Below, one piece after another: positions 1 through 64,000 of a DNA stretch of 64,000 nt; within the stretch, counting starts at the first letter, position 1; each line of letters opens with the position of its first letter. The position numbers and the translations under genes were made by a program. The stretch comes from Arthrobacter yangruifuii (lineage in GTDB: Bacteria; Actinomycetota; Actinomycetes; Actinomycetales; Micrococcaceae): NCBI RefSeq assembly GCF_009192775.1, contig NZ_VTFX01000001.1, forward strand, positions 992,001-1,056,000. The letters are read 5' to 3'. The notes under the pieces are model-generated. The model did not search any database and was not told where the DNA came from. It saw only the letters and a program-made list of their open reading frames with translations.

Positions 1-244
1 ACTGGTGGGCCGCGAAGCTGTCCTGTTCGGCGGCGCGGGGTATCCCGGAGTGGACGAATGGGCCTCGGCAGCCGGCAGCATCAACTATGAGATCATCACC
101 CGGATCAGCGGCCGGGTAGCGCGCACCTATGTGGACAGCGCAGCGGAAGCGGAGGCCGGCGTCGACAGCCCTCCCATTGCCCTGGAAGCCGCGGGCGACG
201 CCGGGCAGCCGACGGAAACGGCGCAGGCGGTGCAGGCCCTGTGA
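1..244 (+). CDS. alr: Alanine racemase, C-terminal end (partial)
   Basis: This is the 3' end of a gene that starts before the window. The visible residues include INYEIITRISGRV followed by a short Tyr-Val segment, which is the typical C-terminal signature of PLP-dependent alanine racemase, the cytoplasmic enzyme that makes D-alanine for peptidoglycan. A variable Ala/Glu-rich tail of about 35 residues follows, longer than in many homologues. The stop codon overlaps the start of tsaE by 4 bases (GTGA), so the two are translationally coupled. The pairing alr-tsaE is common in actinobacteria, which supports the call. The catalytic lysine and most of the fold lie outside the window and cannot be checked. 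Confidence 0.85.
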   Translation, partial: LVGREAVLFGGAGYPGVDEWASAAGSINYEIITRISGRVARTYVDSAAEAEAGVDSPPIALEAAGDAGQPTETAQAVQAL

Positions 245-774
245 CGCAGGATCCAAACTGGGAAGCGGAATTCCGCACTGCGGGCGCCGGGGAAACCAAG
301 GCCTTCGCCGCACGCCTCGGCCGTGTCCTTCGTGCCGGGGACCTGCTGCTGCTGACCGGTGAACTGGGTGCCGGCAAGACCACGTTCACCCAGGGTCTGG
401 GCGAAGGGCTCGGCGTGCGGCCGGGCATCATCTCGCCCACGTTCGTCCTGGTCCGCGAACATCCCTCGCTGGTCAACGGTCCGGACCTGGTCCACGTGGA
501 TGCCTACCGGCTCGGGTCGGAAGGCGAAGTTGATGACATTGACCTGGAAGCCTCCATGGACCGTGCCGTCACCGTGGTCGAGTGGGGCCACGGACTCGTC
601 GAGCATCTGTCCGACAGCCGCCTGGAGATCACCCTCATCCGTGCCGTCGGCGGGGAGCAGCCCGCCCGGGGAGGCATCGCCACGGACTTCTCCGAGGAGG
701 ACACGGACGAGGAGCGCACCATTCGGCTGGCAGGATACGGACCGCGGTGGGTCGAGCCGCCCAGCCTGGGCTGA
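241..774 (+). CDS. tsaE: tRNA threonylcarbamoyladenosine biosynthesis ATPase TsaE
   Basis: TsaE is the small ATPase that works with TsaB and TsaD to put threonylcarbamoyl on A37 of ANN-decoding tRNAs. The 177-residue protein has a Walker A motif GELGAGKTT at residues 40-48, followed by the family segment SPTFVLVREH and the downstream HVDAYRLG and VEWGHGL stretches typical of TsaE. The GTG start overlaps the alr stop by 4 bases. The length is slightly above the usual 150-160 residues because of an acidic C-terminal extension (residues about 140-165). Its usual partner tsaB is not adjacent: an Ntn-hydrolase gene and a terminator lie between them. Confidence 0.93.
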   Translation: MTQDPNWEAEFRTAGAGETKAFAARLGRVLRAGDLLLLTGELGAGKTTFTQGLGEGLGVRPGIISPTFVLVREHPSLVNGPDLVHVDAYRLGSEGEVDDIDLEASMDRAVTVVEWGHGLVEHLSDSRLEITLIRAVGGEQPARGGIATDFSEEDTDEERTIRLAGYGPRWVEPPSLG

Positions 775-873
775 TCCGCGTCGCCGCTGATCCGCGTCGC
801 AGCTGATCCGCATCGCCGCTTCTCCGCGGCACCCTGTTTCTCCGCGGTGCCCTGTTCGCTGCGGGCCCCTGTT
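771..873 (+). repeat. Two short tandem repeats in the tsaE 3' gap
   Basis: Three 16-base units beginning CTGATCCGC (771-786, 787-802, 803-818) are followed by two near-identical 18-base units beginning TTCTCCGCGG (820-837, 838-855) and a third degenerate one (856-873). The first unit contains the tsaE stop codon. The rest of the gap, to 1081, holds no gene that I can support. The units look like slippage-prone minisatellite sequence; no function is visible. Confidence 0.8.
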
Positions 874-1081
874 TTGCTGCCGGCACGGAATACTTTGCGG
901 GTCTGCCGGGCCAAACGGGCATGGATGCTGCCGCCTGCCGGGGGACCGGGCCTAACCTGTTCGGGAAGGGGGACTGCCTGGCCGGGGGACCGGTCCGGCC
1001 CACCCCCGGCAGCGTCTCCGGCGCAAACCTGGGAACGGGCAGACTGCGTCGGGGCTTAGCCTCAACAGGGAGCAACCAAAC

Positions 1082-2029
1082 ATGTGCACAGGCATCAGGT
1101 TTACGGACGGCAGCGGCAACCTCTATTTCGCGCGCAACCTCGACTGGACCTCCGATTTCGGTGAGCGGGTGGTACTCACGCCCACCGGGTACGCCACGAA
1201 GTCACCGTTCGGTGCCGTGCCGGAGATATCCCACGCCGTTATCGGCATGGGGATCGTGCAGGAGGACACCCCGCTGTACTTCGACTGCGGCAATGATGCC
1301 GGCCTGGCAGTCGGCGGCCTCAATTTCCCCGGCTACGCGCAGTACGCGGCGGAACCGGTCGAGGGTAAGACAAACGTTCCCGCATTCGAGTTCCCGCTCT
1401 GGGTGGCGTCCCAGTTCGCCACCGTTGACGAGGTCGAGGCCGCGCTGGAGAACACCGTGATTGTGGACCGCCCCATCAATGACAAGTACCCGAGTTCACT
1501 GCTGCACTGGCTCATCGCCGACAAGACCCGCGCCATCGTGGTGGAGTACACCAGCGACGGCATGCAGGTCTTCCACGACGACGTCGACGTCCTGGCGAAC
1601 CAGCCCGGTTTCGGCTGGCACCACGAGAACCTCCGCAACTACCTCAACACGTCACCCGACTTCCCCGAGGAAGTGGTCCTCAACCAGGCGCATCTGGTTC
1701 CGTTCGGATCCGGCTCGCTGATGCGGGGGATCCCCGGCGACTACTACTCACCGTCCCGGTTTGTGCGTGCGGCCTACGTCAACGCGCACTACCCGCAGAA
1801 GGCCAGCGAAGAGGAGAACGTCAGCCGCGCCTTCCATACCCTGCAGCAGGTTGCGATGGTGGAGGGCAGCGCGGCCATGGACTCCGGTGAGTTCGAAAAA
1901 ACCACCTACACCGGGCTCTTCTCGGCCCGAACCATGACCTACTACTGGAACACCTACGAGGACCCGGCGGTTCAGAGCGTCGCCATGGCCGACCACAAGA
2001 CCGATGGAACGGAGATTGTGGTCGTCTAA
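1082..2029 (+). CDS. Linear amide C-N hydrolase, choloylglycine hydrolase / penicillin V acylase family
   Basis: The 315-residue protein starts Met-Cys-Thr-Gly and continues with the FARNLDW segment. This is the N-terminal nucleophile pattern of the Ntn-hydrolase family that includes bile salt hydrolase and penicillin V acylase: Cys2 becomes the catalytic N-terminal residue after Met removal. Length and absence of a signal peptide fit the cytoplasmic enzymes. The start is fixed by the need for Cys2, and an AGGGAGC stretch lies about 10 bases upstream. The natural substrate in a soil actinobacterium is unknown; N-acyl-homoserine lactones and acylated amino acids are processed by some members. 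It sits between tsaE and tsaB and is followed by its own strong terminator, so it looks like an insertion into the t6A gene cluster. Confidence 0.85.
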   Translation: MCTGIRFTDGSGNLYFARNLDWTSDFGERVVLTPTGYATKSPFGAVPEISHAVIGMGIVQEDTPLYFDCGNDAGLAVGGLNFPGYAQYAAEPVEGKTNVPAFEFPLWVASQFATVDEVEAALENTVIVDRPINDKYPSSLLHWLIADKTRAIVVEYTSDGMQVFHDDVDVLANQPGFGWHHENLRNYLNTSPDFPEEVVLNQAHLVPFGSGSLMRGIPGDYYSPSRFVRAAYVNAHYPQKASEEENVSRAFHTLQQVAMVEGSAAMDSGEFEKTTYTGLFSARTMTYYWNTYEDPAVQSVAMADHKTDGTEIVVV

Positions 2030-2062
2030 CCCCGGCCCCACCCCGCCGCACGGGTGCGCACG

Positions 2063-2107
2063 GCACCGCCATTTCAGGGCAGCGAAGCCGCCCTGAAACG
2101 GCGGTGC
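2063..2107 (+). terminator. Strong hairpin terminator after the Ntn-hydrolase gene
   Basis: An 18-base stem (2063-2080 against 2090-2107) pairs completely apart from one G-U, with a 9-base loop. It lies 33 bases after the stop codon. There is no long T run. It separates the hydrolase from tsaB and lies inside the longer in-frame extension of tsaB, which argues against an upstream tsaB start. Confidence 0.75.
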
Positions 2108-2118
2108 GGCACGCGCCG

Positions 2119-2124
2119 TAGAAT
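2119..2124 (+). promoter_or_regulatory. -10 element of a probable leaderless tsaB promoter
   Basis: TAGAAT lies 7 bases before the tsaB GTG at 2132. The spacing puts the transcription start on or next to the start codon. It follows directly after the terminator hairpin, so tsaB-rimI-tsaD probably form their own transcript. Confidence 0.5.
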
Positions 2125-2131
2125 AGGAACC

Positions 2132-2800
2132 GTGCTGATTCTCTCCATTGATACCTCCGCCATAGCCAGTGCGGCACTGCTCACAGGGGAGTCAGCGATC
2201 CTGGCGTCCTTCGCCAGCGAAGACACGCGTTCCCACGCAGAAGTCCTCGCCCCGGCAATTGCGGACCTTTTGGCCGACGCCGGAGTGGCCGGTCCCGAGC
2301 TGGACGCCGTGGTCGTCGGGGTGGGCCCCGGCCCGTTCACCGGCCTGCGCGCGGGCATCGCCACCGCCCGGACCCTGGCCTTTGCCTGGGACAAGCCCCT
2401 GCACGGCGTGATGAGCCTGGACGCCATTGCCGTAGACGCCGCCCTGGACGCCTGGCGGCACGGCATCGACGAGTTCGCCGTCGCCACTGACGCCCGGCGC
2501 AAGGAGGTCTACTGGGCCGCCTACCGCAGCACCGGCGGCACCCCCGAACTGCTGGACGGGCCGCACGTGAGCGCCCCGTCCGAGGTCCCCGCCCTGCCCG
2601 TCTACGGTGCCGGCGCCGGACTGTACCCCGGGGTGCTGCACGCGGTTCAGGGCTTCGCCGACGCGCAGCCCACCGCTGCCGCCCTGGGACGCACCGCCGC
2701 CGCCCGGCTGGTCCGGGGCCTGCCCCTGCTGCCCAGCACGCCGCTGTACCTGCGCGAATCCGACGCCAAGGTTCCCGGACCGCGGAAGCGCGCCCTGTGA
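2132..2800 (+). CDS. tsaB: tRNA threonylcarbamoyladenosine biosynthesis protein TsaB
   Basis: TsaB is the non-catalytic ASKHA-fold partner of TsaD in t6A synthesis. The protein begins LILSIDTSA and carries the family hallmark GPGPFTGLRAG near residue 75, where the TsaD-binding surface lies. The frame is open further upstream to 2054, but the GTG at 2132 gives the standard N-terminus and a normal length of 222 residues; the longer version would run through a terminator hairpin. The last 4 bases overlap rimI (GTGA). Together with rimI and tsaD it forms a tight three-gene operon. Confidence 0.92.
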   Translation: MLILSIDTSAIASAALLTGESAILASFASEDTRSHAEVLAPAIADLLADAGVAGPELDAVVVGVGPGPFTGLRAGIATARTLAFAWDKPLHGVMSLDAIAVDAALDAWRHGIDEFAVATDARRKEVYWAAYRSTGGTPELLDGPHVSAPSEVPALPVYGAGAGLYPGVLHAVQGFADAQPTAAALGRTAAARLVRGLPLLPSTPLYLRESDAKVPGPRKRAL

Positions 2801-3309
2801 CCGCCGCCGACACCATCCTCATCCGGCCGATGACCTCGGCGGACATCCCGGCCGTGGACACCCTGGAACGCCGGCTGTTCCCCGTTGATGCCTGGCCTCT
2901 GCAGATGTTCCACGACGAACTGGCGCAGACGGACACCCGGTCCTACTACGTGGCGGTGGACCCCGCCGGAACCGTCATCGGATACGCCGGGCTAATGTGC
3001 GTCCTGCCGATCGCGGACGTCCAGACCATCGCCGTCGTCCCCGAAAACGAGGGCGCCGGCATCGGGTCCCGGCTGCTGGCCACCCTCGTGGACGAGGCGA
3101 AACAGCGCGGCGCCGAGGACGTGCTCCTGGAAGTGCGTGACGACAACCCCCGCGCCCAGCGGCTGTACCGCTGGTTCGGTTTTGAACAGATCCACGTCCG
3201 GCCGCGCTATTACCGTGACGGCGCCTCCGCCCTGATCATGCGCCTGCCCCTGGCCGGCTGGTCCGGTGCTCCGACGGCCGGGACGGCAACAGAAACTAAG
3301 GAACAGTAA
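2797..3309 (+). CDS. rimI: Ribosomal protein S18-alanine N-acetyltransferase RimI
   Basis: This is a GNAT-fold acetyltransferase of 170 residues. It has the acetyl-CoA-binding segment VVPENEGAGIGSRLL (Q/RxxGxG/A type) and the DDNPRAQRLYRWFGFE segment characteristic of RimI, ending in RYYRDGASALIM. RimI acetylates the N-terminal alanine of ribosomal protein S18. The gene overlaps tsaB by 4 bases, and tsaD begins on the base after its stop codon. The tsaB-rimI-tsaD order is widespread in bacteria, which makes the name safe. Confidence 0.92.
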   Translation: MTAADTILIRPMTSADIPAVDTLERRLFPVDAWPLQMFHDELAQTDTRSYYVAVDPAGTVIGYAGLMCVLPIADVQTIAVVPENEGAGIGSRLLATLVDEAKQRGAEDVLLEVRDDNPRAQRLYRWFGFEQIHVRPRYYRDGASALIMRLPLAGWSGAPTAGTATETKEQ

Positions 3310-4392
3310 ATGAACCGCACGGCCCCTTTGGTGCTCGGCATCGAATCCTCCTGCGACGAAACCGGGATCGGCATTGTCCGGGGAACCGAGCTGCTGACCA
3401 ACACCGTGTCCTCGTCCATGGATGAGCATGTCCGCTTCGGCGGGGTGATCCCCGAGATAGCGTCGCGGGCGCATCTGGAGGCGATGGTTCCCGCCCTGCA
3501 GGCGGCGCTGGCCGAGGCCGGCGTGGCGCTGGCGGACCTGGACGCGATTGCCGTGACCTCCGGCCCCGGTCTGTCCGGGGCACTGATGGTGGGAGTCAGC
3601 GCCGCCAAAGCCCTGGCCCTGGCCACCGGCAAGCCGCTGTACGCGATCAACCACCTGGTGGCGCACGTGGGTGTGGGCGTGCTCGACGGCGGTGCCCTGC
3701 CGGATAACCTCGGCGCACTCCTGGTCTCCGGCGGCCACACCGAAATCCTGCGCGTGGCGTCCCTGACGGATGACGTGGAACTGCTCGGGTCCACGATCGA
3801 CGACGCCGCGGGAGAGGCCTATGACAAGGTCGCCCGCATCCTCGGACTGGGCTACCCGGGCGGGCCGGCCATTGACCGGCTGGCACGGGAAGGCAATCCG
3901 AAGGCCATCCGGTTCCCCCGCGGACTGACCCAGCCCAAGTACATGGGCACCGCCGAGGCGCCGGGACCGCATCGCTATGACTGGTCCTTCTCCGGCCTCA
4001 AGACGGCAGTGGCCCGCTGCGTGGAGCAGTACGAGGCCTCCGGCCAGGACCTTCCCGTGGCCGATATTGCCGCGTCCTTCCAGGAAGCGGTGGTGGACGT
4101 GATTACCTCCAAGGCGGTGCTGGCCTGCACCGAGCACGGCATCACCAACCTGCTGCTGGGCGGGGGAGTGGCCGCGAACTCGCGGCTCCGGGCCCTGACC
4201 GCGGAGCGCTGCGCGGCCGCCGGCATTACCCTGCGGGTTCCGCCGATTTCGCTGTGCACGGACAACGGCGCCATGGTGGCGGCACTGGGCGCGCAGGTGG
4301 TCATGGCGGGCGGAGAGCCCTCCGGGATCGGTTTCGGCACGGACCCGTCACTGCCGGTGACCAGCATCCACGTGGCCGCAGCCGGGGTCTGA
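3310..4392 (+). CDS. tsaD: tRNA N6-threonylcarbamoyladenosine transferase TsaD
   Basis: TsaD is the catalytic subunit that transfers the threonylcarbamoyl group to A37 of tRNA. The 360-residue protein shows the N-terminal [10 protein letters not shown] motif (residues 10-19), the metal-binding His115 and His119 in HLVAH, the SGGHTEILR segment and [11 protein letters not shown]. All expected metal and nucleotide-binding elements are present. It starts directly after the rimI stop codon and ends the operon; a strong hairpin follows 30 bases downstream. Confidence 0.96.
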
Positions 4393-4421
4393 AGCCGGCC
4401 TGCAGCATCCGCTTCCCAAAG

Positions 4422-4460
4422 AGGCAGGGCCCCGGCGGTTATCCCGCTGGGGCCCTGCCT
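4422..4460. terminator. Bidirectional terminator between convergent tsaD and the ligase gene
   Basis: A 17-base stem (4422-4438 with 4444-4460, one G-U pair) closes a 5-base loop. The two flanking genes converge on it, so it probably serves both. The stem is very GC rich and lacks a clear T run. Confidence 0.75.
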
Positions 4461-4487
4461 GCATGGTGGCCGGAAAACCGTCCGGGT

Positions 4488-5633
4488 TCAGGCTCCCCGG
4501 AGCTGGGCAATGCCGTCCAGGACGACGGCGCGCAGGTCGCCGTCGTTCTCTGCGGCAATGCTGCGCTGGCGCCGGTAGCCGCCGCCCCGCTCAATGATGG
4601 TCCGGACGTCAGCCAGCTCGGCGCTGCAGCCCAGCTCTGCGGCAACCGGTTCCAGGCGCGGCAGGACGTCTTCCAGCAGATGGTCGGTCACCAGCTTCTC
4701 GTTGCCCTCGGCATCGAGGATCACGATGGCTTCCATCCCGTACCGGGCCGCCCGCCACTTGTTTTCCTGGACGTGCCAGGGCGGCATGGTCGGGATGCTG
4801 CCGCCGGCGTCGAGAATGGAGGAGAACTCGTGCACCAGGCACTGGGTGAGTGCGGCAATGGCGCCCACGTCCCGGATGTCCGCCAGCCCGTCGCAGACGC
4901 GCATCTCGATGGTGCCCAGGCCGGGGACCGGCCGGATGTCCCAGCGGATTTCGCTGATGGAATCAATGACCCCGGTGGTGAACATGTCCTGCACATAGGA
5001 CTCGTACTCGGCCCAGGACGCGAACTGGAACGGCAGCCCGGCGGTGGGCAGCTGCTGGAACATCAGGGCGCGCTGGGACGCGTACCCGGTATCCTCGCCG
5101 GACCAGAAGGGGGATGACGCCGAGAGTGCCTGGAAGTGCGGGAAGTAGTTCACCAGTCCGTCGAGGACGGGAAGCACCTTGTCCCGGCTGTCCAGGCCCA
5201 CATGGACGTGCACTCCGAAAATCAGCATCTGCTGGCCCCACCACTGGGTCCGGTCTATGAGCTTTGCGTACCGTTCCTTGTCCGTGACCGGCTGCGAGCG
5301 CGGGGTGCTGAAGGGGTGGGAACCGGCGCAGAACAGTTCAACGCCCATGGGGTCGGTCACCCGCCGCACCGCCGCGAGGGACCGGGCCAGGTCCGCTTTG
5401 GCCTCCGCCACCGTGCGGCACACGCCGGTCACCAGTTCCACGGTGTTTTCCAGCAGTTCCTGCTTGATGTGGGGATGCTCTTCGTCTTCACGCAGCGAAG
5501 GGTCATTGACGTTCACTCCGCGCAGGACTTCGTCCGCCACGGAGACAAGGTCTCCGGTAGTGCTGTCCACGAGGGCCAGTTCCCACTCGACTCCCAGTGT
5601 TGACTGGGCGGACTTGGCGAACTCGATTTCCAA
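4488..5633 (-). CDS. Carboxylate-amine ligase, YbdK / glutamate-cysteine ligase type 2 family
   Basis: This 381-residue protein belongs to the GCS2 family, the YbdK-type enzymes that have weak glutamate-cysteine ligase activity. Visible features are the GVEWELAL segment at residues 14-21, HIKQELLENTVEL around 55-67 and GVHVHVGLDSR near 140-150, which supply the ATP/Mg and substrate sites. The start is a TTG chosen for its strong AGGAGA ribosome-binding site 5 bases upstream. Actinobacteria of this group use mycothiol, not glutathione, so the true substrate is uncertain; EgtA-like or other gamma-glutamyl ligase activity is possible. The gene stands alone, convergent to tsaD. Confidence 0.85.
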   Translation of the reverse strand: MEIEFAKSAQSTLGVEWELALVDSTTGDLVSVADEVLRGVNVNDPSLREDEEHPHIKQELLENTVELVTGVCRTVAEAKADLARSLAAVRRVTDPMGVELFCAGSHPFSTPRSQPVTDKERYAKLIDRTQWWGQQMLIFGVHVHVGLDSRDKVLPVLDGLVNYFPHFQALSASSPFWSGEDTGYASQRALMFQQLPTAGLPFQFASWAEYESYVQDMFTTGVIDSISEIRWDIRPVPGLGTIEMRVCDGLADIRDVGAIAALTQCLVHEFSSILDAGGSIPTMPPWHVQENKWRAARYGMEAIVILDAEGNEKLVTDHLLEDVLPRLEPVAAELGCSAELADVRTIIERGGGYRRQRSIAAENDGDLRAVVLDGIAQLRGA

Positions 5634-5789
5634 ACTGTCTCCTGCTTTATGCGTTACGTCCTGCAGTTACCCGGACCCGCGTCTTTGCGTTGGGAACCGT
5701 ACCAATCCTATAGCCGCAGACGCCTGCGGCCGGCCGCCGGCCGTTAATGCGGACGTAACCGGAAAGCGTGCTGCGGACATAATGGGAGG

Positions 5790-6602
5790 ATGCCCATCCT
5801 GAACAAAGACATGACCCTGTGCATTTCCCTGGCCGCGCGGCCCAGCAACATCGGTACGCGCTTCCATAACTACCTCTATGACCAGCTTGGCCTGAACTAT
5901 GTGTACAAGGCGTTCGCCCCGGCAGACCTGGCACAGGCCATTGCCGGGGTGCGGGGCCTGCCGATCCGCGGTGCGGCGGTATCCATGCCGTACAAGGAGG
6001 AGGTTATTGCCCTGGTGGACCGGATGGATCCGTCCGCGAAGGCCATCGATTCCGTCAACACGATCGTTAACGACGACGGCGTGCTCACCGCCTACAACAC
6101 CGATTACCTGGCCATTGCCCGGCTGCTGCGTGACCACCGGGTGCCGGCGACGCACTCTGTGCTGCTGCGCGGTTCCGGCGGCATGGCCAAGGCAGTGGCG
6201 GCCGCCCTGCGGGATGCCGGCTTCACCAGGGTCACGATTGCCGCCCGCAACGAGGCCGCCGGCCGTGCGCTCGCGGACCTCTACGGCTTTGCCTGGCAGG
6301 GCGACCCGGGAACCTCCACGGCGGACCTGCTGATCAACGTGACCCCGCTGGGCATGTCCGGCCGGTACGAGGACGCGCAGTCCTTCAGCGATGACGCCGT
6401 GGCGGCCGCCAAGACGGTGTTCGACGTCGTAGCACTGCCGTCCGAGACTCCGCTGATCAAAGCCGCCCGGGCTGCAGGGACGCCGGTGATCACCGGCGCC
6501 GAAGTCATCGCCATCCAGGCCGAGGAACAGTTCGTGTTGTACACCGGGGTCCGCCCCACGCCGGAGCAGGTACGCGAAGCCAGCGAATTCTCCCGCGCCT
6601 AA
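5790..6602 (+). CDS. Shikimate 5-dehydrogenase-like protein
   Basis: The 270-residue protein resembles the AroE-like (SdhL) subfamily typified by Haemophilus HI0607 rather than canonical AroE. It has the N-terminal NKDMTLCISL stretch, the substrate loop SMPYKEE with the catalytic-type lysine at 69, Asn103-Thr104-Asp105 and a dinucleotide site GSGGMAKA at 128-135. Canonical shikimate dehydrogenases have a GAGG(A/S) motif here; the substitution and the N-terminus mark the subfamily. Members reduce dehydroshikimate poorly, so the physiological role is uncertain. The ATG has a CATAAT box 6 bases upstream, so the transcript may be leaderless; GGGAGG directly abuts the ATG and is too close for normal use. 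Confidence 0.82.
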   Translation: MPILNKDMTLCISLAARPSNIGTRFHNYLYDQLGLNYVYKAFAPADLAQAIAGVRGLPIRGAAVSMPYKEEVIALVDRMDPSAKAIDSVNTIVNDDGVLTAYNTDYLAIARLLRDHRVPATHSVLLRGSGGMAKAVAAALRDAGFTRVTIAARNEAAGRALADLYGFAWQGDPGTSTADLLINVTPLGMSGRYEDAQSFSDDAVAAAKTVFDVVALPSETPLIKAARAAGTPVITGAEVIAIQAEEQFVLYTGVRPTPEQVREASEFSRA

Positions 6603-6636
6603 AGCAGTTTTCCTGCGGACCGGCCCGGCAGGCCGC

Positions 6637-7863
6637 CTAGGCTGCGGAAACCGGTTCCACCACCAGGGCCACGCGGTCCTCACCGATCCGGGTGAGGACC
6701 AGCGTGGCTTTCCTGGTGCCCCGGTTACCTTTGCCGGAGCCCGTGAGCAGGGCCTTGCGCAGCTCCTCCGGTGTAACGGACATGCCGCGCTTCTTGATGT
6801 CCAGGACACCGATGCCGTTTTCCTTCACCCAGGACTTCAGCGCCCGGACGTTGTACGGGCGGACCTCGAGGATGCGGTAGGCGCGGGCGAACGGTGTCTC
6901 ACGCAGTTCCGGAGCGCAGATGTAGGCGATGTGCGGATCGAGCAGGTGACCGTCCAGGGTGGCGGCGACGTCGGCCACCAGCCCGGCGCGGATCACGGCG
7001 CCGTCGGGTTCATACAGGTATCCCTCGGCGGGCCCGACGGCCACGTCCTGGGCGCCGGCGTCGTAATCCACCGGCGAGGTCAGCTCGGCGGCGCCCCCGG
7101 AGCCGATTACCAGGGCCGCACGCCGGACACCGGGGCGGCGCAGCACATTGAACCAGAGTGTGGCTTCGGTGACGTCGCCGTCCACGGACACCCACTGCGC
7201 CTCGCAGTTCGCCGGCAGCGCATCATGCGGGATGCCGGGTCCCATCTTCACCCCGACGGGCAGGCCGGCATCCGCCAGTGATTCCACGAAGGACAGGGGA
7301 GGGGAGAAAGCCTCCGGGTCGAAGATGCGGGTGGTGCCCGACGTCGAGGTGGTCCGGCGCGCCGGATCAAGCCAGACGCCGTCGAACCCGGTCAGGTCGA
7401 AGTCCTCGGCGCGGCCCTGGACCACCGTGGCTTCCGGCCAGGGCATGAGGTTGATGGTTGCCGCTGCAGCGGTGATTTCATCCAGTTCGACGGCGGTGAC
7501 CTGCCGGTCCAGGGTGGCCAGGGCCAGGGAATCAGCGCCGATGCCGCAGCCGAGGTCCGCGACCTTGGACAGTCCGGCTTCCTGGAAGCGGCGGGCGTGC
7601 AGGGCAGCGACGTTAAGCCGGGTGGCCTGCTCCAGTCCGGGCTGCGTGAAGACCATGTGTTCGGCGAACGGGCCGAATTTCCCGCGGGCCTTCATCCGCA
7701 GCTTTGCCTGCGTCAGGACGGCGGCCACCAGCTCGGGGGAATGCCCGGCCTTACGCAGGTCCGTGTTCAGCTTCAGCGACTCGGATTCCAGATAGGGCGG
7801 AAGCGAGTTCAGCAGCTGCCATCCCTCGGGGGTCAGAACATGGGCAAGGGAAGTATCGGGCAT
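6637..7863 (-). CDS. SAM-dependent methyltransferase with THUMP-like C-terminal domain
   Basis: The 408-residue protein has a class I methyltransferase core with motif I VADLGCGIGADSLAL at residues 101-115 and a DPARR motif at 166-170, followed by a C-terminal part resembling the THUMP-like domain found in actinobacterial nucleic-acid methyltransferases. It ends with an RGT/RKATLVLTRIG stretch. The target, probably RNA, is not known. It is divergent from malY with 54 bases between the start codons. A TAGGCT box lies 7 bases before its ATG, suggesting a leaderless start. It converges with the AroE-like gene. Confidence 0.78.
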   Translation of the reverse strand: MPDTSLAHVLTPEGWQLLNSLPPYLESESLKLNTDLRKAGHSPELVAAVLTQAKLRMKARGKFGPFAEHMVFTQPGLEQATRLNVAALHARRFQEAGLSKVADLGCGIGADSLALATLDRQVTAVELDEITAAAATINLMPWPEATVVQGRAEDFDLTGFDGVWLDPARRTTSTSGTTRIFDPEAFSPPLSFVESLADAGLPVGVKMGPGIPHDALPANCEAQWVSVDGDVTEATLWFNVLRRPGVRRAALVIGSGGAAELTSPVDYDAGAQDVAVGPAEGYLYEPDGAVIRAGLVADVAATLDGHLLDPHIAYICAPELRETPFARAYRILEVRPYNVRALKSWVKENGIGVLDIKKRGMSVTPEELRKALLTGSGKGNRGTRKATLVLTRIGEDRVALVVEPVSAA

Positions 7864-7870
7864 GCCCTCC

Positions 7871-7910
7871 AGCCTAGTTGTTCTGTCCGCGGGCGCGTTA
7901 GCTGTAAGTT
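7871..7910. promoter_or_regulatory. Back-to-back -10 boxes of two probable leaderless promoters
   Basis: On the minus strand TAGGCT (plus-strand 7871-7876) lies 7 bases from the methyltransferase ATG. On the plus strand TAAGTT (7905-7910) lies 7 bases from the malY ATG. Only 54 bases separate the two start codons, so both promoters must overlap within this gap and within each other's coding start. Confidence 0.45.
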
Positions 7911-7917
7911 GGGCGCC

Positions 7918-9093
7918 ATGACGAAGATCGCCGCCGAACCGCTGGCCGTACTGCGCGCCCGTACGAGCTACAAATGGCAGACCTATCCGGCCGACGTGCT
8001 GCCGCTGTTCGTAGCTGAAATGGACTATCCGCTGGCCGGCCCCGTGCAGCAGGCCATCATCGACAGGGTATTGGCCTCGGACACGGGGTACATTGCCGGG
8101 CCCCGGCCGGTGGCGGAGGCCTTCGCCGGGTTTGCCGGGCGGACCTGGTCCTGGGCCGTGGACCCGGAGGACGTGCGCACCACCACGGACGTGAGCGTCG
8201 CGATTGTGGAATGCCTGCGCCAGGCGGTCCCCATGGACAGCACCGTGGTGATCACTCCGCCGGTCTATCCGCCGTTCTTTGAGCTGCCGCTCGAAGCCGA
8301 TGCCGCCGTGGTGGAAGTGCCGCTGTTATCCGACGGCGGGAACTGGGCGCTGGACCTGGCCGGGATTGAACAGGCCTTTGCCCTCGGCGCGGATGCCATG
8401 CTGCTGTGCAACCCGCACAACCCGCTGGGCCTGGTCCACTCGGTGGAAACCCTGCGGGCGCTCGCAGACTTGTCCGCGAAGTACGGCGTGACCGTGATCA
8501 GCGACGAAATCCATGCTCCGCTGACCTATGAACCGGGGGCCTTCACCCCGTATCTCACCGTTTCCCAGAACGCGCGCGGGTACGGAATCTGCGTCAGCGC
8601 CGCCAGCAAGGGCTGGAACATTGCCGGTACCAAGTGCGCCGTGATGGTGGCCCAGAGTGACCGGACCCGGCTGATGCTGTCCTCCATGCCCGAAGAAGTC
8701 TCCGCCCGCACCAGCATCCTCGGCCTGCACGCCGCTGCGGCCGCCTACACCGACGGCGGCCCTTGGCTCGCCTCGGTGCTGGAATCCCTGGCCGCGAACC
8801 GGCGCCTGCTGGGGGAGCTGCTGGCCGAGCACCTGCCGGGGGTCCGCTACCGCCTGCCGGCTGCCTCCTACCTGGCCTGGCTGGATTTCCGTGCCCTCGG
8901 CTGGGGCGATGATCCGGCGGCGACGGCCCTGGAGCAGGCACGGGTGGCGCTGGAATCGGGGCTGCGGTTCGGGCCGCAGGGCGCCGGATACGTCCGGCTG
9001 AACTTCGCCTGTTCCCCGGAGGTGCTCACCGAAGCCGTGGAACGGCTCGCCGCCGTGGCCGGCCGGGCAGGACAGAGGGCCACATTGGGCTGA
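7918..9093 (+). CDS. Cystathionine beta-lyase, MalY/PatB family
   Basis: This is a fold-type I PLP enzyme of 391 residues. It shows the MalY/PatB features FVAEMDYPL at 31-39, LLCNPHNPLG near 162-171, SDEIHAPL at 195-202 and the PLP lysine 231 within AASKGWNIAG. The family cleaves cystathionine to homocysteine, pyruvate and ammonia, and some members act as regulators or cleave other C-S bonds. The frame is open about 320 bases upstream, but that stretch runs inside the methyltransferase gene on the other strand; the ATG at 7918 gives the standard N-terminus. Confidence 0.88.
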   Translation: MTKIAAEPLAVLRARTSYKWQTYPADVLPLFVAEMDYPLAGPVQQAIIDRVLASDTGYIAGPRPVAEAFAGFAGRTWSWAVDPEDVRTTTDVSVAIVECLRQAVPMDSTVVITPPVYPPFFELPLEADAAVVEVPLLSDGGNWALDLAGIEQAFALGADAMLLCNPHNPLGLVHSVETLRALADLSAKYGVTVISDEIHAPLTYEPGAFTPYLTVSQNARGYGICVSAASKGWNIAGTKCAVMVAQSDRTRLMLSSMPEEVSARTSILGLHAAAAAYTDGGPWLASVLESLAANRRLLGELLAEHLPGVRYRLPAASYLAWLDFRALGWGDDPAATALEQARVALESGLRFGPQGAGYVRLNFACSPEVLTEAVERLAAVAGRAGQRATLG

Positions 9094-9130
9094 GGGCGCC
9101 CGCACCCCGGATCAGCGATGAGGGCGGGGC

Positions 9131-9889
9131 CTAGGCGAAATACACGCCGATCCGGTTCCCCTCGATCTCTTCAATCCGGATGTCGATCTCGTAAATATCC
9201 TTCAGGACCTCGGACCGCATGATTTCCGCCGGCGGTCCCTGATGGACCAGCCGGCCGTCGCACATGGCAATAATGTCGTCCGAATAGCAGGAGGCGAAGT
9301 TGATGTCATGGATGACCAGCACCACGGTCTTCCCGAAATCGTCAGTAAGCCGGCGCAGCAGCCGCATCATTTCCACGGAATGCTTCATGTCCAGGTTGTT
9401 CAGCGGCTCATCCAGCAGCAGGTAGTCCGTATCCTGGGCCAGCACCATGGCGATGAAGGCGCGCTGCCGCTGGCCGCCGGAGAGCTCGTCCACGAACTTG
9501 TCCGCCAGCGCGGTCAGGTCCAGGTAGGCCATGGCCGTTTCAATGTGGGTCCTGTCCCCGGGACCCGGACGTCCGCCGTTGTGCGGGTACCGGCCGAAGC
9601 CGACCAGGTCCCGGACGGTGAGGCGGACGGTCAGCTGGTTGTCCTGGCGCAGGATGGCCATCTTCTTCGCGAGGTCCCGGCCGGGGGTGGAGACGACGTC
9701 GAGCCCGTCCACGGTGACCGAGCCCGAGTCCATGGGCAGCAGGCGGCTGATCATGGAAAGCAGGGTCGATTTGCCGGCACCGTTGGGTCCGATGATCGAC
9801 GTGATGCCGCCTTCCTGAATCCGGCAGCTCACCCCGTCCACAACCACGGTGGAGGAGTAGCGCTTGGTGACGCCGTTGACGCAGATCAT
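9131..9889 (-). CDS. Iron-siderophore ABC transporter ATP-binding protein
   Basis: The 252-residue protein has Walker A GPNGAGKST at residues 34-42, the signature ELSGGQRQR starting at 135, Walker B DYLLLDEPLNNLD at 155-167 and the switch histidine in VIHDINFASCYSD. This is the FecE/FepC class that powers import of ferric siderophores. It is the last gene of a four-gene minus-strand operon (binding protein, two FecCD-type permeases, ATPase), the same order as the Bacillus yclNOPQ and ceuBCDE-type loci. The conserved segment IYEIDIRIEEI near the C-terminus also matches that subfamily. Confidence 0.92.
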   Translation of the reverse strand: MICVNGVTKRYSSTVVVDGVSCRIQEGGITSIIGPNGAGKSTLLSMISRLLPMDSGSVTVDGLDVVSTPGRDLAKKMAILRQDNQLTVRLTVRDLVGFGRYPHNGGRPGPGDRTHIETAMAYLDLTALADKFVDELSGGQRQRAFIAMVLAQDTDYLLLDEPLNNLDMKHSVEMMRLLRRLTDDFGKTVVLVIHDINFASCYSDDIIAMCDGRLVHQGPPAEIMRSEVLKDIYEIDIRIEEIEGNRIGVYFA

Positions 9890-9923
9890 GGGGTGTTGCC
9901 TTTCGGGCGGTGCAGGGGGAGGG

Positions 9924-10940
9924 TCATTTCACTTTTCCCCTCAGGAGCAGGACGAGGAACACGATGCCGCCGACGAATTCGATGACGATGCTCAGGGCGG
10001 TGTCGAAGTCGAAAATCCGCTCCAGCATCAGCTGGCCGCCCACCAGGGCGATGATTCCCAGCAGCACGGCGATGGGCAGCACCGCGGCGTGGCGGAAGTT
10101 GGCGCACAGCTGGTAGGCCAGGGAGGCCACCAGGAGTCCGAAAAAGGTCACCGGCCCCACCAGGGCCGTGGACACCGCGACGAGCACCGAACAGATCACC
10201 AGCGTGGTGGTGACTGCCCTCTTGTGGTCCACCCCGAGGTTGACCGCTGTTTCCCGGCCCAGGGCCAGGACGTCGAAGGAATGGCGCATGCGCCAGGCCA
10301 TGGCACTGACAATGGCGACGGCGATCGCCGAGTAGCCCAGCAGGGCGGCATCGACGTTGTTGAAGCTGGCGAAGAACAGGTCCTGGAGGATGATGAATTC
10401 GCTCGGCTCAATCAGCACCTGCAGAAGGGAAGAGAAGCCGCGGAACATGGTGCCGAAGACAATGCCGACCAGCAGCATGAGATGAAGGGATTTCCCGCCG
10501 CCGGTGAACAGCCACCGGTAGAGCAGGAAGGAGAAACCGACCATCAGCAGCACTTCGATGCTGAAGCGGACCGGTGCCCCCAGCGACAGCAGGGCTCCGC
10601 CGCCCAGGGTGAACACCAGGATGGTCTGGATCAGTACGTAGAGCGCATCAAAGCCCATGATCGACGGCGTGAGGATCCGGTTGGCGGTGACCGTCTGGAA
10701 CAGGACCGTGGAGACGCCCACGGCGTAGGCCACCAGGATCATGGAGCCGACCTTGACCGCCCGGCGGGGCAGGGCGTACCCGAGGTTGCCGCGCAGTTCA
10801 ATGGTCATGAACGCCGCGATCAAAACCGCGGCGGCTATGCCGAGGGTAATGATCCAGAACTTCGCCGGAACGGCCCGGACAGGGTGCCGGCGGTGTTCCG
10901 TGACCGCGGCGGGCAGCGCACTGGTGGAGGTTTCAGGCAT
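9924..10940 (-). CDS. Iron-siderophore ABC transporter permease, FecCD family (second)
   Basis: This 338-residue membrane protein has about nine hydrophobic segments and the family landmarks GFDALYVLIQT, LALGRETAVNLGVDHKR and the GPVTFFGLLVASLAYQL stretch near residue 255, which is the conserved ATPase-contacting and TM region of FecCD permeases. It overlaps the upstream permease by 8 bases and is followed after 34 bases by the ATPase gene. It should pair with the other permease as a heterodimer channel in the cytoplasmic membrane. Confidence 0.9.
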   Translation of the reverse strand: MPETSTSALPAAVTEHRRHPVRAVPAKFWIITLGIAAAVLIAAFMTIELRGNLGYALPRRAVKVGSMILVAYAVGVSTVLFQTVTANRILTPSIMGFDALYVLIQTILVFTLGGGALLSLGAPVRFSIEVLLMVGFSFLLYRWLFTGGGKSLHLMLLVGIVFGTMFRGFSSLLQVLIEPSEFIILQDLFFASFNNVDAALLGYSAIAVAIVSAMAWRMRHSFDVLALGRETAVNLGVDHKRAVTTTLVICSVLVAVSTALVGPVTFFGLLVASLAYQLCANFRHAAVLPIAVLLGIIALVGGQLMLERIFDFDTALSIVIEFVGGIVFLVLLLRGKVK

Positions 10941-11973
10941 GGGAACCGCGCTTGCGTAGGAGGAGGTAGAGGAAGATGACGCTGCCTACCGCGGAGACCA
11001 CAACGCCCACCGGGATTTCGTAGGGGTAGCGGATGGTGCGCCCGATGATGTCGCAGAGCAGCACGAAGCCCGCTCCGAAGACGGCAACCCAGGGCACTGC
11101 GCGGCGGACGTTGTCACCGATCATCAGGGACACGAGGTTGGGCACGATGAGGCCCAGGAAGGGGATGGAGCCCACGCTGACCACCACCACCGCGCTGATC
11201 AGGGAGACAATCACCAGTCCGAGGGCCATCACCCGGTTGTAGTTCAGGCCGAGGTTCGTGGTGAAGTCCGCTCCCATGCCCGCGACAGTGAAACGGTCCG
11301 CCGCCAGATACCCGATAACGGTCAGGGCCCCCACAATCCAGAGCAGTTCATAGCGGCCGCGCAGGACGCCGGAAAAGTCGCCGACCATCCAGCTGTTCAG
11401 GGTCTGGAGCAGATCGGTGCGGTAGGCGAAGAAGGTGGTGACGGCGGAGATCACGCCGCCGAGCATGATGCCCACCAGGGGGACGATCAGTGTGCTGCGC
11501 AGCGGGATGCGGCGCAGCACCAGCAGGAAGAGGGCGGTTCCAGCTGCGGCGAAGACCGAGGCGGTGGACATCTTCAGGAACATGGAGGCGCCGGGCAGCA
11601 GCACGGTGACTGCCAGGATCCCCAGCTGCGCGGATTCCACCGTGCCGACGGTGGAGGGTTCCACGAACTTGTTCCGGGCCATCAGCTGCATGATCAGGCC
11701 GGCCACGCTCAGGGCCATCCCGGCGAGGATGATGCTGAGCGTGCGGGGGAGCTGGCTGACCCAGAACAGCATGCGGGTGGTGGGATCCCCGGACAGCAGC
11801 GAGGAAAGCGAAAGGTCGCCGACGCCGACAAAGAGGCTCACGGCCGCAAGCGCGGTGACGATGCAGACGCCGGCGGCGAGCCCGGCGGTTGAACGCAGAA
11901 AGCGCCGCTGTTCCAACGGAGCAGCGGCGGAGGCACGTGCCGGGTTCTTGCCCGGCAGGGCGGGGGCGGTCAT
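10933..11973 (-). CDS. Iron-siderophore ABC transporter permease, FecCD family (first)
   Basis: This FecCD-type permease has repeated hydrophobic segments, the PRTLSIILAGMALSVAG segment near the N-terminus and GSIPFLGLIVPNLVSLMIG near residue 285, both standard for the family. A TTG at 12006 would extend it by 11 residues, but the ATG at 11973 gives the sequence MTAPALPGK and has an AGGAA stretch upstream, so it was preferred. The frame would give 346 residues. A perfect hairpin separates it from the binding-protein gene just upstream. Confidence 0.9.
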   Translation of the reverse strand: MTAPALPGKNPARASAAAPLEQRRFLRSTAGLAAGVCIVTALAAVSLFVGVGDLSLSSLLSGDPTTRMLFWVSQLPRTLSIILAGMALSVAGLIMQLMARNKFVEPSTVGTVESAQLGILAVTVLLPGASMFLKMSTASVFAAAGTALFLLVLRRIPLRSTLIVPLVGIMLGGVISAVTTFFAYRTDLLQTLNSWMVGDFSGVLRGRYELLWIVGALTVIGYLAADRFTVAGMGADFTTNLGLNYNRVMALGLVIVSLISAVVVVSVGSIPFLGLIVPNLVSLMIGDNVRRAVPWVAVFGAGFVLLCDIIGRTIRYPYEIPVGVVVSAVGSVIFLYLLLRKRGSHA

Positions 11974-11990
11974 ATAGGTATCCAGTTCCT

Positions 11991-12023
11991 GCGCGGCCCG
12001 GCACAAACGGTGCCGGGCCGCGC
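11991..12023 (-). terminator. Intra-operon hairpin between binding protein and permease genes
   Basis: A perfect 13-base stem (11991-12003 with 12011-12023) with a 7-base loop lies 15 bases after the stop of the siderophore-binding gene and before the permease ATG. It has no T run, so it may act as a partial terminator or as an mRNA-stabilising stem that keeps the binding protein more abundant than the membrane subunits. Confidence 0.65.
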
Positions 12024-12038
12024 AGCGCAGAGGTGCGG

Positions 12039-12980
12039 TTAGAGAGCGTCGTGGACGGTGTTAACCATGGAGTCCACGTTGTTCAGGCCGTATCCGACCA
12101 GGTACCAGCTGGCGGAGTCCAGCATGGTGATGTTGCCGTTCTGTGCGGCCTTGGTGCTCTTGACCAGTTCGTTGTCCAACACGGCGGAGGCGGCTTCGCC
12201 CGAGGTGCCTACGGCGACGTCGCGGTCAATCACGAACAAGTGGTCCGGATTGGTGTCCGCAATGAAGTTGAAGGAGGCCTTTTCTCCGTGCTTGCCCTCG
12301 CCCTGGACTTCCGCCGCGGGTGCGACGCCAAGGATGTCGTGGATGATGCCGAAGCGGGAGCCCGGGCCGTAGGCGCTCATTTCCCCGCCGCTGGTCATGA
12401 CGATCAGGCCGTTGCCTGCGTCGGCGGCCAGTTCCTTGGTGTCTTCCACCTTGCCTTCGAGGGCACCCAGCTTTTCTTCGACCAGGTCTTCCTTTTCGAA
12501 GATCGTGCCGAGGGTCCTGGTGTTTTCCGTGAAGGAGTTCCAGGCATCGTTGGAATCGACGCTGAGATCGATGGTCGGCGCAATCTCGCTCAACTCGTCA
12601 TAGGAGTCGGCCACCCGGCCGGAAATGATGATCAGGTCCGGATCCCCGGCGTTGATCGCCTCGAAGTCGGGTTCCTTCATGCTGCCGATCTTGGTGATCT
12701 CGTTGGCACTGTACTTGGACAGGCTGTCGGGGAAGTTCGCCGCGGGCACGCCGTCGACGTCGATGTCGAGGGCATCCATGGTGTCGAGGACGCCGAGATC
12801 GAACGTGTAGACGACCTCCGGGTTCACCGGCACTTCGGTGCTTCCCTGGGCGTGCTCGACCGTGATGGTTGAGGCGGCGGTGGAATCGGCGTCTGCTTCT
12901 GCTGCTTCGGTGGAGCAGGCGCTGAGCGCGAGGAGGGACACGAGGGCGGTTCCGGCCAGCAGGCGGGACTTGGTAAGCAT
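12039..12980 (-). CDS. Siderophore-binding lipoprotein of the ABC importer
   Basis: The 313-residue protein has a lipoprotein signal peptide with lipobox LALSAC and lipidated Cys22. The mature part starts with an acidic linker, then the periplasmic-binding fold (ITVEHAQGSTEVPVNP, EPDFEAINAGDPDLIIISGR, SRFGIIHDILG), matching the YclQ/CeuE class of binding proteins for catecholate or related siderophores. The ligand cannot be told from sequence. It is the first gene of the operon, next to an iron box. A GGAG ribosome-binding site lies 5 bases before the ATG. Confidence 0.92.
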   Translation of the reverse strand: MLTKSRLLAGTALVSLLALSACSTEAAEADADSTAASTITVEHAQGSTEVPVNPEVVYTFDLGVLDTMDALDIDVDGVPAANFPDSLSKYSANEITKIGSMKEPDFEAINAGDPDLIIISGRVADSYDELSEIAPTIDLSVDSNDAWNSFTENTRTLGTIFEKEDLVEEKLGALEGKVEDTKELAADAGNGLIVMTSGGEMSAYGPGSRFGIIHDILGVAPAAEVQGEGKHGEKASFNFIADTNPDHLFVIDRDVAVGTSGEAASAVLDNELVKSTKAAQNGNITMLDSASWYLVGYGLNNVDSMVNTVHDAL

Positions 12981-13057
12981 GGGGGCTCCGGTGAGAGTCG
13001 ATGTGCCTATCCGGGGATTAGGTCACAGAAATGTTTTCTAATGGTGCGCGCCTCTGA

Positions 13058-13087
13058 AAACTATCCCGGTTAGGCGAGCCTAAGCAA
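13058..13087 (-). promoter_or_regulatory. Siderophore operon promoter with DtxR/IdeR-type iron box
   Basis: The palindrome TTAGGC-GA-GCCTAA (13070-13083) has perfect 6-base arms and matches the core of the DtxR/IdeR consensus (TTAGGTTAGGCTAACC). On the minus strand it lies between a candidate -35 TTGCTT (plus-strand 13082-13087) and -10 TAGTTT (13058-13063), spacing 18. Binding of an iron-loaded repressor there would block transcription. A further half-site, TTAGGT, is at 13019-13024. Confidence 0.75.
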
Positions 13088-13146
13088 ATTCCGTGACCGC
13101 TGCGGACGCAGGGATGCGGCGGGCGGACCGCCGTCGACGCTGCGCA

Positions 13147-13173
13147 TTGGCACTCGCCTTGACCGAGTGCTAA
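13147..13173. promoter_or_regulatory. CIRCE operator 1 of groES-groEL (HrcA site)
   Basis: TTGGCACTC-N9-GAGTGCTAA matches the CIRCE consensus (TTAGCACTC-N9-GAGTGCTAA) with one mismatch at the third base. The -35 box of the groES promoter lies inside its spacer, so HrcA bound here would cover the polymerase site. Confidence 0.93.
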
Positions 13174-13187
13174 CCGTTGCATAAAGT
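13159..13187 (+). promoter_or_regulatory. groES-groEL sigma-70-type promoter
   Basis: -35 TTGACC (13159-13164) and -10 TAAAGT (13182-13187) are separated by 17 bases. The -35 box lies within CIRCE 1 and the start of CIRCE 2 is 5 bases after the -10 box, so the promoter is sandwiched between two operators. Confidence 0.7.
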
Positions 13188-13192
13188 CTCAC

Positions 13193-13219
13193 TTAGCACT
13201 CTGAACGTGAGGGTGCTAA
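13193..13219. promoter_or_regulatory. CIRCE operator 2 of groES-groEL (HrcA site)
   Basis: TTAGCACTC-N9-GGGTGCTAA has one mismatch to consensus in the right arm. It covers the expected transcription start. Its centre is 46 bases from the centre of CIRCE 1, so the sites are about four helical turns apart on nearly the same DNA face. Confidence 0.9.
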
Positions 13220-13312
13220 CTCCCGAAGGGAAAGCGCTAACCGGCACCGCGACGACGGCCGGCGCCAGACCAACGGCCCAATTCCGTGAAAACTACGCAA
13301 AGGAGAGCCCGA

Positions 13313-17093
<3,781 letters not shown>

Positions 17094-17116
17094 GCGCCGC
17101 TGACCCGTCCTGTCTG

Positions 17117-17157
17117 CCGAGGGCAGCTCCTGCGTACTACGCGGGGGCTGCCCTCGG
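17117..17157 (+). terminator. Terminator after guaB
   Basis: An 18-base stem (17117-17134 with 17140-17157, two wobble or mismatched positions) with a 5-base loop is followed by TTT. It separates guaB from guaB3, which has its own promoter-like box. Confidence 0.75.
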
Positions 17158-17207
17158 TTTAACGGCTGCTTTAAGGCAGCGGACGCGCACTGGGATAACC
17201 TAGGGAC

Positions 17208-18347
17208 GTGAGTAACGAGATAGAAATTGGCCTTGGCAAGCACGGGCGCAGAGCCTATTCCCTGGATGACGTGGCGATTGTGCCCTCGCGGCGCACCCGT
17301 GATCCCCAGGATGTGTCCATCAACTGGCAGATCGATGCCTACCAGTTCGAGATGCCGGTCATCGGCGCCCCGATGGATTCGGTGATGTCTCCGGCATCGG
17401 CCATTGCCCTCGGCAGGCTCGGGGGACTGGGCGTGCTGAACCTCGAGGGGCTGTGGACCCGCTACGACAATCCGGAACCGCTGCTGGACGAGATTGCCGC
17501 CCTCAGCAGCGACAACTTCAACCCCGAAGCCACCCGCCGCCTGCAGGAAATCTACAACGCCCCCATCCGGGCCGAACTGATCAGCTCACGCCTGGCCGAA
17601 ATGCGCGACGCCGGTGTCACGGTTGCCGGTTCGCTCACCCCCCAGCGCACCCAGGAGTTCTACAAGACCGTCCTGGCCGCCGGCGTCGACGTCTTCGTGA
17701 TCCGCGGCACCACCGTGTCCGCAGAGCATGTGTCCAAGACCGTGGAACCGCTGAACCTGAAGCAGTTCATCTACGAACTCGACGTTCCCGTGATTGTCGG
17801 CGGAGCGGCCGGCTACACCCCGGCCCTGCACCTGATGCGCACCGGCGCGGCCGGCGTCCTCGTCGGCTTCGGCGGGGGAGCGACCACCACCACGCGGCGT
17901 GCACTGGGCATCCACGCCCCCATGGCGACCGCCATCTCCGACATTGCCGAGGCCCGCCGGGACTACATGGACGAATCCGGCGGACGGTACGTCCACGTGA
18001 TCGCCGACGGCGGCATGGGCACCAGCGGTGACATCATCAAGGCCTTCGCCATGGGCGCCGACGCCGTGATGCTCGGTTCCGCGCTGGCCCGCGCCGAAGA
18101 AGCGCCCGGGCAGGGCTGGCACTGGGGGCAGGAAGCACACCACAGCGAGCTGCCGCGCGGCGACAGGGTCCGCCTGGACACGGTCGGTCCGCTGAAGGAG
18201 GTCCTCTGGGGCCCCTCGCACCACACCAACGGCACCTCCAACCTCATGGGAGCGCTGCGCCGGGCGATGGCCACCACCGGCTACTCGGACCTGAAGGCGT
18301 TCCAGCGCATTGAAGTGCTGGTGTCCCCGTACCAGTACAGCCTGTAA
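17208..18347 (+). CDS. guaB3: GuaB3 family IMP dehydrogenase-related protein
   Basis: This 379-residue TIM-barrel protein is related to IMPDH but lacks CBS domains. The phosphate-binding and dinucleotide regions are clear (PVIGAPMDSVMSP, IADGGMGTSGDIIKA, GADAVMLGSALA). The region equivalent to the catalytic GPGSICTTR loop reads GFGGGATTTTRR, and the whole protein has no cysteine, so the covalent thioimidate step of IMPDH is not possible. Actinobacteria usually carry this paralogue next to guaB, as Rv3410c next to guaB2 in Mycobacterium tuberculosis; its function is unsettled. The GTG start has TAACCT 7 bases upstream, suggesting a leaderless transcript. Confidence 0.9.
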   Translation: MSNEIEIGLGKHGRRAYSLDDVAIVPSRRTRDPQDVSINWQIDAYQFEMPVIGAPMDSVMSPASAIALGRLGGLGVLNLEGLWTRYDNPEPLLDEIAALSSDNFNPEATRRLQEIYNAPIRAELISSRLAEMRDAGVTVAGSLTPQRTQEFYKTVLAAGVDVFVIRGTTVSAEHVSKTVEPLNLKQFIYELDVPVIVGGAAGYTPALHLMRTGAAGVLVGFGGGATTTTRRALGIHAPMATAISDIAEARRDYMDESGGRYVHVIADGGMGTSGDIIKAFAMGADAVMLGSALARAEEAPGQGWHWGQEAHHSELPRGDRVRLDTVGPLKEVLWGPSHHTNGTSNLMGALRRAMATTGYSDLKAFQRIEVLVSPYQYSL

Positions 18348-18411
18348 ATACCGGAGCCCAACCCATAGAGTGGACGCAGCTACGGCAGGACCCTAGAGAG
18401 GAACCTGGACC

Positions 18412-20136
18412 ATGACTGCAGACGCCCTGAGCCCCGAGTACCGGATCGATGCCATGGACAGGCTCCAGGCAACCACCCGGCCGGGCAACGAGCTGGACAT
18501 CCTCATTGTCGGCGGCGGAGTGGTGGGCGCCGGCGCCGCCCTGGACGCGGTGACACGGGGATTGAAAGTAGGCATGGTGGAGGCCCGGGACTGGGCCTCG
18601 GGCACCTCGTCGCGTTCCTCCAAGCTCATTCACGGCGGACTGCGGTATCTGGAGATGCTGGACTTTGCGCTGGTCCAGGAAGCCCTGAAGGAGCGGGGCC
18701 TGCTGCTGCAGCGGATAGCCCCGCACCTGGTGAAGCCGGTTGCCTTCCTCTACCCGCTGACGAAGCGGGTCATTGAGCGTCCGTACGTGGGTGCCGGCAT
18801 TTTCCTGTACGACACCATGGGCATGACCTCCGGAAACTCCCGGGGGGTGCCCAGGCAGAAGCACCTGACCCGCCGCCAGACCCTGCGGATGGCACCGAGC
18901 CTGAAGGATGACGCCATGGTGGGCGCCATCCGCTACTACGACGGGCAGGTGGACGACGCACGGTACGTCGCCAACATGGTCCGCACCGCCGCGCATTACG
19001 GTGCCGCGGTAGTGAACCGCCTCGCCGTCGTCGATTTCCTCCGCGAGGGCGAACGCGTGGTGGGGGCCCGCGTCCGCGACCAGGAAACCGGCAACGAGTT
19101 CGACATTGCGGCAAGCCAGGTTGTCAATGCCACGGGCGTCTGGACGGATGAAACCCAGGCCATGGTGACCGACCGCGGACAGCTGAAGGTCCGCGCCTCC
19201 AAGGGTGTCCACCTGGTGGTCCCGCGCGACCGGATCCAGTCCACCGTGGGCATGATCCTGCGGACGGAGAAATCCGTACTGTTCGTCATCCCCTGGGGCC
19301 GGCACTGGATTGTGGGCACCACGGATACGGACTGGAACCTGGACAAGGCGCACCCGGCGGCCACCTCGGCGGATATCGACTACATCCTCGAGCATGTGAA
19401 CCTGGTGCTGAAAACCCCGCTGACCCGCGAGGACGTGGAAGGGGTCTACGCCGGCCTGCGTCCGCTGCTGGCAGGGGAGAACGATTCCACGGCCAAGCTC
19501 TCCCGGGAACACGTTGTGGCGCACCCGGTGCCGGGCCTGGTGGTCGTGGCGGGCGGCAAATGGACCACCTACCGGGTCATGGCCAAGGACGCGGTCGACG
19601 AGGCAGCCAGGGCACTGGATGAAAAGGTTCCGGACAGCTGTACGCAGACCATCCCCCTGCTCGGCGCCGTGGGCTACAAGGCCGCCTGGAACCGCCGGCA
19701 CCGCACCGCCGACGAATACGGGGTCCATGTGGTGCGCGTGGAGCACCTGCTCAACCGCTACGGTTCCATGGCGTATGACCTGCTTGAGCTCATCAAGGCC
19801 GACCAGACCCTCGCGGAGCCGCTGCCCGGCGCCGATGACTACCTGCGCGCCGAAGTGGTCTACGCCACCACCCACGAAGGCGCCCGGCACGTCGAAGATG
19901 TGCTCGCGCGGCGCACCCGCATCTCCATTGAAACCTTTGACCGCGGCGTGTCGGCGGCACCCGTGGTAGCTGAACTGATGGCTCCGCTGCTGGGCTGGGA
20001 CAGCGAACGGGCGGAAAGCGAAGTGGCGCACTACCTCGCCCGCGTTGATGCCGAACGCCGCAGCCAGGAGCAGCCCGATGACAAGAGTGCCGATGCCGCC
20101 CGCCTGGCGGCCGAGGACATAGCCCCGCGCATCTAG
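18412..20136 (+). CDS. glpD: Aerobic glycerol-3-phosphate dehydrogenase
   Basis: GlpD is the FAD-dependent, membrane-associated enzyme that oxidises glycerol-3-phosphate to dihydroxyacetone phosphate and feeds electrons to quinone. The 574-residue protein has the Rossmann FAD motif DILIVGGGVVGAGAALDAVTRG at about 24-45 (split: GGGVVGAG core), the RSSKLIHGGLRYLE signature and the C-terminal DAO_C domain (about 400-530) with ATTHEGARHVEDVLARRTR. It stands as first gene before an orphan PTS IIA gene 36 bases downstream. No glpF or glpK is present in the window. Confidence 0.95.
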   Translation: MTADALSPEYRIDAMDRLQATTRPGNELDILIVGGGVVGAGAALDAVTRGLKVGMVEARDWASGTSSRSSKLIHGGLRYLEMLDFALVQEALKERGLLLQRIAPHLVKPVAFLYPLTKRVIERPYVGAGIFLYDTMGMTSGNSRGVPRQKHLTRRQTLRMAPSLKDDAMVGAIRYYDGQVDDARYVANMVRTAAHYGAAVVNRLAVVDFLREGERVVGARVRDQETGNEFDIAASQVVNATGVWTDETQAMVTDRGQLKVRASKGVHLVVPRDRIQSTVGMILRTEKSVLFVIPWGRHWIVGTTDTDWNLDKAHPAATSADIDYILEHVNLVLKTPLTREDVEGVYAGLRPLLAGENDSTAKLSREHVVAHPVPGLVVVAGGKWTTYRVMAKDAVDEAARALDEKVPDSCTQTIPLLGAVGYKAAWNRRHRTADEYGVHVVRVEHLLNRYGSMAYDLLELIKADQTLAEPLPGADDYLRAEVVYATTHEGARHVEDVLARRTRISIETFDRGVSAAPVVAELMAPLLGWDSERAESEVAHYLARVDAERRSQEQPDDKSADAARLAAEDIAPRI

Positions 20137-20172
20137 CGCCCCGCCGCGATCGATGGAAACGAAGAACACTCC

Positions 20173-20715
20173 TTGAACGAAAAACAGTCTCTGCGGAACA
20201 GGCAGTCCCCGGTGCCGCCCCGGGAGGGGGAACTTACCCTGAACGAAGCCGGAGCGGTGCTCACGGAACCGGGCCTGGTGATCCTCTCGATGGAGGCGGC
20301 AGACCGGTACGACGCCGCCGCGCAGTTGGCGGAACGGCTCTACCGGGCCGGGCGGATCACCGACCTGGAGGGATTCCTCACCCAGGTCCAGGCCCGGGAA
20401 CACCAGATGGCCACCGGCCTGCCCGGCGGGATCGGCCTCCCGCATGCCCGCAGCGAATATGTGCGCGAAACCTCCATCGCCGTGGGCATCGCCGCCTACG
20501 GACACAGCATTGATTTCGGAGCCTCCGACGGTCCGGCAACCCTGGTCCTGCTGATAGCCACCCCGGCAGCGTCCTTCTCGCAGCACCTGGAGGTCCTCGC
20601 CACCATCGCGCGGTCCCTGTTCCGCCCTTCCTTCCGGGACTCCCTGCGCCGGGCCAACGACGCCGAGGTCATCTCCGAGCTGATCAATTCCTCGCTGGTC
20701 TTCTTTGACCACTGA
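20173..20715 (+). CDS. PTS sugar transporter IIA domain protein, fructose/mannitol type (orphan)
   Basis: The protein matches the EIIA-Fru fold: LEGFLTQVQAREHQMATGLPGGIGLPHARSEYV contains the phospho-accepting histidine in LPHAR (about residue 96), and the C-terminal half carries ATLVLLIATPAA and ISELINSS. A 30-residue N-terminal extension precedes the domain. The TTG start is the only one that covers the extension; the upstream sequence has no strong ribosome-binding site, so an internal start is possible. No IIB, IIC, HPr or EI gene is nearby, so it is either a stand-alone component of a distant PTS or a regulatory IIA. It follows glpD by 36 bases and may be cotranscribed. Confidence 0.8.
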   Translation: MNEKQSLRNRQSPVPPREGELTLNEAGAVLTEPGLVILSMEAADRYDAAAQLAERLYRAGRITDLEGFLTQVQAREHQMATGLPGGIGLPHARSEYVRETSIAVGIAAYGHSIDFGASDGPATLVLLIATPAASFSQHLEVLATIARSLFRPSFRDSLRRANDAEVISELINSSLVFFDH

Positions 20716-20770
20716 GCGGGCCGCCAGCCGTCATTGGGTTTTCTACAGCTTCACGAAGTACCGTTAACGA

Positions 20771-21580
20771 GTGCTCAAAACTGCCCTGCAGCCACGCTGG
20801 ATCGCCGGCCTGCTCTTTGCCCTAGTCCTCTCAACGGTGTTTGTACTGTTGAGCCAATGGCAGTTTTCCAGTGCCGAATCCGGTGATGCCGGGGAACCCC
20901 GCGCCACCGAAGAGGTCCGGCCGCTGACCGAGGCCTTCACCCCGGGCAAGCCCATGTATGAAACCGAAGCGGACCAGATGGTCTCCTTCACCGGTTCCTT
21001 TGACCCGGATAAATCGGTCCTCGTGGAGCAGCGGCTCCAGGACGGCGAGACGGGTTACTGGGCAGTCACCGCGTTCAACGTCGACGGCGCACCCTCGGGC
21101 GAGTTCATCCCGGTGGTCCGCGGCTGGGTCCCGGACCCGGACGACGTGAGCCCCGTGCCGACAGGAGACGCCGCCGTCGTCGGCCGGCTGCTGCCCTCGG
21201 AGGCCCCGCTGGCTGCAACTCCGGAAGAGGGCCGCGTCAGCGCGCTGTCCACCGCCGAACTGATCAACCTCTGGGACGCCCCCGCCTATTCGGCGTTCGT
21301 CACCGCCTCGGAGATCACCGTGGACGGCAGCCCCGTTGACTCCGGCAGCATGGAACCCGTGCAGGTCAGCGCCCAGCCCGAGGACACCCCCGTCAACTGG
21401 CTCAATATTTTCTACGCGCTCGAGTGGATCGTTTTCGCCGGTTTCTCCGTCTTCCTCTGGTGGCGCCTGGTGGCCGACGAGTACCAGCGCAGCCTCGAGG
21501 ACGACGAGTACGAGGACGATGACGACGACGGCGCACCCGAATCCGACAACCAACACCCCAGCAGCGAGGTAACCAAGTGA
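20771..21580 (+). CDS. SURF1 family cytochrome oxidase assembly protein
   Basis: The 269-residue protein has the SURF1 layout: one N-terminal membrane segment (about residues 10-28) followed by WQFSSA, a large external domain with VSFTGSFDP, VLVEQR, GYWAVTAF and PVVRGWVPD, and a second membrane segment near 212-232. SURF1 helps assemble heme-copper cytochrome c oxidase. The C-terminus is an acidic run of Asp/Glu at about 240-255. The GTG start has TACCGT 6 bases upstream, suggestive of a leaderless message. The last 4 bases overlap the DUF3817 gene. Confidence 0.87.
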   Translation: MLKTALQPRWIAGLLFALVLSTVFVLLSQWQFSSAESGDAGEPRATEEVRPLTEAFTPGKPMYETEADQMVSFTGSFDPDKSVLVEQRLQDGETGYWAVTAFNVDGAPSGEFIPVVRGWVPDPDDVSPVPTGDAAVVGRLLPSEAPLAATPEEGRVSALSTAELINLWDAPAYSAFVTASEITVDGSPVDSGSMEPVQVSAQPEDTPVNWLNIFYALEWIVFAGFSVFLWWRLVADEYQRSLEDDEYEDDDDDGAPESDNQHPSSEVTK

Positions 21581-21993
21581 GCGAATCCGCAAGCACCGCC
21601 AAGGCACCGAGGAAAAAGAAGCGCCGGTTCGGCGGGACCCACGCCCAGATTCGTTCGGCCCTGAAGTTCTACAAGGTCTTTGCCTACGTCACCGGTGTGC
21701 TGCTGCTCGCGCTCGTGGTGGAAATGATTGCCAAGTACGGTTTCGACACCGAGATCATTGTCGGCGGCGTCAACCTCTCCATCGGTGTGCTCATCCTGCA
21801 CGGCTGGATGTACGTGGTGTACCTGCTGGCCGACTTCCGGCTGTGGCAGCTGATGCGCTGGCCGTTCTCCCGATTTATCCTGATTGCGCTCGGCGGCGTT
21901 GTGCCGTTCCTCTCCTTTGTGGTCGAAGGACGGATCCACAAGCAGGTCCTGGCCGAGCTTGAAGCGCATCCTGAAGCGGCCAAGCGCTACTAA
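21577..21993 (+). CDS. DUF3817 family integral membrane protein
   Basis: This 138-residue protein has a basic N-terminus (KAPRKKKRRF) and three to four membrane segments starting with FYKVFAYVTGVLLLALVVEM and GVLILHGWMYVVYLLADFRL. The pattern fits DUF3817, a small actinobacterial membrane family of unknown function often found beside SURF1 and guaA. It overlaps the SURF1 gene by 4 bases (GTGA), so the two are cotranslated and may both serve the respiratory chain; that is inference from context only. Confidence 0.8.
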   Translation: MSESASTAKAPRKKKRRFGGTHAQIRSALKFYKVFAYVTGVLLLALVVEMIAKYGFDTEIIVGGVNLSIGVLILHGWMYVVYLLADFRLWQLMRWPFSRFILIALGGVVPFLSFVVEGRIHKQVLAELEAHPEAAKRY

Positions 21994-22076
21994 GGGAACC
22001 AGTCGCGGACGGTCGGGGCCGGCAGCAGCTGCTGTCCGGTGTGCACGGCCCGCGGCGGTCCGACTATCCTTGAAAC

Positions 22077-23666
22077 GTGACTAATCCCGCGACAGATCCC
22101 ATTGAAGAGCGGCCCGTCCTTGTTGTGGACTACGGAGCGCAGTACGCCCAGCTGATAGCCCGGCGGGTGCGCGAAGCCGACGTCTACTCCGAGGTGGTTC
22201 CCCACACCTACAGCACCGAGCAGTTGCTCGCGAAGAACCCGGCTGCCATTATTCTCTCCGGCGGCCCCTCCAGCGTGTACGCCGAAGGCGCCCCCAAGGT
22301 CGATGCAGACCTGTTCGAGGCCGGTGTTCCGGTTTTCGGCATCTGCTACGGCTTCCAGGCCATGGCCGCGGCCATGGGTGGAAAGGTCGCGAAGACGGGG
22401 CTGCGGGAGTACGGTTCCACCGACGCACGCGCAGTCGGCGGTTCCCGGTCCATCCTCGAAGGCACCCCGGACGAGCAGAACACCTGGATGAGCCACGGCG
22501 ACAGCGTGCAGGAAGCACCCGAGGGCTTCGACGTGCTGGCCAGCACCGCCGGCGCACCGGTGGCTGCCTTCGCCAATGAGGCCAAGGGCCTCTACGGCGT
22601 GCAGTGGCACCCCGAGGTCAAGCACTCCGCCCACGGCCAGGCCGTGCTGGAGAACTTCCTGTTCAAGGGCGCCAAGCTCGAACGCAGCTGGACCACCGGC
22701 AACATTGTCGAAGAGCAGGTTGCCCGCATCCGCGCCCAGGTGGGAAACTCCCGCGTCATCTGCGGCCTGTCCGGCGGCGTCGACTCCGCCGTAGCGGCAG
22801 CACTGGTGCAGCGCGCCGTCGGGGACCAGCTGACCTGTGTCTTCGTTGACCACGGACTGCTGCGCGAAGGCGAAGCCGAGCAGGTTGAGCGCGACTTCGT
22901 GGCCGCCACCGGCGTCAACCTGTACGTGGCCAACGAGCAGGAGCGCTTCCTGTCCGCGCTGGCCGGAGTCTCCGATCCGGAGACCAAGCGGAAAATCATC
23001 GGCCGCGAATTCATCCGCGCCTTCGAAGAAGCCGAACGGGCCATCATGTCCAAGGCCGAGGCTGAAGGCGAGCCCATCCGCTTCCTGGTCCAGGGCACCC
23101 TGTACCCGGACGTGGTCGAATCAGGCGGCGGTGAGGGCGCAGCCAACATCAAGAGCCACCACAACGTGGGCGGACTGCCCGAGGACATGAAGTTTGAACT
23201 GGTGGAGCCCCTTCGGGCGCTGTTCAAGGACGAGGTCCGCGCCGTGGGCGCCGAGCTCGGACTGCCGGCCGAAATTGTCGGCCGCCAGCCGTTCCCCGGC
23301 CCCGGCCTGGGCATCCGGATTGTCGGCGACGTGACGCAGGAGCGGCTGGACCTGCTCCGCCGCGCGGACGCCATTGCCCGCGCCGAACTGACCAGCGCCG
23401 GGCTTGATGACGAGGTGTGGCAGATGCCGGTAGTGCTGCTGGCGGATGTCCGCAGCGTCGGAGTGCAGGGTGACGGGCGGACCTACGGGCACCCGATCGT
23501 GCTGCGCCCGGTATCCAGCGAAGACGCGATGACCGCTGACTGGTCCCGGCTTCCGTACGATCTGCTGGCCCGCATTTCCAACCGCATCACCAACGAAGTG
23601 GACGGAATCAACCGCGTGGTGCTGGACGTCACCAGCAAGCCGCCGGGAACAATCGAGTGGGAATAG
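22077..23666 (+). CDS. guaA: GMP synthase (glutamine-hydrolysing)
   Basis: GuaA converts XMP to GMP using glutamine nitrogen. The 529-residue protein begins with a class I glutaminase domain, nucleophile Cys90 in FGICYGFQ and the His-Glu pair in VQWHPEVKH, followed by the ATP pyrophosphatase domain with the P-loop GLSGGVDSA at residues 230-238, and ends with the dimerisation domain and the signature KPPGTIEWE. The GTG start is preceded by TATCCT at 22065-22070, leaving 6 bases, as expected of a leaderless transcript. A perfect terminator follows. No element is inserted at its 3' end, although guaA ends are a common integration site. Confidence 0.97.
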
Positions 23667-23676
23667 CGTAAAGAGG

Positions 23677-23707
23677 ACAGAGGACGGCCGTTTCGGCCGT
23701 CCTCTGT
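23677..23707 (+). terminator. Intrinsic terminator after guaA
   Basis: A perfect 14-base stem (23677-23690 with 23694-23707) with a 3-base loop is followed by TTTTGT. It begins 10 bases after the guaA stop. Confidence 0.9.
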
Positions 23708-23766
23708 TTTGTCCCCCCGCGTTGCTATGTTCGGGAAACCCGCTCCGACGCGATAGTTTTGAAGGT

Positions 23767-26700
23767 ATGCCAATTTGGTCGAGAACGCGCGGAAGTGCAG
23801 AAAAGAGGGCACTAGTGTCTGAGCAGAATACCGGGGAGAATCCCTCGGACTTCCTGCTGCCGTGGCTGGGACGATTGGGACAGCACGCCGGAACGGACAC
23901 ACTGCTCCATTTCACGCCGTCCGCAGCCAACAGTATCGACCTGACGCACGCGCATCCCTCGGGGCTGGCCCAGCTGCTTGCCGGCCGCCGCACGCGGCTG
24001 TCCACCCTGCTGCGGGATCCCGATCAGTACGGTGCCGCCATGAAGGCAGGGCGTCTGCTCCGCGCCAAGATCTACGAGCTGGGCACTGACCGCGGTATCG
24101 ACGTCGGTTACATGGCTGCCGGCACCGCGTCCTGGCGCTACGCCTCCGACGAAGCAGTGCGGCCCGAGTCCCTGACCGCACCCGTGCTGCTTACGCCCGT
24201 GGCGCTGACGGTCCACGCCTCGCAGGATGACTATGAACTGCAGCTGACCGAAAAGGCGGCACTGAATCCGGCCCTGGTCCGCCACCTGCAGCAGGAACAA
24301 GGCCTGGACATCGACGTCGAGTCCCTCACCCGCCTGGCCTACGGCACCGCCCGCTTTGATCCCCACCCCGTGCTGGAAAAGCTCCGCGCTCTCACGGGCA
24401 GCGTCCGCGGGATCAACATTGAGCACCGCCTGCTGGTTTCCACCTTCGCGGACCTGTCAGACCTCAGCGAGGATCCGGCCCTGGACCCGGCCCACCCGAT
24501 TCTCCGTGCCCTGATCGACGGCGCGCGTGACGGGGCGGCCAGTCCTGCGGAACCCGAACCGCTGGAGCTTCCTGCCCTGGACGAGCGCGACCCTGCCGAT
24601 GAACTGCTCATCCTCGACGCAGACCGGCAGCAGCAGGAAGTCCTGGACCTGATCAACGCGGGCCGGTCCCTCGTGGTGTCCGCTCCGGCCGGGACCGGCC
24701 AGACGCAGACGGCGCTCAACGCGGTGGCGGCGCTGGCCAATGCCGGCAAGTCCGTCCTGGTTGTGGCGGAACGCCGCGGCACCCTCAACCAGTTCGTTTC
24801 CGAACTGGACGCCATGCAGCTCGGTTCCCTGATCCTGCAGGTCAACGCCGGTCTCACCCAGCAGCAGCTGAAGGACCAGCTGGTCCGCGCCATCGTACGC
24901 AATGAAAAGGCTGAGGCCCCGGAACTGCAGGGCCTGCACAAGGTCCTGCTGGAAAACCGCCACCAGCTGCGCGACCACGTCAAGTCCCTGCACAACGTCC
25001 GCCGCCGCTGGGGCTGCTCTCCCTACCAGGCCATGCAGTCCCTGGCTGACCTGACCTCCATGAACCCGGCACCGGCCACCGCCGTCCGGCTCAAGCGGAG
25101 CGTCCTGGACAGCATCACGGACCGTACCGAACTGTCCGGACGCCTGCGCCGCGCGGCCGAACTCGGCAGCTTCAGCCGGGCGGCGACCACCAGTCCCTGG
25201 TACGGCGCCAAGCTGCTCAACCGCAAGGAAACGGAAGAGGCGTACACGCTGACCCAGACCCTTGCCGCGGACCTGCCGGCCCTGCGGGCCAAGGTCCAGG
25301 CCGTGGCGGAGCACTCCGAAATCCGCCTCGGTGAAACCTTCGCCCAGTGGGGCGAGCAGCTTGAACTGCTTGTGGCCGTGCGGGAAAGCCTGGACAAGTT
25401 CACCCCGGACATTTTCGACCGCCCGGTAACCGACCTGATTTCCGCAACCGCTTCGTCTTCCTGGCGGCGTGAGCGCGGCGTGGACATGAGTTCCATGACC
25501 CGTTCCCGGCTGCGGCGCGTGGCAAAGGAGTACGTCCGTCCCGGCGTGCACATTTCGGACCTGCACGCCTCCCTGGCCGAAGTCCAGCAGCAGCGTGCCG
25601 TCTGGACCCGCTACGCCACGACACAGCGCCACCCCTCGGTCCCCACCGGACTGGCCGAGATCAACCGTTCCTACCTCCTGGTCAAGGAGCAGCTGGATAC
25701 CCTCACCGGCATCCTGGCCGAGACGCCGTTCCACCCTGACCTCGCCGCCCTGCCGCTCGACGAACTCGAGAAGCAGCTCAGCCAGCTGGCCGGGGACCGG
25801 GAAACGCTGGAAACGCTGCCGGAACGGACCCTGCTGCTCGATGAAATGCGGGGACAGGGCCTGGGCGAACTGCTGGATGACCTGAGCGCACGCGAAGTCC
25901 AGCCCGGCAACGTCGGCTACGAACTGGAACTTGCCTGGTGGCAGTCCGCCCTCGAAGCCATGATCAGCGGTGATGACTACCTGGCCATGTCCGACGGCAA
26001 CAGCCTGCGCCGCCTCGAAGCCGAGTACCGCCTCGCGGACAACGCCCACATTGCCTCGGGTGCCGCGCGGCTGCGCTGGAGCCTGGCCTCACGGTGGCGC
26101 TCCGGCGTCCAGACGTCACGCGGCGCTGCCGAGGATCTGCGTGAGCTGATCAAGGAAGGCGAGCTGTCCCTGGAAAGCCTGGGCCAGCAGTCCGAGGAAC
26201 TCGTTTCCTCGCTGCTGCCGGTGTGGGCAGCCAGCCCCCTGGTGCTGTCGATGGTCCTGCCGGAACACCGACGCTTCGACACAGTGATCCTGCTTGACGC
26301 TGAATCCACCAGCCTGCAGTCCGCCGTTCCTGCGCTGGCCCGCGCTTCGCAGGTCATTGCCTTCGGCGACAACTGCCTGGGCGGACCGCGGCCCTTCACC
26401 ATCGGCGTCGAACCCGCCGCCGCTTCCCAGCACGTGGATCTGGTCAGCGCCTTCGACGCCCTGGAACGCGTGCTGCCCTCCCGCGCCCTCTCCACCGTGT
26501 ACCGGGGCACCGATAAGGCGCTGCTGCGCCAGCTCAGCGAGTCCTTCTACGGCGGCCGCCTCACCATGGTCCCGAGCGCCGATGAAGTCACCACCGGCCT
26601 CCGGTCACTGTCCGTGGAATACCTGCCCGACGGAACCGGCATGCCCAGCGCCGAGCACGAAGGCGTGGAAAGCGTCGCAGCGGAGGTCAACCGCGTGGTT

Positions 26701-27657
26701 GACCTGGTCTTCGAACACATCCGGCGCCGCCCGCACCAGTCACTCGGTGTCATTACCGCCAGCCCGCGCCACGCCGTGCGGGTGGCCGAGGCAATCCGGG
26801 TGCAGATGGCCAACTTCCCCTGGGCAGCCGATTTCTTCACGGCGAAATCCGAGTCCTTCCGGGTTGTTCCGGTGGACCGGGCCGTCGGCATGGTCCGGGA
26901 CTGCGTGATCTTCTCCCTGGGCTTCGGCCGGACCCCGCACGGCCGCGCGCTGCACAACTTCGGGCCGCTGTCGGCGCCGGACGGACGGAAGAAGTTCGTC
27001 ACCGCCATGACCCGGGCCCGCTATAAACAGCATGTGCTGACCTGCTTCCAGCCCGCGGACCTGGACCGGACACGGCTGGGCTACGGCGCCCTGGACTTCT
27101 ACGAGCTCATCAAACGTGAGCTGGAACCCCAAAGCGCCCGTGAAAAGGCTGCGGCCGCCGGGGGCATCATGGACGAAGATCCGCTGGTCGCTGACCTGGT
27201 GGGCCGCCTGCGTGAGCGCGGTGCCAAGGTCTGGGACCACTACGACAATGCCATCGACATTGTTGCCGCAGCACCCCATACCGCCGGGCCCACCGGCACT
27301 CCGGCTCCGCTGGCCATTGAATCCGACGGCACCGAACGGTACCGGGCCATGTCCGTCCGCGAACGGAGCAGGCTTTGGCCCCAGCTGCTTGAACGCCGCG
27401 GCTGGCGGTACATGCCGTTGTGGACCATTGAGGTCTTCAGCGACCCCTCCGCCTGTGCGGACCTGGTGAGCCGGTACCTCGAGCTGCCGGATCCGCCCGT
27501 GGGCCAGAAGCCCGTGCCCCGCACGGCGGACGCGGCGGAAATCGGCGGAGACCACGCCGTGGACGAGACCGTCCCGGCAACGGCGGCTCCGCATGGAAGC
27601 AGCGGGATGGGTGACCGGAGGTCGGGACCTGCCCCGCGCAGCACTGCAGGAGAGTAA
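23767..27657 (+). CDS. DUF4011-type superfamily 1 helicase-like protein with C-terminal Vsr-like nuclease domain and altered Walker A
   Basis: At about 1,296 residues this is the largest gene. The N-terminal 250 residues resemble DUF4011. The helicase core has a degenerate Walker A, SAPAGTGQTQT, where the P-loop lysine is Gln312 (codon CAG at 24700-24702). Motif II reads LLDAES (Asp844, Glu846) where homologues have DEAS, and motif III reads FGDNCLGGP where they have GDPxQLPP. The late motifs look normal, including CVIFSLGFGR and the arginine-finger motif TAMTRAR. The C-terminal 140 residues resemble the MTES_1575 Vsr-like endonuclease fold, with candidate Asp1164, Glu1185 and Asp1187. The ATG has TAGTTT 7 bases upstream (leaderless); a GTG at 23815 with AGAGGG is an alternative start. 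The small gene downstream begins 3 bases after the stop. Homologues are linked to DNA defence or repair; here ATPase activity is doubtful. Confidence 0.75.
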   Translation: MPIWSRTRGSAEKRALVSEQNTGENPSDFLLPWLGRLGQHAGTDTLLHFTPSAANSIDLTHAHPSGLAQLLAGRRTRLSTLLRDPDQYGAAMKAGRLLRAKIYELGTDRGIDVGYMAAGTASWRYASDEAVRPESLTAPVLLTPVALTVHASQDDYELQLTEKAALNPALVRHLQQEQGLDIDVESLTRLAYGTARFDPHPVLEKLRALTGSVRGINIEHRLLVSTFADLSDLSEDPALDPAHPILRALIDGARDGAASPAEPEPLELPALDERDPADELLILDADRQQQEVLDLINAGRSLVVSAPAGTGQTQTALNAVAALANAGKSVLVVAERRGTLNQFVSELDAMQLGSLILQVNAGLTQQQLKDQLVRAIVRNEKAEAPELQGLHKVLLENRHQLRDHVKSLHNVRRRWGCSPYQAMQSLADLTSMNPAPATAVRLKRSVLDSITDRTELSGRLRRAAELGSFSRAATTSPWYGAKLLNRKETEEAYTLTQTLAADLPALRAKVQAVAEHSEIRLGETFAQWGEQLELLVAVRESLDKFTPDIFDRPVTDLISATASSSWRRERGVDMSSMTRSRLRRVAKEYVRPGVHISDLHASLAEVQQQRAVWTRYATTQRHPSVPTGLAEINRSYLLVKEQLDTLTGILAETPFHPDLAALPLDELEKQLSQLAGDRETLETLPERTLLLDEMRGQGLGELLDDLSAREVQPGNVGYELELAWWQSALEAMISGDDYLAMSDGNSLRRLEAEYRLADNAHIASGAARLRWSLASRWRSGVQTSRGAAEDLRELIKEGELSLESLGQQSEELVSSLLPVWAASPLVLSMVLPEHRRFDTVILLDAESTSLQSAVPALARASQVIAFGDNCLGGPRPFTIGVEPAAASQHVDLVSAFDALERVLPSRALSTVYRGTDKALLRQLSESFYGGRLTMVPSADEVTTGLRSLSVEYLPDGTGMPSAEHEGVESVAAEVNRVVDLVFEHIRRRPHQSLGVITASPRHAVRVAEAIRVQMANFPWAADFFTAKSESFRVVPVDRAVGMVRDCVIFSLGFGRTPHGRALHNFGPLSAPDGRKKFVTAMTRARYKQHVLTCFQPADLDRTRLGYGALDFYELIKRELEPQSAREKAAAAGGIMDEDPLVADLVGRLRERGAKVWDHYDNAIDIVAAAPHTAGPTGTPAPLAIESDGTERYRAMSVRERSRLWPQLLERRGWRYMPLWTIEVFSDPSACADLVSRYLELPDPPVGQKPVPRTADAAEIGGDHAVDETVPATAAPHGSSGMGDRRSGPAPRSTAGE

Positions 27658-27660
27658 TCG

Positions 27661-27993
27661 ATGACAGAGGAACCGGTCACCGGAAAGGCCGCGGCGGAAA
27701 ATGCCGCCGCGGCCCCGGGAGTCGGGAAGGCTGCGGGGGAGAACCCCGGGGCGGAGAACCCCGGAGCGGAGAACCCCGCGGCAGCGGGGGAGGACAGGTC
27801 CCCTGATCCCGAATCCGCGGGTAAGGCGCCGGGCCGCCGGAGGCGTGGACACCGCCGGGCGGTTTCGCCGGGGACGGGTGCTGCCGGCCTGTTGCCCGTG
27901 ACCGCCAAGGAGGACGATCCCCGCGTGTGGGGTGACGCCGTCGAAGACAACGATTCCTGGCTGCGGGAGCAGCGCCCCCCGCACTGGGGATGA
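27661..27993 (+). CDS. Small disordered protein with conserved-looking PPHWG tail
   Basis: I do not recognise a named family. The 110-residue protein has a disordered N-terminal half with tandem GAENP units (about residues 30-40), a basic patch RRRRGHRR near 58-65, then an acidic C-terminal part with DDPRVWGD and a final RPPHWG. From memory, similar tails with WGD, Asn-Asp and PPHWG occur at the ends of small actinobacterial proteins encoded next to such helicases. It starts 3 bases after the helicase stop, with GGAGAG about 7 bases upstream, so the pair is cotranscribed. It may be a partner or tether for the helicase; this is inference. Confidence 0.7.
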   Translation: MTEEPVTGKAAAENAAAAPGVGKAAGENPGAENPGAENPAAAGEDRSPDPESAGKAPGRRRRGHRRAVSPGTGAAGLLPVTAKEDDPRVWGDAVEDNDSWLREQRPPHWG

Positions 27994-28024
27994 TCTGCAG
28001 GACAGGCTGCACGGCAGCGGCGCC

Positions 28025-28759
28025 TCAGCCGTCCGTCAGGACAAGATAGACGACGCCGGCCCCGGAGGCAGCCGTGAGCCGGGCGGCGTTGTCCGGGTCC
28101 GCGGCTACCACTACCAGCCCCTCGCCGGCGCCTGTGTCCGGCCACCCGACCGCTGTCTCGGAGCCGGAGACCCACAGCACCGGCACCGAGACCGCCAGGA
28201 CATCCGCACCGCCTCCGTCCGGCGCATTTCCGGCCTCGGTGCCGGTCCACGGTCCTTCGGTGCCCGCAACAACGCTGACCAGCTGACCCGGGCCGAGCAG
28301 GTCCAGGACGGACGGGTCCGCCGGGCGCAGCGGAACGGCCACGGAACCGGGCGGAGAACCGATCAGGAGCCCGGCGCCGGCGAGGGAGACTTCCGTTACG
28401 GGACTGCCCCGGAGCAGCGGGGTGGCGAGGCGCCGGCCCACCAGGGCTTCCGGATCATCGCGGGCGCCCGGCGGAACTGCCTCGGCGGGCAGGCGTGCCG
28501 TCTCCAGGCTTGCGGCAGTCAGCACCGTGCCGGCAGGCAGATCCCGGGCGGCGCGGACCACAACGGAGCGCTCTGCGGCCACGGGAACCAGGGCTTCGAC
28601 TGCTGACCCTGCAGCAGCGCAGCAGGCCAGAGCCGCCAGCAGGCGGCGGTGGCGCACAATAAAGCGCCGGACCCTCGCAGCGGGGTCGGCGGAACCGGAA
28701 GAACGGTGGAGACGGGCGGCGGAGGACAGCCGCCGGGCGGTAAAGCGGCGAAATGGCAT
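28025..28759 (-). CDS. SAF domain protein, CpaB/RcpC-like (orphan)
   Basis: The 244-residue protein has a basic N-terminus, one membrane segment (about residues 37-58, LLAALACCAAAGSAVEALV) and a SAF domain with VVVRAARDLPAGTVLTAASLE, then PPGSVAVPLRPADPSVLDLLGPGQLVSVV. This is the layout of CpaB/RcpC, the periplasmic component of Flp/Tad pilus systems. No other tad/cpa gene is in the window, so it may serve a distant pilus locus or another function. It is on the same strand as and 136 bases downstream of the FmdB-like gene; that 136-base gap shows no gene. Confidence 0.75.
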   Translation of the reverse strand: MPFRRFTARRLSSAARLHRSSGSADPAARVRRFIVRHRRLLAALACCAAAGSAVEALVPVAAERSVVVRAARDLPAGTVLTAASLETARLPAEAVPPGARDDPEALVGRRLATPLLRGSPVTEVSLAGAGLLIGSPPGSVAVPLRPADPSVLDLLGPGQLVSVVAGTEGPWTGTEAGNAPDGGGADVLAVSVPVLWVSGSETAVGWPDTGAGEGLVVVAADPDNAARLTAASGAGVVYLVLTDG

Positions 28760-28895
28760 GCCGCCACGCTAAGTGCGGATGCTGCGCGGCAGCGGCCCGG
28801 TCTCAGGAAACGGTCTCGGCGTCAGCCGTGCGCCGGCGAAAGTGCCGATGTGGAGGCAGAGTCGCCCGCCCGTGAAGCAGCTCCGGCAGCGGACC

Positions 28896-29192
28896 TTAGG
28901 GCTTGGTGCTGCCCGTACCGGCAGCGGCGGCGGGAGCGGAGGTCCCGGACGCAGCGGGTGCCGCAGAGGAGGTGGAGTCGGACTTGGAAGGAGCCGCCGG
29001 GACGGTGGAGGTGGCGTCGCGGGAGTCGGTGCGGTAGAAACCGGAGCCCTTGAAGACGACTCCGACGCTGTTGAACTTCTTCCGCAGCCGGCCGCCGCAT
29101 TCGGGGCAGACCGTCAGGGAATCTTCACTGAAGGACTGCTGGATATCGAACGAATGGGAGCAGTCCTTGCAGGCGTAGGCATACGTGGGCAC
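28896..29192 (-). CDS. FmdB-family zinc-ribbon protein, probable orthologue of redox-regulated chaperone Ruc
   Basis: The 98-residue protein has an N-terminal zinc ribbon with Cys8, Cys11, Cys29 and Cys32 (CKDC and CPEC knuckles) and a 40-residue disordered Ala/Ser/Thr/Pro tail. The start is the GTG at 29192, set by a perfect AAGGAGG 9 bases upstream; longer in-frame ORF extension is not used. Size, ribbon, disordered tail and neighbours (5-FCL, galU) match Mycobacterium tuberculosis Rv0991c, described as the redox-regulated chaperone Ruc. A CIRCE operator lies directly upstream, so heat-shock control by HrcA is expected. Zinc release on oxidation could switch it on; that role is inferred from the mycobacterial protein. 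Confidence 0.87.
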   Translation of the reverse strand: MPTYAYACKDCSHSFDIQQSFSEDSLTVCPECGGRLRKKFNSVGVVFKGSGFYRTDSRDATSTVPAAPSKSDSTSSAAPAASGTSAPAAAAGTGSTKP

Positions 29193-29206
29193 TCTGATGA
29201 TCCTCC

Positions 29207-29233
29207 TTGGCACTCTCAAGCCTTGAGTGCTAA
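29207..29233. promoter_or_regulatory. CIRCE operator 3, upstream of the zinc-ribbon chaperone gene
   Basis: TTGGCACTC-N9-GAGTGCTAA has exactly the same arms as CIRCE 1 of groES-groEL, one mismatch to consensus. It lies 14 bases upstream of the GTG and overlaps the 5-FCL stop codon. On the minus strand a -10-like TATACT (plus-strand 29233-29238) directly precedes it, so the operator would cover the transcription start. Confidence 0.9.
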
Positions 29234-29847
29234 GTATACATCGGCTCCGACGGCACCTGCCGCCAATGGGAGGGAGTGAGCACTGCGTCCACCGGCGCAT
29301 CCAGGGGAGTGGTTTCGAAGCTTCCCGCCGGAACGAACTCGTGCTCAAAGACCACCGCGGCAGCGGGGACGGGGTTGCCGTCCGCCCGCAGGCGGGCCAG
29401 GAACCGGTCATAGTATCCGCCGCCCTTGCCCATCCGCCCGCCGTGGGAATCCGCCACCAGGGCCGGAACAAAAACGAGGCCGAGTTCCTGCAGCTCGGCT
29501 GCGGCGTAGCGTTGTCCGGCCGGTTCCAGAAGGGACCCGTGCAGTCCCGGCAGCAGCTCGGTTTCGGGGGTCCAGTCACACCAGGACAACTGGCGCTCTG
29601 GTTCGCACACCGGCACCACCACGCGGTAGCCGGCCCTGCACAGGCCCTCCAGCAGCGCACCCGTGCCCGGCTCGGTCCCCACCGAAAGGTATCCGGCCAC
29701 GGTTGCGCCCGGAGCCACAAGGTCATGGACCTTCCCGAGCCCTATCCGGGCAAGGCCCTGCGCGGCCTCCGTTCTTTCGGTATCCGTCATTTCCCGGCGC
29801 AGCCGCAGGAAATCTTTTCGGGCCTGGTCCTTATTTAGTGCGCGCAT
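29230..29847 (-). CDS. 5-formyltetrahydrofolate cyclo-ligase
   Basis: The 205-residue protein has the family signature GRMGKGGGYYDRFLARL (about residues 138-154) and the N-terminal ATP-binding basic region KDFLRLRREM. The enzyme uses ATP to convert 5-formyl-THF to 5,10-methenyl-THF in one-carbon metabolism. It is divergent from galU (67 bases between starts) and is followed by the zinc-ribbon gene, whose operator overlaps its stop codon. The arrangement matches Rv0992c-Rv0991c next to galU in mycobacteria. Confidence 0.92.
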   Translation of the reverse strand: MRALNKDQARKDFLRLRREMTDTERTEAAQGLARIGLGKVHDLVAPGATVAGYLSVGTEPGTGALLEGLCRAGYRVVVPVCEPERQLSWCDWTPETELLPGLHGSLLEPAGQRYAAAELQELGLVFVPALVADSHGGRMGKGGGYYDRFLARLRADGNPVPAAAVVFEHEFVPAGSFETTPLDAPVDAVLTPSHWRQVPSEPMYT

Positions 29848-29914
29848 AGGCCCATTGTCCCTATAACGATGCTTATTTGGTGCAATCTAAGGCCTCTTAG
29901 GTACGCTTACGACT

Positions 29915-30820
29915 ATGACGACGTCACACCCCTCAATTACCAAAGCCGTAATCCCCGCCGCCGGTCTGGGTACGCGCTTCCTCCCCGCCACCAAAGCCAT
30001 GCCGAAGGAAATGCTCCCGGTGGTGGATAAGCCCGCGATCCAGTATGTGGTCGAAGAGGCCGTTAATGCGGGTATGCCGGATATTCTCATGATCACCGGC
30101 CGGAACAAGCGCTCCCTTGAAGACCACTTCGACCGGGTTCCCTTCATCGAGAAGACTCTGGAAGACAAGGGCGACCTGGAAAAACTCGCATTGGTGCGGG
30201 CCGCTTCCGAGCTCGGCGAAATCCACTACCTCCGCCAGGGCGATCCCAAGGGCCTGGGCCACGCAGTGCTCCGCGCGAAGCTGCACATCGGCGACGAACC
30301 CTTTGCCGTCCTTCTTGGGGATGACCTCATTGATGCCCGTGACGACCTGCTGGAAAAGATGGTTGAGGTCCAGGCAAAGACCGGCGGTTCCGTGATTGCC
30401 CTGATCGAGGTCGATCCGGAGCAGATCAGCGCCTACGGCTGCGCCGACATCTCCGTCGTTGAAGGCGAAGACTACGTCAAGGTGAACAAGCTCGTGGAGA
30501 AGCCTGACGTTGACGAAGCGCCGTCCAACCTTGCTGTGATCGGCCGCTATGTCCTCCACCCGTCGGTCTTCGGCGTCCTCGAGGAAACGGGTCCGGGCCG
30601 TGGCGGGGAAATCCAGCTGACGGACGCGCTGCAGACACTGGCCGCGGGCGAGGGCGAGGGCTCCGGCGTCTACGGCGTGGTCTTCCGCGGCCGCCGCTAC
30701 GACACCGGCGACAAGCTGAGCTACCTCAAGGCCGTTGTTTCGCTCGCATCCGAGCGCGAAGACCTCGGCCCGGCACTGCGGGACTGGCTGAAGGATTTCA
30801 CCGGCACGCTCGAGAACTAA
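29915..30820 (+). CDS. galU: UTP--glucose-1-phosphate uridylyltransferase
   Basis: GalU makes UDP-glucose. The 301-residue protein has the nucleotidyltransferase motif VIPAAGLGTRFLPATKAMPKEMLPVVDKP near residues 12-40 (catalytic core GLGTRFLP), LGDDLID for metal binding and LVEKPDVDEAPSN. The ATG has TACGCT 7 bases upstream, so the transcript is probably leaderless. A GNAT gene starts 6 bases after its stop, suggesting an operon. In mycobacteria and many actinobacteria a moeA/glp gene lies between galU and this GNAT; none is here. Confidence 0.95.
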   Translation: MTTSHPSITKAVIPAAGLGTRFLPATKAMPKEMLPVVDKPAIQYVVEEAVNAGMPDILMITGRNKRSLEDHFDRVPFIEKTLEDKGDLEKLALVRAASELGEIHYLRQGDPKGLGHAVLRAKLHIGDEPFAVLLGDDLIDARDDLLEKMVEVQAKTGGSVIALIEVDPEQISAYGCADISVVEGEDYVKVNKLVEKPDVDEAPSNLAVIGRYVLHPSVFGVLEETGPGRGGEIQLTDALQTLAAGEGEGSGVYGVVFRGRRYDTGDKLSYLKAVVSLASEREDLGPALRDWLKDFTGTLEN

Positions 30821-30826
30821 CTGCCG

Positions 30827-31447
30827 ATGCCTGAATCGGTGGCATGGCCGGTGGTCCTGGAAAGCGACGACGTCATCCTCCGGCCAATCCGGCACCGGGA
30901 CCGGCGGGAATGGACGGAAGTCCGTTCCCGCAACGCCGGCTGGGTGGGGCCCTGGGAGGCCAGCAACCCGGTCCCCGGGGGCCTGCCGCCGACCTACGGA
31001 GACATGGTGCGCAGCCTCAACCGGCAGGCCCGGCAGGACTCGGCCCTGCCGTTCCTCATCACGGAGCGGCAGGATCCGGCCCGGCAGCCGGCGATCGTGG
31101 GACAGCTGACCGTTTCCACGATCGTCTGGGGGTCTGCCCGGATGGCGACCCTGGGCTACTGGGTGGATCGGGACCGAGCCGGCCGCGGGATTGTCCCGAC
31201 GGCGGTGGCGCTGGTCACTGATCACTGCTTCCAGACCTTGGGGCTGCACCGGATGGAAATCAACATCCGGCCGGAGAACGGCCCCAGCCTCAGGGTGGTG
31301 GAGAAGCTCGGATTCCGGGATGAAGGGATGCGGGAGCGCTACCTGCACATCGACGGCGAATGGGCTGACCACCGCAGCTTTGCGCTCACGGCCGAGGAAG
31401 TCCCGGACGGCCTGCTGAACCGCTGGAAGTCCCGGCGTGAACGTTAG
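30827..31447 (+). CDS. GNAT acetyltransferase, RimJ-like
   Basis: The 206-residue protein starts with ESDDVILRPIRHRDRREW and has the acetyl-CoA segment DRAGRGIVPTAVALVTDHCF plus GLHRMEINIRPENGPSLRVVEKLGFRDEG, the hallmarks of RimJ/RimL-type N-terminal acetyltransferases. It corresponds by position to Rv0995 (rimJ) of mycobacteria. The protein target is not known. It starts 6 bases after galU and is probably cotranscribed; the GLPR-like gene follows 81 bases later. Confidence 0.87.
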   Translation: MPESVAWPVVLESDDVILRPIRHRDRREWTEVRSRNAGWVGPWEASNPVPGGLPPTYGDMVRSLNRQARQDSALPFLITERQDPARQPAIVGQLTVSTIVWGSARMATLGYWVDRDRAGRGIVPTAVALVTDHCFQTLGLHRMEINIRPENGPSLRVVEKLGFRDEGMRERYLHIDGEWADHRSFALTAEEVPDGLLNRWKSRRER

Positions 31448-31528
31448 CCGCCGAATTTCCCACCGGACACGCCGACACACCGGGCCCAATGCGGGTACCC
31501 GCGGCCCGAAGCTTCTACCGTCGTAGAT

Positions 31529-32470
31529 GTGGACTTCCCTCTTAACAGCTCGCTGAACAGCTCACTTGTGCTGGCACTTGCCGTTGCACTGTGGCTGGTG
31601 TGGGTAGGTCCGTTCTTCCTCCGACGCCCAACCGCTTCCGCGGCACCGACCACGGCCGCCACTACCATCCGCCCGCCCGTCTCACCGGATAAGGGGTCCC
31701 AGGGGATCATCATGAACAACATCGGCACTACACCCAGCGGGGGCGGATCCTTGCACGTCCACGGGCAGCCGGCCGCGCGCCCGGCCCAGCCCTTCCGGAT
31801 CCGCACCGACCGCACGGTCCTCGCAGCTGCGGGCCTTGCCGGCGTGCTGACTGTTGTCGTCGGTACGCTCCTTGCCGCCTTCACCTCCGTGTCCTGGTTC
31901 GTTCCCGCCGTCGGCCTTGCAATCCTGGCCGGGGCGGTTGCGGCGCTCCGCGCGCTGACCGTGCGCGAGCGCAGGCGCCGGGTGGACCACGCGTTCCGCG
32001 CCGCCATGGGACCCGACTTCCGTGACGTGGAGGAGCCGTCCGTACCTCAGCTGCCGGAGGAGACCCCCGCCGCTGAAACGGAGGACGCCGAGCCGCAGCC
32101 CGAGACCGTCCTGTTTGACCTGGAGTCCGCACCCGCACCGGACGAAGCCGTCGCCGCTGCAGGTGCAGTCCCGGCTCGGCCCACCCCCGGTCCGCCGCCC
32201 ACGGCCAGGAAATCCGCTCCCGCCGCCGCACACGTCCCGCTCCGGCCCGGCACGACGCCGTGGCAGCCGGTGGAACTGCCCAAGCCGGTGTACGTTGATT
32301 CGCCCAAGGCGGAGCGTCCGGCCCCCGAGCCGATCATCCTGCCCGAAACCCCGCGGTCCGTGGCCAAGACTCCGCTGCGCCCCTCTACCGCGCCGGCATC
32401 GGTACAGCGGCCGCGTCCGGAAAGCGGCAAGATCAACCTCGACGACGTCCTGCAGCGCCGGCGCGCCTAG
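31529..32470 (+). CDS. Membrane protein related by position and layout to GLPR (Rv0996-like)
   Basis: The 313-residue protein has an N-terminal membrane segment (residues about 11-31), a short linker, two more membrane segments (about 94-141) and a long Pro/Ala/Glu-rich cytoplasmic tail ending RPESGKINLDDVLQRRRA. It lies in the galU-rimJ neighbourhood, as Rv0996 does in mycobacteria and as GLPR, the membrane receptor of the gephyrin-like division protein Glp, does in corynebacteria. The GTG has TACCGT 7 bases upstream (leaderless). The next gene starts 16 bases after it. Identity to GLPR is inferred from context and topology, not from clear sequence motifs. Confidence 0.6.
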   Translation: MDFPLNSSLNSSLVLALAVALWLVWVGPFFLRRPTASAAPTTAATTIRPPVSPDKGSQGIIMNNIGTTPSGGGSLHVHGQPAARPAQPFRIRTDRTVLAAAGLAGVLTVVVGTLLAAFTSVSWFVPAVGLAILAGAVAALRALTVRERRRRVDHAFRAAMGPDFRDVEEPSVPQLPEETPAAETEDAEPQPETVLFDLESAPAPDEAVAAAGAVPARPTPGPPPTARKSAPAAAHVPLRPGTTPWQPVELPKPVYVDSPKAERPAPEPIILPETPRSVAKTPLRPSTAPASVQRPRPESGKINLDDVLQRRRA

Positions 32471-32486
32471 GCGCGCAGCGCCTGCC

Positions 32487-33725
32487 GTGGCAGCCGGTCC
32501 CGACCGCCGCCCTGTGCCGGCCGCGGAGGCACTTTCCATCCTCGGCAGCGCCGGGATGCGCGGCCCCCTGCAGGCCCTGCTCCGGCCGCGGGGGCTGAGG
32601 CTGGAGCGCTGGGAACACCTGCGCAGCCACCACCGGCCGGGAGGGGCTGTCTCGGCCCTTTACCGGGTTCGGTGCCGCCGGACCCCGGACAGGTCCGCCC
32701 AGGCGGACCTGACCCTGTACCTCGGGGCGACCACCGACGACGGTCTTGCCTCCGCAGATCCGGGGACGGCCGCCGCACGGATCGCCGGCCTGGAACTGCA
32801 GTTATGGGTCCACCCCTTCGACCCGGCACTCCGGTCCCTGCCGTGGGCCACGGATGCCGCGGCCGTGGCCAGGGATGTCTTTGCCGCAGCCGGGCCGGTG
32901 CAGCTCTCGCTCATGGCCTACCGTCCGCTTCGCCGGGCGGTGCTCCGTGCCGGACACCCCGGGCAGGCGGTGTACCTGAAGCTTCTCCCGCCCGGACTGC
33001 TGCCCGGCCTGCGCCGCCGCCACCGGCTGCTGGCGGACAGCAGCGTGCCGGCCCCGCATCTCCTTCCGGATCCTCCCGCCGCTGCCGGCGGAGTCGCTGT
33101 CCTCAGCGCGCTTCCCGGCACCTCCCTGTTCCGGCTGCTGGCCGACGACGGCGCTTCCGCGGTGAAGCCGGAGGTCCTGCTGGCGCTGCTGGACGCGCTG
33201 CCGTCCGCTGCGCTGGAACTGCCGCTGCGCCGGTCCTGGGCGGACCGGGCTGAAGACTATGCCGCAGCGGCTGCTGCCGCCTTGCCGGGGCAGGCCCTGC
33301 GGATCGCGGACCTGGCCCGCGGGATCCGGGAGGCAGCGGAATCCGCTCCCGCCGGACCGCTGGTGCCGGTCCACGGCGACTTCCATGAGGGAAACCTGCT
33401 GCTCAGCGGCGGAACGGTCAGCGGGCTGCTGGATGTCGACGCGCTGGGTCCCGGACGGAGGGTGGATGACCTGGCCTGCCTGCTGGGACATCTGGCCGTC
33501 CTCGCCGCCGCCAACCCGGCCCGCCCCCAGCTGGGCCGTGCCTTCGCCGAATACGGCAGGGCCTTCGGAGCCGCCGTGGACCCGGCAGCGCTGAACGCCC
33601 GTGCCGCCGGCGTCGTGCTTACCCTTGTGTCCGGTGCACGCGCCGGCCATGGGGGAAGTCGAACCCGGAATGCCCTGCTCCGGCTGGAAACGGCGGAGCG
33701 GCTGCTTCGCGCCGCCGGGAACTAG
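32487..33725 (+). CDS. Aminoglycoside phosphotransferase (APH) family kinase
   Basis: The C-terminal half carries the APH/choline kinase catalytic loop HGDFHEGNLLL (His296, Asp298, Asn303) and the metal-binding LLDVDALGPG segment. The frame is open upstream into the GLPR-like gene, but the GTG at 32487, 16 bases after that gene's stop, gives a sensible 412-residue protein beginning AAGPDRRPVPAAEAL. The N-terminal lobe is Ala/Leu/Arg rich and diverged. The substrate is not identifiable; many actinobacterial members phosphorylate sugars or small metabolites such as maltose or choline rather than antibiotics. Confidence 0.8.
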   Translation: MAAGPDRRPVPAAEALSILGSAGMRGPLQALLRPRGLRLERWEHLRSHHRPGGAVSALYRVRCRRTPDRSAQADLTLYLGATTDDGLASADPGTAAARIAGLELQLWVHPFDPALRSLPWATDAAAVARDVFAAAGPVQLSLMAYRPLRRAVLRAGHPGQAVYLKLLPPGLLPGLRRRHRLLADSSVPAPHLLPDPPAAAGGVAVLSALPGTSLFRLLADDGASAVKPEVLLALLDALPSAALELPLRRSWADRAEDYAAAAAAALPGQALRIADLARGIREAAESAPAGPLVPVHGDFHEGNLLLSGGTVSGLLDVDALGPGRRVDDLACLLGHLAVLAAANPARPQLGRAFAEYGRAFGAAVDPAALNARAAGVVLTLVSGARAGHGGSRTRNALLRLETAERLLRAAGN

Positions 33726-33742
33726 CTGCGCACCCCGCAGAA

Positions 33743-34219
33743 TCAGGCGGGCGGCGGGACCAGTTTTTCCAGCAGCGTTTCGGTGCGGTACGGGATGTGC
33801 TCATGCAGGACCAGGGCCGTCTCCGTCCGGATCACGCCCTTGATACGCAGCACAGAGCGCAGCGTCTGCTGCAGCTGCTGGGTGTCCGTGGCGGTAAGCC
33901 GGCACCAGACATCGCCGCGACCGGATATCTCGTGGACCTCAAGTACCTGGGGGAGTGTCCGCAGTCCGGAAATAACGCCGTCCAGTTCCCGGTGGTTCAC
34001 CTCGATGGTGACAAAGGCCTGCACATCGTAGCCAATCCGGGCCAGGTCAACGTCACGGCCGCTGTTGCGGATGACGCCGGTGCGGATCAGATGGCGGACA
34101 TGGCTCTGGGCAGTGTTGCGGGCAATGCCGAGCCGTTCGCTCAGCTCGCTGATCTGTACCCGGGGGTCCCGGACCAGTTCCAGCAGCAGCCTGCGGTCCA
34201 ATGGGTCCAGATTGGCCAT
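33743..34219 (-). CDS. Lrp/AsnC family transcriptional regulator
   Basis: The 158-residue protein has an N-terminal winged helix-turn-helix (LDPLDRRLLLELVRDPRVQISELSERLGIARNTAQSHVRHLIRTG in parts, residues about 4-48) and a C-terminal RAM/AsnC ligand-binding domain with FVTIEVNHRELDGVISGLRTLPQVLEVHEISGRGDVWCRL in parts. It is divergent from the MFS transporter gene with a 124-base gap, so it most likely controls that transporter and itself in response to an amino acid or related ligand. Length is normal. Confidence 0.9.
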   Translation of the reverse strand: MANLDPLDRRLLLELVRDPRVQISELSERLGIARNTAQSHVRHLIRTGVIRNSGRDVDLARIGYDVQAFVTIEVNHRELDGVISGLRTLPQVLEVHEISGRGDVWCRLTATDTQQLQQTLRSVLRIKGVIRTETALVLHEHIPYRTETLLEKLVPPPA

Positions 34220-34260
34220 CTAGCGCATCTCCTGTCAGTAACCGCAGACGTTATTGAGCG

Positions 34261-34281
34261 AAACGATCAGAAGAACCGTTT
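34261..34281. promoter_or_regulatory. Candidate Lrp-type operator between regulator and transporter
   Basis: AAACG (34261-34265) and CGTTT (34277-34281) form an inverted repeat with an 11-base centre inside the 124-base divergent gap. AsnC/Lrp sites are weakly conserved, so this is a candidate only. Confidence 0.3.
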
Positions 34282-34343
34282 AATGTGCCTTCACTGCTCG
34301 TCCACACTTCATCCTATAGGGGCATTAGCTACAAATAGGATGG

Positions 34344-35603
34344 ATGTGCCCCGTGACAGTGCTTAGTGAGCTGCGTATGCAGCCCGCCGCCGCCCGCACC
34401 AGGCGGAAGGAGTGGGACGCGGCCATCCGGCCCCGGCTGATCCTGACGATTGCCGTGATGGGCACGCTGTTGATCGGTGCCAACCTCGCCACTCCGCTGT
34501 ACCCGCTGCTGGGGGAGTCGCTGGGTCTGTCCTACTTCGGCGTGACGCTGGCGTTCGCCTCCTATGTGCTGGTCCTGGTCGCAGGGCTGCTGCTGGTGGG
34601 GCACTGGTCCGACTACATCGGCCGCCGGGCTGCCATGGTGGTGGCCGGCGTCGTCTCCCTCGCGGGCGGACTGATCTTCGGCACCGCCACCGGGGTGGGG
34701 GCCCTGATGCTTGGCCGCGCCCTCCAGGGTGCCTCGGTAGCCCTGGCAACCGGCGCCAGCTCGGCCGCCCTGCGCGAACTGCTGCCGCACCGGCCCGAAT
34801 GGGCCACCCGGTTCACCCTGCTTGTTTCCGCCGGCGGTGTCGCGGCGGGTCCGGTGATCGGCGGGCTCCTGTCCCTGCTGCCGTTCCCCACCATGACGCC
34901 GTTCCTCATCCATTCGGCAGTCCTGGCGGCACTTCTGATTCCCCTGTGCATGCTGAAGGCCCGTCCGGCCATCTCCCTTCCCGAAGGCGGTGCGCTGGCC
35001 ATGCTGCGCCCGCGCAAACCGGCCGTCTCGCACCGTGCCCGTACCCAGTTCTGGATTGCCTCCACCACGGGGTTCCTGAGCTTCGCGGCCTTCGGGTTCT
35101 GCCTCTCGCTGGCACCCACCTACTTTTCCTCGATCGCGGGCACCACGTGGCGGCCCGCCATCGGGCTGCTGGCCGCCCTCGCCCTGGGAGCCTCGGCTGT
35201 CAGCCAGCTCACCGGCATCCGCGGCCGCTACACCGCACCCGTCGGACTGGCGGCCATGGGCACGGGCATTGCCCTGATCCCGGCGGCCGGCGCCACCGGA
35301 AGCCTCCTGCTTTTGACCGTTGCCTGCCTGCTGGCCGGGTTCGGCCAGGGCATGGCCTTCCGCGTGGTGTTCAACGAGGTCGCCGCAGCGGTGGAGGCGG
35401 CCGAGCATGCCCGGATCATCAGCACGGTCTACGTCATCACCTACCTCGGCAGCGCCATCCCGGTGCTCGGTCTCGGAGCAGCCGGCGGCATCTGGGGACT
35501 GGAAATTTCCGTGGCCTGGTTCTCCGGGCTCATCACTGCCGCCTGCCTCACCCTGGCCGTCCTCAGCCTGCGGCGGAACCGGCGCCGGATCACCGCCGGC
35601 TAG
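34344..35603 (+). CDS. Major facilitator superfamily transporter
   Basis: The 419-residue protein has about 12 membrane segments. The loop between the second and third contains GHWSDYIGRRAAM, the MFS motif A. LGRALQGASVALATGASSAALRELLP fits motif-C-containing drug:H+ antiporters. The ATG at 34344 with AGGA 4 bases before gives a sensible N-terminus, though ATG at 34378 is also possible. Because it is divergent from an Lrp regulator it may export an amino acid or toxin, but the substrate cannot be read from sequence. Confidence 0.88.
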   Translation: MCPVTVLSELRMQPAAARTRRKEWDAAIRPRLILTIAVMGTLLIGANLATPLYPLLGESLGLSYFGVTLAFASYVLVLVAGLLLVGHWSDYIGRRAAMVVAGVVSLAGGLIFGTATGVGALMLGRALQGASVALATGASSAALRELLPHRPEWATRFTLLVSAGGVAAGPVIGGLLSLLPFPTMTPFLIHSAVLAALLIPLCMLKARPAISLPEGGALAMLRPRKPAVSHRARTQFWIASTTGFLSFAAFGFCLSLAPTYFSSIAGTTWRPAIGLLAALALGASAVSQLTGIRGRYTAPVGLAAMGTGIALIPAAGATGSLLLLTVACLLAGFGQGMAFRVVFNEVAAAVEAAEHARIISTVYVITYLGSAIPVLGLGAAGGIWGLEISVAWFSGLITAACLTLAVLSLRRNRRRITAG

Positions 35604-35639
35604 GTTCGTGCCGTGCCCGCGGGAACGTAGGGTGGACAA

Positions 35640-36617
35640 ATGCATTCAATCCCTGGATCTACCCACGACGGCGGCGCGGACGTCATCGGCCTCGACATCG
35701 GCGGAACCAAGACCCACGGCATCCGGCTGCACCGCGGCGCGGCGGTCTCCGAAACCGTTTCCGGCAGCGCGAACGTGCAGAACGTTTCGGTGGAGGCGGC
35801 ACGTCAATCCCTGGCCGAGGTATTCGCCGCGCTCGGGTCGGAGGGGATCGGCCGCGTCATCGCCGGTTCCGGGGGAGTGGACACCAGGCAGGACGCGGAT
35901 GCGCTGCGCGCCCTGATCGCCGAACACGTCCCCGGTGCCGCCGTCGACGTCATCCACGACACCCGGTTGATCCTCGCCGCCGGTGAAGCGTCCGAGGGCA
36001 TTGCCGTCATTGCCGGCACCGGTTCCGTGGCCTGGGGCATCACCGGCTCCGGCCGGCAGGCCCGCTCCGGCGGCTGGGGCTACCTGCTCGGCGACGAGGG
36101 CAGCGGCTACTGGCTGGGACGGGAAGCCGTCCGGCACACGCTGCGCCGAAGCAACCTGGAACTCGTTCCAGATTCGCTCAGCACTGCCCTGCTGCGCGAG
36201 TGCGGCGCCGAAACCCCGGAGTCCTTGATCGGCCTGTTCCACGGGCCCACCGACCGGCGGTACTGGGCCGGCAAGGCCGGACTGGTTTTCGAGGCCGCGC
36301 AGGAAGGAAACCCGGCCGCCACGGCAATCGTCGCCGAGGCCGCCGGGCATCTGGCCGGACTCATCCTGGATGTGGCGGGCCTGCTGGAGATCCCCGGACC
36401 GGTGGTCATCGGCGGGGGACTGGGCATGCACCAGCCGATGCTGCAGGACCTGCTGCGGGACACCTTATCCGCTGCGGGGCTGAGGGACATCCGCTTCCTC
36501 GCCACGGATCCGGTGTTCGGCGTGGCATACCTGCTGGCCGCCGGGTCTGCGGGCTCCGGGTTCGCCGGCAGCGGCTCCACAGGCTCCGGCTCCGCGGGCA
36601 GCGGCAATGTCCGCTGA
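35640..36617 (+). CDS. BadF/BadG-type ATPase, N-acetylglucosamine kinase-like
   Basis: The 325-residue ASKHA-fold kinase has phosphate 1 motif VIGLDIGGTKTHGIRL (residues about 15-30), a GTGSVAWG phosphate 2 motif, GGWGYLLGDEGSGYWLGREA and the adenosine-site GGGLG. This is the N-acetylglucosamine kinase / BadF family that phosphorylates amino sugars from cell-wall turnover. The C-terminal 25 residues are a low-complexity run of Gly-Ser-Ala/Thr units and overlap the Nudix gene by 11 bases. TAGGGT lies 6 bases before the ATG, so it may be leaderless. Confidence 0.85.
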   Translation: MHSIPGSTHDGGADVIGLDIGGTKTHGIRLHRGAAVSETVSGSANVQNVSVEAARQSLAEVFAALGSEGIGRVIAGSGGVDTRQDADALRALIAEHVPGAAVDVIHDTRLILAAGEASEGIAVIAGTGSVAWGITGSGRQARSGGWGYLLGDEGSGYWLGREAVRHTLRRSNLELVPDSLSTALLRECGAETPESLIGLFHGPTDRRYWAGKAGLVFEAAQEGNPAATAIVAEAAGHLAGLILDVAGLLEIPGPVVIGGGLGMHQPMLQDLLRDTLSAAGLRDIRFLATDPVFGVAYLLAAGSAGSGFAGSGSTGSGSAGSGNVR

Positions 36618-37131
36618 ATTCGACGTCCGGGTGGGGGCGTATGCCGTGATCATCCAGGACGACAGGCTGCTCCTGGCGCATTGGAACCAGCACGGCAACT
36701 CCCGCTGGACCCTCCCTGGCGGCGGGCTGGAGACCGGCGAGGATGCCCCGGCCGCCGCGGTGCGGGAAGTGCAGGAGGAAACCGGGTACAACGCCCGCCT
36801 CGAGGAGCTGCTCGGAGTGGACAGCATCTTCATTCCCCCTGAGCGGCGCATGCAGGGCGAACCCCGGATGCTGCACGCCCTGCGGATCATCTACCGGGCC
36901 ACCCTCACCGGCGGATCCCTGCGGCATGAGCACGGCGGAAGTACGGATGAAGCCGCCTGGGTGCCGCTGCAGGAAGTGCGCGCCCTGGAGCGGACCGAGT
37001 TGGTGGATACCGGGCTGCGCCTCCTCGAAGCCTCCGCTCAGCGCGGCACAGGTCAGCGCAGCCCGGGTCAGCCCGGCCGCGGTCAGCCCGGCTCCGCCCC
37101 GCCGGCCGCGTCCGGCCGCCCGCTGCCCTGA
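36607..37131 (+). CDS. Nudix hydrolase
   Basis: The protein carries a complete Nudix box, GGGLETGEDAPAAAV then REVQEETGY (residues about 38-61), matching GX5EX7REUXEEXGU. It therefore hydrolyses nucleoside-diphosphate-linked compounds with Mg2+. The substrate is unknown. The start overlaps the sugar kinase by 11 bases, so the two are translationally coupled. After the domain (about residue 145) comes a 30-residue Gln/Arg/Pro/Gly-rich tail with repeated GQ units, which is unusual and probably disordered. Confidence 0.88.
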   Translation: MSAEFDVRVGAYAVIIQDDRLLLAHWNQHGNSRWTLPGGGLETGEDAPAAAVREVQEETGYNARLEELLGVDSIFIPPERRMQGEPRMLHALRIIYRATLTGGSLRHEHGGSTDEAAWVPLQEVRALERTELVDTGLRLLEASAQRGTGQRSPGQPGRGQPGSAPPAASGRPLP

Positions 37132-37204
37132 GACCCGCTCCCGCCCCATTTCCCTCCCTCTCCGGACCATCTTGACGCTGGACTAGCGCCGCACCCGTGA
37201 AATA

Positions 37205-37219
37205 CCGTGAGCTTCACGG
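37205..37219. promoter_or_regulatory. Palindrome upstream of the OpuC-type ABC operon
   Basis: CCGTGA-GCT-TCACGG is a perfect inverted repeat 54 bases before the ATPase start, and a further CCGTGAA copy sits at 37195-37201. It could be an operator for osmotic or nutrient control. TTGACG at 37172-37177 is a possible -35 box, but no convincing -10 was found. Confidence 0.4.
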
Positions 37220-37272
37220 CACGTCGCGAGCTGCCCGGCACACACCGGAACCCCCACGGAAGGCATGCATCA

Positions 37273-38448
37273 ATGACTCCGCCGCCAGAACCCGCTGAAC
37301 TCTCCGACTCCACGAAGTCTCCGGCCGGCCTCGCCGCCGGCCGCCCGATGGTGCGGTTCCGGTCCGTGACCAAGACCTACGGCGATGCTGCCCCGGCGGT
37401 CCGGGACCTGAACCTGGACATCGGGGCCGGGTCCATCACCGTCTTCGTCGGTCCGTCAGGATGCGGGAAAACCACCTCGCTGCGCATGATCAACCGGATG
37501 GTGGAACCGACGTCGGGCACCATTGAAGTCGACGGCCGGGACATTTCCACCGTCAAGGCCGCACAGCTGCGGCGCTCCATGGGCTACGTGATGCAGTCCT
37601 CAGGTCTGCTGCCGCACCGCACCGTGCTGGATAACGTGGCGACGGTCCCGCGGCTGAACGGCACGCCGCGGCGCGAGGCACGGCGCCGGGCCGCGGAGCT
37701 GCTCGACGTCGTCGGCCTGGCCTCCGCCCTGGGGGAGCGGTACCCGGCGCAGCTGTCGGGGGGACAGCAGCAGCGCGTCGGGGTTGCCCGCGCACTCGCC
37801 GCGGACCCGCCGGTGCTGCTGATGGATGAACCCTTCAGCGCGGTGGATCCCGTGGTCCGGGCCGAGCTGCAGGAAGAACTGCTGCGGCTGCAGAAGGAAC
37901 TGGCCAAGACCATCGTGTTCGTCACCCACGACATCGACGAAGCGACCATCCTGGGGGACAAGGTGGCCGTCTTCGCCACGGGCGGACGGCTCGCCCAGTA
38001 CGCCGCCCCCGAGGAGATCCTCCGCGCCCCGGTCGATGAGTTCGTCGCCGGGTTCGTGGGGAGGGACCGCGGTTTCCGGCACCTGTCCTTCCAGGACGGC
38101 ACCGCCGTCCCCCTGCATCCGGTGCAGCTCATCGCTGCGGACCGGCTGCCGGACCCGGCGGCAACGGTCGACGGCGGCTGGGCCCTGTGCGTGGATTCCG
38201 ACGGCGCACCGCTGGGGTGGGTACCGGCGGACCGCCGCGCGGAGATCACCGGAACCGCTGACCTGGTTCCGGGAGGTTCCCTCTATCCGCAGGGAACCAG
38301 CCTGCGCCGCGCCCTGGATGCCGCGTTGTCCTCGCCGGCCGGGCTCGGTGTGGCCGTGGACGCGGACGGACGGGCGGCCGGCGTCGTCAAAGCCGGGGAA
38401 ATCCTGGCACTGATCGAGGCTGCCCGGCTGCAGCGGGCCGGGAGCTGA
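37273..38448 (+). CDS. Quaternary amine (OpuC/ProV-type) ABC transporter ATP-binding protein
   Basis: The 391-residue protein has Walker A GPSGCGKTT at residues 60-68, the YVMQSSGLLPHRTV Q-loop segment, signature LSGGQQQRVGVARAL, Walker B LLMDEPFSAVDP and the switch VFVTHDIDEA. The C-terminal 120 residues take the place of the CBS pair found in OpuCA and are diverged. The ATG at 37273 with GGAAGG 9 bases upstream is preferred over the GTG at 37207. It is the first gene of a four-gene operon and would power uptake of glycine betaine, choline, carnitine or a related osmoprotectant. Confidence 0.9.
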   Translation: MTPPPEPAELSDSTKSPAGLAAGRPMVRFRSVTKTYGDAAPAVRDLNLDIGAGSITVFVGPSGCGKTTSLRMINRMVEPTSGTIEVDGRDISTVKAAQLRRSMGYVMQSSGLLPHRTVLDNVATVPRLNGTPRREARRRAAELLDVVGLASALGERYPAQLSGGQQQRVGVARALAADPPVLLMDEPFSAVDPVVRAELQEELLRLQKELAKTIVFVTHDIDEATILGDKVAVFATGGRLAQYAAPEEILRAPVDEFVAGFVGRDRGFRHLSFQDGTAVPLHPVQLIAADRLPDPAATVDGGWALCVDSDGAPLGWVPADRRAEITGTADLVPGGSLYPQGTSLRRALDAALSSPAGLGVAVDADGRAAGVVKAGEILALIEAARLQRAGS

Positions 38449-38449
38449 C

Positions 38450-39193
38450 ATGGAATGGTTCCTGGCCCATACCGATGATGTTTTCCGCCTCAGCGGGCTG
38501 CATCTCTATCAGTCGGTACTGCCCCTTCTCATCGGCGTGCTGATTGCCCTGCCGCTCGCGCAGCTGGTGCGCGGCCGCCGGAAAATCCGGGGTTTCGTCC
38601 TGTCCGCGGGCTCCCTGCTGTACACCATTCCCTCCCTTGCCCTGTTCGTCACCCTGCCGGCCATCCTGGGAACCCGCATTCTGGACGTCGCCAACATCAT
38701 CGTGGCCCTGACCATCTATGCCGTGGCGCTGATGCTGCGGGTGGGCATTGACGCGTTCGATTCGGTGGACGACAGCGTCCGCCAGGCTGCGACGGCCATG
38801 GGCTACCGGCCGCTGCGCCGGTTCCTGACGGTGGACCTGCCGCTGTCTATCCCGGTGCTGATTGCCGGGCTGCGCGTGGTCTCGGTCAGCAACATTTCCA
38901 TGGTCAGTGTCGGCGCCCTGATCGGCGTCGAAAACCTGGGGTTCTTCTTCAGTGACGGGCTTCGGCGCTTTTTCCTGACGGAAATTGTGGTGGGAATCCT
39001 CGCCACCCTCGTCCTGGCCTTCCTGATGGACATGCTCCTGGTGCTGCTGCAGCGGCTGCTCACGCCCTGGACCCGGGCAGGTGCCGTGCGGCGCGGCCGC
39101 GGCAGCCGCGGCGCGGACGGAGCAGGGCCGGCAGCGGCCGTCCGCCGGGCACCGCTGGCGTCCGCTCCCGACGCCGCGTTGAAGGGGGCCTAG
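38450..39193 (+). CDS. OpuC/ProW-type ABC transporter permease (first)
   Basis: The 247-residue membrane protein has about five to six membrane segments and the permease landmarks LYTIPSLALFVTLPAILG, VDDSVRQAATAMGYRPLRRF (the EAA-type loop contacting the ATPase) and SVGALIGVENLGFFFSDGL. It starts 1 base after the ATPase stop. The C-terminal 30 residues are an Arg/Ala/Gly-rich cytoplasmic tail. It pairs with the second permease downstream. Confidence 0.9.
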   Translation: MEWFLAHTDDVFRLSGLHLYQSVLPLLIGVLIALPLAQLVRGRRKIRGFVLSAGSLLYTIPSLALFVTLPAILGTRILDVANIIVALTIYAVALMLRVGIDAFDSVDDSVRQAATAMGYRPLRRFLTVDLPLSIPVLIAGLRVVSVSNISMVSVGALIGVENLGFFFSDGLRRFFLTEIVVGILATLVLAFLMDMLLVLLQRLLTPWTRAGAVRRGRGSRGADGAGPAAAVRRAPLASAPDAALKGA

Positions 39194-39195
39194 GC

Positions 39196-39957
39196 ATGGT
39201 GACCATCCCGCGCACGGACTACACCAGCACCAATGCCCTCGGGCAGGGCAGGGAATGGCTGATGGATCCGGCCAACTGGAGCGGACCGGCAGGCATTCCG
39301 GTGCGGACGTTCGAGCACCTGCAGTACACCGGGCTGGCCCTGCTCATCGCCGCCGTCATCGCCGTGCCGCTGGGCCTGTTCATTGGGCACACCGGCCGCG
39401 GGCAGGTTGCGGTGGTGGCGGTCTCCGGGCTGCTGCGGGCCCTGCCCACCCTGGGCATGCTCACCCTGTTCGTCCTGCTGGCCGGGCTGGGGCTGATGCC
39501 GCCCATCTGGGCCCTGGTACTGCTGGCCGTTCCCCCGCTGCTGGCGGGCACCTATGCCGGAGTCTCGTCCGTGGACCGCAGCGTGGTGGACGCTGCCCGC
39601 AGCCTGGGCATGAGCGAGACGCAGATACTGTTCCGCGTGGAGGTCCCCAACGGCATGCGTGTCCTGCTGGGCGGGCTGCGCGGTGCGGCCCTGCAGGTAG
39701 TGGCGACGGCGGCCGTGGTGGCCACGATCAACCTGGGCGGACTGGGCCGCTACCTGATCGACGGCCTGGCGGTGGGGGACTACGGCCGGGTCTTCGGAGG
39801 AGCGGTAATCATTGCCCTCGTGGCGCTCGCCGTGGACGCCGTGATTGCGTTGGGATCACGCTTTCTGATCCCGTCAGGACTCGGCCGCCTTGACGCGGCC
39901 GGCAAATCGACCGGCAGCGGAGTGCCCGCCGCCGGCGCACAAGGAGGAAACAAATGA
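39196..39957 (+). CDS. OpuC/ProW-type ABC transporter permease (second)
   Basis: The 253-residue membrane protein has RALPTLGMLTLFVLLAGLG, VDAARSLGMSETQILFRVEVPN (ATPase-contacting loop) and VVATINLGGLGRYLIDGL, all standard for OpuCB/OpuCD-type permeases. It starts 2 bases after the first permease. Its stop overlaps the start of the binding-protein gene (ATGA). It ends with a short Gly/Ser/Ala-rich tail. Confidence 0.9.
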   Translation: MVTIPRTDYTSTNALGQGREWLMDPANWSGPAGIPVRTFEHLQYTGLALLIAAVIAVPLGLFIGHTGRGQVAVVAVSGLLRALPTLGMLTLFVLLAGLGLMPPIWALVLLAVPPLLAGTYAGVSSVDRSVVDAARSLGMSETQILFRVEVPNGMRVLLGGLRGAALQVVATAAVVATINLGGLGRYLIDGLAVGDYGRVFGGAVIIALVALAVDAVIALGSRFLIPSGLGRLDAAGKSTGSGVPAAGAQGGNK

Positions 39958-40907
39958 TCCAGTACCCGCGCCCCAACGGACGGCGGAAGGCCCTGGCGGT
40001 CCTGGCCGGTTCCCTGGCCCTTGCCCTGGCCGGCTGCAGCGGAGGAGGGGATCCGCTGGAAAATGAGAGCACCCCGGCAGCTTCGGGCAGCAGCACCGGT
40101 CAGGCCCTGGTGGTGGGTTCCGCCGATTTCCCGGAAAGCAGCACCATCGCCGAAATCTACGCCGGTGCGCTCAACGCGGCCGGTATCGAGGCGGAAACCC
40201 GGCTGGGCATCGGGTCCCGTGAGGTGTACATCCCGGCACTGCAGGACGGCTCGATAGACCTGATTCCGGAGTACACCGGGGCCCTGCTGGTGCACATTGA
40301 CCCGGAAACGAACCTGGTGGATCCGGGGGAGATTGTGGATTCCCTCAGCGAAAACCTGCCGGAGAACCTGGTGGTGCTCAAGCCCTCCGACGCCGAGGAC
40401 AAGGACGCCATGGTGGTCACCTCCGCCACGGCCGAGAAGTACCAACTGGAGAGCATTGAGGACCTGGCGAAGGTCTGCGGTGAACTGACCCTCGGCGCCC
40501 CGGCGGAATTCGCCGAGCGCACGCAGGGCACGGACGGGCTGAAGGACAAGTACGGGTGCGAGTTCAAGGAGTTCACCGCCATTGGCGACGCCGGCGGTCC
40601 GCTGACCGTTGACGCACTGCTCAAGGACGACATCCAGGTGGCCGACATCTTCACCACTACCCCGGCGATCGAGGAAAACGGCCTCGTGGTCCTCGAGGAC
40701 CCGAAGCAGAACTGGCCCGCGCAGCAGGTCATTCCGCTGATCGCGGACGACCGGGTGAATGACCAGGCCCGTGAGGTGCTGGACGAGGTATCCGCCCAGC
40801 TGACCACGGAGGACCTTATTGCCCTGAACCAGGCCGTCAGCGGCGACCAGAAGCTGGATCCGGCCGAGGCTGCCTCCGACTGGCTGAAGGAAAAGGGCCT
40901 GGCCTGA
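39954..40907 (+). CDS. OpuC-type substrate-binding lipoprotein
   Basis: The 317-residue protein has a lipoprotein signal with LALAGC and lipidated Cys28, then an OpuAC-type domain: VVGSADFPESSTIAEIYAGAL, REVYIPALQDGSIDLIPEYTGAL and DIFTTTPAIEENGLVVLEDP. The domain binds quaternary amines or related solutes; an ergothioneine-importing EgtU-like specificity is an alternative that sequence alone cannot exclude, as the aromatic-cage residues were not assigned. AAGGAGG lies 5-11 bases before the ATG, inside the permease 3' end. It is the last gene of the operon. Confidence 0.9.
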   Translation: MIQYPRPNGRRKALAVLAGSLALALAGCSGGGDPLENESTPAASGSSTGQALVVGSADFPESSTIAEIYAGALNAAGIEAETRLGIGSREVYIPALQDGSIDLIPEYTGALLVHIDPETNLVDPGEIVDSLSENLPENLVVLKPSDAEDKDAMVVTSATAEKYQLESIEDLAKVCGELTLGAPAEFAERTQGTDGLKDKYGCEFKEFTAIGDAGGPLTVDALLKDDIQVADIFTTTPAIEENGLVVLEDPKQNWPAQQVIPLIADDRVNDQAREVLDEVSAQLTTEDLIALNQAVSGDQKLDPAEAASDWLKEKGLA

Positions 40908-40983
40908 TCTGAGCCTTCAGGCGGCGGCGCCCCGGCGGTGAAACATGAGCTGAGGGCGCGCCGCCCTGTGGCATCCTAAAGAA

Positions 40984-42201
40984 ATGGCAGAATTCAAGCA
41001 GTCGCACAAACTCCACAACGTCCTGTATGACATCCGTGGACCGTTGCTCGACCACGCGCAGCGGATGGAAGCAGCCGGGCACCGGATCCTCAAGCTGAAC
41101 ATCGGCAATCCCGCGCCCTTCGGCTTTGAAGCGCCGGAGGCCATCCTGGTGGACATGATGCGGCATCTGCCCAAGGCCCAGGGCTACAGCGATTCCCGCG
41201 GCATTTTCTCCGCGCGGACCGCCGTGGTGCAGTACTACCAGGGCCGCGGGATAAACAACATCGACGTCGATGACGTGTACCTGGGCAACGGGGTCAGTGA
41301 ACTGATCACCCTCTCCCTGCAGGCCCTGCTCAACAACGGTGACGAGATCCTCGTCCCCGCCCCGGACTATCCGCTGTGGACTGCTTCGGTTTCGCTGGCG
41401 GGCGGCACGGCGGTGCACTATCTGTGCGACGAGTCCGAGCACTGGTGGCCGGACGTGGAGGACCTCGCCTCGAAGATCACCGACCGGACCAAGGGCATTG
41501 TCCTGATCAACCCGAACAACCCCACCGGTGCGGTCTACCCGGAGCACGTGGTGAAGGCCATCGTGGACCTGGCACGCAAGCACGGCCTGATCATTTTCTC
41601 CGATGAGATTTACGAAAAAATCCTGTACGACGACGCCGTGCACGTGAACTCGGCGTCCCTCACGGGCGACGACGTCCTCTGCCTGACCTTCAGCGGCCTG
41701 TCCAAGGCCTACCGGATCGCCGGCTACCGCAGCGGGTGGATGGCGATTTCCGGGCCGAAGCGCGATGCCGCGGACTACATCGAGGGCATCAACCTGCTGG
41801 CCAACATGCGCCTGTGCGCGAATGTGCCAGCCCAGCACGCCATCCAGACCGCCCTGGGCGGCTACCAGAGCATCAATGACCTCATCCTGCCCGGCGGCCG
41901 CCTGCGGGCGCAGCGGGACAAGGCACACCAGATGCTCAACGACATTCCCGGCGTCAGCTGTGAACTGGCGCAGGGGGCCCTCTACCTGTTCCCGCGCCTG
42001 GACCCTGAGGTCTACCCGATCAAGGACGACGAACAATTTGCCCTGGACCTGCTCAAGCAGCAGAAGATCCTGATCTCGGTGGGCACGGCGTTCAATTGGG
42101 TGCGCCCGGACCACTTCCGAATGGTGACCCTGCCCAACGTGGAGGACATCGAGGACGCCATGACGCGGCTGGCCGAGTTCCTGGGCAGCTACAAGCCGTA
42201 G
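40984..42201 (+). CDS. Alanine/aspartate aminotransferase, AlaA type
   Basis: This 405-residue fold-type I PLP enzyme resembles AlaA and the mycobacterial Rv0337c protein. Features include HRILKLNIGNPAPFGF near residues 32-47, PDYPLWTASVSLAGG, NPNNPTGAVYP, SDEIYEKILYDD and the PLP lysine in SGLSKAYRIAGYRSGW. It interconverts alanine/pyruvate with glutamate/2-oxoglutarate. The gene stands alone and converges on xseB; a long inverted repeat separates them. The ATG follows CATCCT by 6 bases and has no ribosome-binding site, compatible with leaderless translation. Confidence 0.9.
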   Translation: MAEFKQSHKLHNVLYDIRGPLLDHAQRMEAAGHRILKLNIGNPAPFGFEAPEAILVDMMRHLPKAQGYSDSRGIFSARTAVVQYYQGRGINNIDVDDVYLGNGVSELITLSLQALLNNGDEILVPAPDYPLWTASVSLAGGTAVHYLCDESEHWWPDVEDLASKITDRTKGIVLINPNNPTGAVYPEHVVKAIVDLARKHGLIIFSDEIYEKILYDDAVHVNSASLTGDDVLCLTFSGLSKAYRIAGYRSGWMAISGPKRDAADYIEGINLLANMRLCANVPAQHAIQTALGGYQSINDLILPGGRLRAQRDKAHQMLNDIPGVSCELAQGALYLFPRLDPEVYPIKDDEQFALDLLKQQKILISVGTAFNWVRPDHFRMVTLPNVEDIEDAMTRLAEFLGSYKP

Positions 42202-42204
42202 CGG

Positions 42205-42293
42205 GCGGGGCAGGGGACAGCCCGCCGCCCCCTTAGACACCTCGCTCGTTCCTCGCTCGGCGATGCGGGGCTCACGGGCTGTCCCAGCCCCGC
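42205..42293. repeat. Long inverted repeat between convergent alaA-type and xseB genes
   Basis: GCGGGGCAGGGGACAGCCCG (42205-42224) pairs with 42275-42293 over about 18 bases with one or two mismatches. The 50-base centre holds a CCTCGCTCG-TTCCTCGCTCG direct repeat. The structure fills nearly the whole gap and probably serves as a bidirectional terminator. Confidence 0.6.
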
Positions 42294-42299
42294 CCCGCC

Positions 42300-42536
42300 T
42301 TACTCGCCGGTGGCGGAGCTGCGGGCAGCGTCCAGGCGCTGGCGGGCACCTTCCAGCCAGGATTCGCAGCGGGTGGCCAGCTGCTCGCCGCGCTCCCAGA
42401 GCGCCAGGGATTCCTCGAGGCTGGCGCCGCCGGTCTCGAGCCGGCCCACCACGGACAGGAGTTCGTCGCGGGCCTGCTCGTAGCTCATGGCCTCGATGTC
42501 TGCGGGTACAGCGGGTGTTGCGGGTGTTTCGCTCAT
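42300..42536 (-). CDS. xseB: Exodeoxyribonuclease VII small subunit
   Basis: The 78-residue protein has the XseB pattern [38 protein letters not shown] in parts (residues about 17-54), rich in helices that wrap onto XseA. It forms, with the large subunit, the exonuclease that degrades single-stranded DNA to acid-soluble oligonucleotides. It is downstream of xseA on the same strand with a 56-base gap. Confidence 0.94.
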
Positions 42537-42592
42537 GGTGTTGTCCTCTTCGGGTTTCCAGGTTGGTGGGTGTATGAGCCGGCGGGAGCCGG

Positions 42593-43861
42593 TTAGTGGA
42601 TGCCTTCGGTGGCGGTGAGTTCGCCGGCGGCCACCCGGATCCGCAGCTGCGCTGCGGCCGGGACCGTGCCGGCGTCGCGCACTACGGAGCCGTCCTGCAG
42701 CTGGACGACGGCGTAGCCGCGGTCAAGGGTGTTCTGCGGCGAGAGCGCCCGGACCTGGGCACGCAGGTGCCCGATCCGGTCCGTATCCCGCCGAACCTCC
42801 GCCGTGACGGCGGACAGGGCCCGGGACCGCAGGCGGGAAATCTCTTCCCGGCGGCGGTCCACCATGGACTGCGGTGCGGCCAGGGCGGGACGGGAGCGGA
42901 CGTGGTTCAGCCGGTCCGTTTCCCGTGCCAGCACCGTGCCGAGGACGCGCCGCAGCTGGGCCCGTGCCTGCCGGATTCGGGCGAGTTCCTCGCCGACGTC
43001 GGGCACCACGCGCTTTGCAGCGTCGGTGGGCGTGGAGGCACGCAGGTCCGCCACCTCGTCCAGCAGGGGCCGGTCCGCTTCGTGGCCGATGGCGCTGACC
43101 ACCGGAGTCCGGGCCGCCGATACCGCGCGGACCAGGTCCTCGTGGCTGAAGGCCAGCAGGTCCTCCAGCGAACCGCCGCCGCGGGCAATGATGATCACGT
43201 CCACTGCGGGCAGGGCATCGAGTTCCGCCAGGGCCCGGGTCACCTCGGTCACGGCGTTCACGCCCTGGACCGCCACTTCCCGGACTTCGAACTCGACGGC
43301 TGGCCAGCGGAGGGCGGCATTGCGCATCACGTCCTTCATGGCGTCGGAGTTCCGGCCGGTGATCAGCCCGATCCTGCCCGGCAGCAGCGGCAGCGGCAGC
43401 TTGCGGTCTTCACGGAAGAGACCTTCGGCGGCCAGGGCATGGCGCAGCCGCTCGATCCGGGCGAGCAGATCACCCAGTCCCACCGGCCGGATGTCGCGGG
43501 TCTGCATGGACAGCCGCCCGGTCTTGACCCAGAAATCGGGTTTCACCAGGGCCACCACCCGGGCTCCGCGTTCCAGCGGCAGCTCCAGCCGGTTCATGAC
43601 CGCGCTCCACGCCGTCAGCGAGAGCGAGACCTCGGCATCGACGTCGCGCAGGGTGATGTACGAGGCATTCGCGCGGCGGTTCAACTCGATCACCTGGCCT
43701 TCCACCCACGTGGCCGGCGCCCGGTCGATGTAGCTCTTCAGGTTCTTCGAAAGCAGGGCCAGCGGCCAGGGGTTTTCCGGGGACGTCTGCGCGGCCGTGG
43801 CGGGCAGGGTGGACTGCTCCGGGGTATTCTCGGGACTCAACGGTCCGCTGTCGTCTTGCAT
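42593..43861 (-). CDS. xseA: Exodeoxyribonuclease VII large subunit
   Basis: The 422-residue protein has an N-terminal OB-fold domain (about 25-130, with [20 protein letters not shown]) and the catalytic XseA domain with [43 protein letters not shown] and [28 protein letters not shown] in parts. The Asp, His and Arg residues of the active site are present in this block. A coiled region follows, then the final DRGYAVVQL segment. It is divergent from the membrane-protein/ispH genes, as in many actinobacteria. Confidence 0.94.
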
Positions 43862-44007
43862 CAGGATGCTCCCGCGGTGGATTGGAACTGGCTTCCGGGC
43901 CGGTGGAGGAACCGGCCCAGGCTTAATGTCTATCAGGTGCTTCCCCCGCTCCGGGTGCGCCGCCGTCCCCGGGGGCGGCGGAACCCAAGGACAAGGAACC
44001 TTCTTTT

Positions 44008-44835
44008 ATGCGCACCATCGCTTCATTCGTCTGCGGCCTGCTGGCCGTCCTGCTCGCCTCGGCCGCCTTCTGCGGGGCCTGGCTGACGACGAACGTGGTG
44101 TCGGAAAGCGGATTTGCCGCACTGGGGGAGCCGCTGGCTGAGGACGAGGCGTTCCAGCGCGAACTCGCGTCGGCCCTGTCCGCGCAGGTCACGGACTCGG
44201 TGGACGTACCCGCACCGCTGGCCGGTGTGGTGGGCCCGCTGATCACCTCGGCGGTGGAGCAGGTCCAGTCGCTGCCGCAGTACCCGCAGGCGTGGAATGA
44301 CACGCTGCACCGTTCCTATGCGCTCACCTTCTCCGACACAGCGGACAGCAGCGGCACCCCGCTCACGCTCGACGTCGGGCCCCTGGTGGATCTGGTCACC
44401 GGGAAGGTGGGCGGCGACCTGTCCGTGGAGCTGCCGGCGGCCGGGCAGGTGCCCGTGGAAATCGGAAGCGCCGGGCACGCCGAGCTGGTGCGGAACGCCG
44501 AGCGGGCCGCCGAGGCGTGGCCCATGGCCGCGGTCGCTGCCGCCGTCGCCGCCCTGCTGGCCCTGCTTGCCGCCCGACGCCGGTCCACCACCTTCGCCCT
44601 GCTGGGTCTGGGCACGGCACTTGCCGGGGGAGTGCTGTGGCTGGCCGCCGGGATGCTGCCGGGCCAGGTGTCCGCCCAGCAGCTCGGCAGCCCGGTGGCC
44701 TCGGCGTTTGCGGAGGCGTTTGCGGGGCAGGCTGCGGCTAGCCTGCAGACCTGGACCATCGGCCTGATGCTGGGCGGGGCCGCGGCGTGCGTGGCCGGAC
44801 TGCTGGCACGGGTCCTGCGCGGGTCCCGGCGGTAG
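44008..44835 (+). CDS. Actinobacterial membrane protein of unknown function
   Basis: I do not recognise a named domain. The 275-residue protein has one N-terminal membrane segment (about 5-27, followed by the signal-anchor-like WLTTNVVSESGF), an external domain of about 140 residues, and three membrane segments at about 171-188, 197-217 and 245-266. The N-terminal stretch resembles other actinobacterial proteins annotated only as hypothetical membrane proteins beside ispH/xseA. An AAGGAAC box precedes the ATG. It is divergent from xseA and precedes ispH by 67 bases. Confidence 0.7.
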   Translation: MRTIASFVCGLLAVLLASAAFCGAWLTTNVVSESGFAALGEPLAEDEAFQRELASALSAQVTDSVDVPAPLAGVVGPLITSAVEQVQSLPQYPQAWNDTLHRSYALTFSDTADSSGTPLTLDVGPLVDLVTGKVGGDLSVELPAAGQVPVEIGSAGHAELVRNAERAAEAWPMAAVAAAVAALLALLAARRRSTTFALLGLGTALAGGVLWLAAGMLPGQVSAQQLGSPVASAFAEAFAGQAAASLQTWTIGLMLGGAAACVAGLLARVLRGSRR

Positions 44836-44902
44836 GTGTGCTGTGAGCGTACGCACGGCCTTTGGGGACGGGAACGCGCACCCCACCCGATAGCATGGGT
44901 GC

Positions 44903-45988
44903 ATGACCAGCACAGTTATCTCCGTGCCTATGCCCACCGTGCCCCGGCGGCGCCGCACCCCCGAGGAAGTGGCCGCTGCCGCTCCCGTTTTCGGCCCGCG
45001 GCGCGTGATGCTCGCGGCCCCGCGGGGCTACTGCGCCGGAGTGGACCGGGCGGTCATCGCCGTCGAAAAGGCACTGGAAGCCTACGGCCCGCCGGTCTAC
45101 GTCCGGAAGCAGATTGTCCACAACCTGCATGTGGTGACCACCCTGGAGGAAAAGGGTGCCATCTTCGTGGACGAAACCGACGAGGTCCCCGAAGGCGCCC
45201 GGCTGATCTTCTCCGCCCACGGTGTCTCACCGGCCGTGGTGCAGTCCGCCAAGGACCGCAACCTGCAGACCATCGATGCCACCTGCCCGCTGGTCACCAA
45301 GGTGCACCGCGAAGCGGTCCGCTTCGCCCGTGACGATTTCGACATCCTGTTGATTGGACATGCCGGCCACGAAGAGGTCGAAGGCACCTACGGCGAAGCG
45401 CCGGAGCACATGCAGATTGTCAACGGACCCGAGGACGTGGACAAGGTCACCGTCCGGAACCCGGACAAGGTGATCTGGCTGTCCCAGACCACCCTGAGCG
45501 TGGATGAAGCCATGCACACCGTGAATCTGCTGCGTGAACGCTTCCCCTCCCTGCAGGATCCGCCCAGCGACGACATTTGCTACGCCACCTCCAACCGGCA
45601 GGCAGCCATCAAGAAGATTGCCCCGGAAGCGGACCTGGTGCTGGTGGTCGGTTCGGCCAACTCCTCCAACTCCGTCCGGCTCGTGGAGGTGGCGCTGGAA
45701 TACGGCGCCAAGGCCTCCTACCGGGTGGACTTCGCCAACGAGGTGGATGAAAGCTGGTTCGAAGGTGTGGCCACGGTGGGCGTGACCTCCGGCGCCTCCG
45801 TTCCGGAGAACCTGGTCCAGGATGTGCTGCACCTGCTCGCGGAGTACGGCTACGGTGACGTCGAAGAGGTGGTGACGGCTGAAGAGGACATTATCTTCAG
45901 CCTGCCCAAGGAAATCCGGGCCACGCTGAAGGCCATGGGGGACTCCTCCCGCGGCCTCGGCGGCCGCCGCCGTGCCGACGAGTCCTAG
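44903..45988 (+). CDS. ispH: 4-hydroxy-3-methylbut-2-enyl diphosphate reductase
   Basis: IspH is the last enzyme of the MEP isoprenoid pathway, producing IPP and DMAPP with a [4Fe-4S] cluster. The 361-residue protein has the three cluster cysteines Cys44 (GYCAGVDRA), Cys128 ([10 protein letters not shown]) and Cys226 (ICYATSNRQ), and the substrate histidines in HNLHVV, SAHGVS and GHAGHEE. The N-terminus (about 30 residues) is longer than in Escherichia coli. TAGCAT lies 6 bases before the ATG and there is no ribosome-binding site, as expected of a leaderless transcript. Confidence 0.96.
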
Positions 45989-46009
45989 CGCCCGGTATCA
46001 TTTAGTACC

Positions 46010-47095
46010 GTGGCTCTTACTATTGGCATCGTCGGCCTGCCCAACGTCGGCAAATCAACCCTGTTCAATGCGCTGACCCGCAACAACGTGCTGGCGGCGA
46101 ACTATCCGTTCGCCACCATCGAACCGAACGTCGGCGTCGTGTCCCTTCCGGACCCCCGCCTAGCCAAGCTGGCCGAAATCCACGGTTCGGCGCGCATCCT
46201 CCCGGCAACCGTGTCCTTCGTGGACATTGCCGGCATCGTGAAGGGTGCCTCCGAAGGCGAAGGCCTGGGCAACCAGTTCCTCGCCAACATCCGCGAAGCC
46301 GAAGCCATTGCCCAGGTTATCCGCGTGTTCGATGACCCCGACGTCATCCACGTGGACGGCAAGGTGGACCCGCGCTCGGACATGGAAACCATCAACACCG
46401 AGCTGATCCTTGCTGATCTGCAGACGCTGGAAAAGGCGATCCCGCGGGTGGAGAAGGAAGTCAAGATCAAGAAGCGCGACGCCGCGCAGCTGGCCGCCAT
46501 GCAGGCCGCGCAGGCCGTGCTGGAACGCGGCGACACCATCTTCTCCTCGGTAGAGAAGGACAAGCTGGACATGGAGCACCTGCGGGAGCTCAGCCTGCTC
46601 ACCGCCAAGCCGTTCATCTACGTGTTCAACGTGGACGACGCCGTGCTGGGCAACCCGGAGCGACAGGCCGAATTGCGCGAACTCGTGGCACCGGCGGACG
46701 CCATCTTCCTGGACGCCAAGCTCGAAGCCGACCTGGTGGAGCTGGACGAAGATGAAGCCCGCGAGATGCTGGAGATGAGCGGCCAGGAGGAATCCGGGCT
46801 GGACAAACTGGCACGCGTCGGCTTCCACACGCTAGGCCTGCAGACCTACCTGACCGCCGGTCCCAAGGAAACCCGCGCCTGGACCATCCGCAAGGGCGAC
46901 ACCGCCCCGCAGGCTGCCGGCGTCATCCACTCCGACTTCCAGCGTGGCTTCATCAAGGCTGAAGTGGTTTCCTTCGATGACCTGATGGAAGCCGGTTCCA
47001 TGGCTGAAGCCAAGTCCCGCGGCAAGGTCCGGATCGAAGGCAAGGACTATGTCATGGCCGACGGCGACGTGGTCGAGTTTAGGTTTAATGTATAG
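46010..47095 (+). CDS. ychF: Redox-regulated ATPase YchF
   Basis: YchF/OLA1 is a universal Obg-related ATPase that binds the ribosome. The 361-residue protein has the P-loop GLPNVGKST at residues 9-17, switch segments and VDIAGIVKGASEGEGLGNQFL, a coiled-coil insert and a TGS domain (about 275-360), ending DGDVVEFRFNV. The GTG has TATCAT 8 bases upstream (leaderless). Its last eight codons plus the terminator are repeated downstream at 48.2 kb and in degenerate form at 50.1 kb, marking the border of the accessory island. Confidence 0.96.
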   Translation: MALTIGIVGLPNVGKSTLFNALTRNNVLAANYPFATIEPNVGVVSLPDPRLAKLAEIHGSARILPATVSFVDIAGIVKGASEGEGLGNQFLANIREAEAIAQVIRVFDDPDVIHVDGKVDPRSDMETINTELILADLQTLEKAIPRVEKEVKIKKRDAAQLAAMQAAQAVLERGDTIFSSVEKDKLDMEHLRELSLLTAKPFIYVFNVDDAVLGNPERQAELRELVAPADAIFLDAKLEADLVELDEDEAREMLEMSGQEESGLDKLARVGFHTLGLQTYLTAGPKETRAWTIRKGDTAPQAAGVIHSDFQRGFIKAEVVSFDDLMEAGSMAEAKSRGKVRIEGKDYVMADGDVVEFRFNV

Positions 47096-47160
47096 ATTCT
47101 TCGTCTGATTCAATAGAAATGCCGCCCTCACCGGAAACATTGAGGGCGGCATTTCTTGTT
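47068..47160 (+). repeat. ychF-end repeat, copy 1 (native 3' end plus terminator)
   Basis: This is the original copy: the last codons of ychF (GTTTAGGTTTAATGTATAG), a short spacer and the terminator. Copy 2 at 48224-48391 matches it closely from ACGTGGT to the end of the hairpin, over about 90 bases with roughly ten differences. Copy 3 at 50072-50200 is degenerate. Confidence 0.85.
47116..47155 (+). terminator. Intrinsic terminator of ychF
   Basis: GAAATGCCGCCCTCA (47116-47130) pairs perfectly with TGAGGGCGGCATTTC (47141-47155) around a 10-base loop and is followed by TTGTTT. The rest of the gap to 47402 contains only a second hairpin at 47272-47306. Confidence 0.9.
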
Positions 47161-47271
47161 TACGGATCGAGGGTTGTATCGTCACCAGCCTTCGCGGATC
47201 TCGTGCGGTACCGCCCGCGAGCCTTTGAAGAGGAATAGCCAACACGGGTCACGACTTAGTTCGCCTCCGGA

Positions 47272-47306
47272 GGCCCCGATCCCAGCGGACATTTCCGATC
47301 GGGGCC
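47272..47306. repeat. Inverted repeat upstream of the island's first gene
   Basis: GGCCCCGATC (47272-47281) and GATCGGGGCC (47297-47306) form a perfect 10-base stem with a 15-base loop, about 100 bases before the orphan gene. No T run follows; it may be a transcript leader structure or a remnant. Confidence 0.55.
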
Positions 47307-47402
47307 TGTAGCTTTGAGCGAACCATTTACTGAAGGCAGGTCGAATGCGATGCTTGGCACCAACGGCTGTTCTCCGTCCGGCCGACAAATCAAGGAGTCA
47401 CT

Positions 47403-48014
47403 ATGTGGGGAATGGGGCTTAGACGGCGGGCTGTTTGGCCAAAGGAAATGACCATCCGGATTGATGACCACGCGCAGAACCTGAAGATGCTTCTCTTTAT
47501 CCGACAGGCATGGATGATCGCCCAGGACATCGAAATTCCGGAACTCAGCCCTGTGCCTGCGACGGGTGCATCGAAGATCCCGGCGTCAGCAAGCCGTGAG
47601 GTATGGGATGAACGCTGGAAGCAGCAATGGGACCGCAGCTGGGACTGGTTCAACGTAAGCACAGTTCAAAACGAACCGATCTCACAGGAAGAGATGCAAA
47701 AACTCTCGAGCCCTGGTCAGGTACTCCACCCGATTGTGCCACCGTTCTGGCCCGTCGAATACGGCGAGGACGGGGTAGATCTGGTGGCCTTCAATACGTG
47801 GGATAAAGAGACAACGCCGAACTTTCCTTCCCGGTCCGAACAAGATAGCCTTCCGGCGCTGGTTAAGGCATGGCAAGACGGGCTCACGACGATCATCGTA
47901 CTGCCCTATTTGGGGTACTTTGCGCAGCGTCTCAACGGCAGTCATCTTGCCATCTCAGCTGAAACCAGGAACGACCCGAAACTCTACACTGCGGCACTCC
48001 AAACAAGTCGCTGA
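47403..48014 (+). CDS. Orphan protein of the ychF-downstream island
   Basis: I do not recognise this 203-residue protein. It is soluble, with no signal peptide or membrane segment. It is rich in Trp (about ten, including ERWKQQWDRSWDWF near residues 70-83) and has a Pro-rich centre (HPIVPPFWPVEYG). The start is well supported: AAGGAG lies 5 bases before the ATG. Base composition is clearly less GC-rich than the neighbours and codon use is mixed, which suggests transfer. Because it sits in an island with small lipoprotein genes, it may be an immunity or contact-system protein, but nothing in the sequence proves that. Confidence 0.65.
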   Translation: MWGMGLRRRAVWPKEMTIRIDDHAQNLKMLLFIRQAWMIAQDIEIPELSPVPATGASKIPASASREVWDERWKQQWDRSWDWFNVSTVQNEPISQEEMQKLSSPGQVLHPIVPPFWPVEYGEDGVDLVAFNTWDKETTPNFPSRSEQDSLPALVKAWQDGLTTIIVLPYLGYFAQRLNGSHLAISAETRNDPKLYTAALQTSR

Positions 48015-48223
48015 TACCAAGAAGCGCCCAGATGGCAAAGGACGGCGGCGCCGCTGGCAGGGGCCGGTGCCCCGCGCCGGCGGCAGGACCTCCGGCGCGG
48101 GAGCGGGGTTCCGTCAGCGGCCCATGCTGCCGCCGCCGGGGACATTCCTCAGATCAACCGGGACGTAGCGCTCGGCCTCCCCTACCTCGAAGGTAATCTG
48201 ACTGCGAATGTTAGGGGTTGTTT
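48015..48223. other. High-GC gap with a possible gene remnant on the minus strand
   Basis: This 209-base stretch has no intact gene. On the minus strand, from about 48210 down to a TGA at 48114-48116, one frame is open and reads FEVGEAERYVPVDLRN then GGGSMGR before the stop, which looks like the end of a protein cut off by the repeat. GC content jumps up compared with the gene just before it, so it is probably scar sequence from recombination. Confidence 0.35.
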
Positions 48224-48391
48224 GGCTACGGAACGTGGTGGGGTTTAGGTTTAATGTATAGGTTTTTCGTCTGAAACAATAAGAAATGCCGCCCTCGCCG
48301 GAAACGCTGAGGGCGGCATTTTTTGTAACCGGGGTCGATAGGTTTACGCTGACCTATCCGGGCAGAACTCCTTGGTCCAGAAGTGCGTTGG
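48224..48391 (+). repeat. ychF-end repeat, copy 2
   Basis: From ACGTGGT at 48233 this repeats the ychF 3' end: the codons still read Val-Val-Gly-Phe-Arg-Phe-Asn-Val-stop, then the same spacer and terminator. Sequence before (GCTACGGAACGTGG) and after (GGTCGATAGG, TGGTCCAGAAGTGCGTTGG) is shared with copy 3 but not clearly with copy 1. So copies 2 and 3 define the ends of a module that holds the two lipoprotein genes. Confidence 0.8.
48284..48324 (+). terminator. Duplicate of the ychF terminator
   Basis: AAATGCCGCCCTC (48284-48296) pairs with GAGGGCGGCATTT (48309-48321), followed by TTTT. It is a near copy of the ychF terminator and would stop transcripts from the orphan gene before the lipoproteins. 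The 195 bases from here to 48519 hold no gene. Confidence 0.85.
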
Positions 48392-48519
48392 CCATCCGGT
48401 AGTCCCATGATCGCCCAGGCTGTGTCTTTCAGGGATTCTGTTCTCTTGTCCAAAGATCACCGAGTATGCCCCGTTGGGGCCGGCTGAGCTGCAGAAGGCC
48501 TTACTGGAAGGAATGAACA

Positions 48520-49125
48520 GTGCCCGCCTTTAGGACATATATGAGGATGTTTACGGCAGCTGCTGTGCTCCTAGTGGGAATGACCGGATGCGCTGAGAAG
48601 GGATCAAACACGACGATGTCGGAGAAGAACACCCCGGAAGAGGCAATCAGCGCCAGGGAAGGGCGGGACCGGGTGGTTGAACTCGTTTTCAATACCGCCG
48701 AACAGCTCGACGTCACCGGGTGGTGGCCCCGCAACGGCGCAGCGTGGGCGCAGGAGTGCACCCCCGAAAGCAGCCATGGACTGGGGGACGCCACGTCCGC
48801 TTATAGTTACGACCGCTGGGCGCCCCAGGGCACTGACCATATCGAGGACGCGAAACGCGTCTCCGAGTATTGGGAGTCCCTTGGCATGACCGTACGCACC
48901 ATAAACCCGACAAAAGACCCGGTCGTGTTTGCCGAGGGTGGTCCCGTCCTCCGGGCTGAATTCGATACTGATGCACCTGAACAGTCGTACAGTATTAGCG
49001 CTATCGCCCCCTGCTCGCCGGGCGACGCTTACACACTGAATGAGGAGGACAGTGCAGAGCGGGATCAAGGCAAAGTCCTCCCGGGAGACGAAGGCCTCGT
49101 GCTTCAGGAAGAGCCCCCGCAGTAG
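48520..49125 (+). CDS. Small secreted lipoprotein, first of a tandem pair
   Basis: The 201-residue protein has a short basic N-terminus, hydrophobic stretch and lipobox (GMTGC, lipidated Cys24). The mature part begins with a Ser/Thr/Glu linker, then a domain with EGRDRVVELVFNTAEQLD, TGWWPRNG, a Tyr-rich segment SAYSYDRWAP and two cysteines (in QECTPE and APCSPG) that may form a disulfide. I know no named family with certainty; layout resembles actinobacterial LppA-type lipoproteins. The GTG start has GAAGGA 8 bases upstream. A diverged, frameshifted copy follows directly. Such tandem lipoproteins are often immunity or envelope-exclusion proteins; that is inference. Confidence 0.78.
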   Translation: MPAFRTYMRMFTAAAVLLVGMTGCAEKGSNTTMSEKNTPEEAISAREGRDRVVELVFNTAEQLDVTGWWPRNGAAWAQECTPESSHGLGDATSAYSYDRWAPQGTDHIEDAKRVSEYWESLGMTVRTINPTKDPVVFAEGGPVLRAEFDTDAPEQSYSISAIAPCSPGDAYTLNEEDSAERDQGKVLPGDEGLVLQEEPPQ

Positions 49126-49212
49126 CTCCAGGAAGGAATCCCAGCTGGCGCCCCGCCCGCAGGTTCCGGTGGGACCGGCTGGTCTTCTAGAGCCCTTAAT
49201 CGAAGGAATGAA

Positions 49213-49798
49213 TTGTCCGCCGCTAAGCCACATATAAGGATCCTCACGGCAGCGGCTTCCGCGCTCATGATGGGAATGACAATAACGGCCTGCGCCGAGA
49301 AGGAACCCAGTCCGGCAATCAGTGCCAGGGAAGGGCGGGACCGGGTGGTGGAACTCGTTTTCAATACCGCCGAACAGCTCGATATCACCGGGTGGTGGCC
49401 CCGCAACGGGTCAGCGGCAGCGCAGGAGTGCATGCACCCCCGAAAGCAGCCATGGACGGGAGGATGCCACCGCCAGTTACAGCTATGACCGTTGGGCGCC
49501 TCAGGGAACCAACCATATTGGGGATGCCAAACGCGTCGCCGAGTATTGGGAGTCCCTGGGCATGACCGTTCGCACGGTAAATCCGACAACGCACCCGACT
49601 GTTTTCGCCGAGGGTGGTCCCGTCCTCCGGGCTGAATTCGATACTTATGCATCGGACGAGTCGTACAGTATCGGGGCTACTGCTCCCTGCTCGCCGGGCG
49701 ACGCGTTTACATTGAATGTGGAGGACAGCGCAGATCGGGATCAGGGCAAAGTACTCCCCGGAGACGAAGGCCTGGTCCTTCAAGACCCTCCGCAGTAA
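49213..49798 (+). pseudogene. Second lipoprotein of the tandem pair, frameshifted by a 4-base duplication
   Basis: This copy is about 80-85% identical to the gene before it at protein level. The first part (TTG at 49213, lipobox ending at Cys27) reads in one frame up to QECMHP; the second part continues in another frame from TPESSHG to the normal end, LVLQDPPQ. The cause is visible: TGCA at the equivalent site is doubled to TGCATGCA (49429-49436). Removing 4 bases restores a protein of about 194 residues. No other lesion is seen, so inactivation is recent, or the site is slippage-prone and reversible. Upstream and downstream flanks also match the first copy, so the unit duplicated is about 700 bases. 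Confidence 0.85.
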
Positions 49799-50543
49799 CT
49801 CCACGAAGCAATCCCGGCCGAACTCCGGCACAGGGCGCCGACCGTGAGCCCGGGAGCTCTGATTGGGTGTGTTCCTTATAGGTATCTTCAGAAGCAGCGC
49901 TCCCTTCTGGACTCGGCTGCAGCCAAGCTGCACTATTTCAGGGCGTCCCGACTTCTGGTGGTGCTCGCCGTTCAGGGGGAGCTGATAGAGACATAGGGCC
50001 CCATCGGCAGGGGGCTGACCAAAGGCCTCGACTGCGAAGCCGACAAACGACGGTTAGCTCAAACGTTGCTCTGCTACGGAATGTGCCCGAATTGACATTT
50101 GATGTTTAGGTTTATTGCCTGAATCAATGAGAATAAGTGGCGTCGACAGGTCTTGCGAAGGGGCTATTCCAGCGGACTCCGTGGTCCGGAAGTGCGTTGG
50201 ATGGTCGTAAGTCGTGTTTGCCTTCTGGCCACCCTGGCAAACAAGGGTCGAGGAACGGCCATAGTCGGCCCTCGCGCCGTGTCACAGGATTCTCTGGCCG
50301 GTGGAGCATTCTAAAAACGCATGGGATCGACATAGATGTAGTTGGGACCAGCGGTGAGAATTGAGGATTGCCGGGAACGCATCGCGGTTTTCGCTTTTGC
50401 GAGCGTCCCCTCCGAGACCAAATTGCCGTACAGCGGGCAGTTCGGCAGGGACGGAATTGCCCTGCCCATCGCGATGCTTGCCGTGTTCGTGGTCCTCGTG
50501 GGTCTGAGCAAGGGCGCCCGTGCGAGGGTGCTTGCCTGCAGCC
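49799..50543. other. 745-base gap without a supportable gene
   Basis: Apart from the degenerate repeat copy 3 (50072-50200) I see no gene, tRNA or clear regulatory element. Short frames on both strands lack ribosome-binding sites and family signals. Composition is mixed and moderately GC-rich. It looks like decayed island sequence up to the tetR gene. Confidence 0.6.
50072..50200 (+). repeat. ychF-end repeat, copy 3 (degenerate, terminator stem lost)
   Basis: CTACGGAATGTG, then GTTTAGGTTTA and CTGAATCAATGAGAATAAG, then GTCGACAGGT and GTGGTCCGGAAGTGCGTTGG align in order with copy 2, but the hairpin between them is gone. The order and spacing of four matching blocks make chance unlikely. Confidence 0.65.
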
Positions 50544-51110
50544 TTACGAAGTGCGGCTCCACAGCAGATACGCCTGTGCCACCTGGGCCTGCACCCTGGG
50601 CGCTGCTTCACGGATCGGCGGGATCTGCGGCCGGGTGATCGTCGCTACCGCAACGATGACCTCCAGTGCGGTGAGGTCCTGCCGGACCGCCCCCTGGGTT
50701 TTCAGTGCAGCCAGCACCTGATCCAACGCCTCGACGGCCGGGCGTTGCACCTGTGCCAGGGGAGTGGCGTCCAAATCGCGGGCGGCACCTGCCTGCAGCG
50801 CGAGGCCATCGGTCAGCGCACCCAGCTCCATGGACATGAGGTGCGATAAGAGCTGCTCCCATGACGCTGCAGCGTTCGTTTCCAGCCCGGCGCGGGCCTC
50901 GTCTGCCGCTTCCAGGATGCCCTCGACAGTGTCCTGAACTACGGCTCGGACCAGTTCATCGCGGGAGGGGAAATTGCGGTACAGGGTGGCAATGCCGACT
51001 CCGCTCGCCGCGGCTACTGTCTCCAGCGCAACATCGCCGCCCCGCTGGGCGAATAGGTGCCTCGCATGGGCGATGATCGCTTCTCTCCGCCGTGCAGCGT
51101 CTGCCCTCAT
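50544..51110 (-). CDS. TetR family transcriptional regulator
   Basis: The 188-residue protein has an N-terminal TetR helix-turn-helix: RREAIIAHARHLFAQRGGDVALETVAAASGVGIATLYRNFPSRDELVRAV in parts, residues about 8-57. The C-terminal ligand domain is helical and resembles TetR_C_33-like members. The frame is open to 51188, but the ATG at 51110 with AAAGGA 7 bases upstream starts at the usual place before the HTH. It is divergent from a membrane-protein gene, with two operator-like palindromes in between, so it most likely represses both. Confidence 0.92.
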   Translation of the reverse strand: MRADAARRREAIIAHARHLFAQRGGDVALETVAAASGVGIATLYRNFPSRDELVRAVVQDTVEGILEAADEARAGLETNAAASWEQLLSHLMSMELGALTDGLALQAGAARDLDATPLAQVQRPAVEALDQVLAALKTQGAVRQDLTALEVIVAVATITRPQIPPIREAAPRVQAQVAQAYLLWSRTS

Positions 51111-51142
51111 CCCAGTTCCTTTCAAGTTGACTCCCAGTCTAA

Positions 51143-51184
51143 ACCGGAGGAATATCATCCGGTAGATACGGAGGAAAGTCCTCC
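51143..51184. promoter_or_regulatory. Two tandem palindromic TetR operators
   Basis: Operator 1 (51143-51163) is ACCGGAGGA-ATA-TCATCCGGT with one mismatch between arms. Operator 2 (51170-51184) is GGAGGA-AAG-TCCTCC, perfect. They share the GGAGGA-N3-TCNTCC core and their centres are 24 bases apart. A TTGACT at 51127-51132 may be the -35 box of the membrane-protein promoter. Operator 2 also covers the ribosome-binding site of that gene. Confidence 0.7.
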
Positions 51185-51190
51185 ACATAA

Positions 51191-52219
51191 ATGTTTGAAG
51201 GATCCATGACAGTTCAAGCGCCGGTCTCCGGCTCCCATCGAAAGCACGCAGCCATCTGGGCGGGCCTGACCGTAGGACTCTCGGTCATTCTGCTTGCACT
51301 CCTGATGCTCTTCATTTCACCCTCGCTCCATTCCGGACCACGGGACCTTGGCCTGGGCGTCGTCGGATCGCAGGAGAAGGCCGAATCAGTCTCGGAAACC
51401 CTGGAGTCCCAGTCACCGGGCGCGTTTGTTGTCCAGGGCTATGAAAGTGCTGACGACCTGGAGCAGGGAATCCGGGACCGGGAAATCGTCGGCGGCTTTG
51501 ACTTCTCACATCCGGAGGACATGCAGGTGTACGTAGCGAGCGCCGGTTCAACCGCGGTGTCCGGGACCGTCAGCAATGTGGGCGCCACGATGGCGGGCAG
51601 CATGGGGCAGACAGCCGAGGTTGTGGACGTGGTTCCGCTTCCCTCCGGCGACCCGACGGGCGTGGGCATCGGAGGCCTGGCGTTCCCCCTCGTCTTCGGC
51701 GGCATTGTTCCGGCTGTAGCGTTCCGCTCCATGCTGCCCGGGAAACGTTGGTGGATCCTGGCCGGCCTCACCGGATTTTCAGTGGCCGGAGGGTTCGTCG
51801 TCGCCGCAGTTCTGAAGTACGTGTTCGGCAGCATTGAGGGTCCCCTGGTCCCGGTTGCGGCAAGTGTTGCGTTGGGTATTGCGGCACTGGCCCTGCCCCT
51901 GGCAGGTCTCAACGAGTGTTTCGGTACGAAGGGCTTCACAATCGCCGCCATGTCCATGATGTTTGTGGGCAACCCCTTCGCGGGCATCTCGACCAGCGCA
52001 CAGTGGCTTCCCGCCGGAGTGGCCATGATCGGCCAGCTCCTTCCTCCCGGTGCCGCCGGCACCCTCGTCCGCGCCGTGGCCTATTTCGACGGCGCCGGCG
52101 GAGGCGCTGCGGCCCTGACCCTTAGCGCTTGGGTTCTGGCGGGGATCGTGCTGTGGTTTGGCGGCCCGCGCATCGCGGCCGCCAAGGCCGGGAAAGCGGC
52201 GGCACTCCCGGCGGACTAA
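51191..52219 (+). CDS. TetR-controlled membrane protein, ABC-2/YhgE-like
   Basis: The 342-residue protein has an N-terminal membrane segment (about 22-44), an external domain of about 110 residues (GPRDLGLGVVGSQEKAESVSETLE, FVVQGYESADDLEQGIRDREIVGGFDF in parts) and five or six C-terminal membrane segments. This is the layout of ABC-2-type permease-like or YhgE/Pip-like proteins, where the extracellular region resembles a secretion adaptor. ATG at 51191 or ATG at 51206 could start it; the second has GAAGGA only 3 bases upstream. Divergence from tetR suggests an efflux role for a small toxic compound. Confidence 0.72.
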   Translation: MFEGSMTVQAPVSGSHRKHAAIWAGLTVGLSVILLALLMLFISPSLHSGPRDLGLGVVGSQEKAESVSETLESQSPGAFVVQGYESADDLEQGIRDREIVGGFDFSHPEDMQVYVASAGSTAVSGTVSNVGATMAGSMGQTAEVVDVVPLPSGDPTGVGIGGLAFPLVFGGIVPAVAFRSMLPGKRWWILAGLTGFSVAGGFVVAAVLKYVFGSIEGPLVPVAASVALGIAALALPLAGLNECFGTKGFTIAAMSMMFVGNPFAGISTSAQWLPAGVAMIGQLLPPGAAGTLVRAVAYFDGAGGGAAALTLSAWVLAGIVLWFGGPRIAAAKAGKAAALPAD

Positions 52220-52379
52220 GTGGAAACAGTCAGCGTCCGTCTTCTGACAAGAGCGGACCAGGAGCAATGACCAGGGGTGAAACCAACTGTGATTACTTCG
52301 AGCCGGCGGCGACTCGAAGTGTGCCGGCCCGGGGCGTGTTGCTCAACGTTGCCTGTTTGCTTTTCCATAGCATGAGCCC

Positions 52380-52763
52380 ATGGACAAGGTGGTGTGGTGG
52401 GAAGTCGAGACGAGCGATCCGGAGCTCTTTCAGCGGTTTCATGCGGCGCTGTCGGGCTGGTCTTTTGAGCCTGCCTTCGCGGACACGGAGCTGGGTGCGG
52501 ACTACTGGATCATCACGGCGGGCGATCGCGGAATCGGCGGGCTTCAGCGGGCCGACCCGTCGGCATCTCCTCCGTCTGCAGGACCACGATTGTATGTGGC
52601 TGTCGATGATCTTGAGGCGGCGCTCGGCCGTGTTGTAGCGCTCGGCGGCCTGGTGGAGCGGTCCCGGGTTGCCTTGGGCGGCGACGACCGGTGGTTCGGC
52701 ATTTTCCGAGATCCAACCGGGGTGTCCTTCGGCCTGTGGACCGGGCACGCAGGGCGGCCGTGA
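52380..52763 (+). CDS. VOC family (glyoxalase/bleomycin resistance-like) protein
   Basis: The 127-residue protein has the paired beta-alpha-beta-beta-beta units of the vicinal oxygen chelate fold: VVWWEVETSDPELFQRFHAALSGW at the N-terminus and LYVAVDDLEAALGRVVALGG, then FGIFRDPTGVSFGLW at the C-terminus. Metal ligands are not certain; His and Glu positions in this subfamily are degenerate. TAGCAT lies 6 bases before the ATG, suggesting a leaderless start. Function unknown. Confidence 0.82.
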   Translation: MDKVVWWEVETSDPELFQRFHAALSGWSFEPAFADTELGADYWIITAGDRGIGGLQRADPSASPPSAGPRLYVAVDDLEAALGRVVALGGLVERSRVALGGDDRWFGIFRDPTGVSFGLWTGHAGRP

Positions 52764-52869
52764 GAAGGCTGAGCACCGACACTGCATACCGGGTGCCTGG
52801 TGCTGCGGACCTTCCCGAATTCAGTCCGCAGCCCATTGCTCCCGGGACCCTGCCACTTAGAATCGTCCT

Positions 52870-53427
52870 ATGGGCCGCCTGACTTTCGGTATCAACGTCA
52901 TGCTGGATGGTTGTGTCGACCACCGGGAGGGTATTGCCGACGACGAGACACACGCCCACTTCACCCGCCTCATGGACGAGTGCGGCGCAATGCTGTGGGG
53001 CCGCACCACCTACGAAATGATGGAGAGCTACTGGCCGCTGGTTGCCCGTGGAGAGGTCGAGGCGCCGCCCGCGATGCGCGAGTGGGCTCTCAAACTGGAA
53101 ACCAAACCCAAGTACGTCGTATCGACAACCCGCAGCGACTTTCCGTGGACCGGCAGCCACCACGTCGTCGGCGACCTGCGCACCGCCGTGCAGGAACTCA
53201 AGGACCGGACGCCCGACGGAGTGCTCGTCGGCAGCGGCAAACTTGCGGCTGAGCTGGACCGGCTGGATCTGGTGGACGAGTACAGATTCCTTGTCCACCC
53301 CATGATTACCGGCCACGGCCCGACGCTGTATCAGGGGATGTTGCCCAGTACGCGTCGCCTGGACCTGATCTCTGCGGAACCGCTCCAAAACGGTGCGCTC
53401 GCAGTGCACTATCAACGAGCCGACTGA
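52870..53427 (+). CDS. Dihydrofolate reductase family protein (RibD C-terminal-like)
   Basis: The 185-residue protein starts RLTFGINVMLDGCVD, then has the NADPH-binding-type segment MLWGRTTYEMMESYWP, KYVVSTTRSDFPW and GVLVGSGKLAAELDRLDLVDEYRFLVHPMITGHGPTLY, which is the YyaP/YwjB branch of the DHFR/RibD_C family. These proteins are widespread and functionally unassigned; true folate reduction is unlikely because the key acidic residue context differs. TAGAAT lies 6 bases before the ATG, again a leaderless pattern. Confidence 0.87.
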   Translation: MGRLTFGINVMLDGCVDHREGIADDETHAHFTRLMDECGAMLWGRTTYEMMESYWPLVARGEVEAPPAMREWALKLETKPKYVVSTTRSDFPWTGSHHVVGDLRTAVQELKDRTPDGVLVGSGKLAAELDRLDLVDEYRFLVHPMITGHGPTLYQGMLPSTRRLDLISAEPLQNGALAVHYQRAD

Positions 53428-53459
53428 GACCACGTGTAGCGGAATCCGCCGCAGCGGGG

Positions 53460-54071
53460 TTAGCTGCTGACTCCGAAGGCCTTACCGACGGAGGAATCGT
53501 CGGTCAGGGTGTGCAGCATGCAGGCAGCGAGATCGCGGCGGGGGATTGACCCGCCCAGCTGCCCGCCGTCGGTGGTCTCCAATGCCTTCCACGTGCCGGA
53601 AGGTTCCTTGTCCGTCAGCCCGGTGGGACGCACAATGGTCCAGTCCAGGCCGGAATCCTTCACCGCAGCCTCCTGCCCGTTGTGATCCGCCAGCGCCTTG
53701 GCCAGCACCGCCTTCATGACGAGCCGCAGCGGAGCAGGCATCTGGGAGCCCGAATCTCCGGCTCCCAGCGAGGACTGCACCACCAGCCGGCGGACCCCCT
53801 TCTCCTGCATGGCGGAGATAACGCTCCGGGTCACCGCGGTGCGCTGACGGGGCACGCCTTTGGCGCCGCCAACGGTGACGACGACGGCGTCGGCCCCGGA
53901 TACTGCCCGCGCGGCCGCTGCCGGGTCGGTGGCGTCGCCCGCAACCGCCTGCACGCCGGCAGGGGCCTGCCCGCTGCGGGAGAGGACCGTGACCTCGTGG
54001 CCGGCAGCGTGTGCCAGAGCAGCCAGTTGCGCTCCCGTGCCCCGGGACCCGCCGATAATCGTGATTTTCAC
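53460..54071 (-). CDS. NAD(P)-binding oxidoreductase, atypical SDR / NmrA-like
   Basis: The 203-residue protein has an N-terminal Rossmann motif ITIIGGSRGTGAQLAALA (GxxGxG type, residues 3-20), AVAGDATDPAAAARAVSGADAVVVTVGG and LVVQSSLGAG, with DWTIVRPTGLTDKEPSG near the end. This is the atypical short-chain dehydrogenase group related to NmrA and BVR-B/SDR_a5-like proteins. The catalytic Tyr-x-x-x-Lys is not evident, so it may sense redox cofactors or bind NAD(P)H. It converges with the DHFR-like gene. Confidence 0.85.
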   Translation of the reverse strand: MKITIIGGSRGTGAQLAALAHAAGHEVTVLSRSGQAPAGVQAVAGDATDPAAAARAVSGADAVVVTVGGAKGVPRQRTAVTRSVISAMQEKGVRRLVVQSSLGAGDSGSQMPAPLRLVMKAVLAKALADHNGQEAAVKDSGLDWTIVRPTGLTDKEPSGTWKALETTDGGQLGGSIPRRDLAACMLHTLTDDSSVGKAFGVSS

Positions 54072-54312
54072 TAAAGCCCTCCAACTCGCCGTCGGGCGCG
54101 GGATACGCCTGAGGAGGGAATTTTACCGCGGCCGGGTACGAGCCGTCTGTGCAGGGGGTGCGGTAGATTCCGGGCCCCGCCGCCAAAGACCGGCACGTCG
54201 AGGCATCGACCCGGTGAGGCGATTGTGGTGCAGATAAAACAGCTGGACAGTGTCGCAGGAAACAGGCGCATGTGACATGTCATTGCATGTAATACGCAGG
54301 GGGTATGCCAAA

Positions 54313-54342
54313 TTGTTACCAGCGGCGCCGATGCGCTTTAAT
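54313..54342 (+). promoter_or_regulatory. Candidate promoter of the oligopeptide ABC operon
   Basis: -35 TTGTTA (54313-54318) and -10 TTTAAT (54337-54342) are 18 bases apart, leaving a leader of about 190 bases before the binding-protein ATG. The 464-base gap upstream of the operon (54072-54535) holds no gene; its long leader could carry regulation. Confidence 0.45.
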
Positions 54343-54535
54343 CCCATGTACGGACGCGGCTTTAGCTGCCGGCCGCCGGCGGACGACGCGTCGATGCAAG
54401 GGCGGCACCCCTACTTTGTTACCGTCGTGAATCAACTTGGGCTTATGCTGTTGGCTTTGTGAGTCGGTTCACCATTTGGCGGAGCCGCAACGCCGGCGTG
54501 ACAACGCCGGAACCGAACAGAACTTAGGAGGCGGA

Positions 54536-56182
54536 ATGCGCGTCACACGCACTTCCAAAATGCTCAGCGTAGCGGCTGTTGCCGCACTCGCGCTGAGCGC
54601 CTGCGGTGGAGGATCCGACGAGTCGGCCGAAGGTACCGGTGAAAGCGGCGACAACACCGCAATCATTACTGCCAACGGCACCGAGCCGCAGAACCCGCTG
54701 ATGCCGGTCAACACCAACGAAGTTGGTGGCGGACGCATCATGGACCTGCTCTTCGAGGGCCTGGTCAGCTACGACGCTGACGGCAACACAGTCAACGAGC
54801 TTGCCGAGTCCATTGAGACCGAGGACTCCCAGACCTACACCATCAAGGTGAAGGCAGACCAGAAGTTCACCAACGGCGAGGCAGTCACGGCCAAGTCCTT
54901 CGTGGATGCCTGGAACTTCGGCGCGGCAGCCAAGAACGCCCAGCTGAACTCGTACTTCTTCGAGAGCATCGAAGGCTATGACGAGGTCAGCGCCGAAGGC
55001 GCCACGGCCGACACCATGAGCGGCCTCACCGTCGTTGATGACAACACCTTCACCGTTAAGCTGAGCCAGCCGGAGTCCGACTTCCCGCAGCGCCTCGGCT
55101 ACACGGCCTTCTTCCCGCTCCCGGCTGAAGCTCTTGCGGATCCGGCTGCCTTCGGCGAAAAGCCGGTCGGCAACGGTCCGTACATGCTCGACGGCGACGA
55201 CGCCTGGCAGCACGAGGTCCAGATCGACCTCGTCGCCAACCCGGATTACACCGGAACCCGTGTCCCGCAGAACGGCGGAGTGACCTTCAAGTTCTACTCC
55301 TCCTTCGACGCTGCCTACGCAGACCTGCAGTCGGACAACCTGGACATCCTGGACACCATGCCCAACTCGGCATTGAAGACGTTCAAGACCGATCTGGGCG
55401 AGGGCCGCTTCTCCGAGAAGGCATACGCAGGCAACCAGACCATCACCATCCCGGGCTACCTGCCCGAGTTCTCCGGTGAGGCCGGCCAGCTGCGCCGCCA
55501 GGCCATCTCCATGGCCATCGACCGGGAAGAGATCACCGACGTGGTGTTCTCCGGTTCCCGCGAACCGGCCAAGGAATTCACCGCTCCGGTGATTGAGGGC
55601 TACAGTGACAGCATCCCCGGTGAGGAAGTGCTGGAGTTCAACCCCGAGAAGGCCAAGGATCTGTGGGAGCAGGCCGAGAAGATCGAGCCCTGGCCCGCAG
55701 ATAAGCCCTTCACCATTGGTTACAACGCTGACGCCAACCACAAGGAGTGGGTGGACGCAGTAGCCAACGGCCTGAAGAACAACCTGGGTATCCAGGCTGA
55801 AGGCAAGCCCTACGCAACGTTCAAGGAACTGCGCGCAGATGCCACAGCCAAGACGCTCGCCGGCGCCATCCGTACCGGCTGGCAGGCCGACTACCCGTCG
55901 CTGAACAACTTCCTCGGCCCGCTGTACGGCACCGGGGCAGGGTCCAACGACGGCGACTACTCGAGCGAAGAGTTCGACAGCCTCCTGAGCGAAGGCCTTG
56001 CGGCCTCCACTCCTGAAGAGGGTGCCGAGATCTTCAACCAGGCCCAGGAAGTCCTGCTGAAGGACCTTCCGGTTATCCCGCTGTGGTACCAGGTGGCACA
56101 GTCCGGCTGGAGCAACAACGTGGAAAACGTTGAAACCGGCTGGAACGGCGTCCCGGTCTACTACAACGTCACCGCCAAGTAG
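54536..56182 (+). CDS. Oligopeptide/dipeptide-binding lipoprotein (SBP family 5)
   Basis: The 548-residue protein has a lipoprotein signal with ALSAC (Cys23), then the SBP_bac_5 fold: NTNEVGGGRIMDLLFEGLVSYDADG, KFTNGEAVTAKSFVDAWNF, ETGPYMLDGDD-like (here GNGPYMLDGD) and RQAISMAIDREEI. The frame is open upstream to 54437, but ATG at 54536 has AGGAGG 4 bases upstream and starts the signal peptide. It is the first gene of a binding protein-permease-permease-ATPase operon importing peptides. Low-GC third positions are absent; it reads as a highly expressed gene. Confidence 0.94.
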   Translation: MRVTRTSKMLSVAAVAALALSACGGGSDESAEGTGESGDNTAIITANGTEPQNPLMPVNTNEVGGGRIMDLLFEGLVSYDADGNTVNELAESIETEDSQTYTIKVKADQKFTNGEAVTAKSFVDAWNFGAAAKNAQLNSYFFESIEGYDEVSAEGATADTMSGLTVVDDNTFTVKLSQPESDFPQRLGYTAFFPLPAEALADPAAFGEKPVGNGPYMLDGDDAWQHEVQIDLVANPDYTGTRVPQNGGVTFKFYSSFDAAYADLQSDNLDILDTMPNSALKTFKTDLGEGRFSEKAYAGNQTITIPGYLPEFSGEAGQLRRQAISMAIDREEITDVVFSGSREPAKEFTAPVIEGYSDSIPGEEVLEFNPEKAKDLWEQAEKIEPWPADKPFTIGYNADANHKEWVDAVANGLKNNLGIQAEGKPYATFKELRADATAKTLAGAIRTGWQADYPSLNNFLGPLYGTGAGSNDGDYSSEEFDSLLSEGLAASTPEEGAEIFNQAQEVLLKDLPVIPLWYQVAQSGWSNNVENVETGWNGVPVYYNVTAK

Positions 56183-56202
56183 CATCATCTAGACCGACCG
56201 AT

Positions 56203-56232
56203 CCGGGGCCCGGCCAGAAGGCCGGGCCCCGG
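56203..56232 (+). terminator. Intra-operon hairpin after the peptide-binding gene
   Basis: CCGGGGCCCGGCC (56203-56215) pairs perfectly with GGCCGGGCCCCGG (56220-56232) around a 4-base AGAA loop, 20 bases after the stop. Only a few Ts follow. It probably limits transcription into the permease genes or protects the upstream mRNA. Confidence 0.7.
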
Positions 56233-56315
56233 CTTGTATTCGGGTTCTTACCAAGAACAGGTATACAAAACATGCGAGACCAAAATCCCCCCCAGCTGGC
56301 AGGAGGCCATCCCTA

Positions 56316-57242
56316 ATGGCCGGCTACGTCCTTCGACGCGTTCTACAAATGATCCCCGTCTTTTTCGGGGCAACGTTCCTCGTTTATTTCCTGGTCTTCT
56401 CGCTGCCCGGTGATCCGATTGCCGCACTGTTCGGCGACAAGCCGGTAAATGAAGCAGTGGCTGCCCAGCTGCGCAGCCAGTACAACCTGGACCAGCCTTT
56501 CATCGTGCAGTATCTGCTGTACCTGAAGAACCTGGTCACCTTTGACCTCGGCGTGGACTTCTCCGGACGGGAGGTCTCCGCCGTTCTGGCCCAGGCCTTC
56601 CCTGTCACCATCCGCCTCGCCTTCCTGGCACTGATGTTCGAAGCCGTCTTCGGTATTGTCTTCGGCCTGATCGCCGGTCTGAAGAAGGGCAAGATCTTCG
56701 ACAGCACGATCCTGGTTGTTTCCCTGATCGTCATCGCCATTCCGGTGTTCGTACTCGGTTTCCTGCTGCAGTTTATTGTGGGTGTTAAGCTCCAATGGAC
56801 TTCGCCCACCGTGGGCGGCGACGCCGGGTTTACGGACCTGATACTGCCGGCTCTGGTACTGGGCCTGGCATCCTTCGCGTATGTACTGCGCCTCACGCGC
56901 ACATCGGTAATCGAAAACATGAATGCCGACTATGTCCGCACCGCCACAGCCAAGGGCCTGTCACGGCCCCGCGTGGTCACCGTGCACATCCTGCGCAACT
57001 CACTGATCCCCGTAGTGACCTTCCTCGGGGCAGACCTGGGTGCACTGATGGGCGGCGCCATTGTCACCGAAGGCATCTTCAACGTCCCCGGCGTGGGGCA
57101 GCGACTTTACCAGTCCGTCATCAGGGGAGAGGGGCCCACCATCGTGTCGATCGTGAGTGTCCTCGTCTTCGTCTACGTCATCGCCAACCTTCTCGTAGAC
57201 CTCCTGTACGCCTGGCTTGATCCGAGGATCCGTTATGAATAA
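56316..57242 (+). CDS. Peptide ABC transporter permease, DppB/OppB family
   Basis: The 308-residue membrane protein starts AGYVLRRVLQMIPVFFGATFLVYFL and has the FSLPGDPIAALFGD segment, six predicted membrane segments and the EAA loop YVRTATAKGLSRPRVVTVHILRNSLIPVVTFLG in parts, all diagnostic of OppB/DppB. The ATG is well placed with GGAGG 7-11 bases upstream. Its 3' end overlaps the next permease by 8 bases. Confidence 0.95.
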   Translation: MAGYVLRRVLQMIPVFFGATFLVYFLVFSLPGDPIAALFGDKPVNEAVAAQLRSQYNLDQPFIVQYLLYLKNLVTFDLGVDFSGREVSAVLAQAFPVTIRLAFLALMFEAVFGIVFGLIAGLKKGKIFDSTILVVSLIVIAIPVFVLGFLLQFIVGVKLQWTSPTVGGDAGFTDLILPALVLGLASFAYVLRLTRTSVIENMNADYVRTATAKGLSRPRVVTVHILRNSLIPVVTFLGADLGALMGGAIVTEGIFNVPGVGQRLYQSVIRGEGPTIVSIVSVLVFVYVIANLLVDLLYAWLDPRIRYE

Positions 57243-58188
57243 AGACACCGCAAACACCGAGCACTATGTGGCACCGCTGGAGGAAACCCCTCTGGCCGAA
57301 ACGGACAGTGTCAAGGAAGAAACCAAGGCGCTGAGCCTGTGGGGCGAAGCCTGGCGGAACCTGCGCACACAGCCGCTGTTCATCATTTCCGCCCTGCTGA
57401 TCCTGCTGATCCTCACTGTGGCTGCCTTCCCCGGCCTGTTCACCAGTGCCTCTCCGGACGAAGGCTGCCTGCTGGCCAACTCCGACGGCGGTCCCGCCCC
57501 CGGGCATCCGCTGGGCTACACCTTCCAGGGCTGCGACGTTTACGCCCGGGTGATCTACGGAACACGTGCCTCCGTCCTTGTCGGTCTGCTGACCACCATC
57601 GCCGTGGTCATCATCGGCGGTATTTTGGGCGCGCTGGCCGGCTACTACGGCGGCTGGCTGGATGCGATCCTGGCCCGCCTCGGCGACATCTTCTTCGCAC
57701 TGCCGCTGATTCTCGGCGCGATCATCATCATGCAGCTGCCTGCTTTCCGGGAGAACCGGACCACCGTCACTGTGGTCTTCACCCTCCTGATCTTCGGCTG
57801 GCCGCAGGTGGCGCGAATTACCCGCGGCGCAGTGATTTCAGTCCGCAACGCGGACTTCGTGGTGGCCTCGCGCTCCCTCGGAGTGTCCAAGTTCTCGGCA
57901 CTGATGAAGCACGTCATCCCCAACTCACTGGCTCCGGTGATTGTCATCGCCACCATTTCACTGGGTACCTTCATCGTTGCCGAGGCAACGTTGTCCTTCC
58001 TGGGCATCGGACTGCCGCCCAGCATCATGTCGTGGGGCAATGACATCTCGGCTGCACAGACCTCGTTGCGGTCAAACCCGTCAACGCTGCTGTGGCCCGC
58101 CGCCGCACTATCCATTACCGTGCTGAGCTTCATCATGCTCGGCGACGCGGTCCGTGATGCTCTCGATCCGAAGGCGCGCAAACGATGA
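57235..58188 (+). CDS. Peptide ABC transporter permease, DppC/OppC family
   Basis: The 317-residue protein has the OppC layout: cytoplasmic N-terminus of about 45 residues, first membrane segment (PLFIISALLILLILTVAAFPG), an external segment with HPLGYTFQGCDVYARVIYGTRASVLVGLL in parts, and the EAA loop FVVASRSLGVSKFSALMKHVIPNSLAPVIV in parts. ATG at 57235, with GAGGA 7 bases upstream, is preferred to the TTG at 57217. Stop overlaps the ATPase start (ATGA). Confidence 0.94.
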   Translation: MNKDTANTEHYVAPLEETPLAETDSVKEETKALSLWGEAWRNLRTQPLFIISALLILLILTVAAFPGLFTSASPDEGCLLANSDGGPAPGHPLGYTFQGCDVYARVIYGTRASVLVGLLTTIAVVIIGGILGALAGYYGGWLDAILARLGDIFFALPLILGAIIIMQLPAFRENRTTVTVVFTLLIFGWPQVARITRGAVISVRNADFVVASRSLGVSKFSALMKHVIPNSLAPVIVIATISLGTFIVAEATLSFLGIGLPPSIMSWGNDISAAQTSLRSNPSTLLWPAAALSITVLSFIMLGDAVRDALDPKARKR

Positions 58189-59882
58189 CCATCAACACCG
58201 AAAACACGGCTGCCCTGCAGCCCCTGCTGGAAATCCGCGACCTCGCGATCAGCTTCTCCACCTCCAACGGCGAGGTTCAGGCGGTGCGGAACGCACACCT
58301 GACGGTGATGCCGGGCGAAACCGTGGCCATCGTCGGCGAATCCGGTTCGGGCAAGTCCACCACCGCACTGGCGGCGATCGGCCTGCTGGACGGCAACGGA
58401 CGGGTCAGCGGCGGACAGATCATTTTTGACGGCGAGGACATTTCCCACGCCAGCGAAAAACGGCTCCAGGAACTGCGCGGCAACTCCATCGGCATGGTGC
58501 CCCAGGATCCGATGTCCAACCTGAACCCGGTCTGGAAGATCGGTTTCCAGGTCAAGGAAACGCTGCGGGCCAACGGCCTCCCGCACACCCCTGCGGACGT
58601 CGCCAAGGTGCTGGAGCAGGCGGGCCTTCCCGACGCCGAACGCCGGGCCAAGCAGTACCCGCACGAGTTCTCGGGCGGCATGCGCCAGCGCGCACTGATC
58701 GCCATCGGCCTGTCCTGCCGGCCCCGGCTGCTGATCGCCGACGAACCGACGTCGGCTCTGGACGTCACCGTCCAGCGGCAGATCCTGGACCACCTGGGCA
58801 CGCTCACCGATGAACTGGGCACCGCGGTACTGCTGATCACCCACGATCTGGGCCTCGCCGCGGAACGGGCACAGAAGGTCGTGGTGATGTACAAGGGACG
58901 CGTGGTGGAATCCGGGCCGGCCCTGGAGATCCTCACCAATCCGCGCCACCCGTACACCCGCAAGCTCGTGGAATCGGCACCGTCCCTGGCCTCCAAGCGG
59001 ATTGACTCGGCCAAGAGCCTGGGCGTGCAGAGCGCTGACCTGCTGACGTCGGAAGACAGCGCCAAGCTGAAGGCCGCGGACAACGTCATTGAGGTCAAGG
59101 ACCTGACCAAGGTCTTCAAGCTGCGCAGCGGCCTGGGGAAGTCCACGGACTTCACCGCCGTGGACAACGTGTCCTTCGACATCAAGCGCGGCACCACCAC
59201 CGCCGTCGTGGGGGAGTCCGGTTCGGGCAAGTCCACGGTGGCACGCATGGTGCTGAACCTGGAGACGCCCACCAGCGGCTCCATCATGTACAACGGGGTG
59301 GACATGACCACGTTGAACACCAAGCGCCTGTTTGAGTTCCGCCGCCGCGTGCAGCCCATCTTCCAGGACCCCTACGGTTCCCTGGACCCGATGTACAACA
59401 TCTTCCGCACCATCGAAGAACCGCTGCGGGTGCACAAGATCGGCACGGCCAAGAGCCGCGAGGCCAAGGTCCGCGAACTGCTGGACCAGGTGGCACTGCC
59501 GTCTTCGGTGATGCGCCGCTTCCCGAACGAACTCTCCGGCGGCCAGCGCCAGCGTGTTGCCATCGCCCGCGCCCTGGCGCTGGACCCCGAAGTGGTCATC
59601 TGCGACGAAGCGGTATCCGCACTGGACGTGCTGGTGCAGGCCCAGATCCTGAACCTGCTCGCGGACCTGCAGTCCGAACTGGGGCTGAGCTACCTGTTCA
59701 TCACGCATGACCTGGCAGTGGTCCGGCAGATCGCGGACTTCGTATGCGTGATGGAAAAGGGCAAGCTGGTGGAGACCGGCACCACCGACGAAGTCTTCGA
59801 CGCGCCGCAGCAGGACTACACCCGTGCCCTGCTGGCAGCCATCCCCGGCTCCCGGCTGGAACTGCCGCCGGAAGTCGCATAG
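58185..59882 (+). CDS. Fused two-domain peptide ABC transporter ATP-binding protein (DppD-DppF type)
   Basis: The 565-residue protein contains two complete ABC ATPase domains. Both have GESGSGKST Walker A motifs (residues 51-59 and 343-351), two signature motifs (FSGGMRQRALIAIGL and LSGGQRQRVAIARAL) and two Walker B motifs (RLLIADEPTSALDVT and EVVICDEAVSALDVL). Usually these are two genes, dppD and dppF; here, as in many actinobacteria, they are one chain. It starts in overlap with the second permease. A perfect hairpin ends the operon. Confidence 0.95.
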   Translation: MTINTENTAALQPLLEIRDLAISFSTSNGEVQAVRNAHLTVMPGETVAIVGESGSGKSTTALAAIGLLDGNGRVSGGQIIFDGEDISHASEKRLQELRGNSIGMVPQDPMSNLNPVWKIGFQVKETLRANGLPHTPADVAKVLEQAGLPDAERRAKQYPHEFSGGMRQRALIAIGLSCRPRLLIADEPTSALDVTVQRQILDHLGTLTDELGTAVLLITHDLGLAAERAQKVVVMYKGRVVESGPALEILTNPRHPYTRKLVESAPSLASKRIDSAKSLGVQSADLLTSEDSAKLKAADNVIEVKDLTKVFKLRSGLGKSTDFTAVDNVSFDIKRGTTTAVVGESGSGKSTVARMVLNLETPTSGSIMYNGVDMTTLNTKRLFEFRRRVQPIFQDPYGSLDPMYNIFRTIEEPLRVHKIGTAKSREAKVRELLDQVALPSSVMRRFPNELSGGQRQRVAIARALALDPEVVICDEAVSALDVLVQAQILNLLADLQSELGLSYLFITHDLAVVRQIADFVCVMEKGKLVETGTTDEVFDAPQQDYTRALLAAIPGSRLELPPEVA

Positions 59883-59901
59883 CGGCGGAGCCGGGCAGGC
59901 A

Positions 59902-59938
59902 CTGAAGGCGGGGAACCGGAAGGGTTCCCCGCCTTCAG
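59902..59938 (+). terminator. Terminator hairpin of the peptide ABC operon
   Basis: A perfect 16-base stem (59902-59917 with 59923-59938) with a 5-base loop lies 20 bases after the ATPase stop. No T run follows. The rest of the gap to typA (59939-60197) has no gene and should contain the typA promoter. Confidence 0.8.
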
Positions 59939-59997
59939 CGCGTCCGGTGTCGGACCCCTGCTCCGGACGCGTCGGTACTCGCCCCGGAGGGCCGCAT

Positions 59998-60026
59998 TAG
60001 GGATCATATGGTCTTGCGACTAGAAT
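59998..60026 (+). promoter_or_regulatory. Candidate typA promoter
   Basis: TAGAAT at 60021-60026 fits a -10 box in five of six bases; TAGGGA at 59998-60003 is a weak -35 at 17 bases. This would give a leader of about 165 bases before the typA ATG. Confidence 0.35.
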
Positions 60027-60197
60027 GTTAGCGTGCCCGCTGACGGCGGGGCCTTCGGTGGATTCTGACTGGTGATTGAGCAAGCGCTTGAAGCAGCAAA
60101 CGCATCAGCATTCGTACAGAACAGCCGGATACGCCGGAACCAATCCGGCCTATAAGATTCACCCCGAACTGATCTCCTATGAATTGAGTCCTCACGC

Positions 60198-62120
<1,923 letters not shown>

Positions 62121-62182
62121 CCATCACCGCCGCGGCTGACACCGGCAAGAGGTCCCCGCGCTGGCGGGGGGCTCTTGCCGCC

Positions 62183-62566
62183 GTGGCCGGAGGAATCCTC
62201 GCGGCTGTGCTGGGCACGTCCCTGCACAGCCACGTGGTGTACGCCGGTGAGAACGGGCTGCCGGTCGGTTCGCTGCTCGCCGTGGTGTTCAGCTGCGCCG
62301 TCGCCCTGCTGATAGGCCTACGGCAGCGCAGCGCCCTGCTGAGTGCCGTCACCGGCGTGGTCACGTACCTGGTGCTGGGATTGTTTTCCCTGGACCTGGT
62401 CAGTGAAGTGCCGCTGATAGTGACCGGTTCATCCGCCGCGGAACAACCGCCGGTGGTAGCGGCCGGACTCGTCTGGCTGTTCGGGCAGGCAGTGGCCACC
62501 GTTGTAGCCGTCCTGATCTGCACGCGTGTGCTGGGCCGGGACCGCGCCGCGGGAACCGCCGCCTAG
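62183..62566 (+). CDS. Small membrane protein downstream of typA
   Basis: The protein has four hydrophobic segments (about 2-20, 28-46, 51-71, 89-115) and is unassigned; actinobacterial homologues sit next to typA and fdxA. The GTG at 62183 (with GGAGG after, not before it) is the first standard start codon. In frame upstream an ATC at 62123 would give a better N-terminus (Thr-Ala-Ala-Ala-Asp-Thr-Gly-Lys-Arg before the first membrane segment), beginning only 2 bases after the typA stop. The real start is therefore unsettled. The gene ends at a bidirectional terminator. Confidence 0.65.
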   Translation: MAGGILAAVLGTSLHSHVVYAGENGLPVGSLLAVVFSCAVALLIGLRQRSALLSAVTGVVTYLVLGLFSLDLVSEVPLIVTGSSAAEQPPVVAAGLVWLFGQAVATVVAVLICTRVLGRDRAAGTAA

Positions 62567-62592
62567 GCGGAGCGAAAAACCTCAAAGCACCC

Positions 62593-62629
62593 AAAAGGCC
62601 GCCGGAACACTATGTTCCGGCGGCCTTTT
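62593..62629. terminator. Bidirectional intrinsic terminator
   Basis: AAAAGGCCGCCGGAACA (62593-62609) pairs perfectly with TGTTCCGGCGGCCTTTT (62613-62629), a 17-base stem with a 3-base loop and T runs on both strands. It lies between the converging small membrane-protein gene and the SH3-like gene. Confidence 0.95.
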
Positions 62630-62638
62630 GCGTACGTT

Positions 62639-62878
62639 CTAGAGCGGCCGTGCCCGTGCCTGCCGGCGCGGGGGAGGCGGGGGCACTGTCTTCGCGGCAG
62701 TGACCAGGGGATAGGCGATAACGACGTCGCCGCGCCGGGTGGACACCGTGCACCTGTCTGCGCCGATGGCGCTGAGAGTGCCCAGCGCGTCCGTGAAACC
62801 GCCGTCAATCCGGTAGCGGACCACCACCCGCACTCCGGGCTGCAGCCCTCGGAGCAGATTGGCGGGGTCAGGGGTCAT
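62639..62878 (-). CDS. Small SH3-like domain protein
   Basis: The 79-residue protein has LQPGVRVVVRYRIDGGFTDALGTLSAIGADRCTVSTRRGDVVIAYPLVTAAKTVPPPPPR in parts, a small beta-barrel-like domain that resembles the N-terminal SH3-like part of some actinobacterial GNAT acetyltransferases (Rv0428c type). Here it stands alone, without the acetyltransferase domain. The C-terminus is Pro/Arg rich. It is divergent from fdxA. Function unknown; possible nucleic-acid or protein binding. Confidence 0.7.
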   Translation of the reverse strand: MTPDPANLLRGLQPGVRVVVRYRIDGGFTDALGTLSAIGADRCTVSTRRGDVVIAYPLVTAAKTVPPPPPRRQARARPL

Positions 62879-63017
62879 GACTCCATCCTACGGTGGGACC
62901 GTAGTCACCGGGACGCTCCGGCTGGGAGATAATGGACAAGGCTACTAACGTGGAACCAACACCCAGCGACCCGCCGTCCTACCGGCCGTCGGTCCGCAGA
63001 TCAGGAAGGCAAGGGAC

Positions 63018-63341
63018 GTGACGTACGTAATTGCGCAGCCGTGCGTAGATGTGAAAGACAAGGCATGTATCGAAGAATGCCCCGTGGACTGCATCTACGA
63101 AGGTGAACGCTCCCTCTACATCCACCCGGACGAGTGCGTGGACTGCGGCGCCTGCGAACCGGTCTGCCCGGTCGAGGCCATCTATTACGAGGACGACACT
63201 CCCGAGGAATGGGCCGACTACTACAAGGCCAACGTCGAGTTCTTCGATGACCTGGGTTCCCCGGGCGGAGCAGCCAAGGTGGGCAATACGCATAAGGACC
63301 ACCCGATCATCGCTGTCCTCCCGCCGCAGAACCAGGCATGA
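63018..63341 (+). CDS. fdxA: Seven-iron ferredoxin
   Basis: The 107-residue protein has the [3Fe-4S][4Fe-4S] cysteine pattern: CVDVKDKACIEECPVDCIYEG for the first cluster region and CVDCGACEPVCPVEAIYYEDD for the second (each given in parts: ECPVDC and CVDCGACEPVCP cores). The long C-terminal tail with WADYYKANVEFFDDLG is typical of actinobacterial FdxA. It donates electrons to cytochrome P450s or other redox enzymes. The GTG start has AGGCAAGG 4-11 bases upstream. It overlaps dapC by 4 bases. Confidence 0.95.
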   Translation: MTYVIAQPCVDVKDKACIEECPVDCIYEGERSLYIHPDECVDCGACEPVCPVEAIYYEDDTPEEWADYYKANVEFFDDLGSPGGAAKVGNTHKDHPIIAVLPPQNQA

Positions 63342-64000
63342 GCGGGGCAGCACCCCGGGGCTTCGGCCTTGACCTGCCCGAGTACCCCTGGGACGCCATG
63401 GCGCCGTACCAGCGCCGGGCCTCCGAGCACCCTGACGGGGCCGTGAACCTGTCCATCGGTACCCCCGTGGACCCCACGCCCGCCGTCGTCCGCGAGGCGC
63501 TGGCAGCAGCAGCGGACGCCCCCGGATATCCCACCACCCACGGCACCTGTGACCTGCGGGCCGCCGTCGCCGAGTGGTTTGCCCGCCGCCGGAATGTTCC
63601 CGGACTGGATCCGGAAGCCGTCCTGCCGACCATCGGTTCCAAGGAACTGGTCGCCTGGCTGCCGCTGCTGCTCGGGCTGGGTGAGGGCGACGTCGTTGTC
63701 CGCCCGGTGGTGGCCTACCCCACCTACGACATGGGTGCGGTCTTCGCCGGGGCGACGGCGGTTGCTGCGGATCACCTCTCGGACCTGGATGAACAGACAC
63801 GTGCGCGTGTACGGCTGGTCTGGGTGAACTCGCCGGGCAACCCCACCGGCATTGTGCGCTCGGCGCAGTCCCTGCGCACCCTGGTGGAAGAGGCACGCGC
63901 CCTGGGCGCCGTGGTCGCCTCCGACGAGTGTTACGCCGAACTCGGCTGGGGACAGTGGGATCCCGCCGAGGGCGGCGAACCCGTGCCGAGCATCCTTGAT
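63338..64000 (+). CDS. dapC: Succinyldiaminopimelate transaminase DapC, N-terminal part (partial)
   Basis: The gene starts with ATG at 63338, overlapping the fdxA stop (ATGA), and runs off the window after 221 codons. It reads as a PLP class I aminotransferase: LDLPEYPWDAMAPYQRRA, VNLSIGTPVDPTP, YPTTHGTCDLRAAVAEWF, PTIGSKELVAWLP, VNSPGNPTG and SDECYAELGW. The fdxA-dapC pair is a hallmark of actinobacteria (Rv1177-Rv1178). DapC transfers the amino group from glutamate to N-succinyl-2-amino-6-oxopimelate in lysine and diaminopimelate synthesis. The PLP lysine lies beyond the window. Confidence 0.93.
   Translation, partial: MSGAAPRGFGLDLPEYPWDAMAPYQRRASEHPDGAVNLSIGTPVDPTPAVVREALAAAADAPGYPTTHGTCDLRAAVAEWFARRRNVPGLDPEAVLPTIGSKELVAWLPLLLGLGEGDVVVRPVVAYPTYDMGAVFAGATAVAADHLSDLDEQTRARVRLVWVNSPGNPTGIVRSAQSLRTLVEEARALGAVVASDECYAELGWGQWDPAEGGEPVPSILD

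Follow-up and report, generated by a model that had tools for sequence, protein, structure and literature searches.

Pseudo-helicase gene and adjacent small ORF

The window (i.e., the whole 64,000-nucleotide stretch of Arthrobacter yangruifuii DNA that was analyzed) carries a gene encoding a large helicase-like protein, referred to here as a pseudo-helicase, and a small open reading frame (ORF) that begins just beyond its stop codon. The features of the two genes are as follows.

23722..27657, + strand: open frame of the pseudo-helicase, with stop codon TAA at 27655-27657
24076..24288, + strand: DUF4011 match, aa 104-174 (Pfam PF13195, 29.5 bits versus a cutoff of 22.2)
24691..24711, + strand: degenerate Walker A motif GTGQTQT, conserved in the family; Q312 is codon CAG at 24700-24702
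24907..26106, + strand: mainly helical stretch of about 400 residues (aa 381-780) inside the helicase core, from the AlphaFold2 secondary structure; boundaries approximate
26290..26307, + strand: degenerate motif II, LLDAES replacing DEAS
26362..26397, + strand: degenerate motif III, FGDNCLGGPRPF replacing GDxxQLPP, without QLPP
27001..27021, + strand: motif VI, TAMTRAR, kept
27199..27465, + strand: MTES_1575/Vsr-like nuclease domain (Pfam PF18741, 28.5 bits, under the cutoff of 38.2)
27256-27258 and 27319-27327, + strand: nuclease residues D1164 and E1185 to D1187
27661..27993, + strand: small ORF of 110 aa, separated from the helicase stop by 3 nt; the end of the helicase gene contains AGGAG at 27648-27652
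27910..27990, + strand: conserved C-terminal tail of the small ORF, EDDPRVWGD...DSWLREQRPPHWG, such that the ORF ends in DSWLREQRPPHWG

Counted from ATG 23767, the start chosen in the original prediction, the pseudo-helicase has 1296 aa. An in-frame GTG at 23815, downstream of AAGAGG (23803-23808), may be the true start instead; the leader is nearly unchanged at the nucleotide level between six congeners, which fits either start. The structure predicted with AlphaFold2 is UPF1-like (pLDDT 91.9) and includes the SF1B helicase core fold, and the protein passes the Pfam cutoff for DUF4011. For the MTES_1575 domain, two intact orthologues score 71.2 and 121.6 bits. The UPF1-like SF1B signature (i.e., the Walker A Lys, the DE of motif II, and the Gln of motif III) is absent from the window protein, which has GTGQTQT, LLDAES, and FGDNCLGG, respectively. 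The original prediction had described the CAG-encoded Gln of the P-loop, the altered motifs II and III, the intact TAMTRAR motif, and Vsr-like residues D1164, E1185, and D1187, and all of these are present in the window copy at the positions listed above.

Conservation of the degenerate P-loop and loss of the motor

The pseudo-helicase gene was present in all 29 genomes of the genus, all 197 genomes of the family, and 193 of 198 genomes from other families of the order. In 88 non-identical family rows, the position of the P-loop Lys is occupied by Gln (75 rows), another residue (12 rows), or a gap (1 row), and Lys occurs in none of them. The Gln codon is CAG in 68 rows and CAA in 7. Because Gln recurs in so many non-identical rows and through two codons, it represents more than chance, and the survey of orthologues proposed in the original prediction thus identifies it as a character of the clade, with no Lys in close orthologues. 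The gene is under purifying selection, with a dN/dS of about 0.1 (0.08 to 0.11 overall in five pairs), and contains no internal stops in any of the 29 genus genomes. Around the P-loop, where a dN/dS measurement had also been proposed, the values for the five pairs are 0.02 to 0.04. A strain mutation, a sequencing error, or a decaying gene can therefore be given almost no weight: CAG differs from AAG by only one base, but the occurrence of Gln through both codons in the family rules out a mutation or error, and the dN/dS rules out decay. The proposal that selection maintains an unbroken frame without normal ATPase function is supported, and the clade-wide loss also takes the DEAS of motif II.

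In other families of the order, the same P-loop position is G, A, N, L, R, V, T, S, or another residue, and in some of them the whole P-loop is gone; the copy from Actinomyces oris is annotated as "DNA helicase" despite its vanished P-loop. For counts across the order, we relied on a tree of 130 orthologues from which identical proteins had been removed and in which the window's family was thinned to 51 rows. The tree omits 31 loci (fragments, second copies of one gene, and non-orthologous pieces), and families f10, f12, and f16 are missing from it for this reason; named duplicates L049-L063 were excluded from the tables. Both Lys and DEAS are kept in 8 of the 130 orthologues (two of f5, five of f17, and one of f45), and neither is kept in the other 122. 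Loss of the motor, as read from these motifs, is well supported, and their distribution suggests at least four separate losses.

A Gln in the P-loop need not abolish nucleotide binding. The protein might accordingly be a divergent ATPase that is still active, with Gln or some other residue taking over the part of Lys in nucleotide binding, a reading consistent with the good conservation in the family of the remaining loop, PPGTGQTQTxxN (T315 and G309 are within the top 8%), and of the motif VI arginines, which are largely kept. We regard such activity as very unlikely, however, given that DEAS is missing in every tree orthologue without the P-loop Lys and that other families have G, A, R, V, or T at this site or, in some cases, no loop at all.

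Nuclease domain

The three nuclease residues differ in their conservation among the 130 orthologues: D1187 is present in all 130, E1185 in 72, and D1164 in 63. On the rooted tree, E1185 was lost 15 times, including one loss in the outgroup and several in the window's own family. The dN/dS of the domain is 0.03 to 0.14 in five pairs. A nuclease that is set on DNA by a dead helicase, with cleavage as the function kept, would explain the complete set of residues in the window copy, the invariance of D1187, and the low dN/dS, but the frequent absence of E1185 and D1164, the repeated losses of E1185, and the PF18741 score under its cutoff make this explanation improbable. The retained nuclease role put forward in the original prediction is weakly supported: the window copy has the residues, but the gene is still retained where E1185 or D1164 is absent.

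Small protein with a conserved PPHW tail

The original prediction missed the small ORF, and that it is repeatedly fused to the helicase, because it lies outside the coordinates covered. Searches of Pfam and NCBIfam gave no model for the small PPHW-tail protein; the one NCBIfam match among the small proteins, to a TonB model (E 0.13; 12 bits versus a cutoff of 315), was chance-like. Tails were picked with the expression PPH[WYHF] near the ORF end, which fixes PPH in every tail by definition, and weak tail-profile matches in some loci of f3, f4, f6, and f8 were scored as no tail, giving a stricter count. By this count, a tail occurs near the helicase in 110 of 124 testable orthologues, either in a separate downstream ORF (80 orthologues) or as the helicase's own C-terminus (30 orthologues), and none was found nearby in the remaining 14. 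A wider table of 193 loci, in which 16 genes are present twice (through two retrieval routes) and three near-identical congeners are each counted, includes 106 separate tails, 49 fused tails, 20 loci with none, and 18 with too short a flank. In f38, the tail ORF is mostly several hundred bases from the helicase, and another ORF lies between the two in L260, the one f38 locus inspected. Within the window's own genome, the pattern PPHW[G/E/D]-stop has one match (this tail), versus one for the reversed control pattern.

Two of the eight complete-motor orthologues carry a fused tail, and the partnership therefore needs no dead motor. The tail protein is spread across the class, including genomes in which the helicase search gave no match; thus, the helicase cannot be its sole partner. 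Beyond the class, none was found among 149 genomes sampled from the phylum, the 9 matching genomes all belonging to the same class. In the predicted model of a natural helicase-tail fusion, the pLDDT is only 57 to 61 for the tail and 32 to 39 for the linker.

Relationship to defense families and known pseudohelicases

The window protein is homologous by profile to the anti-phage proteins ProA and Hhe and to the defense candidate PDC-S37 and has the same domain order (DUF4011-helicase-nuclease). It scores 328.5 bits against ProA (NF058533; equivalog cutoff, 1500), 136.8 bits against Hhe (NF042953; equivalog cutoff, 2000), and 357 bits against PDC-S37 (PADLOC; E 5.9e-107; best stretch, aa 597-1236), a model without a curated cutoff. 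Three intact orthologues score 777 to 869 bits against ProA. Nine outgroup paralogues are longer (1690 to 2433 aa) and, unlike the window protein, keep Lys, DEAS, and Q(L/M)PP (9/9) and have no PPHW tail (0/9). Two of them were scanned against these families, of which L208 passes the ProA cutoff (1731.6 bits) and L203 fails (1172.4 bits). These scores could reflect a member of the ProA/Hhe/PDC-S37 group that is passed on vertically and still defends against phages by recognition without a motor. This appears unlikely, as the ProA and Hhe scores of the window protein are far under the curated cutoffs and the gene, in contrast to mobile defense genes, occurs in nearly all sampled genomes and in conserved synteny; in addition, a DUF4011 gene of Pseudomonas aeruginosa is presented in PMC10250203 as the core flank of a defense hotspot, not as variable cargo. 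A mobile defense gene is likewise not favored: phage records gave one match (25% identity across 57% of the query), and plasmid records gave 108, one of which spans 80% of the query.

The features that define a pseudohelicase (i.e., a helicase fold, lost motor motifs, and conservation in a clade) were all found in the window protein. According to PMC4824097 and PMC1185551, AddB and RecC, from complexes that resect DNA breaks, have SF1 helicase domains that are inactivated, and RecC also has a nuclease-like domain lacking catalytic residues. They resemble the window protein in having an SF1 fold without motor motifs, but they are of the UvrD type, carry nuclease domains of the RecB type, and have an active partner subunit, whereas the window protein combines a UPF1-like fold with a DUF4011 region and a Vsr-like domain, has a small PPHW protein as its neighbor, and is not known to have an active subunit. 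Another parallel is PriA of Deinococcus radiodurans, a conserved helicase whose gene persists in one bacterial clade although its motifs have been lost there (PMC4504706); PriA belongs to a different family with a known replication-restart role, whereas the window family shows repeated loss. Compared with UPF1, IGHMBP2, and Dna2, the window protein differs by its missing ATP motifs, the large helical stretch in its core, and its C-terminal Vsr-like domain.

No description of this helicase-tail system was found in the literature searched, which did not cover subscription papers. Searches for PDC-S37 and for ProA combined with four other terms gave no match. MTES-1575 also gave none, a weak absence because only the hyphenated spelling was covered and not the underscore form. 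Among the matches listed, nothing related by title was found for PPHW, and nothing relevant was found for a degenerate Walker A in actinobacteria or for an essential helicase in Bifidobacterium.

Proposed role

We interpret the window protein as a core-genome pseudo-helicase, namely a UPF1-like (SF1B) DUF4011-helicase-MTES_1575 scaffold that has had its motor erased and acts with the small PPHW-tail protein (probability of roughly 0.6). The kept shape, the lost motor, and the linkage or fusion to the small protein suggest a scaffold, not an engine, and it is from these that we infer the scaffold role and the partnership. Such a pseudo-helicase would hydrolyze no ATP and, by analogy with AddB, RecC, and Deinococcus PriA, may bind nucleic acid through its old helicase groove. 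The helicase and the tail ORF may be translationally coupled and their products may physically interact, with the pseudo-helicase as a putative structural platform for the small PPHW protein, adjacent or fused. Its role would probably be in housekeeping rather than mobile defense.

More tentatively, the pseudo-helicase could be the platform of an order-wide actinobacterial machine, in which the PPH(W) C-terminus of the class-wide small protein docks onto a further conserved target and the motor was given up on four or more occasions since the selected job is that of platform plus tail. If so, the few families with both motor and tail would represent a natural control.

A protein of about 1300 residues in nearly every sampled genome of the order is likely filed as a helicase, and its motifs indicate that in most families this label cannot be right. 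Within this one gene, motor loss can be followed in nature from intact through Q, G, A, and R to erased, so that what a helicase does without a motor becomes directly testable. The PPHW protein, being class-wide and without a Pfam or NCBIfam match, may open up an unstudied core function.

Conservation of the pseudo-helicase gene

The pseudo-helicase, a DUF4011-helicase-MTES_1575 protein, is encoded between guaA and a small open reading frame (the tail ORF):

22077-23666: guaA, preceding the pseudo-helicase gene, with GATase and GMP_synt_C domain matches
23722-27657, forward strand: open frame of the pseudo-helicase
27661-27993: tail ORF, C-terminal end EDDPRVWGDAVEDNDSWLREQRPPHWG

The open frame encodes the protein of the original prediction, and when motif coordinates were re-read in the window, all motifs named there were recovered in place, including the Walker A GTGQTQT (Q312, numbered from ATG 23767) and motif II LLDAES. 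The true start may be GTG 23815; ATG 23767 is also a possible start, since the leader is almost identical, base for base, among near relatives. Nucleotides of the leader (23720-23815) are almost invariant in six congeners, against a gene dS of ~0.4 to 0.7 (five pairs), and a promoter or regulatory element may lie within it. Between guaA and the leader, a perfect inverted repeat of ~13 bases followed by TTTT (23678-23712), spotted by eye, is likely a terminator.

Protein searches identified the gene in all 29 genus genomes (there without internal stops), in 197/197 family genomes from 32 genera (some as fragments, and one as a weak match only), and in 193/198 order genomes, with incomplete assemblies among the five misses. 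Matches in the class (53/197 genomes) included many weak ones that represent longer paralogues. Two congeners (G025 and G027) each carry an additional, longer distant relative with an open frame of >2,100 aa, probably a Lys-bearing ProA-like paralogue.

Family codes (f1, f2, etc.) are those of the genome search, not taxonomic names; we take f1 to be Micrococcaceae because its named relatives are Arthrobacter and Kocuria. Among 88 nonidentical f1 rows, position 312 was Gln in 75 (codons CAG in 68 and CAA in 7), another residue in 12, and a gap in 1. Lys occurred in none of the 88, and Q312 is thus not a strain feature, the doubt that a search of close orthologues for Lys had been proposed to settle. 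Comparison of the window protein with five congeners yielded an overall dN/dS of 0.08 to 0.11, with 0.02 to 0.04 for the P-loop segment, 0.01 to 0.03 for the DUF4011 segment, and 0.4 to 0.7 for the disordered C terminus.

Repeated loss of the motor across families

In a 176-row alignment, the Lys position was K in 8 rows (f5, 2; f17, 5; f45, 1). All 13 f19 rows had G and all 14 f38 rows had R; f6 had A or N, while f7 and those three f14 rows with a residue there had A. The remaining families had V, T, S, L, or others, and in several families the P-loop was unrecognizable. It is better kept inside f1 (Q312 in 76/89 rows, window included). Within f1, the P-loop is largely gone in four rows of one genus, g3 (L074 to L076 and L177; APGTDDIRT and similar), and two rows (L112 and L119) have Glu instead of Gln.

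A FastTree phylogeny was built, with motif columns excluded, from 139 sequences (9 outgroup paralogues, 114 order rows, and 16 sequences of f25, f38, and f45). Lys-bearing sequences were placed near the base and in f5/f17, and irreversible motor loss required four events, a number unchanged after collapsing weak nodes, on a tree from a single method and a single alignment with some weak deep nodes. All 8 Lys-bearing rows have DEAS, as do 0/122 other orthologues in the tree. At the sequence level, the motor has been lost repeatedly, as a clade-wide trait. In a 107-row alignment (96 of the order and 11 of f25, f38, and f45), the Lys column, the motif II Glu, and the nuclease E1185 ranked at the 21st, 43rd, and 48th conservation percentiles, respectively, whereas scattered W, G, H, P, F, and D positions ranked at or above the 95th; the protein frame is therefore kept while the catalytic sites drift. 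The motor is not useless everywhere, since eight orthologues keep it, two of which bear a fused tail.

Predicted fold and the nuclease domain

The AlphaFold2 model of aa 41 to 1240 (pLDDT, 91.9; pTM, 0.83) matched Dna2, IGHMBP2, UPF1, and senataxin, and its helicase core is predicted to hold a mainly helical stretch of ~400 residues. The nuclease domain, proposed to be intact, does have its acidic residues in the window copy, but retention of the nuclease is not what unites the family: over 130 orthologues, E1185 is present in 72 and D1164 in 63, whereas D1187 is present in 130. With the Asp conserved and the adjacent Glu drifting, a structural role would be a better fit than catalysis throughout the order.

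A conserved tail beside or fused to the helicase

In the window, a 3-nt gap separates the helicase from the tail ORF that follows it, and an AGGAG lies within the end of the helicase gene. A similar C-terminal end (the PPHW tail) was found 3' of orthologues or at their own very C terminus: in the nonredundant tree set, it was a separate ORF in 80 cases, fused in 30, and not found in 14, the flank being too short in 6. Families with fusions are f1, f9, f13, f15, f17, and f18. Of the 80 separate tail ORFs, 35 have a first possible start that overlaps the stop codon of the helicase gene. The distance between helicase and tail ORF in f38 is mostly 700 to 950 nt, with an intervening ORF in the one locus inspected. 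None of the nine paralogues has the tail. Repeated fusion classically points to physical association, which would apply to these two proteins; a model of the fused form gave no confident docking of the tail.

In Actinomyces oris (NZ_CP116225.1), the orthologue, annotated "DNA helicase," has the P-loop PPGSDVAGT and is followed by a "hypothetical protein" ending in SNDARLRRDVPPHWG and then by convergent mscL. This 415-kb "plasmid" (L265) carries core-type genes (mscL, glp, 5-FCL, and the pseudo-helicase) and may be a chromosome piece filed as a plasmid.

A profile built from 52 tails matched 153/246 class genomes, with one match each among the matches listed, and 9/149 phylum genomes, all nine inside the class. 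Matches included genomes in which the helicase search gave nothing (e.g., G397, G399, G403 to G408, and G411); the tail distribution exceeds the helicase link. Such linkage may characterize the order and f38, because helicase and tail lie on separate contigs in f25 and f45 (one genome each seen with both). In 20 of these tail loci that were inspected, the tail ORF was often 45 to 80 aa, an MscL-like frame lay nearby in 14, usually convergent downstream, and SAF-like and FmdB-like frames often lay beyond it (all named by inspection of sequence); annotation in Actinomyces oris confirmed mscL and SAF. No Pfam or NCBIfam family covered the small tail proteins tested.

In the window, a SAF-domain gene lies directly 3' of the tail ORF (27993-28025), whereas in Actinomyces oris mscL lies between. 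A mostly convergent ORF cluster, which we take to be putative mscL, occupies this place in 11 other order families and includes no f1 member; in the window's family, mscL may thus have moved away from it. At L254, from a family without a linked helicase, the tail ORF is preceded by putative two-component system, serine protease, and MoaB frames, presumably resembling the mycobacterial mprAB-pepD-moaB2 cluster.

A possible platform role

Most likely, the helicase core has turned into a platform that would hold nucleic acid or protein and would either present the PPHW tail or be controlled by it. Precedents exist: inactivated helicase domains of AddB and RecC scan DNA (PMC4824097), RecC has an inactivated nuclease-like domain (PMC1185551), and Deinococcus radiodurans PriA binds DNA without ATPase activity, with evidence of DnaB interaction (PMC4504706). 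The observation behind the original prediction is confirmed, and the tail protein is likely a previously undescribed partner of the pseudo-helicase. Pseudohelicases are a known kind of protein; the system around the window protein is potentially new.
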